Of a stretch of DNA of 43,891 nucleotides, positions 1 to 43,891 are shown piece after piece. The position numbers and the translations under genes are program-made. The notes under the pieces are model-generated. The model was given only the letters and a program-made list of their open reading frames with translations, was not told the origin of the DNA and did not search any database. Position 1 is the stretch's first letter. Each line of letters opens with the position of its first letter. Source of the stretch: Pyrodictiaceae archaeon (GTDB taxonomy: Archaea; Thermoproteota; Thermoprotei_A; Sulfolobales; WAQK01); NCBI GenBank assembly GCA_015520265.1, contig WAQK01000079.1, forward strand, positions 1 through 43,891. The letters are read 5' to 3'.

Positions 1-82
1 GGTAACGGGTTGGTAGGCTACGTTAATCAATGTTTCAACATGCATATTTAGATCCGGGTGGTGACACTATGACCGGTAGTGC

Positions 83-1093
83 GTGTTGTTTAGGCGAGCC
101 GTAGCCACGGCACCTGGAAAGGTTACGTTGTTCGGCGAGCACGCCGTTGTCTACGGCCACCCGGCCCTGGTTGCGGCTATCAGCCGGAGGGTCAGAGTGG
201 TTGTGGAGAGGCTGGACGAGCCCAAGCTCGTTGTCTCGTCGAGCAACCTGCCTATAAGAGGCCTGAACCTCGAGCTTCGGGGAGACGAGATCCGAGCGGC
301 GGTCGACACGAGGCTCGCCCTAAGACTCCTCAGCTACGTCCTCGAAGCCCTGGAGGTGGTCGACCAGCACCTAGGCGTGGAGGAGAGGCCTGGGCTACGG
401 ATAACCATAGACTCCGACATGCCGGTCAGCGCCGGTTTGGGTACGAGTGCCTCCATAACGGTGGCGACCATAGCCGCCTACTCAGCCTTAAGGGGTGCTA
501 AGCTGAAGAGGGAAACCATAGCCAGGCTTGGACACATGGTTGAGAAGAGGGTTCAGGGTGCTGCTAGCCCCATGGACACCGCTATAGCCACGTACGGCGG
601 GCTCCTGGTGATCGAGCCTGGGAGGAGCCCGCCTTACAGGGTGCTGGAGGCAGTAAGCCCGCCGCTAGTGATAGGTTACACGCCACGCGAGGGCACCACG
701 GCGGAGCTCGTGGCCAGGGTGAGGATGCTGAGAGAGCGCTACCCCGACCTTGTCGACATGGTTATGGAGTCTATAGGCAGGCTCACCCGGAGGGCCTTAG
801 ACGAGTTGCTGTCCGGAAGGCTAGACTCGCTGGGCGAGCTCATGGATATGAACCACTCCCTCCTACGGGCGCTGGGGGTCTCGACCAAGAAGCTGGACGA
901 CATGGTGAACGCCGCCAAGGTGGCTGGTGCCCTTGGCGCCAAGCTTACGGGTGCTGGCGGCGGAGGCTCGATGATAGCGCTGTGCCCGGAGAAGCTCAGG
1001 AGCCACGTCGAGGCGAGCATAAGGGCTGTAGGCGGAAGCATAATAGAGGCCAACACGGGCGGCGAAGGCGTTAAGGTGGAGTCTCTGGGGTGA
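83..1093 (+). CDS. mvk: Mevalonate kinase (GHMP kinase family)
   Basis: APGKVTLFGEHAVVYGHPAL N-terminal GHMP motif, PVSAGLGTSASITVA ATP-binding motif, KLTGAGGGG C-terminal motif; GTG start. Confidence 0.92.
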   Translation: MLFRRAVATAPGKVTLFGEHAVVYGHPALVAAISRRVRVVVERLDEPKLVVSSSNLPIRGLNLELRGDEIRAAVDTRLALRLLSYVLEALEVVDQHLGVEERPGLRITIDSDMPVSAGLGTSASITVATIAAYSALRGAKLKRETIARLGHMVEKRVQGAASPMDTAIATYGGLLVIEPGRSPPYRVLEAVSPPLVIGYTPREGTTAELVARVRMLRERYPDLVDMVMESIGRLTRRALDELLSGRLDSLGELMDMNHSLLRALGVSTKKLDDMVNAAKVAGALGAKLTGAGGGGSMIALCPEKLRSHVEASIRAVGGSIIEANTGGEGVKVESLG

Positions 1094-1122
1094 GGCCTCT
1101 GACCCGCTGAAGGCTCCTCACC
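1089..1122 (+). other. Inverted repeat overlapping the mvk stop codon
   Basis: GGTGAGG (1089-1095) pairs with CCTCACC (1116-1122); CCT/AGG extension inside the stem after a small bulge. Confidence 0.4.
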
Positions 1123-1242
1123 GGCTCGGTTCAGGGGTTCTATCTTCACTGGCCTCATTATAGGGTATTGTGTCTGCTGGATAATATTTTCTTCAAGGGT
1201 GGCAATGTTAAATTTGGATAGATACAACTAGAGAAGTGTAGC

Positions 1243-3075
1243 GTGGTTGCCTTGTGCGGCATCATAGGCGTTGCGGCTCAGAAGGGGAACGTTGTCCCGC
1301 TTATAATAGGAGGGCTCAAGAGGCTCGAATACAGGGGCTACGACAGTGCTGGCATAGCAGTGGTTTCCGGCAGCACCGTCAGCGTGAGGAAGGGTGCTGG
1401 CAAGATAGAGCACGTGGTGGTGGCCAAGGGGTTCGAAGAGCTTAACGGGTCCACAGGGATAGGCCATACCCGCTGGGCCACACATGGGGCACCCAACGAC
1501 ATTAACGCGCATCCCCACACCGACTGCACCGGCTCCATAGCCGTGGTGCACAACGGGATCATTAAGAACTACGCCGAGCTCAAGGAGGAGCTTGTGGCAC
1601 GCGGCCACCGGTTCAGCAGCGAGACCGATACAGAGGTTATAGCGCACCTAATAGAGGAGGAGCTGAGAAGGCAGGGCAGCTTCCGCCACGCCTTCCAGGA
1701 GGCTGTGAAGAGGCTTGAGGGGAGCTTCGCCATAGCCGTGCTTTACTCGGGCGAGCCTGACCGGATCTACTTCGCTAAGAAGGACAGCCCCCTAGTAGTG
1801 GGGCTCGGGAGAGGCGCCAACTTCCTGGCCAGCGACATACCAGCATTCCTCGAGCATACCCGCAGAGTCATCGTTCTGAGGGACGGCGAGGCCGGGTGGA
1901 TTACGTCCCAAGAGGTCCACATAGAGAACGTGTACACAGGCGAGAGCGTCGACGTGCCGGGCAGGGTTAGGACTATATCGTGGAGCCCATCCATGGCTGC
2001 AAAGGGCGGGTATCCGCACTTCATGCTCAAGGAGATTCACGAGCAACCCAGGGCCCTCAGGGACACATTCTACGGGTTGAGCAGCGACGAGTCACTGGCC
2101 AAGGCTGCCGAGCTCCTGGCAGGGGCTGAGCGTATATATGTGACCGCAGCCGGGACAAGCTTCCACGCAGGCCTCCTCTTCGACTACTATATGCTGAGAC
2201 TGGCAGGCAGGACTGTTAGGGCCTTCATAGCGTCAGAGTACGAGTGGTTCAAGGGGGTGCCCGGCAGGGGAGACGTGCTTCTAGCAATAAGCCAGAGCGG
2301 CGAGACTATGGATACGTTGAAGGCCGTAAGGCTGTTCAAGGAGCATGGAGCTAGGGTCATAGCGCTCTCCAATGTTTATGAAAGCGCCATTCCGAGGGAG
2401 AGCGGCATAGCAATATACACGAGGGCGGGACCCGAGATAGGCGTTGCCGCCTCCAAAACCTTTCTGACCCAGGCACTGGCCCTCCTGCTCCTGGCCGGCC
2501 ATGCGGCCAGGATATCGGGCAGGATCACGAGGGACGAGATGGCTGAGATTATGTCGGCCGCCTCCAAGGCCAACAGGCTGGCCCAGAGGGCCATATCTGT
2601 CTCGGAGGGCGTTGTCAGAACTGTGGCCAAGTGGTTCTCAAAGAAGGGGAACGCCTACATACTTAGCAGGGGTATAGGGGTGCCCATCGCCATGGAGGGT
2701 GCCCTAAAGGTAAAGGAGATCTCTTATATTCACGCCGAAGCCTACCCTGCGGGTGAGAGCAAGCACGGGCCGATAGCGCTGATTGAGCCAGGATTCCCAG
2801 TGTTCTTCCTGCTGGTCGACCAGCACCTGAAGGAGCTTAAGGGCAACGTCATGGAGATGAAGGCCAGAGGAGCTACGGTGGTGGCTGTGGGACCGCCTAG
2901 GTCGGAGATACTCTCCGAGTCAGACATACACATACCGGCACCCGAAGCCCCGCCCCTCCTGGAGCCCTTCACGCTGACGCCGCCCCTCCAGCTGCTAGCC
3001 TACTATACTGCCGTTTCCCTAGGCTATAACCCTGACAAGCCACGCAACCTGGCGAAAACCGTCACGGTGGAGTGA
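1243..3075 (+). CDS. glmS: Glutamine--fructose-6-phosphate aminotransferase (isomerizing)
   Basis: CGIIGVAAQ N-terminal Cys glutaminase, GHTRWATHGAPNDINAHPH, two SIS domains (AAGTSFHAGL, SQSGETMDTL), C-terminal KPRNLAKTVTVE. Confidence 0.96.
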   Translation: MVALCGIIGVAAQKGNVVPLIIGGLKRLEYRGYDSAGIAVVSGSTVSVRKGAGKIEHVVVAKGFEELNGSTGIGHTRWATHGAPNDINAHPHTDCTGSIAVVHNGIIKNYAELKEELVARGHRFSSETDTEVIAHLIEEELRRQGSFRHAFQEAVKRLEGSFAIAVLYSGEPDRIYFAKKDSPLVVGLGRGANFLASDIPAFLEHTRRVIVLRDGEAGWITSQEVHIENVYTGESVDVPGRVRTISWSPSMAAKGGYPHFMLKEIHEQPRALRDTFYGLSSDESLAKAAELLAGAERIYVTAAGTSFHAGLLFDYYMLRLAGRTVRAFIASEYEWFKGVPGRGDVLLAISQSGETMDTLKAVRLFKEHGARVIALSNVYESAIPRESGIAIYTRAGPEIGVAASKTFLTQALALLLLAGHAARISGRITRDEMAEIMSAASKANRLAQRAISVSEGVVRTVAKWFSKKGNAYILSRGIGVPIAMEGALKVKEISYIHAEAYPAGESKHGPIALIEPGFPVFFLLVDQHLKELKGNVMEMKARGATVVAVGPPRSEILSESDIHIPAPEAPPLLEPFTLTPPLQLLAYYTAVSLGYNPDKPRNLAKTVTVE

Positions 3076-3076
3076 G

Positions 3077-4255
3077 ATGCGCGCAGTGGTTTTAGCCGGC
3101 GGGACAGGGGGGAGAATGGAGCCCCTCACGGGGCCCAGGCCGAAGACATGGCTCAAGATGCTGGGCAAGAGGCTCGTCGAGTATGCCCTGGAGGGCCTAG
3201 TGGAGGCTGGTGTAAGGAACATCGTGGTGGTCGTGGACGGCGACTACTCGGAGATGGCCTCGGATCTCACATCCAGGTACCGTGAACTCGTGGATCTCAG
3301 AATAGTGGAGCAGAAGGCGCCTGGCATAAAGGGAGCCCTCCTCTCGGCTAGGAGATATGTTGCTGGCAGCGGCCCGGTGGCACTCGCCTATGGGGACATA
3401 GTGGCGCCGCCGGGATTCTACACGGGCAGCATAGCCGCCTACAATGCATCCTCCAGTGAAGCTCTAATGGCGCTGACGCCCGTCGCTTCCGGGCTCCAGA
3501 CATACGGCGTAGTCATGGTGGAGGACAGACGGATCACAAGTATTCACGAGAAGCCCACAGAGAGGGTGGAGTCGACCTACGCCTATGGCGGACTAATGGT
3601 TGTACCCCCGGCCTTCTTCGATATGGTGAAGGACCAGGGCTCTGTGGCATCGGCCATGAGGACCCTAATCCAAAAGATGGACGTGGACGCTTACATTTGG
3701 AGTGGCCCCTGGTACGACATAGACGAGCCCTGGGATCTCCTGAGGGCGGCTGTAGGAATGCTCGACACCCTGGCTGAGACCAGGATAAGTTCCTCGGCCA
3801 AGATCCCTGAAACCGTTACGCTGGAGGGCCCCGTCATCGTGGAGGACGAGGCTATGATAGACCATGGCGCGGTCATCAAGGGGCCAGCCTACATTGGCAG
3901 GAAGGCCTTCGTGGGCATGAACGCCTTCATCAGACCCTACACCACGCTGGAGAACGGAGCTATAGTCGGGTCGCACACCGAGGTGAAGCGCAGCGTCCTC
4001 CAGCCGAGGGCGTACGTCGCGTCCTTCTGCTACATCACGGATACCGTGGTGGGCGAGGAGGCCAGCGTCTCGCCCTACGTGCTGACCCTGAACGTGGTTC
4101 CACTGGTGAAGGCGCCGCCCAGGTTCGAGGATCTAGTTCTGGGGGCCTCGAAGAGGGTGAAGCTGGGCTCTATCATAGGTTCGAGATCCAAGGTTCCTCC
4201 CAGGACTGTGCTGCAGCCGGGAACCGTGGTGAGATACGGCGAAATCTTATCCTAG
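3077..4255 (+). CDS. Bifunctional sugar-1-phosphate nucleotidylyltransferase/acetyltransferase (archaeal GlmU-like)
   Basis: MRAVVLAGGTGGRMEPLT nucleotidylyltransferase signature plus C-terminal left-handed beta-helix hexapeptide repeats; directly downstream of glmS. Confidence 0.88.
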   Translation: MRAVVLAGGTGGRMEPLTGPRPKTWLKMLGKRLVEYALEGLVEAGVRNIVVVVDGDYSEMASDLTSRYRELVDLRIVEQKAPGIKGALLSARRYVAGSGPVALAYGDIVAPPGFYTGSIAAYNASSSEALMALTPVASGLQTYGVVMVEDRRITSIHEKPTERVESTYAYGGLMVVPPAFFDMVKDQGSVASAMRTLIQKMDVDAYIWSGPWYDIDEPWDLLRAAVGMLDTLAETRISSSAKIPETVTLEGPVIVEDEAMIDHGAVIKGPAYIGRKAFVGMNAFIRPYTTLENGAIVGSHTEVKRSVLQPRAYVASFCYITDTVVGEEASVSPYVLTLNVVPLVKAPPRFEDLVLGASKRVKLGSIIGSRSKVPPRTVLQPGTVVRYGEILS

Positions 4256-4269
4256 AATCCTAGAGCCTA

Positions 4270-4416
4270 CTATTTCCTGCCCAGAACCTCGTGAAAAGTG
4301 TTCTTCCCACAACTTTTACAGTAGTGGTATATCTTCTCGAAGTCCTTCAAATAGAAACTCACATCAAGAATCCACTCGGTGCCGCACTCCGTGCATCTAA
4401 GCATCCACTTGGCCAT
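4270..4416 (-). CDS. 48-aa zinc-ribbon microprotein (absent from the ORF track)
   Basis: Translation MAKWMLRCTECGTEWILDVSFYLKDFEKIYHYCKSCGKNTFHEVLGRK*; two CxxC pairs; AGGTGG Shine-Dalgarno-like upstream and CTTTAAAA TATA-like element further upstream. Confidence 0.75.
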   Translation of the reverse strand: MAKWMLRCTECGTEWILDVSFYLKDFEKIYHYCKSCGKNTFHEVLGRK

Positions 4417-4460
4417 CCATCCACCTGGAGCCAATGTAGGGGGTCACTGATTTTAAAGGT

Positions 4461-4895
4461 TCACCCGCCCTCCGCTTTGAAGGCCTCCAGGAAGCCCTTA
4501 ACCTCTTTAGACACGTTGGAAACGTTGTCAACGAACCCTCTTGCATCGTCCACCATGAGGGGCTTCAGGGCCTCCATAACCTCCAGAGGCAGCAGTATTT
4601 TCCTTGATACACGCGTGTACTGGCACTTGCTGCATCTGGAATACCTGACTATCTCGATCATCAGCCTAAAGCCCGAGGCGTTGCTGAGCAGGGGTGCCTT
4701 GAGCTTCAGGTGGTCGACGAGAGGCTTCCCGCATTTCGGGCACTTCTGCCCGGTGAGGGAGACGGCGAACCTAGCCTCCACGGGCTTGAGCCCGATCCTC
4801 GCATTGACCTGCCTCTCTTCGTGGAGTGGCTCCCTAGCCGTGGTAAGTCCGAGTATGTCCTCTATATTGGCTGCTATCCTCCTAAGTGCTTCCAC
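4461..4895 (-). CDS. Zinc-ribbon protein of unknown function
   Basis: CPKCGKPL...CSKCQYT paired CxxC knuckles; GTG start with GGTG upstream. Confidence 0.7.
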   Translation of the reverse strand: MEALRRIAANIEDILGLTTAREPLHEERQVNARIGLKPVEARFAVSLTGQKCPKCGKPLVDHLKLKAPLLSNASGFRLMIEIVRYSRCSKCQYTRVSRKILLPLEVMEALKPLMVDDARGFVDNVSNVSKEVKGFLEAFKAEGG

Positions 4896-4961
4896 TATAA
4901 TTCACCCCGCACCTAGTGGAGTGCTTAGAATAGGGGGAGGCCTTAAAACCGCTACTGCAAT

Positions 4962-5546
4962 TCAGGACGCCTTATTCCCAACTATGCCTCTTCTCACCAG
5001 TTCGCGGAGGGCCTTCTTAAGGACGCGGCGGACCCTCCACCTGGCGTCGAGGCTGCCGTAGAGCCTGAGGGTAGTGCTCCTTATGCTGTTAGTCCTTGTA
5101 AGGTCTATAAGTACCTCCTCTTCGCTCCTCTCCAGCTCGGGCTTGAGGTATCTGAGGGCTAGCCTGGCCACGTCCGCCGGGTCCAGCCCCATGTAGGGGT
5201 GCTGGGGTTCCAGGTGGTCAAGGCGCTGGACCACCTCGAACTCGATGATGGTGACCCTGTCGTTGTCGCTCAAGTTGCCGTAGTGTCTCCGCAGCTCGTC
5301 CAGCAGCTGGTCCCTAGTCTCGAATCCGTCGAGCCTTGCGTCCTCGTCGGTTAGCTCGGACACGCGTTTAACCATCACCCTTTTAACCCTGATCTTGGCC
5401 ACCGGCTTGCCTCCGCCGTGGACTATCATCTCCTCGTACTTCGGCTTCACCACCCCTAGCCTTATGGTGGCGGTCTTCCTGCCAGAGAGTATCAGGTCCA
5501 CATACCTGCCCTTCACCATCAGGTGTCTTCCCAGGTACTTCGCCAC
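4962..5546 (-). CDS. ASCH-domain protein with C-terminal extension
   Basis: HLMVKGRYVDLILSGRKTATIRLG, characteristic ASCH N-terminal motif. Confidence 0.8.
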   Translation of the reverse strand: MAKYLGRHLMVKGRYVDLILSGRKTATIRLGVVKPKYEEMIVHGGGKPVAKIRVKRVMVKRVSELTDEDARLDGFETRDQLLDELRRHYGNLSDNDRVTIIEFEVVQRLDHLEPQHPYMGLDPADVARLALRYLKPELERSEEEVLIDLTRTNSIRSTTLRLYGSLDARWRVRRVLKKALRELVRRGIVGNKAS

Positions 5547-5608
5547 TGCCGCTCCCTCCAGCCCTCCGGGATCTAAGCGTTAATTAACGCCATGCTTATC
5601 AAGATATT

Positions 5609-5690
5609 CCGGCGTGATGAATTCAGGCTCCTTTCAGCGGAGCCAGCGCTGACCCAGAGGGGGATGAATGGGGGCCAAAGCGCTGACTCT
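5609..5690 (+). ncRNA. Candidate C/D-box-like sRNA with an internal hairpin
   Basis: C box GTGATGA 5614-5620 (perfect), GGCTCC/GGAGCC hairpin, CTGA 5649-5652, ATGAATG 5664-5670, 12-nt guide, CTGA 5683-5686; TTAATTAA TATA-like element about 25-30 nt upstream of the C box. Confidence 0.35.
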
Positions 5691-5863
5691 TCTAAGCCCG
5701 TGGAACCGTGAGAATCCGGCGAATTCGGGCGGCTCAGGGGGCTCCTAAGTCATCAGCCTCAGGATCAGGGACCGCCACACTCCTCACAGCCGCCAGTTAC
5801 ACCAGAGTGAGATTTAGGTTTATAGTGGTTGCTGTATCCATTAAACGACTGGGTAGACTCTAC

Positions 5864-7165
5864 ATGGATCGCCCGGTGCCCATCGCCGAGATCATCGAGG
5901 GCCGGCATAGCGGGAGGACCGTTACCGTTAGGGGCTGGGTCCACCGGAAAAGAATAGTTGGAGGAAAGGCATTCATCCTGGTTAGGCAGGAGGGCGAGGT
6001 TCTCCAGTGCGTCTATGACAAGGCCGAGGTTGGCCAACGGGTCTGGGAGGAGGCGGAGAAGGTTACCCTCGAGAGCAGTGTCGTTGTGAGGGGCACGGTG
6101 CGCGAGGACCCAAGGGCGCCCGGCGGCTATGAACTCCGAGGCGAGGATCTGGAGATAGTGGGGCTTTCAGCCGACTTCCCCATAAAGGGTGGCGAGAGCA
6201 TAGAGTACCTCCTTGATCACCGTCACCTCTGGTTGCGGTCCAGGAGGCTCACATGGGTTATGAAGGTCAAACACAGCGTCATGCAGGCGGCCAGGAGATA
6301 TTTCATCGATAACGGCTGGTGGGAGGTCACGCCGCCCATACTCACAGGCTCAGCTGTGGAGGGCGGCGCCACCCTCTTCGAGCTCAAATATTTCGGGTCC
6401 AAGGCCTACTTGAGCCAGAGTGCCCAGCTATACCTGGAGGTGTTAATATACCCGCTTGAAAAGGTCTGGGCGGTTACGCCGAGCTTTAGGGCCGAGAAGT
6501 CGAGGACCAGGAGGCACCTCGCCGAGTACTGGCACCTGGAGGCCGAGGCAGCATGGATGGACATGTGGGACATGATGAGGATCGTAGAGGAGCTAGTTAA
6601 ACACGTCCTGGAGAGGGTGCTGGAGGAGCGGCGCAGGGAGCTGGAGAACCTTGGAAGAAGCTTGGAGCCCCTGAAGAGGGCCGTAGAGGAGAGGTTCCCC
6701 GCCATACGCTACGACGAGGCCATAGAGATCCTGCAGAAGAAGGGTGTAGAGATAGAGTGGGGCGACGACATGGGCGCCGATGAAGAGCGCGAACTCACCA
6801 AGGAGTTCGAGACACCCTTCTTCGTCACCCACTTCCCTAAGCAGATCAAGGCGTTCTACATGAAGCTCGACCCCGAGGACTCGCGCCTAGCGCTAGGCTT
6901 CGACCTATTGGCCCCCGAGGGCTACGGCGAGATCGTTGGAGGCAGCCAAAGGGAGGACGACTACGACACTCTTCTCTCCAGGATACTGGAGGAGGGCTTG
7001 GATCCCGAGGACTACGACTGGTACCTGGACCTGAGGAAGTACGGGACCGTACCACACTCAGGCTTCGGACTAGGCCTAGAGAGGCTGGTCATGTGGATAG
7101 CAGGGTTGGACCATATAAGGGACGCTACGCCCATGCCTAGGTACAGGGGCAGGATAAAACCCTAA
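5864..7165 (+). CDS. asnS: Asparaginyl-tRNA synthetase (class II, archaeal type)
   Basis: OB-fold anticodon-binding domain (VTVRGWVHRKR), motif 2 FRAEKSRTRRHLAEYWHLEAE, motif 3 GFGLGLERLVMWIAGLDHIRDATPMPR; ATG 5864 preferred over the longer track ORF starting at 5708. Confidence 0.85.
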   Translation: MDRPVPIAEIIEGRHSGRTVTVRGWVHRKRIVGGKAFILVRQEGEVLQCVYDKAEVGQRVWEEAEKVTLESSVVVRGTVREDPRAPGGYELRGEDLEIVGLSADFPIKGGESIEYLLDHRHLWLRSRRLTWVMKVKHSVMQAARRYFIDNGWWEVTPPILTGSAVEGGATLFELKYFGSKAYLSQSAQLYLEVLIYPLEKVWAVTPSFRAEKSRTRRHLAEYWHLEAEAAWMDMWDMMRIVEELVKHVLERVLEERRRELENLGRSLEPLKRAVEERFPAIRYDEAIEILQKKGVEIEWGDDMGADEERELTKEFETPFFVTHFPKQIKAFYMKLDPEDSRLALGFDLLAPEGYGEIVGGSQREDDYDTLLSRILEEGLDPEDYDWYLDLRKYGTVPHSGFGLGLERLVMWIAGLDHIRDATPMPRYRGRIKP

Positions 7166-7842
7166 ACCCAGCCTATGACCTCGGCGCCCTTGCTCGTGAA
7201 GACGACCTGGTGGAACTTCCTGCTGTGCCTGCCTCCCCTAGCCTTGACCACGAGGAGCCTGGTACGCAGCTCGTCGCCCACCATAACGTTATCCAGGTAG
7301 ATCAACATATCCGCAATTATCTCCTCAATGCCAGCTTTGGACCTGTTGGTGTCCAAGACGTTGGAGGTCGCCAGGACCGTCATGTCGCTGGGCTTTATCT
7401 TCTTGAGGGCGTCCAGTAGCGTCCTGGCATCCGCCTTCTCCTTGGCGTAGAGGAGCATGGTTGAGATGGAATCTATCACCATAACCGAAGCCCTGAACTC
7501 CAGGGCCCGTGTAATCATGTAGGACAGCAGGTCGGCGAGGCCCTCCCGGTAGACGCCGAAGTAGTCCTCTATCTTTATCAGCCCCATCTCCTCGAGCTTC
7601 TTGAGATCCCACCCGTAGGTCGACATGTACTTCTCCAGAGCCTCCCTGCCCTCCTCGAAGGAGGCTATATAGCCTTTCATGCCCAAATTCATAGCCATGT
7701 AATAGACGGATTGCACGGTTAGGGTGGTCTTACCCGTACCCGTGCCGCCTGAGAGCACTATGAATCCACCTTTAATCCATCCGCCCCCCAAGACCTGGTC
7801 AAGGCCCGGGATCCCTGTTGGTATCCTTTCCGGTCCAGGCAT
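7162..7842 (-). CDS. KaiC/RadA-family RecA-superfamily ATPase
   Basis: GLDQVLGGGWIKGGFIVLSGGTGTGKTTLTVQ Walker A; VMVIDSISTML Walker B. Confidence 0.88.
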   Translation of the reverse strand: MPGPERIPTGIPGLDQVLGGGWIKGGFIVLSGGTGTGKTTLTVQSVYYMAMNLGMKGYIASFEEGREALEKYMSTYGWDLKKLEEMGLIKIEDYFGVYREGLADLLSYMITRALEFRASVMVIDSISTMLLYAKEKADARTLLDALKKIKPSDMTVLATSNVLDTNRSKAGIEEIIADMLIYLDNVMVGDELRTRLLVVKARGGRHSRKFHQVVFTSKGAEVIGWV

Positions 7843-7918
7843 TCCATATACACCCTATTTCAAAGCCCGGAACGCGTGTCCTCCCACTTATAGATCACTA
7901 TAAAACTATACGTAATGT

Positions 7919-8158
7919 TTAAATGGTTTTGGCTCTTGACTCCTCCAGCTTTCTTCTAGCTTCTCTGAACTCGGTGAGGGTCTCATTAACCCCCTTCTTG
8001 AGAACGTCGGGCTCCAGGTGCTCGAGGAGGCTTCTTACAAATCTGAGTGCGCAAACCTTGCTATGAAATACGAGCTCTATTCCTGCCGCCTCTATCCTGA
8101 CCCCTTGGCCACGGTAGAACTTGCGTCCGCAGACTATGCACTCCATGCGCTCGCTCAC
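7919..8158 (-). CDS. Small zinc-finger-like protein
   Basis: MSERMECIVCGRKFYRGQGVRIEAAGIELVFHSKVCALRFVRSLLEHLEPD; CxxC...C pattern. The track ORF is N-terminally over-extended and overlaps the divergent helicase. Confidence 0.65.
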   Translation of the reverse strand: MSERMECIVCGRKFYRGQGVRIEAAGIELVFHSKVCALRFVRSLLEHLEPDVLKKGVNETLTEFREARRKLEESRAKTI

Positions 8159-8297
8159 GTTGCATCTTCCTCGAAAAGGTTTTAGTGCAAGCGTATCATT
8201 TTTAAGGTATCTGTCTCTAATAACCCGTCTGGTTACAGGGAACGCCCCAAGCGAGATCCAGTAAGCCGTGGTGGTACGAAGATACAGGTGGATACTG

Positions 8298-11141
8298 ATG
8301 GAGGCCGAGACCGTTAAGCTGCTGCACCCGGTGGTGCGGATACTGGTGGCCGAGAGAGGATGGAAGGACCTAACCAATGCACAGAGGCAGGCCATACCCT
8401 ACATCGCCAGCGGCTACAACGTGCTCCTCATAGCACCCACCGGTTACGGCAAGACTGAAGCAGCCCTTCTCCCCATTCTCAGTAAAATGGTGGAAGAAAA
8501 GCCCGAACCTGTGGCCCTAATATACATAACACCCCTCAGGGCGCTCATCAACAACCTAACTGAGAGGATAAACTGGTGGGCATCGAGGCTGGGTATCAGG
8601 ACGGCAAGGAAGCATGGCGACGTCCCGCAGTCGGAGAAGGCTAAAAGACTTAGAAACGCGCCCCACATAATAATACTGACCCCTGAAAGCCTGGAAATAG
8701 ACCTCGATTGGGCCACGAGGTTCAGGGAGAAGTACAGGAACGTGAGATGGGTGATAGTGGATGAGGTCCACGAGCTGGCTTCCTCTAAGAGAGGAGTTCA
8801 GCTCTCACTGCTCCTAGAGAGGCTCCGCAGGCTTGCGTCCCACGACTTTCAGGTCATAGGGCTGTCGGCCACTGTTGAGGAGCCCCAGACCATCGCCCGC
8901 ATGCTTTTCGGCTCGTCGAGGAGGAAGTGGAAGATCATCGAAACCGACGTGGCTAAAGATCTGGAGCTCAGGGTTGAATACATAGAGGAGGATGGCCAGG
9001 ACTCCTGGAACACAGCCGCGAGGCGCGTCGTGGAGACGCTTAATCCCCCCAGCCTCATATTCGTTAACTCCAGGTTTACAGCGGAGAGGCTTCACGAGTC
9101 ACTTGAGCGGATCGGGGTATCAGACATATTTGTACACCATTCCTCCGTGTCGAGGCAGATGAGGGAGAAGGCGGAGGAGAGGCTGAAGAGGGGCGAACTG
9201 AAGGCCATAGTATGCACCAAGACGTTGGAGCTAGGCATAGACGTCGGCGAGATCAGAAGCGTCGTTCTCTTCAGGCCTCCTGGAACTGTGGCCTCCCTCC
9301 TCCAGAGGGTCGGGAGAAGCGGGCACACCGTGGACGGCAAGTCTTCGGGCGTTCTAATAAACATAGGGGTAATGGATCTCCTGGAGTCTGTGGCCCTCTC
9401 CCGCTTAGCTGCGAGGAAAAAACTAGAACCACCTCCAAGGCTCGAGAAACCCCTCGATGTCCTGGCCCGTACAATTCTGGGCATATGTCTCCAGAAGAAG
9501 GAGGCGAGCGTAGAGGAGATCTACGAGATAGCCAGATCCACGTATCATTACCGCGACCTGAAGCCCTGGGAACTCGAGAGCCTCATAGACTACCTAGCTC
9601 TTAACGAGATGATTGTAGAGTTGCCGGAGGGAAGGATAAGGCTGGGAAGGGGCTTCTACAAGATATGGAGGTTTGACAACTCGGATATGCGTTGGATGGC
9701 CCGCAGTTTCACCGAGTTCTTCTCTCTGATAAGTGAGAGGGATAGCTTCACGGTGAAGCACGGCGACAGGGTCGTGGGGGATCTCGACGTCTACTATGTT
9801 TACAGGCATCTGCGCGTGGGGGACGTTATCAGGCTTTCAGGCAGGTCGTGGAGGATAGTTGACATCGACGAAGTGTCCATGAAGGTTGAGGTGGTTCCGG
9901 CAGAAGCGGGTTCAAGCGAGGTCCCCCTATGGCGCGGCGAGGGCGTGAGGCGGAGCAGAATACTTGCAAGCGAGGTATCGTCGCTCCTCGAGGAGCTCTG
10001 GGAGGGCCGCGAAGCCTGGGTTCCCGAAAACGTCCACGTCTCGCCAAGTGCTGCCAAGAAGCTTTACGAGCTAGTGGAGTACCACAAAAGGAAAGGGATC
10101 CCATTACCGTCTACCAAGCGGCTGATAGTAGAGAGGATAGGCGATGAGGTGTTCTTCATATCTATGATGGGGCAGAATGTAGCCGAGACGCTTGCCCATA
10201 TCCTCATGCACATGATTTCGGCAAAGGACACGACGGACGTCGCTATCAGGGCCTCCTACTATGGCTTCTCGGTCAGGACGCGCAGCTCTGACCCGGTAAG
10301 GTTGCTGCTCAGCCTCGAGCCGGAGAAGGTGCCGGAACTGGCGGCTAGTGCTGCCAAGAGGTCGCCTCTGCTCTATGTGTTGGTAAAGGAACTCCAGTAC
10401 AGCTTCGGTAAGATAGGTAAGCCTGACGTGGAGAAGGACAAGTTGCTCCTGGAGGAGGCGGTTAGGCAGACTATAGCCAGTTACTTCGACATAGAGGGTG
10501 CAAAGGAGTTTGTTGAGAAGTTGAGAAGAGGGGAGATAGAAGTAGTCGAGAGGCTGGCGGGCCCACCATCACCGTTCTCGCTGGCTCTGAGAAGGATGCC
10601 CACTATACGGCCCTGGTTCAGGGACGCCACTCTGCTCATAGTGAAGAACCTGGAGGGCATGGCATATACTGTGGACGAGCTGGCCGAGATAGTGGAGCTA
10701 CCGCCGAGAACCGTTGAGAGCAAGCTGAAGGAGCTTCGAAAACCCGGCTCGCCCGCCAGGGTCTTCCAGTTCATAGACGTGTCCTTTAACGAGTGGAGGT
10801 GGGCGCTGGTAAAGGACGTGGAGACTATTGCAGGCTACGAGGAGTTCGTAGAGTCGTTTAGCCCCGAGGACGTAAATGAGGCCTTCGTCCTGATGCTGAA
10901 GCCCCTGAGCGGAGAGTCATACTACACCATACTCTTTACGCCGAAGGACATTATGAGTGACATGGAAAGGTTCGCCAGAAAGGTGCCCTACGACGAGACG
11001 TACGAGGTCAAGGTAATGCCGCTTGCCGACAACCTGTTGAAGAGCTTGGCGCCCAAGTACTACCATGTGCCGAGAAAGGTGTTGCCCTACATAGCGCTCA
11101 ACGGTGTAGCCTATATTCAGAGACTAAAGGGATACGGTTAG
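8298..11141 (+). CDS. Lhr-like ATP-dependent helicase (paralog 1)
   Basis: APTGYGKTEAALLP Walker A, VDEVHEL DEVH box, LLQRVGRSGH motif VI, Lhr-type C-terminal extension; likely ATG 8298. Confidence 0.9.
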   Translation: MEAETVKLLHPVVRILVAERGWKDLTNAQRQAIPYIASGYNVLLIAPTGYGKTEAALLPILSKMVEEKPEPVALIYITPLRALINNLTERINWWASRLGIRTARKHGDVPQSEKAKRLRNAPHIIILTPESLEIDLDWATRFREKYRNVRWVIVDEVHELASSKRGVQLSLLLERLRRLASHDFQVIGLSATVEEPQTIARMLFGSSRRKWKIIETDVAKDLELRVEYIEEDGQDSWNTAARRVVETLNPPSLIFVNSRFTAERLHESLERIGVSDIFVHHSSVSRQMREKAEERLKRGELKAIVCTKTLELGIDVGEIRSVVLFRPPGTVASLLQRVGRSGHTVDGKSSGVLINIGVMDLLESVALSRLAARKKLEPPPRLEKPLDVLARTILGICLQKKEASVEEIYEIARSTYHYRDLKPWELESLIDYLALNEMIVELPEGRIRLGRGFYKIWRFDNSDMRWMARSFTEFFSLISERDSFTVKHGDRVVGDLDVYYVYRHLRVGDVIRLSGRSWRIVDIDEVSMKVEVVPAEAGSSEVPLWRGEGVRRSRILASEVSSLLEELWEGREAWVPENVHVSPSAAKKLYELVEYHKRKGIPLPSTKRLIVERIGDEVFFISMMGQNVAETLAHILMHMISAKDTTDVAIRASYYGFSVRTRSSDPVRLLLSLEPEKVPELAASAAKRSPLLYVLVKELQYSFGKIGKPDVEKDKLLLEEAVRQTIASYFDIEGAKEFVEKLRRGEIEVVERLAGPPSPFSLALRRMPTIRPWFRDATLLIVKNLEGMAYTVDELAEIVELPPRTVESKLKELRKPGSPARVFQFIDVSFNEWRWALVKDVETIAGYEEFVESFSPEDVNEAFVLMLKPLSGESYYTILFTPKDIMSDMERFARKVPYDETYEVKVMPLADNLLKSLAPKYYHVPRKVLPYIALNGVAYIQRLKGYG

Positions 11142-11191
11142 GATAACGTAATTAGAGTTGGACCCGCCATTTTATCTGAAAACCCTCCAAA

Positions 11192-11248
11192 GTCGATGAG
11201 GAGAAGCCACGGACCGAGGGGTGAGGAGGGTCCGTGTTGCCGAGACAC
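11192..11248 (+). ncRNA. Candidate dual-guide C/D-box sRNA
   Basis: C ATGAGGA 11196-11202; guide GAAGCCACGGA; D' CCGA 11214-11217; 3-nt spacer; C' GTGAGGA 11221-11227; guide GGGTCCGTGTTG; D CCGA 11240-11243; TATA-like CATTTTATC about 25 nt upstream. Confidence 0.55.
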
Positions 11249-11251
11249 ACG

Positions 11252-11335
11252 CTCCGGGATGATGTGATCGAGGTAAATCGAAGACAGGGGTGAATGTGAG
11301 AGTTATCCCCGACTGACCGTGGAGGTGTGGAGACG
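11252..11335 (+). ncRNA. Weak candidate C/D-box sRNA adjacent to the preceding one
   Basis: C-like ATGATGT 11259-11265, D CTGA 11313-11316, CTCC...GGAG terminal pairing; C'/D' poorly matched. Confidence 0.22.
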
Positions 11336-11887
11336 TTGCCAGAAACGCGCTGGGAGACCTACGTGGAAATCGTGGCCACGGTGTCTCCCGACAAGCTCCT
11401 GGTAAGGCTCATAAGGATCCTAGGCGAGGCTGGCTACAAGCTCGTGGATGTAGATGAGGAGACCAGGAGGGTAGTGTTCAAGGCTCCTCTAAACCGCGCC
11501 GAGGAGCTGGCAGATCTGCTGGGGTGGTTCTCCTCCGGGAGCCTCGAAGTCAAGCTTGGGAGACGCATAAAAAGAGTCGATCTTAAACGTGCAGCTAGGA
11601 CACTGCGATCCAAAGGCTTCTTGGTCGAGACTTATAGAAACAGGATCCTCCTCTTCAAGGCAGGCCAGGGCTTCTCCTTCCTGGGAGAGCTTAAGCCGGG
11701 CAAGCTCCTAGGTAAATATTGTAAGGAAACGGTCTCCGCTCTCATTTCGCCCTTCGAAGTCCCACCCTCTCTATGCAGCTACAGTTTGGATGTCCTCCGA
11801 AACCCGGAGTTCCTCGAGCAGGCAGGGCTAAGATTAATGAGCCTGTATAGTGACATAGTCGAGATACTGGAAGGACTGGACACGTGA
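11327..11887 (+). CDS. Hypothetical protein (186 aa)
   Basis: Intact ORF with GTG start and GGAGGTG upstream; no family recognised. Confidence 0.65.
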   Translation: METLPETRWETYVEIVATVSPDKLLVRLIRILGEAGYKLVDVDEETRRVVFKAPLNRAEELADLLGWFSSGSLEVKLGRRIKRVDLKRAARTLRSKGFLVETYRNRILLFKAGQGFSFLGELKPGKLLGKYCKETVSALISPFEVPPSLCSYSLDVLRNPEFLEQAGLRLMSLYSDIVEILEGLDT

Positions 11888-11940
11888 TGCAACCCTATCC
11901 TCTGACCCACCGGGGGATGACGAGTAGGAATCCCGGCTGA
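11884..11940 (+). ncRNA. Candidate C/D-box sRNA overlapping the stop codon of the upstream ORF
   Basis: C GTGATGC 11884-11890; 11-nt guide AACCCTATCCT; D' CTGA 11902-11905; C' ATGACGA 11917-11923; 13-nt guide GTAGGAATCCCGG; D CTGA 11937-11940. Confidence 0.45.
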
Positions 11941-11961
11941 TCTGCGTGGAGGTGGGAGTAG

Positions 11962-13287
11962 ATGAACGGGACAGGAGCGGCATTCGAGTACGCCGAGGCG
12001 GCCGACTTCGTTCTACGCATACTTATAGGGATGGTGGCTGGCGCCCTCATAGGCATTGAGAGGGAAAGGGCAAAGGTCAGCGAGGCCGGTGCTAAAGAGT
12101 TGCCCGGCATCAGGAGCTTCAGTCTTCTCGGCCTCTTCGGAAGCCTATCCGCGTATCTCAGCGTGGTCGAGGGCGTCTCACCTCTGCTCTCAGCCGTCTT
12201 CATAGTCGTTTTCATGGCGCTCCTAGTCTCCTACATCATCTATAGGACCATGATCCTCAAGGTCGGAGGCATAACCACCTATATTGTCATGACCATAAGT
12301 TTCATACTTGGCTACGTCGCGGGTCTTGGGAAGCTTCTCGAAGCGGTTGCAGTCTCGATACTGACAGCCCTACTGCTGGCTGCTAAGTTTCCGCTGGAGC
12401 ACCTCATAGGGGGGATATCGTATAACGAGCTGCTCTCAGCACTGGAGCTGGGTCTGATATTTTTCATTCTTGGTCCCTTGGTCTATGCCAGCAACGTAAG
12501 CGTGGCCGGAGTAAGCCTGTGGGGCCTCTACGTGTTCTTCACCATAGTTCTAACAATATCTTTTGGTAGCTACATAGCTGTTAAGATGAAGGGCGCTGAG
12601 GGTCTTCGTTATGTGGCTCTGCTGGGCGGCCTGGTCAACAGCGAGGCAACTCTGATCAACCTTGCGGAGATATATTCCTCGAAGGACAGAGTGGAGGAGA
12701 GCAGAAGGAACATAACGGTGGCCACCATCCTTGTGAACACTGCTATGGTTCTAAGAAACCTAGTGCTAGCGACTGTTGCAGCCTACGTCTTCCTGGGCGA
12801 GGAAACAGTGTCCAGGGTGCTGGTCTACGTGGCGCCTGGCCTCATCATCCCAGGCCTTGCCGGTTTCCTGCTGTTCACCGTGTACAGGGAGACGGAGCCT
12901 GCTAAAACCGAGGCAAGCATAACGAGTCCTTTGAACTTCGACGCTGCGCTCAGGGCTGTTCTGGCATATCTTTCACTTATACTGCTGGCATGGGCCCTAG
13001 AAGTAGTCATGGGTTCCACTAGTATAATACCTGTAAGCCTGATAGGAGGCTTCGTCAACGCTGGCGCCACTATACTCTCCCTCTTCACCGTCGCGTCGAG
13101 TTCCGACCTCCACACGCTTAGCGCTGGTGTACTGATAGCCACAATGGCGGCTGTACTTAACAAGCCCCTCTACCTTAAGTCCGTGGGGATAGAGCAGCGG
13201 ATGGTGGTTGAGGTCTCCAAGTGGTGCATATACGTGGCAATCCCGCCTTTGGTGGTCGCGGTGCTTTTAGTCACGGGATTCGCCTGA
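11962..13287 (+). CDS. MgtC/SapB + DUF4010-type integral membrane protein
   Basis: LRILIGMVAGALIGIERERAK MgtC N-terminal motif; multiple hydrophobic helices; C-terminal DUF4010-like repeat. Confidence 0.82.
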   Translation: MNGTGAAFEYAEAADFVLRILIGMVAGALIGIERERAKVSEAGAKELPGIRSFSLLGLFGSLSAYLSVVEGVSPLLSAVFIVVFMALLVSYIIYRTMILKVGGITTYIVMTISFILGYVAGLGKLLEAVAVSILTALLLAAKFPLEHLIGGISYNELLSALELGLIFFILGPLVYASNVSVAGVSLWGLYVFFTIVLTISFGSYIAVKMKGAEGLRYVALLGGLVNSEATLINLAEIYSSKDRVEESRRNITVATILVNTAMVLRNLVLATVAAYVFLGEETVSRVLVYVAPGLIIPGLAGFLLFTVYRETEPAKTEASITSPLNFDAALRAVLAYLSLILLAWALEVVMGSTSIIPVSLIGGFVNAGATILSLFTVASSSDLHTLSAGVLIATMAAVLNKPLYLKSVGIEQRMVVEVSKWCIYVAIPPLVVAVLLVTGFA

Positions 13288-13339
13288 GCCTGGGCACTAC
13301 TTATATACTAGGAGTAAGGCTAGACTCCCTGGGAGGAGG

Positions 13340-13612
13340 ATGCCTGTGGCCGAGCAGCTGAACACCGTGATAGTAGGGTCTAAGCCGATCGATAACTATG
13401 TGTTAGCTGCCATCGTATTGTTCAACCAGGGGGCCGAGTATATAATTCTGAAGGGAAGAGGCCCCAATATAAGCCGAGCGGTGGACGTCTATAACGCCCT
13501 TAAGAGGAGGTTGGGCGACGCTATAGAACTCAGCAATATTGAGATAGGGAGCGAACAGGGCAGTGGGGGAAGGACCTCCTTCATAAAAATAACACTTAAG
13601 CGCTTAATCTGA
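13340..13612 (+). CDS. alba2: Alba-family chromatin protein (paralog 2)
   Basis: NTVIVGSKPIDNYVLAAIVLFNQGAEYIILKGRGPNISRAVDV, Alba fold signature; TATA CTTATATACT upstream. Confidence 0.9.
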   Translation: MPVAEQLNTVIVGSKPIDNYVLAAIVLFNQGAEYIILKGRGPNISRAVDVYNALKRRLGDAIELSNIEIGSEQGSGGRTSFIKITLKRLI

Positions 13613-16600
13613 CCGCTGCTCCGCGTCTTCCTCTCCGGCATCAGCCTCTGGAACCGCGATCTTCTCGGTTATAGGTGCTAGCAGACCCTCTATAGTGTTC
13701 ATCAGCTCCCTTAGGAGTTCCTGGTAGTCCGCGTTCCCGCTGCTGACCATGTCCATCTGCTCCTCTAGCCTCCTTGTGGTCTCCTCTGAGACCAGCTCCG
13801 GTGTGCTGGTTGAGAGGAACGAGTAGACCTCTATTCCGAGGCTCGTGGGGACCAGATATTTCCTCTTCTTAGACTCTATAATATAGCCGTGCTTCCTTAT
13901 TGACGACAGGATCTTAGCGTAGGTGCTTGGCCTTCCAAGTTTCCTCTCCTTCATAAGCCTCACTATGTCTCCATGCATGTAGAGCCTTATTTGGGAGCCT
14001 CTTGCCAGGTTGTGCTCTACTACGACTAGCTTGTCACCGACGCTTTTCTCCAGCACCCATGGCTGGAGTTGCGGCGGCATAACCACAGTGTACCCGTGCT
14101 TCACGACCTCTACGGGCACCTCCACCTCCACCGTGGAGCTGCCTGCCCCTAGCTCGAGCTTGGCATACTTTATGGTGGCCTCGGCCATCTGGCTGGCTAT
14201 GAAGCGCCTGAAGATCAGGTCGTAGATCCTGTAGTGGGCGTTGGTCAGCTTTATCGGAACCCTAAGGGACCCCTCCAGTACCAGCCTCTTAACATTCTCT
14301 GCGTCCAGTGGCCTTGTGGGTCTTATGGCCTCATGCGTCCCCTGTGTGCCCCAGGACCTAGCCATGTGGAGTTCCGGTTTGCCGAGGACCTCGTGTATGT
14401 ATCTCTTTGCTATCTCTCTGCCGGTGGGCGAAATGTAGGTGGAGTCGGTCCTATGGTAGGTTATTAGGCCACTTTCGAATAGGTCCTGGGCTATCCTCAT
14501 TGTCTTGACAGCCGAATATCCGTATCTGGCCGAGGCCTCGTAGAGTAGCGCGTCGGTAGTGAAGGGGGGTAGTGGTGGAGTTCTCCTGGCTTCGATCTCC
14601 ACGCTCCGGATCTCCACGCCTCTCTCCAGGACGGCGTTCAGGGTTTCCTCGGCCTCTAAGCGGTCCCTGTAGAATAACCTTAGCCTGTAACCGGTGTCTA
14701 GCTTGAGCCTAACTATGTATCCCTTCTTCTCCTTCCACTCTTTGTATCTCTCAATGATCCAGCCCAGTACGGGTGTCTGGACTCTGCCTGCACCAAGCCA
14801 GTGCTTGTTGTAAGTTCTCCAGAGGAGGCGGCTCAGCTCGAACCCGATCCATCTGTCGGTTATTCTCCTCACGATCTGTGCTTCCACCAGCTTCTCGTCG
14901 AACCCTCTGGGACTATAGATAGCCTCTGTAACTGCCCTCCTGGTGACCTCGTGGAACTCCACCCGGCCTATTCTGGGGTTGTAGGGTTTCAGTGCTAGAT
15001 ATATGTCCCAGGCTATCTTCTCGCCCTCCGTGTCGGGGTCCGTGCCTATGAGGACCTCATCAACCTCCATTGCTAGACGTCTAAGCGCGTTTATGGTGGC
15101 GTTCTGGTCCTTGATCAGCGGGCTGCCGCACCTGGGGCACAGGGTTTCAGCCTCGGTGAACTGGTGCCCGCACTTCATGCATCTCTTAATGGCTGCATAG
15201 ACGGGGACGTAGGCGCCCTCCTCGAGGAGGACCCCATGGATCCCCTCGGTGGAGACCAGGTCGAACACGTGGCCACGCGAAGCCACTATGGATAATAGTA
15301 TGGTTTCCCCTGTCTCCGGGTTGGTGAATGGTACCTCGTAGACCGTTATCTGGCCCATCCTTCTGCGTGAGGGTCTGCCGAAGAAGCCTGCTATGGTTCT
15401 GGCCTTCGTAGGGGACTCCACTACGAGGAGGGCGCTCCTAACTTTTACCTGCTCCTCCTCGTCTCCGCTCCTAGACTCCTCTATACGCTTCTTGACCTCG
15501 AAGAGGTCAAGATCTTCATAACCCTCTACTTTGAAGCCATCTATGTAAAAGGACAGCTTCTTGGCGAGCAGGTCGAGCAGCACCTTGTTCTCGTACAGTA
15601 TGACGGCGAGCCCATAGGTCATCTTTCCCTTATAGAGCCTGCTAGCCCTGCCGCTGGCCTGTATGAACGTGAAGGCGTCGGGTATCTCTAGTACCGGTTT
15701 TCCGCCCTTCATCCTGAGGATGGCGCTGCCCAGGTCGACCTCATCCTCCCCCTCCAGTATGTCGACCATCCTACCGTAAGCATATTTCCCAGCCTCCTTG
15801 ACCAGTTTGGCCACGTCGCCGAGGAAGCCCTCCAGCTCCTCGCCGCTGTTCAGGGCTATTCTGAGAACCATGAGTTCGCCGTAGCTCAGCCTCTCCACGA
15901 TCTTGGCGAGTCTGGCAAAGTACTTGGACGCCTCCTCGTCCCCTCTGCTGCTTAGGTAGAACAGTATCTGGAGCAGCCTGAGGGGGCTAGAAACTGCTGT
16001 CTCCAAATTTATGGTGAACTTCGGCACACCTAGGAAGACCGTATATCTCACCCTGTCAGGCATATCTATGCCTCTCACTATGACGCCGTAATAGGTGGCT
16101 ATACCCACCAGGACGTCGAGATCGCCTCTCGCGAACTTTTCGAGGAACTTCCTCCCGGAAAGAGCTAGCTGGGCCCTTACGCCGCTGCCCTTGAGAAGCT
16201 CTACCACCTTCTTGGCCATGTCTTTGCCCAGGTCCCTCGCCACGAACACCAGTCCGCCGGGTCCCATGTCTCTCACTATCCTGACAACATCTTCGGGCCC
16301 CTTCAGCTCGGCCGCCGCTACGTCCACTTTCCTCATGTACTCATGGATGCCGCCAGCCTCGAAGCCGAGCAGCTCTCTGAAGATCTTGGCCTTAAGCCCG
16401 CCAGCCCTGCCCGTGGCGCTGGCCACCACGAGCTGCCCTACCTCTGTGGTGTTCAGGAAGCCCTGTATCTCGGCTGAGAGGCTCCTCATGTCTTCTAGGA
16501 GCTTGGATGCCCTCTCCTCGTCACCGGCCAAGCGGCTTTTCATGTAGTTTATCTTGGTTATCACTAGTTTCTGGGCCTTGTCTATGATCTCCTCGCTGAA

Positions 16601-17308
16601 GCCTAGGAGCTGGAGCACCCTCTCGATGTTCTTGGAACTCTTGAGCAGAGAGTCGACATCGTCGACCTCGACAAGGTCGAACCTGAAGCTCTCGACCAGC
16701 CTGAACCTCCTGGAGAGGAACGAAGAGGTTGTAACCAGTACATCGAAGTCCCCTGACTCTATTGAGGCGAGCTGGGAGGCCTTCTCGACGGGCTTCAGGG
16801 ATGAGTAGAAGCAGGCGAGTTTCAGCTCTAGGCCCAGCTTCTCGACGAGTTCCCGGATCCTGGCGACGGTTTGCTTGGCCAGGCTCTCGGTGGGCGTAAG
16901 GAAGTATACCCTACTACCCCTGCTGGCCTTGTAGAGGGCATACACGGTTAGGAGAGTGGATTTTCCCACCCCGGTGGGGGCTATGATGGCGAAGCTCTCG
17001 CCTAGGAGAAGGCGTCTGGCCCAGGTCCTCTGCGCGCTCCAGAGCCTGAAGCCCGTGGCCTTCTCGAAGAAGGATTCGAAATCAGCCAGTCCCTCCTCCA
17101 TGTCGAGGAGGCGCCAATACGCCTTGAGGTTGCCTGTCTCGGCCAGCCTTCCCCCCACCTCTTTAACGAGGAGGCTACGGGGCAGATTGGAGGGAAGCCT
17201 GGGTGTCTGGGGTAAGCATGAGGAGCAGGGAAGTCCGAGGGCAAGGCGCTCAGAGGATATAGGTCCCCCGCAGTTGGGGCAGAGGCCCCTGAAAACAGCT
17301 CTAGCCAC
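13604..17308 (-). CDS. rgy: Reverse gyrase
   Basis: N-terminal Zn finger CPNCGG, helicase Walker A APTGVGKST, TOPRIM region VVESPTKARTIAGFFG, second Zn finger CMKCGHQF...CPRCGS, topo IA active site GLITYHRTDSTYISP; no intein seen. Confidence 0.97.
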   Translation of the reverse strand: MARAVFRGLCPNCGGPISSERLALGLPCSSCLPQTPRLPSNLPRSLLVKEVGGRLAETGNLKAYWRLLDMEEGLADFESFFEKATGFRLWSAQRTWARRLLLGESFAIIAPTGVGKSTLLTVYALYKASRGSRVYFLTPTESLAKQTVARIRELVEKLGLELKLACFYSSLKPVEKASQLASIESGDFDVLVTTSSFLSRRFRLVESFRFDLVEVDDVDSLLKSSKNIERVLQLLGFSEEIIDKAQKLVITKINYMKSRLAGDEERASKLLEDMRSLSAEIQGFLNTTEVGQLVVASATGRAGGLKAKIFRELLGFEAGGIHEYMRKVDVAAAELKGPEDVVRIVRDMGPGGLVFVARDLGKDMAKKVVELLKGSGVRAQLALSGRKFLEKFARGDLDVLVGIATYYGVIVRGIDMPDRVRYTVFLGVPKFTINLETAVSSPLRLLQILFYLSSRGDEEASKYFARLAKIVERLSYGELMVLRIALNSGEELEGFLGDVAKLVKEAGKYAYGRMVDILEGEDEVDLGSAILRMKGGKPVLEIPDAFTFIQASGRASRLYKGKMTYGLAVILYENKVLLDLLAKKLSFYIDGFKVEGYEDLDLFEVKKRIEESRSGDEEEQVKVRSALLVVESPTKARTIAGFFGRPSRRRMGQITVYEVPFTNPETGETILLSIVASRGHVFDLVSTEGIHGVLLEEGAYVPVYAAIKRCMKCGHQFTEAETLCPRCGSPLIKDQNATINALRRLAMEVDEVLIGTDPDTEGEKIAWDIYLALKPYNPRIGRVEFHEVTRRAVTEAIYSPRGFDEKLVEAQIVRRITDRWIGFELSRLLWRTYNKHWLGAGRVQTPVLGWIIERYKEWKEKKGYIVRLKLDTGYRLRLFYRDRLEAEETLNAVLERGVEIRSVEIEARRTPPLPPFTTDALLYEASARYGYSAVKTMRIAQDLFESGLITYHRTDSTYISPTGREIAKRYIHEVLGKPELHMARSWGTQGTHEAIRPTRPLDAENVKRLVLEGSLRVPIKLTNAHYRIYDLIFRRFIASQMAEATIKYAKLELGAGSSTVEVEVPVEVVKHGYTVVMPPQLQPWVLEKSVGDKLVVVEHNLARGSQIRLYMHGDIVRLMKERKLGRPSTYAKILSSIRKHGYIIESKKRKYLVPTSLGIEVYSFLSTSTPELVSEETTRRLEEQMDMVSSGNADYQELLRELMNTIEGLLAPITEKIAVPEADAGEEDAEQRSD

Positions 17309-17393
17309 AACTATCCCCTAGGCATATAGCTTGTTGTCGGCCTAGGATTGTACTTAAAGGCTTGCCCCCATTAGTATAGACTGGTCGTAAAAG

Positions 17394-18920
17394 TTGGGTC
17401 CAAGGATCGTTTCGACGAGGGATATGCGGGCCTACGAGATAAACTCGGAGGCCCTGGGTGTACCCACCATAATGCTCATGGAGAACGCCGGCGCCAGCGT
17501 GGCCCGGGTGGTTGAGGGAGAACTGGAAGAGGTTTCAGGCAAACGTATCGCTATTATAGCTGGTAAGGGGGGAAAGGCTGGCGACGGTTTTGTGGCGGCC
17601 CGGCACCTGGCAGCCCTCGGCGCCAAGGTTAGGGTCTACCTTCTTTACCCGCCGGAAACAGTTAAGCATCCAGACGCCTCCCGCAACCTGGATATATTGT
17701 CAAGAACAGGGGATGTGGAGCTTACAAAGTGGCGTGGAAGGCTTAGCGGGAACTTCGACGTAGTGATCGATGCCATGCTGGGCACCGGTACGCGGGGGAT
17801 GCTCAGGGACCCGGTCAAGGGCGCCGTGGAGCAGGCCAACGAGGCGCAAGGACTCAAGGTAGCTATAGACCTGCCCACAGGGGTTGACCCTGATACAGGC
17901 GAGATTCTGGGAACCGCGTTCAGGGCAGACATAACTGTGACCATGCACGCTGCTAAGCCGGGGTTACTCCGCGACGAGGCCCGCGAATACGTGGGCAGAT
18001 TGGTGGTGGCCAATATAGGCATGCCCCCCAGGGCGTGGACTCACGTAGGCCCAGGGGACGTGGCTGCCCGCATCCCACGAAGGCCTAGGAAAACTCACAA
18101 GGGCATGGGCGGCCGGGTACTAGTGATAGGGGGTTCGGCTAGCTACATAGGTGCCCCTTGGCTCTCAGCTCTAGCAGCGCTGGCTGGTGGTGCTGATCTG
18201 GTCTACCTTTACACGCCCCAGCCGGTGGCGCGGCACCGCTTCAGCCCCGAAGTAATTGTTACACCCCTAGAGGGCGACATACTGGAGGAGCGGCATGTAG
18301 ACATGCTGGTCGAGGCAGCTGGCAGAGCCGACGCTATAGTTGTCGGTCCCGGCGTGGGGCTCGCACGAGAGACATTCGCCGCCGTGGCGGAGCTTTTGGT
18401 CAAGCTGGCCAAGCTAGACAAGCCTGTAGTTGTTGACGCCGACGCCCTCAAAGTTGTAGGGCGAGAAAACATCAGGCTTACTCATAAGTTCATCCTCACA
18501 CCCCATTTGGGCGAGGCCTCCCGCCTGCTGGGGGAGGAGATAGAGGACGAACTTGAGCCCCGCGTCGGTGCCGCGGAGAGGATAGCCGAGAAGTATGGGT
18601 CCGTGGTCCTGTTGAAGGGGTGGGTTGACGTAATAGCCGGGGGAGGCAGAGAGGCGAGGCTCAACGAGACCGGGGTACCCGAGATGAGCGTCGGTGGTAC
18701 CGGGGACGTGCTTGCAGGCCTGGCCGCGGCATTTGCATGCAAGACCCTTGACGCCAGGGAGGCTGCTGAAGTTGCAGCATATGTTAACGGGATTGCCGGC
18801 ATGCTGGCCTACAGGAGGGAGGGAGCAGCGATGCCCACAGCCCTCCTCAGGCATATACCCATTGTTCTAAGGGATCCGGTTGCCGCCCATCATGAGGCCC
18901 ACGGTTCGGGAAACGCTTAA
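17394..18920 (+). CDS. nnr: Bifunctional NAD(P)HX epimerase/dehydratase
   Basis: N-terminal YjeF epimerase (RAYEINSEALGVPTIMLMENAG) plus C-terminal ribokinase-like dehydratase (GGTGDVLAGLAAA). Confidence 0.92.
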   Translation: MGPRIVSTRDMRAYEINSEALGVPTIMLMENAGASVARVVEGELEEVSGKRIAIIAGKGGKAGDGFVAARHLAALGAKVRVYLLYPPETVKHPDASRNLDILSRTGDVELTKWRGRLSGNFDVVIDAMLGTGTRGMLRDPVKGAVEQANEAQGLKVAIDLPTGVDPDTGEILGTAFRADITVTMHAAKPGLLRDEAREYVGRLVVANIGMPPRAWTHVGPGDVAARIPRRPRKTHKGMGGRVLVIGGSASYIGAPWLSALAALAGGADLVYLYTPQPVARHRFSPEVIVTPLEGDILEERHVDMLVEAAGRADAIVVGPGVGLARETFAAVAELLVKLAKLDKPVVVDADALKVVGRENIRLTHKFILTPHLGEASRLLGEEIEDELEPRVGAAERIAEKYGSVVLLKGWVDVIAGGGREARLNETGVPEMSVGGTGDVLAGLAAAFACKTLDAREAAEVAAYVNGIAGMLAYRREGAAMPTALLRHIPIVLRDPVAAHHEAHGSGNA

Positions 18921-18925
18921 ATACC
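18905..18925 (+). promoter_or_regulatory. Probable BRE/TATA element for the downstream alba gene
   Basis: GGGAAACGCTTAAATACCAT at the very end of nnr. Confidence 0.4.
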
Positions 18926-18981
18926 ATACAAGCTAGCACACTATATCGCTACCAGAAAATCTTAGGCGAGGTAGGTGGAGC

Positions 18982-19272
18982 ATGAGCGCAACTCCAACAA
19001 ACGTGGTACTGGTCGGTAAGAAGCCTGTAATGAACTACGTTCTAGCCACCCTGACCCTGCTGAACCAGGGCGTCAGCGAGGTCGTCGTCAAGGCCAGGGG
19101 CAGGGCCATCAGCAAGGCTGTCGACACCGTCGAGATCGTGAGGAACAGGTTCCTCCCCGGCAAGGTCGACGTTAAGAACATCGCTATCGGCAGCCAGACC
19201 ATCACCAACCCCGACGGCCGGCAGAGCAGGGTCTCGACCATCGAGATAACCATAGTCAAGAAGGAGGAGTAA
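18982..19272 (+). CDS. alba: Alba (Sso10b-like) chromatin protein (paralog 1)
   Basis: [51 protein letters not shown]. Confidence 0.95.
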
Positions 19273-19285
19273 CGCGCCCGCCAGG

Positions 19286-19567
19286 GTGACTAGAGTAAAC
19301 GCCAATGAGGGTTTTTCCCGGCAACTCCTCTCCAAACTAATTCTAACCACGTGTACGTACCTCGGCATGTCAGAGGACTTCCTAGAAACAGGTCTAGGTA
19401 GACTGGTTGAGGACGCTAGCAAGGCCCTAGCTATGAGCCGCCCCCTAGACTCGCCTCCCTCCATACTTGTCGCTGCCATGATCGATGGGATGCCGGGTGA
19501 AACCCTGGCTACCGTTATGGTCGTGTGCGACGAGTATGCCAGGACTGTTCTCTCCGGGAAAACTTAA
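19286..19567 (+). CDS. Hypothetical protein (93 aa)
   Basis: Intact ORF between alba and the next gene; no motif recognised. Confidence 0.45.
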   Translation: MTRVNANEGFSRQLLSKLILTTCTYLGMSEDFLETGLGRLVEDASKALAMSRPLDSPPSILVAAMIDGMPGETLATVMVVCDEYARTVLSGKT

Positions 19568-19604
19568 AGATAGCGGGCCATTCTATACCGCTAGGTGCAC
19601 AGGG

Positions 19605-19922
19605 ATGGGCGAGAAGAAGATAGCCATATTCGAGGGAGAAGCCAGGGTAGGCCAGGTTCTAGGCACCATGTCGCAGATACAGCTCAAGCCGGAGGATTTC
19701 AGCAGTCCTATAGCGCTTCAGATGGCCATAACCAGGATCTACGAGGCAGTCATGAAGACGATGGAGGAGGGCTTCAAGAAGAAGTACATAGCAGAGGTTA
19801 GGTTCCAAGACTCCATGGGCAACACCGTGGTGTTTGCCGTGGATCTCGGGGAAAGCCCGCCGCCCTTCTCTAGGGACAAGGTAAAGGCTAGAGTGATGGT
19901 GGAGATCTACGAGGAGGAGTAG
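19605..19922 (+). CDS. Hypothetical protein (about 105 aa)
   Basis: MGEKKIAIFEGEARVGQVLGTMSQIQLKPEDF...; TATA-like AACTTAAAG upstream; shorter start preferred over the track ORF. Confidence 0.6.
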   Translation: MGEKKIAIFEGEARVGQVLGTMSQIQLKPEDFSSPIALQMAITRIYEAVMKTMEEGFKKKYIAEVRFQDSMGNTVVFAVDLGESPPPFSRDKVKARVMVEIYEEE

Positions 19923-20194
19923 GCGCCCCGCCTCCTTTTCCTGGCTTCAAGGTAGGCGTCCAGATACCTGTCGAGCACCTCCTCTAGGCACGCAACCCTA
20001 TAGTCGACGGCGTTCTTCCTATATAGGAATCCGAGGTGTGTGAGCCGGCGGATAAGGGAGACTGAGACCTTTTTGCCGAAGTAAGGCTCGAGGCGGTCCA
20101 GCAGCTCGCCTAGGTTCAAGTCTCTGCTACAGCCAAAGCTCCTGTACAGCAGGTAGTATGCAAGGAACTCCCGCTTTTTGGGCCATCTCCTCAA
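19907..20194 (-). CDS. Hypothetical small basic protein, possible winged-helix-like
   Basis: KKREFLAYYLLYRSFG...VSVSLIRRLTHLGFLYRK resembles an HTH; 16-nt convergent overlap with the previous gene. Confidence 0.5.
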   Translation of the reverse strand: MRRWPKKREFLAYYLLYRSFGCSRDLNLGELLDRLEPYFGKKVSVSLIRRLTHLGFLYRKNAVDYRVACLEEVLDRYLDAYLEARKRRRGAYSSS

Positions 20195-20219
20195 CGTTTC
20201 CCCACCCCTATACTCGGCC

Positions 20220-20275
20220 TCAGCTTAGCCTGGCAGCTCATCGCCGAAAGGCTCGCTCCTTACAAGGCTCATCAC
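20220..20275 (-). ncRNA. Candidate C/D-box sRNA with a possible tRNA D-arm target
   Basis: Minus-strand C GTGATGA 20275-20269 (perfect), C' GCGATGA 20244-20238, guide CTGCCAGGCTAAG, D CTGA 20223-20220; no convincing D'. Confidence 0.35.
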
Positions 20276-20366
20276 TCACAGCCCAGGGAATAAGTGAGGC
20301 TCCAACCTAAAACAGATTATTGTTGGATAATAAGATTGGAACCAGGCCCGCCCGGAGGTTGCCGCC

Positions 20367-21098
20367 TTGCCAAGAATACCTTCCGGCTACAGGGTAGCGT
20401 TCTTCGAGGACGCGTTGAGAAGGGGTGCCGAAGGAGTCCTCGACCACTACAAGACGCTCGTCCGCCTCTCCCTGGAGGAAGGGTGCAGGGTCCTCTTGAT
20501 AGAGGAACCCGTCAGGATCGTTACATGGTTTAGGGGAAGGAGGATTTCACGTATAGCGGGTGCGATGAGCTTCGCCCATAACTGCGGGGATCTGGGGTGG
20601 CCGGTCCTGGAGGACGCCTGGGCCCAGGCCTCCACACCCCTGCCTGGCTACTGTCCAGGAGCCGCCGAGTGGGACGAGTTCTCAGAGCTAGGCATACCAT
20701 CGGCCGGTGGCTGTAGAGTGGAGAAAGCGGTCAGCCTTAAGACTAGTAGGGATTGCGGGATCCTCATTCTCGAGGGACAGGCCTTGCGGAAGGTCGGCGG
20801 CCTTACTAGGTCAGAGGACCCCTTAAACCCTGCAGTCCAAGGACTGGTAGGGGTCCGGATCGAGGCCGAGGTCGTGGAGGTAGAGGTCCCACAGATATGG
20901 GTCACGCTTCTCAGTGTGGGGGAAGCCCCTCTGCTTGTCGCGGAGCCCCGCGGACGGGTCTACGCGCTGCTGGGCAGAATACTTGACGACCAGTACTTCA
21001 AGCTGCTCAGATACAATCTAGCCATAAACATGTGTAGGAGGGATAAGTGTGGCTCGGAGTGTGAAGAACTTCATGGAGGAGAAGTGGAGGAGGCTTAG
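20367..21098 (+). CDS. Hypothetical protein (243 aa)
   Basis: Long intact ORF overlapping the start of taw3; no family recognised. Confidence 0.6.
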   Translation: MPRIPSGYRVAFFEDALRRGAEGVLDHYKTLVRLSLEEGCRVLLIEEPVRIVTWFRGRRISRIAGAMSFAHNCGDLGWPVLEDAWAQASTPLPGYCPGAAEWDEFSELGIPSAGGCRVEKAVSLKTSRDCGILILEGQALRKVGGLTRSEDPLNPAVQGLVGVRIEAEVVEVEVPQIWVTLLSVGEAPLLVAEPRGRVYALLGRILDDQYFKLLRYNLAINMCRRDKCGSECEELHGGEVEEA

Positions 21099-21660
21099 CC
21101 GCCTCAGGCGGGACGTGGAGAGGGGGCTCGTCGACGAGGAGATGATTCCGGTAATAGAGCTTGTCAATCAAAGGCTCGAGTACTGCTACACTACTAGTTC
21201 CTGTAGCGGGAGGATAGTCGTCATCGAGGCTCCTGAGCCAGGCGATAAGCCCGGTGCAAGGATCCTGGGCAAGTGGCACAGAAGAGTGGAGGCCCAGGAG
21301 GTAGCCGAGGCGCTAAAGAGAGCCTCCTCCAAGAGGCTGGTATGGGCCTCGGCGCAGGGCCCATTACTCCACGTGGCCTGCCTGGAAAAGGAGGATGCAA
21401 GAACCATCCTGAGGGCCGGGCACCTAGCTGGCTTCAAATATTCCTGTATCCACGTGGCCTACGGTGAGCGCTGGATAGTGGAACTCAGAAGCGCTGAACG
21501 CATAGACATCCCGGTTTATTTCAGGGGTAGGAGAGTGATGGAAGACTCCTCGTTGCTGGCCGAAATACTCAACTACTATCTGGGCCTAGGCAAGGTGAGG
21601 ATACCTAGGCTGGTGAGGGCGCTCGCAGCGGTGCTACCGGAGGCTGTAGATCAGAAATAA
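21049..21660 (+). CDS. taw3: tRNA wybutosine/wyosine-type N4-methyltransferase Taw3 (TYW3 family)
   Basis: LVNQRLEYCYTTSSCSGRIVVIE, KWHRRVEAQEV, GFKYSCIHVAYGERWIVELRS; true start possibly ATG 21073. Confidence 0.88.
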   Translation: MARSVKNFMEEKWRRLSRLRRDVERGLVDEEMIPVIELVNQRLEYCYTTSSCSGRIVVIEAPEPGDKPGARILGKWHRRVEAQEVAEALKRASSKRLVWASAQGPLLHVACLEKEDARTILRAGHLAGFKYSCIHVAYGERWIVELRSAERIDIPVYFRGRRVMEDSSLLAEILNYYLGLGKVRIPRLVRALAAVLPEAVDQK

Positions 21661-21689
21661 AAACGACTGACCCACAAGCCAACAGTGGG

Positions 21690-21736
21690 ATGAAGAGTCG
21701 AGCGGGCTGATACGTGATGTGCACCGACCTCACCGA
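21690..21736 (+). ncRNA. Candidate dual-guide C/D-box sRNA
   Basis: C ATGAAGA 21690-21696; guide GTCGAGCGGG; D' CTGA 21707-21710; 3-nt spacer; C' GTGATGT 21714-21720; 12-nt guide GCACCGACCTCA; D CCGA 21733-21736; TGG/CCA terminal pairing. Confidence 0.5.
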
Positions 21737-21808
21737 CCAGGTAGAGCAAACAGTTTTTACCCGATTCTATACCTTTGAGCAATGCAAAATACCGGAGGAG
21801 ACCCAGCC

Positions 21809-22981
21809 GTGAAGCTCTACGAGTATGAAGGCAAACAGCTGTTCCAGAAGTATGGAATACCCGTGCCGCCGGGGATAGTGGCGTCAACCGTTGAGGAGGC
21901 AGTGGCGGCCGCCGAGAAACTCGGGACACCCGTAGTCCTCAAGGCTCAAGTCCTCGTGGGCGGGAGGGGTAAGGCTGGAGGCATAGTCAAGGCCGATGCC
22001 CTCAACGAGGTCCGGGAGAAGGCCAGCAAACTTCTGGGCTCGGAGATCAGGGGCGTACCCGTACATAAACTGTTAGTCGAGAAGGCGGTCACTATAGAAA
22101 AAGAACTCTATCTCTCGATAACCATGGATAGGGTCTCCGCAAGACCGATAATCCTGGCCTCAGCCATGGGTGGAGTAGACATAGAGGAAATAGCCAGGGA
22201 GCACCCTGAGGCCATCGTTAGGCGCCCGGTAGACCCGTTGCTAGGCCTCAAGGGATATGAGGCCCGCATAATAGCCTACAAGCTAGGGATACCTAAGGAG
22301 CACCTCTCGACCTTCGCCAAGCTCCTCCAAGGGCTTTACAGGCTTTTCACAGACTATGACGCGGAGCTGGCCGAGATAAACCCTCTAGCTATAACGGATC
22401 AGGGGCTACTGGCCCTGGACTCTAAGGTCATAGTGGATGACAACTCCCTCTACAGGCACAGCGACCTCCTTACCGGTGAGTCGAGGGCAGAGCGTGGAGA
22501 GATGACCGAGTACGAGGAGAAGGCAGCAGAGCTAGGACTAGCCTATGTGGAGTTGGACGGCAATATAGGAATAATAGGCAACGGGGCAGGCCTCACTATG
22601 GCCACCATGGACATGGTCTCATATTATGGCGGCAAGCCGGCCGACTTCCTAGACCTAGGAGGCGCCGCCAGCCATGAGCGCGTGTACAAGGCGACGAAGT
22701 TTCTCATGGAGCACCCCCGGGTGGACGTCCTCTTCATAAACATATTCGGTGGCATCACTAGGTGCGACGAGGTAGCTAAGGGAATAGTAGAGGCTGTGAA
22801 GGAGGTAGGTGCCAAGAAGCCCATGGTGGTGAAGCTCGTAGGCACCAATGAGGAGATCGGCTGGAAGATCCTCGAGGAAGTTGGGATAAAAGTTTTCAAA
22901 GACATGGAGGCGGCCGCCCAGCTGGCCGTCAAACTCGCATCCGAGAAGAGGGGGGTGAGCCGGGATGGTCATACTGGTTGA
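21809..22981 (+). CDS. sucC: Succinyl-CoA synthetase (ADP-forming) beta subunit
   Basis: [28 protein letters not shown]-grasp; [24 protein letters not shown] 21809 behind GGAGGAG preferred over ATG 21782. Confidence 0.95.
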
Positions 22982-23846
22982 TGAAAACACCAAGGTAATA
23001 GTGCAGGGCATAACCGGGAGGCAGGGCAGCTTCCACACTAAGCTCATGCTCGAATACGGCACCAAGATAGTCGCTGGCGTCACACCGGGTAAGGGCGGGA
23101 TAGACGTCCATGGCGTCCCGGTCTACAATACTGTAGAGGAGGCTGTGGCGGAGCACCCTGACGCCAACACCTCGATAATCTTCGTTCCAGCCAGGTTCGC
23201 CGCCGACGCGGTCTACGAGGCCGTGGATGCGGGCCTCAAGCTAGTGGTTGTGATCACGGAACACATACCGGTCCATGACACGATGAGGTTCGTCAACTAC
23301 GCTAGGATCAAGGGTGCCCGTGTCGTGGGCCCCAATGGTCCTGGCGTCATAAGCCCAGGCAAGAGCAAGGTAGGAATAATGCCAGGCAACGCGTTCAGAC
23401 CCGGCAAGATAGGAATAGTCTCTAGGAGCGGCACCCTCACCTACGAGATCTCCTCCGCGCTCAGCAGAGCTGGCTACGGCCAGAGCACAGCCGTGGGCGT
23501 GGGTGGGGACCCCATAGTGGGCACCAACCCCATCGAGGTCGTCAAGATGTTTGAGAAGGACGAGGACACGGACCTAATAGTGCTGATAGGCGAGATAGGA
23601 GGCGACATCGAGGAAAGAGTGGCTGCCATGGTTGCTAAGGGCGAGATAACCAAGCCCATGGTGGGCTACATAGTCGGCCGCACTGCACCCCCGGGCAAGA
23701 GGATGGGCCACGCTGGCGCCATAATATCCATGGGTACAGGGAGGGCTGAGGACAAGGTCAGGGCCCTCGAGGAGGCCGGGGTACCCGTGGCGGAGACGCC
23801 ATCGCAGCTGGTGTCTCTAGTCAAGAAGATGCTTGAGGGCAGGTAA
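22965..23846 (+). CDS. sucD: Succinyl-CoA synthetase alpha subunit
   Basis: [57 protein letters not shown] phospho-His motif. Confidence 0.96.
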
Positions 23847-23848
23847 AC

Positions 23849-24106
23849 GTGCCAGCTAGGCGGTTCATAGTCACCGTTGTCGCTGACAGGTGCAAGGAGT
23901 GCGGCATATGCATAGCCCTGTGCCCTAAGAACGTGTTGGAGAAAGGGAACAAGCTGAACTGGAAAGGCTTCCACTATACGGTACCAGCTAGGCCCGAGCA
24001 GTGCATAGGGTGCAGACTCTGCGAGTACAACTGCCCCGACTTCGCGATTTTCGTGGTAGAAGCCGAAGCAGCAAAGGGTGAGACAGTATGGGCGAGGCAA
24101 GCCTAG
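23849..24106 (+). CDS. korD: 2-oxoacid:ferredoxin oxidoreductase delta (ferredoxin) subunit
   Basis: CKECGICIALCPKNV and CIGCRLCEYNCPDFAI, two 4Fe-4S motifs; GTG start. Confidence 0.88.
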   Translation: MPARRFIVTVVADRCKECGICIALCPKNVLEKGNKLNWKGFHYTVPARPEQCIGCRLCEYNCPDFAIFVVEAEAAKGETVWARQA

Positions 24107-25224
24107 GGTTTCTTAACGCCAACCAGGCTGCAGCCGAGGGAGCGATAACTGCTGGCCTTAAGTTCTTCGCGGGCTACCCCATAACCCCGGCTAGCGACCT
24201 CTTCGAGTATCTGGCTAAGAAGTTGCCCAAGTACGGCGGCGTCGTGGTTCAGTCAGAAGACGAGATCGCTGCCATCAACGCGATAATAGGGGCCTCCTGG
24301 GCCGGGGCCAAGGCCATGACCGCCACCAGCGGCCCGGGCTTCAGCCTCATGGCTGAGAGCATAGGCTTCGCCGCCATGACCGAGACACCGATAGTTATAA
24401 TCCAGAATATGAGGGCCGGGCCCAGCACGGGCGTAGCGACCGCTACTGGGCAGGGCGAGGTTATGCAGAGCAGATGGGTGTCCCACGGCCACTACGGGAT
24501 AGTGGTTCTGACCCCATTCAGCTCTCAGGAGGCATACGACCTCACCATAAAGGCGTTCAACATAGCCGAAAGACTCAGGGTTCCAGTAGTGGTACTTATG
24601 GACTATGTACTCGTCCACACTAGGGAGAGGGTTGTGCTGAAGAAACCCCCTGAGGTGGAGGTACTGGAGAGGAAGAAGCCAACGAAGCCTCCGGGCGAGT
24701 ATAGGCCCTACGAGCCCGACCCTGAGGACCTAGTGCCGCCTATGGCTAACTATGGTGAGGGGTACGCTGTGCTTGTCGAGTCCATGGCCCACGATGAAAG
24801 GGGCTACTATGCGCCGGTCGATGACGTCTACGAGAGGCTGGTTAAACGCCTTGTCGACAAGATAGAGGTGAATAGGCACATGGTGGTTGAAAGCGCCACC
24901 TACCACACTGACGACGCAGAGGTTCTCTTCGTAGCCTTCGGCTCTGTAGCTAGGTCTGTTATGTCCGTGGTTAAGGAGGCGCGGATGGAGGGCAAAAAGT
25001 ACGGGCTCTTCAGACCCATATCCCTATGGCCCATGGACGAGAAGGGCCTGAGAAAGGCGGCCGAGAACGCTGAACAAGTGATCGTTGTGGAGATGAACTA
25101 CGGCCAGCTGGTAAGGGAGGTGGAGCGTATAGTCCGGGATAAGCCTGTCCACCTGGTCCCCCTCCTGAAGCTGGACCTTCCAACCCCCGAAGAGATAGTG
25201 GAGGCGGCTAGGAGATGGCTGTAA
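24088..25224 (+). CDS. korA: 2-oxoacid:ferredoxin oxidoreductase alpha subunit
   Basis: NQAAAEGAITAGLKFFAGYPITPASDLFEYLA, TSGPGFSLMAESIGFAAMTETPIVI. Confidence 0.93.
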   Translation: MGEASLGFLNANQAAAEGAITAGLKFFAGYPITPASDLFEYLAKKLPKYGGVVVQSEDEIAAINAIIGASWAGAKAMTATSGPGFSLMAESIGFAAMTETPIVIIQNMRAGPSTGVATATGQGEVMQSRWVSHGHYGIVVLTPFSSQEAYDLTIKAFNIAERLRVPVVVLMDYVLVHTRERVVLKKPPEVEVLERKKPTKPPGEYRPYEPDPEDLVPPMANYGEGYAVLVESMAHDERGYYAPVDDVYERLVKRLVDKIEVNRHMVVESATYHTDDAEVLFVAFGSVARSVMSVVKEARMEGKKYGLFRPISLWPMDEKGLRKAAENAEQVIVVEMNYGQLVREVERIVRDKPVHLVPLLKLDLPTPEEIVEAARRWL

Positions 25225-26057
25225 TCCGCAATATACACCCCCTAGACAGGTTCCTCAGGCCTGAACGCCTGCCGCACATGTGGTGCCCAGGGTGCGGCAT
25301 AGGGATAGCGCTCTCAGCCTTCCTGAGGGCCGTCAACGAGCTGGAGGAAGAAGGTAGGATCGATTCAAGGAAAATAGTGTTCGTCACAGGTATAGGGTGC
25401 ACGGCCAGGGCGTCGGGCTACGTGAGGTTCGATGCAGCCCACACACCTCACGGCAGGGCTATACCCTACGCCATGGGCGTGAAGCTGGCCAACCCAGACT
25501 TGATACCAGTGGTCTTCAGCGGCGACGGGGACATAGTGGGTATAGGCGGCAACCACTTCATCCATGCGGCCAGGAGGAACATGGATATGCTGGTTATTAT
25601 GGTGAACAACATGATATATGCCCTCACGGGAGGCCAGGTGGCGCCCACAACGCCTGAGAAAATCTATACAACAACGACACCCTGGGGTAACCCTGAGAGA
25701 CCTTTCAACGCGGTAACGCTGGCATGGATCGCCGGGGCAAACTACGTTGCTCGGTGGTCGGTCACGCATCCTGAGCTTCTCAAGAACTCTATAAAGAAGG
25801 CACTGCTCATGGAAGGATTCAGGTTCATAGAGGTTCTCTCAATCTGCCCGGAGGTTTACGGCAGGCACATTGGCTTCAGGAGCCCCGTGGAGCTCTACAC
25901 GCATTTGAGGAAAGTGGTAAAGATAAGGGGCAAGATCCGTCCGTTAGAGACCGAGTATGACTGGGAAAGGGGCATAACTCTGGGAGAATTCGTGGTTAGA
26001 GACGAGCCAGGATTTGTGAGGAGGCTCATGGAGGTGGTTAAGGGTGGAAAGGCTTGA
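25215..26057 (+). CDS. korB: 2-oxoacid:ferredoxin oxidoreductase beta (TPP-binding) subunit
   Basis: MWCPGCGIGIAL, GIGCTARASGYVRFDAAHTPHGRAIPYAMGVK, SGDGDIVGIGGNHFIHAARRNMD. Confidence 0.94.
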   Translation: MAVIRNIHPLDRFLRPERLPHMWCPGCGIGIALSAFLRAVNELEEEGRIDSRKIVFVTGIGCTARASGYVRFDAAHTPHGRAIPYAMGVKLANPDLIPVVFSGDGDIVGIGGNHFIHAARRNMDMLVIMVNNMIYALTGGQVAPTTPEKIYTTTTPWGNPERPFNAVTLAWIAGANYVARWSVTHPELLKNSIKKALLMEGFRFIEVLSICPEVYGRHIGFRSPVELYTHLRKVVKIRGKIRPLETEYDWERGITLGEFVVRDEPGFVRRLMEVVKGGKA

Positions 26058-26595
26058 GATAATGATCGCGGGCAGAGGAGGCCAGGGCATACTCTTGGCT
26101 GGCTACCTCCTTGGTCTCACGCTGATCAAGCACGGCTACTATGTGGTGCAGTCGGAGTCCTACAGCGCCGAGACCCGTGGAGGGGACTCCAGGTCCGAGC
26201 TTATAGTGTTGAAGGAGCAAGGCGAGGCGGACTACATGAGGGTTAGAAGGGCTGACATAGCGGTGTTCATGTACGGCGAGCAGCTCCGCAAATACTCCGA
26301 TAAGGTGCGCAACGACGCGCTGGTGATTGTAGACTCGACCTTCATAAAACCTGAGGAACTCAGAGAGGGTTGGAGGAGCATCCTAATACCCTTTAGCAGG
26401 ATAGCCGAGGAGCAAGCCGGGACTATAAGGGTGGCCAACATAGTTATGCTAGGGGCCCTTGCCAGGATAACAGGGCTCTACACGCTGGACGAGCTAAAGG
26501 AAACTATACAGAGGAACGTCAAGCCCGGATGGATAGAGCTTAACCTCAGAGCGGCCGAGCTGGGCTACAAGGTCGCCGAGGAGCACGGGGCCTAA
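26044..26595 (+). CDS. korC: 2-oxoacid:ferredoxin oxidoreductase gamma subunit
   Basis: IMIAGRGGQGILLAGYLLGLTLIKHGYYVVQSESYSAETRGGDSRSELI. Confidence 0.93.
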   Translation: MERLEIMIAGRGGQGILLAGYLLGLTLIKHGYYVVQSESYSAETRGGDSRSELIVLKEQGEADYMRVRRADIAVFMYGEQLRKYSDKVRNDALVIVDSTFIKPEELREGWRSILIPFSRIAEEQAGTIRVANIVMLGALARITGLYTLDELKETIQRNVKPGWIELNLRAAELGYKVAEEHGA

Positions 26596-28253
26596 AAGCC
26601 CAGCTCGTCGAGGCCTAGCTTCTTTCTCCTACGTGCCTGCCTTTCTTCCTGGGTCCCCCTGACCACTATCTCGTAGAGTCTGGCCTCTTTCCCCTCGCCA
26701 GGCCTCAACAGTCTCCCGAGCCTCTGGACGAACTGGCGCCTGGACCCCGTACCCGAGACAAGTATGCCCACGTTGGCGTCCGGTATGTCTAGTCCTTCGT
26801 CGCCAACAGTGGTTACAACCAACACCCGGCTTCTACCGGACTTGAAGTCATCGAGCACCCTCTTCCTAGTGGCGGTGTCCAGCTCGCCTATAAGGAGGTG
26901 TGCGTCGAGGACTTCGGCGAGTTTCTTGGCCTGCTCCACGTACTGGGTGAATACCAGGATCTTGCTTCCCCTCCTAAGCTCCCTCGAGACTATTTCTCTT
27001 ACCTTGGCCAGCTTGCTCTCCGACATCTGGACAATCATCCTCATCTTCGCGTGGGCCTTGAGAGCCATCTGTGCGTACCTGTCACCCCTTCTGGCCAGCT
27101 CGAGGAGCTCTTCGAACCTGCGGCCCATAGCGAACCTCCTGTATGCCTCCAGATAGGACAGGTATTCCTTCCTCTCCTGGGGCGAGAGTTCCACTCTCTC
27201 CTCAATAATACGGTAGGGTGCTAGGAACCCCTGCTCGGATAGTTCGCCGGGGAGTTTGTGGTAAACCACTCCGCCCAGCATGGGGAAGAGTTCCACGTGC
27301 CTGCCATCCTCCCGGACAACCGTGGCGGACAACCCGATCCTGTGGATTGCGAACGCGTTGCGCGCTATGTGTTTGAACCTCTCAGCTGGCAGGTGATGGC
27401 ACTCGTCTATTATGATGGTTGTGTAGAGGGGCGCGATCCTGGAGATGTGCCTGTAGGCGGTTTGGTACGTGGAGACTGTTACGGGGGCCAGCCTCTTCCG
27501 CTCCCCATAGTAGAGCCCTACGTGCTCCCTCCTAAGGTTGGTGAACCTGGTCAGCATGTCGACCCACTGAAACATCTGCTCCTTGGTGTAGGTGACGATG
27601 AGTGTCCTCTCGCCCAGCTCGGCCAGCGCTGCTACAGCGATGACAGTCTTGCCTGAACCTGTAGGGAGTGCGATTATGCCGCGCCACCCGTGGCTTCTGA
27701 GAGCCTCCAGGGCCTCGGACTGGTAGCTCCTCAGCTCACCCCTGAACTCCACTTTGAAGCTGAGGGGCTGGCTTTCCTGAAGCCCCGTCCTGTCCTCTAC
27801 CTCGAACCCCAGATCCTCCAGTCTGCGTTTAAGGTCGAAGAAATGCATGGGTACAACTCGGAAAACCTTGGAGGACCTGTCATAGGACACATAGCCCCTA
27901 ACCTCGTCGAGGTAGGGGCCCAGATAGACCCTTGTACGGAGCACAACCGTGGAGCCACTCCACTCCAGCACTATTACCTTGTCTCTCCTAGCCTTAGACT
28001 CTAGAAGAGCCCTTGAGGAGGCCTCCAGCACGCCTCCCACGGACTCTATCGTCTCCAGTATAGTCCGGGGTGTTAGCCTGTTTCTCCGGGCCTTGACCCA
28101 GTTAACCTCGAAGAGGCTACCCTTGTCCGGGTCTCGGCCGAGGTAGTCGGAGAACTCCAGCAAGCTCCTAAAGTCGTCCTCGTCCAGCCACTCCTTCACA
28201 TAGAACCTAATCCTGCCTGACACCCCAGACCTCCTCCGACACCTTGTAGCCAC
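26592..28253 (-). CDS. xpb: XPB/Rad25-family DNA helicase
   Basis: LPTGSGKTVIAVAAL Walker A, IDECHHLPAERFK DECH box, QRLGRLLRPG; archaeal XPB N-terminal domain; start may be GTG 28223. Confidence 0.9.
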   Translation of the reverse strand: MATRCRRRSGVSGRIRFYVKEWLDEDDFRSLLEFSDYLGRDPDKGSLFEVNWVKARRNRLTPRTILETIESVGGVLEASSRALLESKARRDKVIVLEWSGSTVVLRTRVYLGPYLDEVRGYVSYDRSSKVFRVVPMHFFDLKRRLEDLGFEVEDRTGLQESQPLSFKVEFRGELRSYQSEALEALRSHGWRGIIALPTGSGKTVIAVAALAELGERTLIVTYTKEQMFQWVDMLTRFTNLRREHVGLYYGERKRLAPVTVSTYQTAYRHISRIAPLYTTIIIDECHHLPAERFKHIARNAFAIHRIGLSATVVREDGRHVELFPMLGGVVYHKLPGELSEQGFLAPYRIIEERVELSPQERKEYLSYLEAYRRFAMGRRFEELLELARRGDRYAQMALKAHAKMRMIVQMSESKLAKVREIVSRELRRGSKILVFTQYVEQAKKLAEVLDAHLLIGELDTATRKRVLDDFKSGRSRVLVVTTVGDEGLDIPDANVGILVSGTGSRRQFVQRLGRLLRPGEGKEARLYEIVVRGTQEERQARRRKKLGLDELGF

Positions 28254-28656
28254 ATATCTTGTCGGCGCCCCTGAGCCCCTTATCCGCCAAGTTTTTCAGA
28301 AACTTGCGGGCCTCTCGGACAGTATATGCTTCAACCAGTATTCTGAGGATGTCACCCTCCTTCTTAATAACCCCTATGTGGTTCAGCTCTATATCGAGTA
28401 GCGGCTTTGGAGGCCTGCCTCTGCTCGTCAAAATTATGCCAGCGAAGGCGTACTCGTCTTCGTAAAGATTCTCAGCTCTCAGCACAAGGTCCACCTCGAC
28501 GTCTTCAGCGCAGGCCTGCAGCAGAATATACCTATAACCCATGTAGCGTGCCTCCTCAGCAGCCAGTATGAGCAGTCGAGGCTGGAGGCCCAGCTCCCTG
28601 GCCAGCTGCCCGGCTATCCTCTCGAGGCTCGGCAAAGCTCCGAACACTATAGCCAC
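28207..28656 (-). CDS. Hypothetical protein upstream of and overlapping xpb
   Basis: AIVFGALPSLERIAGQLARELGLQPRLLILAAEE...; track ORF extends into divergent cutA, so the GTG start at 28656 is proposed. Confidence 0.6.
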   Translation of the reverse strand: MAIVFGALPSLERIAGQLARELGLQPRLLILAAEEARYMGYRYILLQACAEDVEVDLVLRAENLYEDEYAFAGIILTSRGRPPKPLLDIELNHIGVIKKEGDILRILVEAYTVREARKFLKNLADKGLRGADKICGYKVSEEVWGVRQD

Positions 28657-28715
28657 AGTATAATGCGAATCATAATTAAGATTCCCATGAATAAACCTTG
28701 GAACGGTGAATCCCG

Positions 28716-29039
28716 GTGGCCGAGCTACTCGTAGGCCTGATAACCACTCCCCCCAAGGATGCTGAAAGAATAGCCAGGACACTGGTGGAAGAGAGGCTCG
28801 CAGCATGTGTCAACATAATATGCACGGTCAAGTCATACTATTGGTGGAAAGACGAGGTTCAGGTCGACGAGGAGTGCCTTCTCATAGTTAAAACAACCCG
28901 CAAGGTGGCGGATAGGCTTATAAACAGAGTTAAGGAGGTTCATCCCTACACTGTTCCCGAGGTCGTGCTACTGCCAGCCGAGAGGGTGCTGGAAGAGTAT
29001 TTAGAGTGGGCCGTCAGGGAGACCTCAGACAGCCGTTGA
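28716..29039 (+). CDS. cutA: CutA1 family protein
   Basis: LITTPPKDAERIARTLVEERLAACVNIICTVKSYYWWKDEVQVDEECLLIVKTT. Confidence 0.93.
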   Translation: MAELLVGLITTPPKDAERIARTLVEERLAACVNIICTVKSYYWWKDEVQVDEECLLIVKTTRKVADRLINRVKEVHPYTVPEVVLLPAERVLEEYLEWAVRETSDSR

Positions 29040-29078
29040 GGGCATGAGATCGCAGCGTGGGTTTCTTCATCATCGCCC
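29025..29078 (-). ncRNA. Candidate C/D-box-like sRNA antisense to the cutA 3' end
   Basis: Minus-strand C ATGATGA 29073-29067 (perfect), D CTGA 29028-29025, 38 nt between; TTTTAA TATA-like element about 25-30 nt upstream of the C box; C' weak. Confidence 0.33.
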
Positions 29079-29248
29079 CCGAGCAGGCTCCAGCACTTAA
29101 AACCCCGCTCATCCCTCCGATACCGTGTTCAAGACATACTAGGTTCGGCCAGCCTATATATGGTTAACACATTGCGAAACACAGGTAACGTTAACATTGC
29201 CATCTAAGGCGCTCTGGTATCTCAAAATTTAAATCACAGAGTAAACCA

Positions 29249-30013
29249 ATGGTACTCCTGGTGCCCTTGGTGCAGATCAGGCTTACCGATAAATACGAGA
29301 TAACTAAGTTCCGGCTATCGGTTGTCGAAACTCTTCGACTCCTCAAGTCCAAGTACTCCTATAAGGAGCTTTCCAGGATAACGGGGCTCCCCGAAACGGT
29401 TCTCTGCCGCTACGTGAGGGGTAACATCATACCCAGCCTAGAGCAGGCTGAACGGATCTGGAGAAGCCTCGAGCGGTATATGGAGATACGGTCACTGCTC
29501 AGTGAGAGGGTCGTGGTCCGGAGCGAGGAGGGCTTCATCGATATGAGGAACGTGCTAAGCGACCCCAGGATCCTTCGACTAGTCTCCTACTCGGTTTTCG
29601 CGAGGTTCGCTGGAAGAAGGGTCACCAAGGTTCTAACCCCAGCAACCAACGGGATCCCGCTGGCGACCAGCATCGCGATGGTGCTGGAGGTACCCATGAT
29701 TGTTGCCCGGAAATCCAAGGAAAACCCCTATGAGGACTACTACGAGGAAACGGTGGTAGACTCCCCGGCCTCCGTGACGACCTATTATGTTCCTAGGAGC
29801 GCTCTGAAGCGGCGCGACTCCGTTCTTATAGTCGACGACTTCGCCCAAACTGGGAGAACCATTAAGGCATTGGCCAGAATAGTCGAGAAGGCACGGGCTC
29901 TGCTTAGCGGCGTCGTAGTTCTCCTTGCCACCAGCGACTCCTGGGCAAAAGATCTCGATACACAGACTGAGGTGTTCCTCAAGGTCCCAATGAAAATGCT
30001 GCCGGGCCGGTAG
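29249..30013 (+). CDS. HTH + phosphoribosyltransferase-domain transcriptional regulator (GfcR-like)
   Basis: YSYKELSRITGLPETVLCRYVRGNIIPSLEQAERI HTH; VLIVDDFAQTGRTIKAL PRPP-binding loop. Start uncertain (29249, 29261 or 29270). Confidence 0.82.
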   Translation: MVLLVPLVQIRLTDKYEITKFRLSVVETLRLLKSKYSYKELSRITGLPETVLCRYVRGNIIPSLEQAERIWRSLERYMEIRSLLSERVVVRSEEGFIDMRNVLSDPRILRLVSYSVFARFAGRRVTKVLTPATNGIPLATSIAMVLEVPMIVARKSKENPYEDYYEETVVDSPASVTTYYVPRSALKRRDSVLIVDDFAQTGRTIKALARIVEKARALLSGVVVLLATSDSWAKDLDTQTEVFLKVPMKMLPGR

Positions 30014-30102
30014 CTTACATATTGATTTAAACCCCCCTGCAGAGCTATTGCCCGCGATCTCGGGTGTTAGCCTTGGCGACAGGTCAGCGGCGCGATCCAA
30101 GG

Positions 30103-31002
30103 ATGGAGCAGTTTAAACGCATCCAGGAGCTGAATCGGGCCATTGTTGAAAAGATGTCAAAGATAAGGTACAAGATAGCTGTCCTGAGCGGGAAGGGCGG
30201 AGTAGGTAAGTCCCTTGTAGCAGCTAATCTAGGCGTGGCCCTCGCTTCTAAGGGCAAACGTGTCGGCATACTGGACGCCGATATACACGGCCCATCGGTG
30301 CCCAAGATGCTGGGAGTCCACGGTTACACCATGGCCGGAGGGCCTGAAGGCATACTGCCTGTAACCACGCCTCAAGGCATAAAGGTGGCGTCAATGGACT
30401 TCCTGGTGCCCTCCGAGGATACACCCATAGTTTGGAGAGGCCCCATTAAGACCAGCGCTATAAGGGAACTACTAGCCATGGTTGCTTGGGGCGAACTCGA
30501 CTATCTCCTCATAGACCTTCCGCCCGGGACGGGTGATGAAGCGCTCAGCATTGTACAGATGATACCTAAGATCCACGGCACCGTGATCGTGACCATGCCC
30601 TCCGACCTTTCCAGGATAGTTGTGAAGAAGGCCGTCACCTTTGCCAAGAAGATGGCCATACCGGTGCTAGGGGTCATAGAAAATATGAGCGGCTTCACCT
30701 GCCCGGAGACAGGTAAAACCTACTACATATTTGGCAGGGGTGCTGGCAGAAGGATAGCGGAGGAGATGGGCGTGGAGTTCCTCGGCGAAATACCCCTCGA
30801 CCCCAGGATTACGGAGGCAAGCGACCAGGGGAAGTCCTTCATATCGGAATATCCTGACGCTCCGGCGGCGAAAAGCTTCATAGAGATAGCAGAGAAGATA
30901 ATAGCGAAAGTGGAGTCCATGAGCGGGGATGAGGAACGGACCACGGCACGAGGGAAACCGATGAGCTTCAGGCTAAACACTGACCTGCTAAAGAAGGACT
31001 AA
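30103..31002 (+). CDS. mrp: Mrp/NBP35-family Fe-S cluster carrier P-loop ATPase
   Basis: AVLSGKGGVGKSLVAANLGVALASKGKRVGILDADIHGPSVPKMLGV. Confidence 0.92.
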   Translation: MEQFKRIQELNRAIVEKMSKIRYKIAVLSGKGGVGKSLVAANLGVALASKGKRVGILDADIHGPSVPKMLGVHGYTMAGGPEGILPVTTPQGIKVASMDFLVPSEDTPIVWRGPIKTSAIRELLAMVAWGELDYLLIDLPPGTGDEALSIVQMIPKIHGTVIVTMPSDLSRIVVKKAVTFAKKMAIPVLGVIENMSGFTCPETGKTYYIFGRGAGRRIAEEMGVEFLGEIPLDPRITEASDQGKSFISEYPDAPAAKSFIEIAEKIIAKVESMSGDEERTTARGKPMSFRLNTDLLKKD

Positions 31003-31782
31003 CCGGGTACCCGCTCCTCCCGAAACAAATTTCTCGCCCAGAACTTTTCTGAATGTTTCCTCATGACCGCTACAGTGGAGCGGCATAACCTTGCCGATCT
31101 TCATGACCGTCAGCATTTCACCCAGCTTCTCGGCAGATTCATCGTCCTCCTCCTTCAAATGGAACCCCCCTGCAACAAGCTCGTAGCGGTCCAGACGCCC
31201 GGCCCATCTCAGGATCATTGGTATGCTGGCGTGGCCGCACCCCACCAGGAGGGCTCGGCGGCCATCTTTCAGGACTATTTTTAGGCTGATCTCGAGGCTC
31301 CTGGCAACGGGGCCGAAGGCGTAGACGCCTGGTGCCACCGGCGTCGATGTCTGCACCCTGGCCACCCTCCAGCCTAGGCTCCTGGCCTTCTTGAGCACGT
31401 GAAGCGCGAACCAGGGCTCCTCGGGAACGAATATCGTTCCTTGCCTTGAGACGTTATCCAGGAGCTCCGAGAGGGCCCCGTAGTGGTCCCTGTGAAAGTG
31501 GGATATGACTATGCGGTCGATCCTGTTCAGATCGACGCCCAGCATATCAGCGTTTCTACGCAGTATCTCGAATGAGGGGCCTGTGTCGAAGAGTATATGG
31601 TAGCTCTTTCCACCTCTGCGGGGCTCCACGTATATAGATAAACCGTAATCTGTGGCTAGGCCCTGCTTTTTAGCTGCTCTGTCGACGAGAACCACTATCT
31701 CTACTTCATCTATTTCGCCTGTTTCCGGCATTCGAAGGCCCACGTTTAAATATGGTTCAGAGCTTAATAATTTGTGGCACAC
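30988..31782 (-). CDS. Metallo-beta-lactamase-fold hydrolase (RFA-P synthase/MptA-like MBL family)
   Basis: HILFDTGPSFEILRRNADMLGVDLNRIDRIVISHFHRDHYGAL; VGCGHASI; VMPLHCSGHE; likely start near 31731. Confidence 0.85.
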   Translation of the reverse strand: MCHKLLSSEPYLNVGLRMPETGEIDEVEIVVLVDRAAKKQGLATDYGLSIYVEPRRGGKSYHILFDTGPSFEILRRNADMLGVDLNRIDRIVISHFHRDHYGALSELLDNVSRQGTIFVPEEPWFALHVLKKARSLGWRVARVQTSTPVAPGVYAFGPVARSLEISLKIVLKDGRRALLVGCGHASIPMILRWAGRLDRYELVAGGFHLKEEDDESAEKLGEMLTVMKIGKVMPLHCSGHEETFRKVLGEKFVSGGAGTRLVLL

Positions 31783-31850
31783 GTTATTACGATATCCTGC
31801 ATAAGTTTAAATAGCATCTAGTGGGAAAATATCCACAAGGGGTTATTGTT

Positions 31851-32264
31851 ATGAGAATAACCGAAATAGTCCGGGTCGATAGTAAGGGTAGAATAACCAT
31901 ACCCATGCTGGTCAGAGACTCGCTCAACATCGTCGAGGGAATGCATCTCGTGTTAATTGCGGATACAGATAGACGGGAAATCATTGTAACACCAGCATTG
32001 TCGCCTGAGGCCAAAGTCTACGAGTTGCGGATAGAAGTGCAGGACGTGCCGGGGGCCTTCGCCCATGTCTCCGACCTTCTAGCGGAGCTGGGCATCGACC
32101 AGGTAACAACACATTGCGCCGCCATAAAACGCGGGGAAACAGCTGAGTGCCTAATAGTAGCGGACTTCTCCAAAGCGAAGGCGACGCCCGAAGAGGTTAG
32201 AGAGAAGCTGCAGGTTCTTGACGAGGTACGTATGGTCACAATAAAGCCTCTCCAGCGCGGCTAG
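31851..32264 (+). CDS. AbrB/SpoVT-type DNA-binding domain fused to an ACT domain
   Basis: IVRVDSKGRITIPMLVRDSLNIVEGM swapped-hairpin domain followed by YELRIEVQDVPGAFAHVSDLLAELGIDQVTTH ACT-like domain. Confidence 0.83.
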   Translation: MRITEIVRVDSKGRITIPMLVRDSLNIVEGMHLVLIADTDRREIIVTPALSPEAKVYELRIEVQDVPGAFAHVSDLLAELGIDQVTTHCAAIKRGETAECLIVADFSKAKATPEEVREKLQVLDEVRMVTIKPLQRG

Positions 32265-32342
32265 CCGAGGCCCGGGCCTAAGCGGTGTTCTTGTAGCTTT
32301 ATTTTACTTGCCATTAGACTATACTAGGGGTGGAGGAGGCGG

Positions 32343-33101
32343 TTGCTGGTTAAGGTGGGGTGCTGCGGATTTCCCTACTCATTGAAGAGATATGCACAGA
32401 TTTTCCACCTAGTCGAGGTGCAGAAAACCTTCTACAAGCCGCCCAGAAGGGAGACTCTAGCCAGATGGCGTAGTACAGTTCCCAAGGATTTCGAGTTTAC
32501 TGTTAAGGCATGGCAGGTGGTAACGCATCCCCCGAACAGCCCGACATGGCGGAAGGCAGGCATCAAAGTGGAAGAGGGCAAGGAGAGCCGCTACGGCATG
32601 CTCAGGCCTACTGAAGAGAACTTCGAGGCCTGGCGTGTGGTCGAGAAGTCGGCCGAGACCCTGGGAGCCAAGATAATAGTGGTGCAGACACCACCCAGCT
32701 TCGGGTACTCTGAGGAAAACCTTCGCAACGCATACGAGTTTTTCTCCCAGGTTACGGGCAGAGGATATTTGGTGGCATGGGAGCCCAGAGGGAGCTGGCT
32801 GGAAAACCTGGATAAAGTTAGACGCATAGTGGAGGAGCTTGGCGTGATCCACGTTACTGATGTTTTGAAGAGGCTGCCAGTCGTGCCGGGCGAGATCGTC
32901 TATACACGTCTACACGGGCTGGGCCGGGAGATAAATTACAGGTACAAGTACACCTACGAGGACCTCCAGAAGCTGGCTGACACGATCCTTGGCCTTGACG
33001 GGGTACGTGAAATCTATGTGTTGTTTAACAACGTGTACATGGGGGAGGATGCTGCCAGGTTTAGGGAGGTCCTCCGGTCTAGGGGCGTCGAGATGATATA
33101 G
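32343..33101 (+). CDS. DUF72 (YecE-like TIM-barrel) protein
   Basis: KVGCCGFPYSLKRYAQIFHLVEVQKTFYKPPRRETLARWRSTVPKDFEFTVKAWQVVTH. Confidence 0.9.
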   Translation: MLVKVGCCGFPYSLKRYAQIFHLVEVQKTFYKPPRRETLARWRSTVPKDFEFTVKAWQVVTHPPNSPTWRKAGIKVEEGKESRYGMLRPTEENFEAWRVVEKSAETLGAKIIVVQTPPSFGYSEENLRNAYEFFSQVTGRGYLVAWEPRGSWLENLDKVRRIVEELGVIHVTDVLKRLPVVPGEIVYTRLHGLGREINYRYKYTYEDLQKLADTILGLDGVREIYVLFNNVYMGEDAARFREVLRSRGVEMI

Positions 33102-33109
33102 GCCCCCTC

Positions 33110-33187
33110 CTTGCCGCGGGCTACCCAGCGGGGCTGGCGGTAAGTGTCCCCCGCCGCGGATACCGCGGCGCATCGGTGGGGACCATT
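33110..33187. other. GC-rich tandem-hairpin island, possible structured RNA
   Basis: CGCCGCGG-ATA-CCGCGGCG perfect 8-bp hairpin enclosed by GTCCCC/GGGGAC; upstream TTGCCG/CGGTAA enclosing CCAGC-GGG-GCTGG. Confidence 0.45.
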
Positions 33188-33261
33188 ATAGATGGATGAA
33201 CGAACGGTTAAATATCATGACTCCCACCGGTGTTCAGGGCCATAGAGGGAGGTGCAGCGTT

Positions 33262-33498
33262 ATGACGATCTACTGGGAGCGCTGCGGGCTATGCATGAAA
33301 CACAAGCCTGCAAGACAGTGCAGTATGGAGCCCGCGCTAATGGTGTGTGCATCGTGTTGCGTCATATGTCCTCGGCGTAGCACCTGCCCTAGGCCGGTGT
33401 GGTTGCGGGAGCTGGGCGTGGTTAAGCCTGTCGAGGCGCGGGCCGAGCCTAGTGAAAGGGAGAAGATACTTGAAGAGTTGCTGAGCCGCCTCGGCTGA
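33262..33498 (+). CDS. Cysteine-rich small protein, putative metal-binding
   Basis: MTIYWERCGLCMKHKPARQCSMEPALMVCASCCVICPRRSTCPRPVW; eight Cys; ATG 33262 behind GGAGGTG; TATA TTAAATATC upstream. Confidence 0.7.
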   Translation: MTIYWERCGLCMKHKPARQCSMEPALMVCASCCVICPRRSTCPRPVWLRELGVVKPVEARAEPSEREKILEELLSRLG

Positions 33499-33505
33499 GC
33501 AGTCA

Positions 33506-34351
33506 TCATACGGTCCTGGGCGCCACCCAGTAGATCAAGGTGCCACCCATAGGTAATTCGAACGTCAACTTCATGGGGAGGTCTTTCCCGAACTCCAGCG
33601 TCATGGCCTCAGCGGCTGAGGTTGCTTTCACTACGGCTTGAAACGCGTCGAGACCGTATCTGGCCATGATCTCTTGGTCCTCGGGATAGCTCAGCGATAT
33701 GAGAGGTGAACCTTCACGCATGATGTTGGTGTACTCCTTCTGCTGCGACTCTGATCGCACCACTAGTTTGCCGTCCTCCACACTGAAGACCAGTTCGTCG
33801 CCCACTAGTTTGGCGTCCCTGAGGATCTCCTTGAAGTCTGAGGCCAGCATTCTTACCATTACTGGTAAGTCGAGTTTAAGCTCCCTCACCGGCTCAGCGA
33901 CAGCCTCCTTATACTGGAGGTAGAAGGTCCTGGTCACCCCCGACTTCTGGTCCACGAAGACCATCTTGAACCTCTCAGGCTCAGCCACCAGCTCGACCTT
34001 GTCGTTCCTGGTGCCCCTCTTTGCCACCCTGTTTAGCTCGTCGGAGGCCAGGTGGAACTCCACTTTCCCCTTCACAACCTCATACTCCTCGAAGGACTCT
34101 GCTGGAAGAGACAGTATTGTCATGGTGGTTTTATCGGGACTGAGGATAACCACTCTGAGGCCCTTCTCGTCGGCTGTGAAGGGCACTAGGTCGGCTAGCT
34201 TGACAATAGTCTGAACAATGTATTTGAACTTGGTGGCGTTAGGGTAGACCGCCCTGAGCCTCAACCTCTCGGCACCTTCATAAATACTGTTTCCGGACAA
34301 CTTAAAGCTTCGTTCCGCCGGGGCGGCACCCATTTTACGCTTGAAGGACAC
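33506..34351 (-). CDS. pcn: DNA polymerase sliding clamp (PCNA)
   Basis: ADLVPFTADEKGLRVVILSPDKTTMTILSLPAESFEEY; C-terminal PMKLTFELPMGGTLIYWVAPR. Confidence 0.93.
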   Translation of the reverse strand: MSFKRKMGAAPAERSFKLSGNSIYEGAERLRLRAVYPNATKFKYIVQTIVKLADLVPFTADEKGLRVVILSPDKTTMTILSLPAESFEEYEVVKGKVEFHLASDELNRVAKRGTRNDKVELVAEPERFKMVFVDQKSGVTRTFYLQYKEAVAEPVRELKLDLPVMVRMLASDFKEILRDAKLVGDELVFSVEDGKLVVRSESQQKEYTNIMREGSPLISLSYPEDQEIMARYGLDAFQAVVKATSAAEAMTLEFGKDLPMKLTFELPMGGTLIYWVAPRTV

Positions 34352-34374
34352 CAGATAATAGGGTGGTGCTAGTT

Positions 34375-34758
34375 ATGGTTGAAATCAAAGTAACCGTTGA
34401 TATAGGTAAGTACAAGTGGGTTAGGTTGCCGCTTGAGGAGGCCGTCAAGCTGCTTAATAAGGTCTCGGAGCTCCTGGGGTGGAAGTCAGGGGATGTTGAC
34501 GAAGCCCTGAGATACATGGAACATTTCGACGAGTTCTACAGTATGATGAAGCGCAAGTTCAAGGAGTTTCTGGTCCCAATTAAGAGGTCTTCCGACATGA
34601 TACGTGGACGGGTGGTAGTGGATAAGTTGAAGCTGGAGAAGGAGGGTGACCAGAAAATAGTAACATTGGTATTCGACCGCCGCGTCGATCTCCGAGTCGT
34701 CGTGGATGCGCTGGAGAACATGGGGTTTGAGGTCGAGGTTGAAAAGAGGGTTTTCTAG
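34375..34758 (+). CDS. Hypothetical protein (127-131 aa)
   Basis: MVEIKVTVDIGKYKWVRLPLEEAVKLLNKVSELLGW...; divergent from PCNA. Confidence 0.65.
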   Translation: MVEIKVTVDIGKYKWVRLPLEEAVKLLNKVSELLGWKSGDVDEALRYMEHFDEFYSMMKRKFKEFLVPIKRSSDMIRGRVVVDKLKLEKEGDQKIVTLVFDRRVDLRVVVDALENMGFEVEVEKRVF

Positions 34759-34985
34759 GCGGATCTGTATCTGGTTAGCTGTTTGTTGAGCTCCTTGACG
34801 GTTATGTCCCCCTTAACGGCCTTCTCTAAAAGCTCGGTCACCTCTATCAGTGCTTCAAGGTCGCGGATGCGGAAGTGCTCGGCCCGCGTCTCTTCGGCCT
34901 CTCCGACCTCTTCCTCGGCTTCGGCCTTTTTCTTTGCCTTTTCCTTAACTTTGCTGGTCTTTTTCTTAGAGGTTTTTGAAGGCAT
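34755..34985 (-). CDS. Small protein resembling archaeal RNA polymerase subunit Rpo13
   Basis: Lys-rich N-term, acidic linker, then FRIRDLEALIEVTELLEKAVKGDITVKELNKQL, resembling the recalled Sulfolobus Rpo13 core LSIQDIELLMKNTEIWDNLLNGKISVDEAKRLF; strong TATA TTTATATACTATATA upstream. Confidence 0.6.
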   Translation of the reverse strand: MPSKTSKKKTSKVKEKAKKKAEAEEEVGEAEETRAEHFRIRDLEALIEVTELLEKAVKGDITVKELNKQLTRYRSA

Positions 34986-35065
34986 TCAGCGTACACCCCG
35001 GGCATTCGTGACGAAGGCTCCGCCGCTGAGCGTTGTTACCAGCATAACTATATAGTATATAAACG

Positions 35066-36796
35066 CTACCCATACTGCTCCTGCATGGCTGACACGAGGT
35101 ATAGTGTCGAGCCCACGCTCACCACAGCGTTGCCCCTATGGAGGGTGCGTATAGTCTCCCTCAACAGCGTGGCCATGCCGGGATCTGCCGCTCCTCCCAG
35201 TAGCCTGACGGCATAGTCGAGGTTTCTGGGTTCCTGGAGTGTGAAGACGGCCCTCACGGCGCAGTTCGCCACAACGGCCTCCTCAAGGTCTAGTGGCTGC
35301 TGGGATATAGCCACGAAGCCTATGTTGTACTTCCTACTCTCAGCGAGGAGCCGTGCCAGTAGGGACCTTTTACTCCTGGACCTTCTGGAGAGCCTGTGCG
35401 CCTCCTCGACGACTATGAGGAGGGGTTTAGTGGGTGCAGACTTGTACATGTTGGCGGCGATTTTTCTGAGCAGCGTTTCCGCATAGATAACCCTAACATG
35501 GTCCCCCGGCAATGTGTTCAACATGACCGAGGCCGGGCTGGAGAGCAGTCTCTCCATTGAGATGCTGGTCTGACTGTGGAAGGTCTTGGCCAACAGGTCC
35601 AGATACATTGCTAGGCTATTTAGCCTGGCCTGCTCGCTCCTACTGGTGGCCTGGCTGGCCCAGCGTCTGACCAGCGTAGCCACACTGAGCAACGTGGGTG
35701 GCTCCCTCTCCCACGTCGAGGGCCGCTCATGAATTATCCCTTTCTCCATATAGGCCTCCTCTATGGCCTGTTCTAGCATAACTCTTTGAAGGTTCCCTAG
35801 ACCCAGAGCCGTCTGGATGAGGTCAGCCACCTCCGAGGCCCTCTCTCTGGGGGAGGCGCCGTCCAGTTCCAGAATGTTTATAGACGCCTGGGAGGCATCT
35901 AGCACCTGGCCTCCGACGCTCCTCACCACATCGCCATACTCTCCGTGGAAATCTATCACCAGGACGTTAATCCCCTGAGTAGCAGCGGCTTTAACCATGT
36001 TTTTAGCCAGCGTCGACTTGCCCGAGCCACTCATACCCACTACCAGCACATGCATATTGTTTAGCCTGGCAGGATCTAATCCGAGGGGCCTAGGATAGAG
36101 GGGTAACCATGACCACCTAGCCACTCGTCTAAGCCTGAACCTGCGTACGGCCCTTGCCAGGGACACGCCTAGCCTCAACACCCCCTCCTCACGTGGAGGG
36201 TAGTCGAAGACAGATCTTGTGGCAAGAAGTATAGGCACTGCCAGCCACGAAAACCCGGAGGCGGCGCCGAGCAATAGCGCTAAAGCAGGACTGGCCAGCT
36301 CGTAAAGGAGTAGAGCTAGAACCATGGAGGCAACGACCCCTGAAACGTAGGGAAGCCAAGTGCTGGGAGGAGTCTCTAGGATGGCCGAGACCAGTACACC
36401 TAGAGCCGCTCCCGAGAAAAGCGCTGATAACATGGTGTGACTCGAGACGTGTCTCCTCACGGCTAGTAGTGGGGGTTCACGTATACCTATAATGACCGCG
36501 GCTATACCCAGCCCCGCAGCAGCTGCTATCACCTGATGAATCCCCAAACCGCTGAGCGCAAGTAAAGCCGCCAGGAGGCCTACTGTAGATATAGCGGAGC
36601 CGAAGATAGCCGAGAAGAGCAGTACGGGCGCTGCCTCAGCTATCCCCGATGCAGCGAGGCTGGCGTAGCGTTCCCCGAAGATGCCTAGCCTGGGCGGGTG
36701 GATGGCGAGGACTTCCAGCGCGAGGGCGACGACAATTAGCATCAGGAGCCTGGAGACCTGGGTGAGCCATATCCTGCTGATCTGCGGCATCATCAC
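35066..36796 (-). CDS. HerA/DUF87-type ATPase with N-terminal multi-helix membrane region
   Basis: VLVVGMSGSGKSTLAKNMVKAAATQGINVLVIDFHGEYGDVV Walker A/B; hydrophobic first ~200 aa. Confidence 0.85.
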   Translation of the reverse strand: MMMPQISRIWLTQVSRLLMLIVVALALEVLAIHPPRLGIFGERYASLAASGIAEAAPVLLFSAIFGSAISTVGLLAALLALSGLGIHQVIAAAAGLGIAAVIIGIREPPLLAVRRHVSSHTMLSALFSGAALGVLVSAILETPPSTWLPYVSGVVASMVLALLLYELASPALALLLGAASGFSWLAVPILLATRSVFDYPPREEGVLRLGVSLARAVRRFRLRRVARWSWLPLYPRPLGLDPARLNNMHVLVVGMSGSGKSTLAKNMVKAAATQGINVLVIDFHGEYGDVVRSVGGQVLDASQASINILELDGASPRERASEVADLIQTALGLGNLQRVMLEQAIEEAYMEKGIIHERPSTWEREPPTLLSVATLVRRWASQATSRSEQARLNSLAMYLDLLAKTFHSQTSISMERLLSSPASVMLNTLPGDHVRVIYAETLLRKIAANMYKSAPTKPLLIVVEEAHRLSRRSRSKRSLLARLLAESRKYNIGFVAISQQPLDLEEAVVANCAVRAVFTLQEPRNLDYAVRLLGGAADPGMATLLRETIRTLHRGNAVVSVGSTLYLVSAMQEQYG

Positions 36797-36887
36797 TCAA
36801 GACCACAATATTACCGGCTACACAAATAATTATTTACACGGTAAAGCTAGACCTGCAGCGTCTAATCTGCTAGGAAGTGTGGTAGGA

Positions 36888-39665
36888 ATGTTGCCGGCGC
36901 GGCTTAGCGACGCGCTAAGGCGCAGGGGGATAGTGAAGTTCACGGAGATACAGAGGAAGGCCTTTCCAGCGATAGTTAGTGGTCAGAACGTCCTCCTCAT
37001 CGCACCTACAGGGTCCGGGAAGACGGAGGCAGCTGTGATACCAATCTACAAGCTAATGATCGAGAAAAAGGCTAGGCCCTTGGCGGCAATCTACGTCACG
37101 CCTCTCAGGGCCTTGAACAGGGACATCTTCAGGAGGATAGCCGAGCTAGGCAGGGACGTGGGGCTAAATGTGATGCTTAGACACGGAGACACGCCGAGGA
37201 AAGCTAGACGCCTAGTCTCGGAGAACCCTCCTCACCTGCTCATAACGACGCCAGAGACACTCCAGTACCTCTTGCTGGATGAGAGGCTCCGCCAGGCCTT
37301 CAGGGAGCTTCGCTGGGTGATAGTGGATGAAATCCACGAACTCCTGGACAACAAGCGTGGCTCCGAGCTGACCATAGTCTTGGAGAGGATTTCAGCCCTT
37401 TCGAGGCACAGGGTTCAGAGAATAGGTCTCTCGGCATCTATAGGGGATCCCTGGACGGCTGCAAGGTTTCTGGCTGGCTGGGCTCGCGGCTGCCTGGTAG
37501 TAGAGGTTCCCGGCATAAGAAGGGCCAGGATAATGCTGGCGGATCCCAAGCCTGAGGAGTGCAGCGTCGAGGAGGCCGAGGAGCTTGGAGTCTCCAGGGA
37601 GACCTGTTCCCGCCTTAAGGCCCTGGCCAGGGCTGTCAGACGTAGTGGCGGCAAGACGCTTATTTTCACCAATACCCGTGATACGGCCGAGTTCGTTGCC
37701 TCCAAGCTGCGCTTCATCCTTGGCCCTAGGGTTGTTGCGGTGCATCATGGAAGCCTTTCCAGGAGTATCCGGGTCGAGGTGGAGGAGCGTTTCAAGTATG
37801 GAGACCTGGAGGCCATCGTGGCTACCTCTAGCATGGAGCTGGGCATAGACATAGGCGACGTAGACCTGGTGGTACAGTACGGTTCACCTAGGCAGGCTGT
37901 GAGGCTACTCCAGAGGATCGGGAGGAGCAGGCATAGGGCTGGTTTAGAGGCCAAGGGTCTCATAGTGACTCTGGGCAACATGGACGACCTCCTGGAGTCG
38001 GCTGTAATAGCGCGTAGGACTGTTGCCGGAGACCTTGAGGAGCCCGAGCCCTACGAAAAGCCCCTTGACGCCCTGATGCACCAGGTTGCCGGCATGGTTC
38101 TGGAGAAGACTATGGTTACGCTTGACGAGGTATACCGGGTGGTAACTAGGGCATACCCCTACTCTGGCCTAAGCATGGACGAGCTGAGGGAGCTGGCAGA
38201 GTTCATGGACTCGTTGGGCATAGTTAGGCTTAGGGACGGGGTGCTGAAGAGAGGGAAGAGGATCTACAGGTACTATTATAGTGTCTCCATGATACCATCC
38301 ACCAAGCGCTACCCGGTAGTGGACGCGGCGTCGAACAAGGTCGTCGGCTCTCTCGACGAGGAGTTCGTGGTATCCAGCTGCGAGACCGGTACGGTCATAG
38401 TGCTTGGAGGAAGGCTTTGGCGTGTCCTCGAGGTGGACGAGAGGGTCCGGGTGGAGCCGGTCGAGGAGGCTGAAGGCATACTGCCCGCATGGGAGGGGGA
38501 GCTCATTCCCGTCGAGTGGCGGGTGGCCCGGGAGGTCTGCAGCGTGATCCGGAGGATCGCTAAGGGTATCCCTGTGAAAGGCTACCCCTTCGACAGGGAG
38601 AGCCTAGAGCGGCTGAGGGAGCTGGTATCCAGGCACGCAGAGAAGTACCCTGTGCCGTGTGAAAGGCTGATTCTGGTGGAGTCCCTTGGGAGGACCGTGA
38701 TAGTACACGTGTGCCTTGGCTCCCGTGGCAACGAGGCGCTAGGAGTACTCCTCTCGGCAATGCTGAGGGCACATAAAGGGATCAGTATAGCGTACCATGC
38801 CACGCCATACAGGATAGTGCTATCAACGCCGGTGCCCTTAAAGGCCAGCGATGTGGCCGACGAGCTTGAATGGCTTGCAAGCCATCTAGACGAGGCTGAG
38901 CCGCTGATCACCCGTGGAGTCACAGATACCGGCATGTTTAGGTGGAGGCTTCTACACGTTGCTAAGCGCATGGGGCTAGTTGAGCCGGGCAGCGAGGCCA
39001 AGCTGACCAAGGCGATGCTTTCCAGGATAGCCTCCACCCTTGCAGGGAGGGAGGCTCTCCGAGAGGTGCTCCACGACAAGCTGGACCTAGACGCGGTCCG
39101 CTGGCTGCTCAAGGGCATATCATCGGGCAGGGTGAAGGTTGAGGCGCTTGACCTCCGTGAGCCGACTCCTCTGGGGAGGGCTGGCCTGGAGTCGGCTAGG
39201 TTCTTCGACCGTATCTCGGAGGCGTTGCCTCTCAATGTTTTAGTGGAGATAGTTAAGCGTAGATTGCTCTCTAAGAAGCGCAGGCTGATATGCATGCACT
39301 GCGGGTACACCTGGGTGGAGGTGGTGGGAAGGCTTCCTGAGAAGATACGCTGCCCCCGATGCGAGGCGGGCTTCGTCTCGGTTACCTGGCCCGAGAACGA
39401 GGAGGCTGTGAGGGTTGTGAGGAAAGCCCTGAGGGGCGAGAAGCTGAGGGGCCAGGAGGTCCCCCTGCTCAGGGAGCTGAGAAGCGCTGGCAACCTTGTC
39501 CTCACCTACGGGCGCTACGCCGTCATAGCCCTTACAGCATACGGGATAGGGCCTCAGACAGCCGTAGGCGTGCTTGCCCAGCTGAAAAGGGGTGAACAGG
39601 CCTTCTATAAAGCTATATTCGAGGCGGAGAAAAGGTTCATGCGTACAAGGAGGTTCTGGGACTAA
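36888..39665 (+). CDS. Lhr-like helicase (paralog 2) with C-terminal zinc ribbon
   Basis: IAPTGSGKTEAAVIP Walker A, VDEIHEL DEIH box, LLQRIGRSRHR, ICMHCGYTWVEVVGRLPEKIRCPRCEAGF; ATG 36888 preferred over upstream overlap. Confidence 0.9.
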   Translation: MLPARLSDALRRRGIVKFTEIQRKAFPAIVSGQNVLLIAPTGSGKTEAAVIPIYKLMIEKKARPLAAIYVTPLRALNRDIFRRIAELGRDVGLNVMLRHGDTPRKARRLVSENPPHLLITTPETLQYLLLDERLRQAFRELRWVIVDEIHELLDNKRGSELTIVLERISALSRHRVQRIGLSASIGDPWTAARFLAGWARGCLVVEVPGIRRARIMLADPKPEECSVEEAEELGVSRETCSRLKALARAVRRSGGKTLIFTNTRDTAEFVASKLRFILGPRVVAVHHGSLSRSIRVEVEERFKYGDLEAIVATSSMELGIDIGDVDLVVQYGSPRQAVRLLQRIGRSRHRAGLEAKGLIVTLGNMDDLLESAVIARRTVAGDLEEPEPYEKPLDALMHQVAGMVLEKTMVTLDEVYRVVTRAYPYSGLSMDELRELAEFMDSLGIVRLRDGVLKRGKRIYRYYYSVSMIPSTKRYPVVDAASNKVVGSLDEEFVVSSCETGTVIVLGGRLWRVLEVDERVRVEPVEEAEGILPAWEGELIPVEWRVAREVCSVIRRIAKGIPVKGYPFDRESLERLRELVSRHAEKYPVPCERLILVESLGRTVIVHVCLGSRGNEALGVLLSAMLRAHKGISIAYHATPYRIVLSTPVPLKASDVADELEWLASHLDEAEPLITRGVTDTGMFRWRLLHVAKRMGLVEPGSEAKLTKAMLSRIASTLAGREALREVLHDKLDLDAVRWLLKGISSGRVKVEALDLREPTPLGRAGLESARFFDRISEALPLNVLVEIVKRRLLSKKRRLICMHCGYTWVEVVGRLPEKIRCPRCEAGFVSVTWPENEEAVRVVRKALRGEKLRGQEVPLLRELRSAGNLVLTYGRYAVIALTAYGIGPQTAVGVLAQLKRGEQAFYKAIFEAEKRFMRTRRFWD

Positions 39666-41677
39666 GCCTGGAGGGCCCCCCAGCTCGGAGCGGTTCCACG
39701 ATCATCCCCAGCCTGGGGCTCCGGCTGGCTCGGCGCTAGAAGCTTCTTTGCCTTCTCCACGACCTCCTCGCGTTTCCTTCTAGACCCGCGTTTCCAGGAG
39801 TAGTATGTGTCCAGGGGTACTGCCAGGGCTAAGTGCTCGACATACATCTCGGCTACCGGGCAGTTGTCGATGCAGAGCTTGCACCTGATACACTTATCAG
39901 CCCGCACCCTCGGGTGGCCCTCGACTACGCGTATAGCTCCTGTGGGGCAGGATGACTCACAGTTCCTGCAGCTGGCGCAGCCAACCCACCTATACACAAG
40001 CTTCACGGCGTCTATGGCCTCCTCCAGCGCATTGTTGCCTGGTGCCTCGACGGTGAAGGTTTTCCCGTCAAACTGTATCTTAACGGGGCCTCGCTTAACC
40101 TGGAGGGAGCCCTCCTCGGACAGGCTGCCCAGTATAGCGTGCTGCTCCGCGAGAGCCTCTCGCGGCATGCTCCTGGCCAGGCTTATTCTCACCCTGCGGC
40201 GCTCCTCAAGCTCCTCCTCTTCGATCCTGACAATGGGGTTTAGGGTCCACGCGGTGTAGGTTTCTCTCCAGTCCCGGAGCCGCACGCCTGCACGCTTCGC
40301 CAGTCGTAGTTTCTGCGTGGCAGGGCCGAGCCACCTCCACAACCCCAGCGTGACCCATTCGCGGGGAGCACCTATCTTTCGGGCCCACTTCCAGAGTATA
40401 TCCTCCCACCTTTTCCACATCTCGGGGTGGGCGTGCTTCACCACCTGGAACTCTGCCAGGGTGCTGGCGGGACACATGTAGCAGCCCAGTCTTTCGAACC
40501 CTCTGCAGTAGAGAGGGTTGGGTTCCAGACCTCGGCGCCAGATGTATGTCCAGACTGCCAGCTGGTTCCACTCCTGGATGGGGGACATGCTGAGTATTGT
40601 TGGCACCCACCTGTTCCTCCAGATCCTGCTGCTACGTGCCCTGTCCAGCGACTCGAAGGCTCTTTGACCAACTATGTTGAGGATGTCGCCCTTCCAGGCA
40701 CTCTTAGCCGTCCGGGCTAGGGGCGCCAGCTTAGCGACCTTGCAGCACCAGCGGTAATCCCTCCCCGGAGGTCCGAAGAACCCTACCGATCGCCAGAAGG
40801 CGTTACCTGCGGAGGCCACGACGAGCTTGAGGCCGTGCCTCTCAGCCGCTGTCTCCACGGCCTGCCGCGTCTCGGGGAACTCTAGTCCCGTATCGTTGAA
40901 GAGCAGTGCTGGCTCCACCCCGGCCCTTAGCGTTAGGTCCAGGGAGACCAGGCTGTCCTTGCCTCCCGAATACGAGACTACCACGGGTTTCCCCGTCTTC
41001 TCAGCCATCACGTTAATCAGGGCCATGGACTTTGACTCGAGCAGATACATGGCGTACTCGTTGGCCCTGAGGAGTTCTTCCCTACCCGCTGGCCCCTCAC
41101 CTACGGGCCTCTGCTTCGAGTAGAACACGTTCCACACCCTTATCCGGGAGCCAGTGGAATACCCTACACCCAGCGGCTCTCCGTTGGGATCTGTTATCAC
41201 AACCTGCTCGCCCGGCTCATACCCGCCGTGTTGCAGGATTCTGGCCCTGCTCAGCCTCTCGCCTGGCTCCAGTTTCAGCGGCGTCGTCAAGCCCTCCTCC
41301 AGGATTCTGCATGCACCCTCATAGGTTAGTCTGAACCTCCACTTACCCTCCACGGGCTCATAGTAGACCTTGCCCACGACGACGCCGTCTACAACGACCT
41401 CCCTCATCTCGTCTAGATATGGAACCTTGTTGAGGAGAACCGTGTGGTTCCTACCACCTATAACCGCGCGGTATGCCTTAGGAGACTGGAACTCGTTTTT
41501 CAGCGCCAACTCCAGTCTTTCATGGTCCACGCCCAGCGCTGGCCGTGCATCAGCGGGCGGGTTGAGCCGTACCTCTACCCCCTTGCTCCCGCACCGTGCG
41601 CACCTATCCGTAAGTAAGGGTACATTGCAGCTGGGACACCAGTACACCTTGGACTCGACGGGCCACCGGGGCCTCAC
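39662..41677 (-). CDS. Zn-ribbon + PUA-like + PAPS reductase/N-type ATP-pyrophosphatase + 2x4Fe-4S multidomain protein
   Basis: CPSCNVPLLTDRCARCG; VVSYSGGKDSLVSLDL PP-loop; CASCRNCESSCPTGAI and CIRCKLCIDNCPVAEM. Confidence 0.85.
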   Translation of the reverse strand: MRPRWPVESKVYWCPSCNVPLLTDRCARCGSKGVEVRLNPPADARPALGVDHERLELALKNEFQSPKAYRAVIGGRNHTVLLNKVPYLDEMREVVVDGVVVGKVYYEPVEGKWRFRLTYEGACRILEEGLTTPLKLEPGERLSRARILQHGGYEPGEQVVITDPNGEPLGVGYSTGSRIRVWNVFYSKQRPVGEGPAGREELLRANEYAMYLLESKSMALINVMAEKTGKPVVVSYSGGKDSLVSLDLTLRAGVEPALLFNDTGLEFPETRQAVETAAERHGLKLVVASAGNAFWRSVGFFGPPGRDYRWCCKVAKLAPLARTAKSAWKGDILNIVGQRAFESLDRARSSRIWRNRWVPTILSMSPIQEWNQLAVWTYIWRRGLEPNPLYCRGFERLGCYMCPASTLAEFQVVKHAHPEMWKRWEDILWKWARKIGAPREWVTLGLWRWLGPATQKLRLAKRAGVRLRDWRETYTAWTLNPIVRIEEEELEERRRVRISLARSMPREALAEQHAILGSLSEEGSLQVKRGPVKIQFDGKTFTVEAPGNNALEEAIDAVKLVYRWVGCASCRNCESSCPTGAIRVVEGHPRVRADKCIRCKLCIDNCPVAEMYVEHLALAVPLDTYYSWKRGSRRKREEVVEKAKKLLAPSQPEPQAGDDRGTAPSWGALQA

Positions 41678-42381
41678 TTTCCGCCACTCTCATACCTCTT
41701 CTGCTTCTCGTCGTAACTATCCCGATCCCCTATAACTCTGGCTGGAACTCCTGCAACCACCTTACCGGGAGGGACGTTCCTGGTCACCACGGCACCTGCC
41801 GCAACGACTGCACGCTCACCAATCCTAACACCCGAGACGAGCACGGCGTTGGCGCCCACGACGGCCCCGTCCTCCACGATTACGCCTAGTAGCCTCCTGC
41901 TGGGGGGGTACTTGTCGTTTGTGACAACCACTCTAGGGCCCAGGAACACGTTGTCGCCTATCACTGTTTCCGGGGGCAGGTACACGCCGCTCTGGATGCT
42001 GGTCCTATTACCGATCCTCACCCTGCCATCGATGATCGTTCCAGTGCCAATCTTGGTGTAGTCCCCGATGACGCTGTCCTCCCGGATCAGGACATGGTGT
42101 CCTGTTTCGACGCCGTCGCCTAGTACAACGTCCTCGTAGACAATGGTGTATGCCCTCAGGATAACGTTTCTCCCTAGCCTCGACCCACTACTGGCCGAGT
42201 CCAGCTCACGTATACTCGCAGCGTTGAGGTGCTTAGACCTCCTAGGGTACCCCACGATCACGCCGAACCCCAGTCTCGACCCGTCGCCAACCACGCTGGG
42301 GCCCAGGAGTATGGCTGCCTCCTCCACGACAACGTAGCCTAGAGAAGCCCTGCTTGAGACATATTTCACTTTCACCTCCAT
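41674..42381 (-). CDS. Left-handed beta-helix (hexapeptide-repeat) acyltransferase
   Basis: IGDYTKIGTGTIIDGRVRIGNRTSIQSGVYLPPETVIGDNVFLGPRVVVTND; C-term VPPGKVVAGVPARVIGD. Confidence 0.88.
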   Translation of the reverse strand: MEVKVKYVSSRASLGYVVVEEAAILLGPSVVGDGSRLGFGVIVGYPRRSKHLNAASIRELDSASSGSRLGRNVILRAYTIVYEDVVLGDGVETGHHVLIREDSVIGDYTKIGTGTIIDGRVRIGNRTSIQSGVYLPPETVIGDNVFLGPRVVVTNDKYPPSRRLLGVIVEDGAVVGANAVLVSGVRIGERAVVAAGAVVTRNVPPGKVVAGVPARVIGDRDSYDEKQKRYESGGK

Positions 42382-42977
42382 ACGGCCACACCTCCTCTCT
42401 TCTTCTCATCATTGCCGGGCACCCTGTAGCCCAGCTCGGCCGCGTAGCCGAGGAGTTGCTCCATGTTGGACGCATGGAGCCAGACACCTCCCGTCTTCTT
42501 GCATGCCACCTCGATCATCTCCCTATCATAGCTGGACAGGTTGCCGAAGCTCAGAACGTCGATCACTATACCGCTCCTGGCCGCCAGCCCCGCAGCTACG
42601 TCTAGCTCGACGCCCTCGTTGAACGTTCCATCCGTCACCATAACTATTCTCCTCCCATAACCTGTAGGTGCATGACGTAGCATGTCTACAGCCTCGCCGA
42701 CCGCCAGGCCGGGTGAAGTTGCCTCGCCCAGGACCTTTATGTCCTCCACGGCCTCCTCGGCCAGCCCGTTATTGTCGGTGAGGTCGAGGATGGGGAAGGC
42801 ATACCTGTAGAAGAGTATTATGCCCACCAGAGTGTGGATGTCCCTCTCTAGAAGCGTCTTAACCAGCTTGAGGGACGCCTGCCTGGCAGCATGGATCCTG
42901 CTGGGCTTGAAGTCTTTCTCCCTCAGGCTGAGACTCACGTCTACGGTTATGGCTACGGCTTCACCTAAGGGCTCCAA
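42372..42977 (-). CDS. von Willebrand factor A (VWA)-domain protein
   Basis: AVAITVDVSLSLRE, a MIDAS-like DxSxS motif; VMVTDGTFNEGVEL. Confidence 0.78.
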   Translation of the reverse strand: MEPLGEAVAITVDVSLSLREKDFKPSRIHAARQASLKLVKTLLERDIHTLVGIILFYRYAFPILDLTDNNGLAEEAVEDIKVLGEATSPGLAVGEAVDMLRHAPTGYGRRIVMVTDGTFNEGVELDVAAGLAARSGIVIDVLSFGNLSSYDREMIEVACKKTGGVWLHASNMEQLLGYAAELGYRVPGNDEKKRGGVAVWR

Positions 42978-43752
42978 GCTTCTCAGCCCCCTCCGGCACT
43001 AGTATGGGTATTGCCCTCATCTTCTCCAGTATCCTGTCGTACTCCATGGGCCTTATAGCGCCGCCCCTCATCCCGTAGACTATGAGGGACAAAGTGGGAG
43101 CAGCCAGCGCGCCTGAAAGCCTGGCGTTGAGCCTTGTCCTAGCATCATCACTTACAACTACCAGGCCCCTGTGTGCCGCGTGGATTATGGCCTCAGCCTC
43201 CACCACGGTGACCCCGTTTCTCCTCGCATACTCCACAGCGCCGGGAGCCGGGTCCATCTGAAGGATCCCCCTTATACGGGTAGCCTTCTTATGGAAAACG
43301 GCCATCCTCATCTCGGCTAGACGGACCTCGTAGCTACCGCTCTTAGGCACGTAGATGTCTATGCCCAGCCTTGGCAGCTGGTTCAGCAGGCCTACGTGGT
43401 AAAGCGTGTAGAGTGTGGATAGATCGACCACAACGCCCGGCGCCTCCAGTATAAGCCTGGCCCCCTCCTCCACCTCCTCCAGCTCGTCACTGCCCAGCTC
43501 CGGGACAACCCCCCTTTTAAGGAAGTAGGCCAGCAGCTCCTCGTAGCCAGTATTGCTTATCTCCGTTGCCAGCTGGTAGCTTATTCTCCCATCTCTATAG
43601 GCTCTTAGAGCAATTATCCTGAGATCCATGCTCTCGATGAGGCGGCGGATGGCGTCCCTCACCGCTTCTGCCTTACTGGCATAATAGCCAGCCCTCACCA
43701 GGTGCTCCAGGATCTCCTCCACCCACCCTCCAATCTCTACGGTGGTAACCAT
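42961..43752 (-). CDS. Single-chain RHH + UPF0175-like + PIN-like (DUF3368-type) protein
   Basis: N-term TVEIGGWVEEILEHLVRAGYYASKAEAVRDAIRRLIE (RHH); YRDGRISYQLATEISNTGYEELLAYFLKRGV (UPF0175-like); VVVDLSTLYTLYHVGLLNQLPRLGIDIYVP...EAEAIIHAAHRGLVVVSDDARTR (PIN-like). ATG 43752. Confidence 0.72.
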   Translation of the reverse strand: MVTTVEIGGWVEEILEHLVRAGYYASKAEAVRDAIRRLIESMDLRIIALRAYRDGRISYQLATEISNTGYEELLAYFLKRGVVPELGSDELEEVEEGARLILEAPGVVVDLSTLYTLYHVGLLNQLPRLGIDIYVPKSGSYEVRLAEMRMAVFHKKATRIRGILQMDPAPGAVEYARRNGVTVVEAEAIIHAAHRGLVVVSDDARTRLNARLSGALAAPTLSLIVYGMRGGAIRPMEYDRILEKMRAIPILVPEGAEKLGALR

Positions 43753-43781
43753 GGTATTACCCCATACTCTACATAGGAACA

Positions 43782-43837
43782 GGAATCCCACAGGGGATTC
43801 CAGGTCCTGGTAACACCTGGGGAAACTCTTAAATAAA
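43782..43837 (-). promoter_or_regulatory. Promoter with dyad operator-like repeats for the 39662-43752 operon
   Basis: GGAATCCC-ACAG-GGGATTCC (43782-43801); CCAGGT-N9-ACCTGG (43800-43820); minus-strand TATA TTTATTTAAGAG (43837-43826). Confidence 0.55.
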
Positions 43838-43891
43838 CTATACCGCCATAACACGGAATCAGCCAAGTATGCATAAGTAGAGGTGAATAGA

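Follow-up and report, generated by a model that had tools for sequence, protein, structure and literature searches.

Can an intergenic segment encode an ordinary box C/D dual-guide sRNA when neither of its kink-turns (k-turns) carries the consensus U.U pair, and which rRNA nucleotide would such an RNA address? The question is raised by a segment, here termed sRNA 1, in the window, i.e. the whole stretch of 43,891 nucleotides that was analyzed. The source assembly, that of a heat-loving archaeon, comprises 1.73 Mb in 113 contigs. sRNA 1 is located in a 185-nt intergenic gap 3' of an Lhr-type helicase gene. An earlier note on this DNA had described the arrangement ATGAGGA-11-CCGA-3-GTGAGGA-12-CCGA with a length of 48 nt, and exactly this arrangement is present at 11196-11243 (+). 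The features of the locus are as follows.

8268..11141, +, Lhr-type DEAD-box helicase gene, 957 aa, upstream; stop codon 54 nt 5' of box C
11196..11243, +, core of the putative box C/D sRNA 1 from C box to D box (geometry, chance test, order-wide homologs)
11196..11202, +, box C ATGAGGA (G5); G5 also present in the sister (G001) and in G002, a member of the family
11203..11213, +, D' guide GAAGCCACGGA, 11 nt; pairs over 7 nt with LSU rRNA of relatives
11214..11217, +, box D' CCGA (C2); kept in the sister
11218..11220, +, linker GGG between D' and C'
11221..11227, +, box C' GTGAGGA (G5); kept in the sister
11228..11239, +, D guide GGGTCCGTGTTG, 12 nt; family consensus roughly RGGYYYGTGTTN, predicted target LSU rRNA AAACACGGGCC
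11240..11243, +, box D CCGA (C2)
11256..11316, +, putative box C/D sRNA 2, directly downstream of sRNA 1; homologs in G001, G008, G017, G101, G019 and G112
11327..11887, +, ORF of 186 aa without Pfam match, downstream

With a 48-nt core and guides of 11 and 12 nt, sRNA 1 matches the range of archaeal C/D sRNAs (guides of 10-12 nt, about 50 nt), and the mature RNA probably spans about 11190-11249. In both k-turns, G3 and A4 of the C box are opposite A4 and G3 of the D box, so that tandem sheared G.A pairs are possible, and the 4b:4n pair (C6-D1) is G-C. The next position, C5/D2, is 3b:3n in k-turn nomenclature. Here, too, both k-turns have G-C and the consensus U.U is absent, as had been noticed before. 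The archaeal consensus RUGAUGA/CUGA is thus replaced twice by RUGAGGA/CCGA, a replacement which is common in Ignicoccus. The missing U.U does not exclude membership in the C/D class, since U.U is a preference: homologs from the family of sRNA 1 show U.U, A.A, A.G, A-U, G.U and G-C at this position. In the predicted folds the terminal stem consists of 3 pairs (GUC/GAC), and of 5 pairs (GUGUC/GGCAC) in the sister.

The sister genome G001 (contig JALURJ010000226.1, Desulfurococcales archaeon) shares every box and both guides except for the last base of the D guide, while linker and flanks have diverged. With a sequence model built from six homologs, 97 of 149 genomes of the order gave matches at E <= 0.1; the weakest of these are not all real, and the best ones were read individually. 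The best homologs form a single family with the order C, D' guide with a GCCAC-like core, D', C', D guide RGGYYYGTGTTN and D. This combination of D guide and GCCAC-like D' core was found in the taxonomic families f1, f2, f3, f5, f6, f8, f9 and f10. The weak model matches L195 and L197 as well as another guide family (L165, L190, L191) were excluded from the counts. Judged from these homologs, the sRNA 1 family is represented in the majority of families within this order (Desulfurococcales-type archaea).

No part of the window matches an Rfam model at gathering level. Under relaxed conditions the best match is sR5 (RF01304) with 23.6 bits against a cut-off of 40 bits; other C/D families also stay below their cut-offs. 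The sR5 scores of the sRNA 1 locus and several homologs range from 23.6 to 38.2 bits, all below 40. sR5 has the same architecture as sRNA 1, but its consensus D guide differs. A relaxed match to the c-di-GMP-I-GGC riboswitch (18.1 versus 59 bits) was rejected as chance. sRNA 1 belongs to an order-wide guide family, probably of ordinary mechanism, which apparently lacks an Rfam model of its own.

Two other readings of the locus have to be weighed against a C/D sRNA. The C and D boxes are short, and one might regard sRNA 1 as a chance resemblance in intergenic DNA. However, if 3b:3n is left free, the real window contains two dual C/D motifs (one of them sRNA 1) compared to 0.005 per Markov-shuffled window, and the form with G-C in both k-turns occurs once compared to none in 200 shuffles. 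Together with the homologs across the order this makes a chance origin practically negligible; conservation already refutes it. The other reading takes the boxes as remnants and assigns the function to a hairpin between the guides, which would terminate or regulate the helicase operon. CACGGAC (11208-11214) is indeed complementary to GTCCGTG (11230-11236), as the earlier note had pointed out, and an 8-bp hairpin dominates the predicted fold of the free RNA in both congeners. Nevertheless, this reading is very improbable. The predicted fold of sRNA 1 (MFE -17.6 kcal/mol, z = -1.05; sister z = -2.9) is no better than shuffles in the own species, and for homologs from two other families, which retain boxes and guides, no such hairpin was predicted. 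The hairpin was therefore rejected as a conserved element, being confined to the genus. The complementarity of the guides may simply reflect the near-complementary rRNA segments ACACGGGCC and GGCCGTGG. Since the geometry is hardly ever produced by shuffling and most families contain homologs that share the guides, we regard sRNA 1 as a genuine box C/D sRNA, and it is highly likely that the locus encodes an archaeal dual-guide RNA working in the ordinary way.

Similarly, the TATA-like element CATTTTATC at 11168-11176 is present as described in the earlier note, but the flank that contains it is not conserved in the sister. An own TATA-like element is known for only about 20% of the C/D genes of archaea (PMC7994747), and thus the absence of a TATA box would not matter.

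Because the own assembly has no detectable 16S or 23S rRNA gene, the targets of sRNA 1 were tested in the rRNA of relatives. In a scan of aligned rRNAs, the D guide pairs with GAAACACGGGCC around position 680 of the LSU rRNA in 10 of 10 relatives. This column is the best or second-best LSU site of the D guide in all ten comparable genomes; an eleventh, G016, is outside this count because its aligned LSU piece does not contain the region. The middle of the D guide varies (TCC, CTC, CCT), and all variants still pair with the site, some of them through G.U. The site itself is invariant in every LSU sequence aligned there, save one flanking base in G029. The first nucleotide of the own D guide, a G, mismatches an invariant A, with which the T of the sister pairs. 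The N+5 nucleotide of the D guide is the bracketed A in GAAAC[A]CGG.

The same A is known from yeast. DNAzyme arms directed at A649, the target of snoRNA U18, read CCCGUCUUGAAAC-A-CGGACC and flank this nucleotide within CCGUCUUGAAACACGG; the yeast position is our own reading of these arms (PMC3938493). Consequently, the N+5 rule would place the methyl group directed by the D guide on the same nucleotide as that of U18 (yeast snR18), i.e. the homolog of A649 in yeast 25S rRNA, within GAAACACGG, where methylation by sRNA 1 is a prediction. Unlike sRNA 1, U18 acts on two neighboring nucleotides and relies on an unusual C'/D' motif (PMC5389607). The likeness is restricted to the shared target, with no evidence of common descent of the RNAs. 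If the assignment is correct, eukaryotic U18 and an order-wide archaeal guide family share one LSU target nucleotide.

A second LSU site near position 1548 (CGTAACACGGACCC) competes for the D guide; its use would result in methylation of the bracketed A in TAAC[A]CGG. It offers 12-13 consecutive pairs with the own D guide in G028, G038, G030, G014 and G021, the first base G can form a G.U pair there, and in G028, G038 and some others it pairs somewhat better than the site near 680. However, the 1548 site differs between families (TAACCCGGTGCC in G029, TAACTCGGACCC in G019, TAACCGGAGTCG in G013) although the guide is kept there, in contrast to the invariant site near 680. Because this site varies while the guide does not, it was demoted, and we consider it doubtful that the real target of the D guide is located there. 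With the site near 680 as the preferred target, sRNA 1 very probably directs methylation of the large ribosomal RNA.

The assignment of the D' guide is less certain. The D' target GGCNGTGGCGAG is located about 20 nt downstream of the D target in the LSU rRNA. The own D' guide forms 7 pairs (GCCACGG with CCGTGGC) with the conserved LSU segment GGCCGTGGCGAG of relatives; at this homologous site the pairing comprises 10 perfect pairs for the G026 homolog and 8 in the f10 group. A full-length match to the 11-nt complement of the own D' guide was not found in the rRNA of the relatives. Thus, the search for rRNA matches suggested by the earlier note succeeded for the D guide and only in part for D'. 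Guide and target co-vary at base N: guide A (CAC-A) faces target T in G026, guide T (CAC-T) faces target A in f10, and in f8 target C faces guide G. For the long D' guides of f8, N+5 does not land on a pair. Methylation directed by the D' guide is less certain than that proposed for the D guide.

Is the G-C pair at 3b:3n a peculiarity of this locus? Among 121 k-turns of the family (15 of them read by eye), the position is T:T in 55, A:A in 20, G:C in 14, A:G in 13, A:T in 8, G:T in 6 and other combinations in 5. T5 is opposite T2 in 55 of 55 k-turns, and C2 is opposite G5 in 14 of 16. This association between C5 and D2 was reached in none of 5000 permutations. It holds if each pair is counted a single time within a given taxonomic family and k-turn (41 events), which removes relatedness only partly. 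G:C is found in f1, f2, f3, f6, f8 and f9. G-C in both k-turns of sRNA 1 is confined to the own genome and the sister among the RNAs parsed, and the sister keeps all G5 and C2 boxes.

Beyond this family, G:C is the commonest C'/D' pair in G018 (1,297,538 bp, identified as Ignicoccus hospitalis), with 10 of 21 (loci L202-L216); 5 of 12 fully read sRNAs, picked mainly for their inner boxes, have it twice. Examples of the double G-C form lie at 152461, 234961 and 383995 of this chromosome. In G004, from another family, U.U occurs in 16 of 23. On the evidence of these counts, the replacement of U.U by G-C is a true covariation, but one that recurs within the order and is not specific to the locus. 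The wider claim of the earlier note, a dual-guide C/D sRNA, gains support from the homologs, the invariant D target and this covariation. Many f8 homologs (e.g. L133, L135-L139) have A.A in the outer k-turn (ATGAAGA with CAGA), which is an uncommon C/D pair.

For the k-turn, G-C at 3b:3n has a defined consequence: Mg2+-induced folding is abolished, and L7Ae-induced folding is retained (McPhee et al., PMC4382518). For sRNA 1 this predicts a strict dependence on L7Ae and normal function afterwards. The A.A and A.G variants of other families are expected to behave differently in Mg2+. A comparable situation is given by the k-turns of U4 snRNA, in which 3b:3n is mostly G-C or G-U and 97% of the sequences are predicted to be unable to fold in Mg2+ (PMC4382518); the likeness to sRNA 1 concerns the G-C pair, whereas RNA and function are different.

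By analogy with known C/D sRNPs, the following mechanism is proposed. An RNA of about 50-60 nt would be transcribed and would fold into two motifs, one from the paired C and D boxes and one from C' and D', and L7Ae would bind each of them as a kink-turn or k-loop. Following published k-turn rules, the G-C pairs would make this folding fully dependent on L7Ae and leave the function of the protein-bound form intact. Nop5 and fibrillarin would join after L7Ae. The D guide would pair with GAAACACGGGCC in the LSU rRNA, where the A located five nucleotides away from box D would be 2'-O-methylated by fibrillarin. About 20 nt downstream in this rRNA, the D' guide would pair as well and help to hold the region. 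Fibrillarin (PF01269) is represented in the own genome by two overlapping partial matches on two contigs (C15:18583-19014 and C93:9097-9492), which reflect either an assembly break or two copies.

An older set of archaeal C/D k-turns leans to U.U (PMC5689011). It is conceivable, though rather unlikely, that compensatory change has moved 3b:3n from U.U to G-C throughout the C/D sRNA set of several Desulfurococcales-type lineages, and to A.A or A.G in others, and that L7Ae or Nop5 may have adapted in parallel. Such a shift would have made sRNP assembly strictly protein-dependent or more heat-stable. Irrespective of this, one RNA with a natural series at 3b:3n (U.U, G-C, A.A, A.G, A-U and G.U) provides a test bed for k-turn rules derived in the laboratory. 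Knowledge of a lineage-shifted k-turn code would also be useful for annotation. The k-turn filter of SnoReport 2.0 demands uridine at the U-U position (PMC7994747) and would reject sRNA 1 and many Ignicoccus sRNAs; consequently, annotations of such genomes probably miss a share of the archaeal C/D sRNAs. For Ignicoccus hospitalis, 128 C/D sRNAs were described by RNA-seq (PMC4644070). sRNA 1 resembles such archaeal C/D sRNAs in length, box order, guides of 11 and 12 nt, closely spaced rRNA sites and tandem arrangement.

The tandem partner, sRNA 2, has the guides ATCGAGGTA (LSU TACCTCGAT) and GTTATCCCCG (LSU CGGGGATAAC), which are complementary to the peptidyl-transferase region. The respective N+5 positions presumably correspond to about C2498 and G2446 in E. 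coli numbering. For C' and D', sRNA 2 has degenerate boxes in the own genus and canonical ones in G101, G019 and G112. In f1, f8 (G101, G019) and f6 (G112), sRNA 1 is consistently followed by sRNA 2, with a spacing of no more than about 40 nt. Archaeal C/D genes are known to occur in groups of two or three (PMC7994747).

Two further C/D candidates were observed in the window, both on the minus strand. The candidate at 1098-1149 (-) reads GTGAAGA-TAGAACCCCTGAA-CCGA-GCCG-GTGAGGA-GCCTTCAGCGGGT-CAGA and lies in the gap after a GHMP-kinase gene; its C'/D' pair is G-C and its C/D pair A.A. The candidate at 5734-5787 (-) is antisense to the 5' end of a class II tRNA synthetase ORF. Its terminal stem (GGCGGCT...AGCCGCC) is strong, TATAAA precedes the candidate on the same strand, and a similar D' guide is found in pattern matches from G013 and G004.
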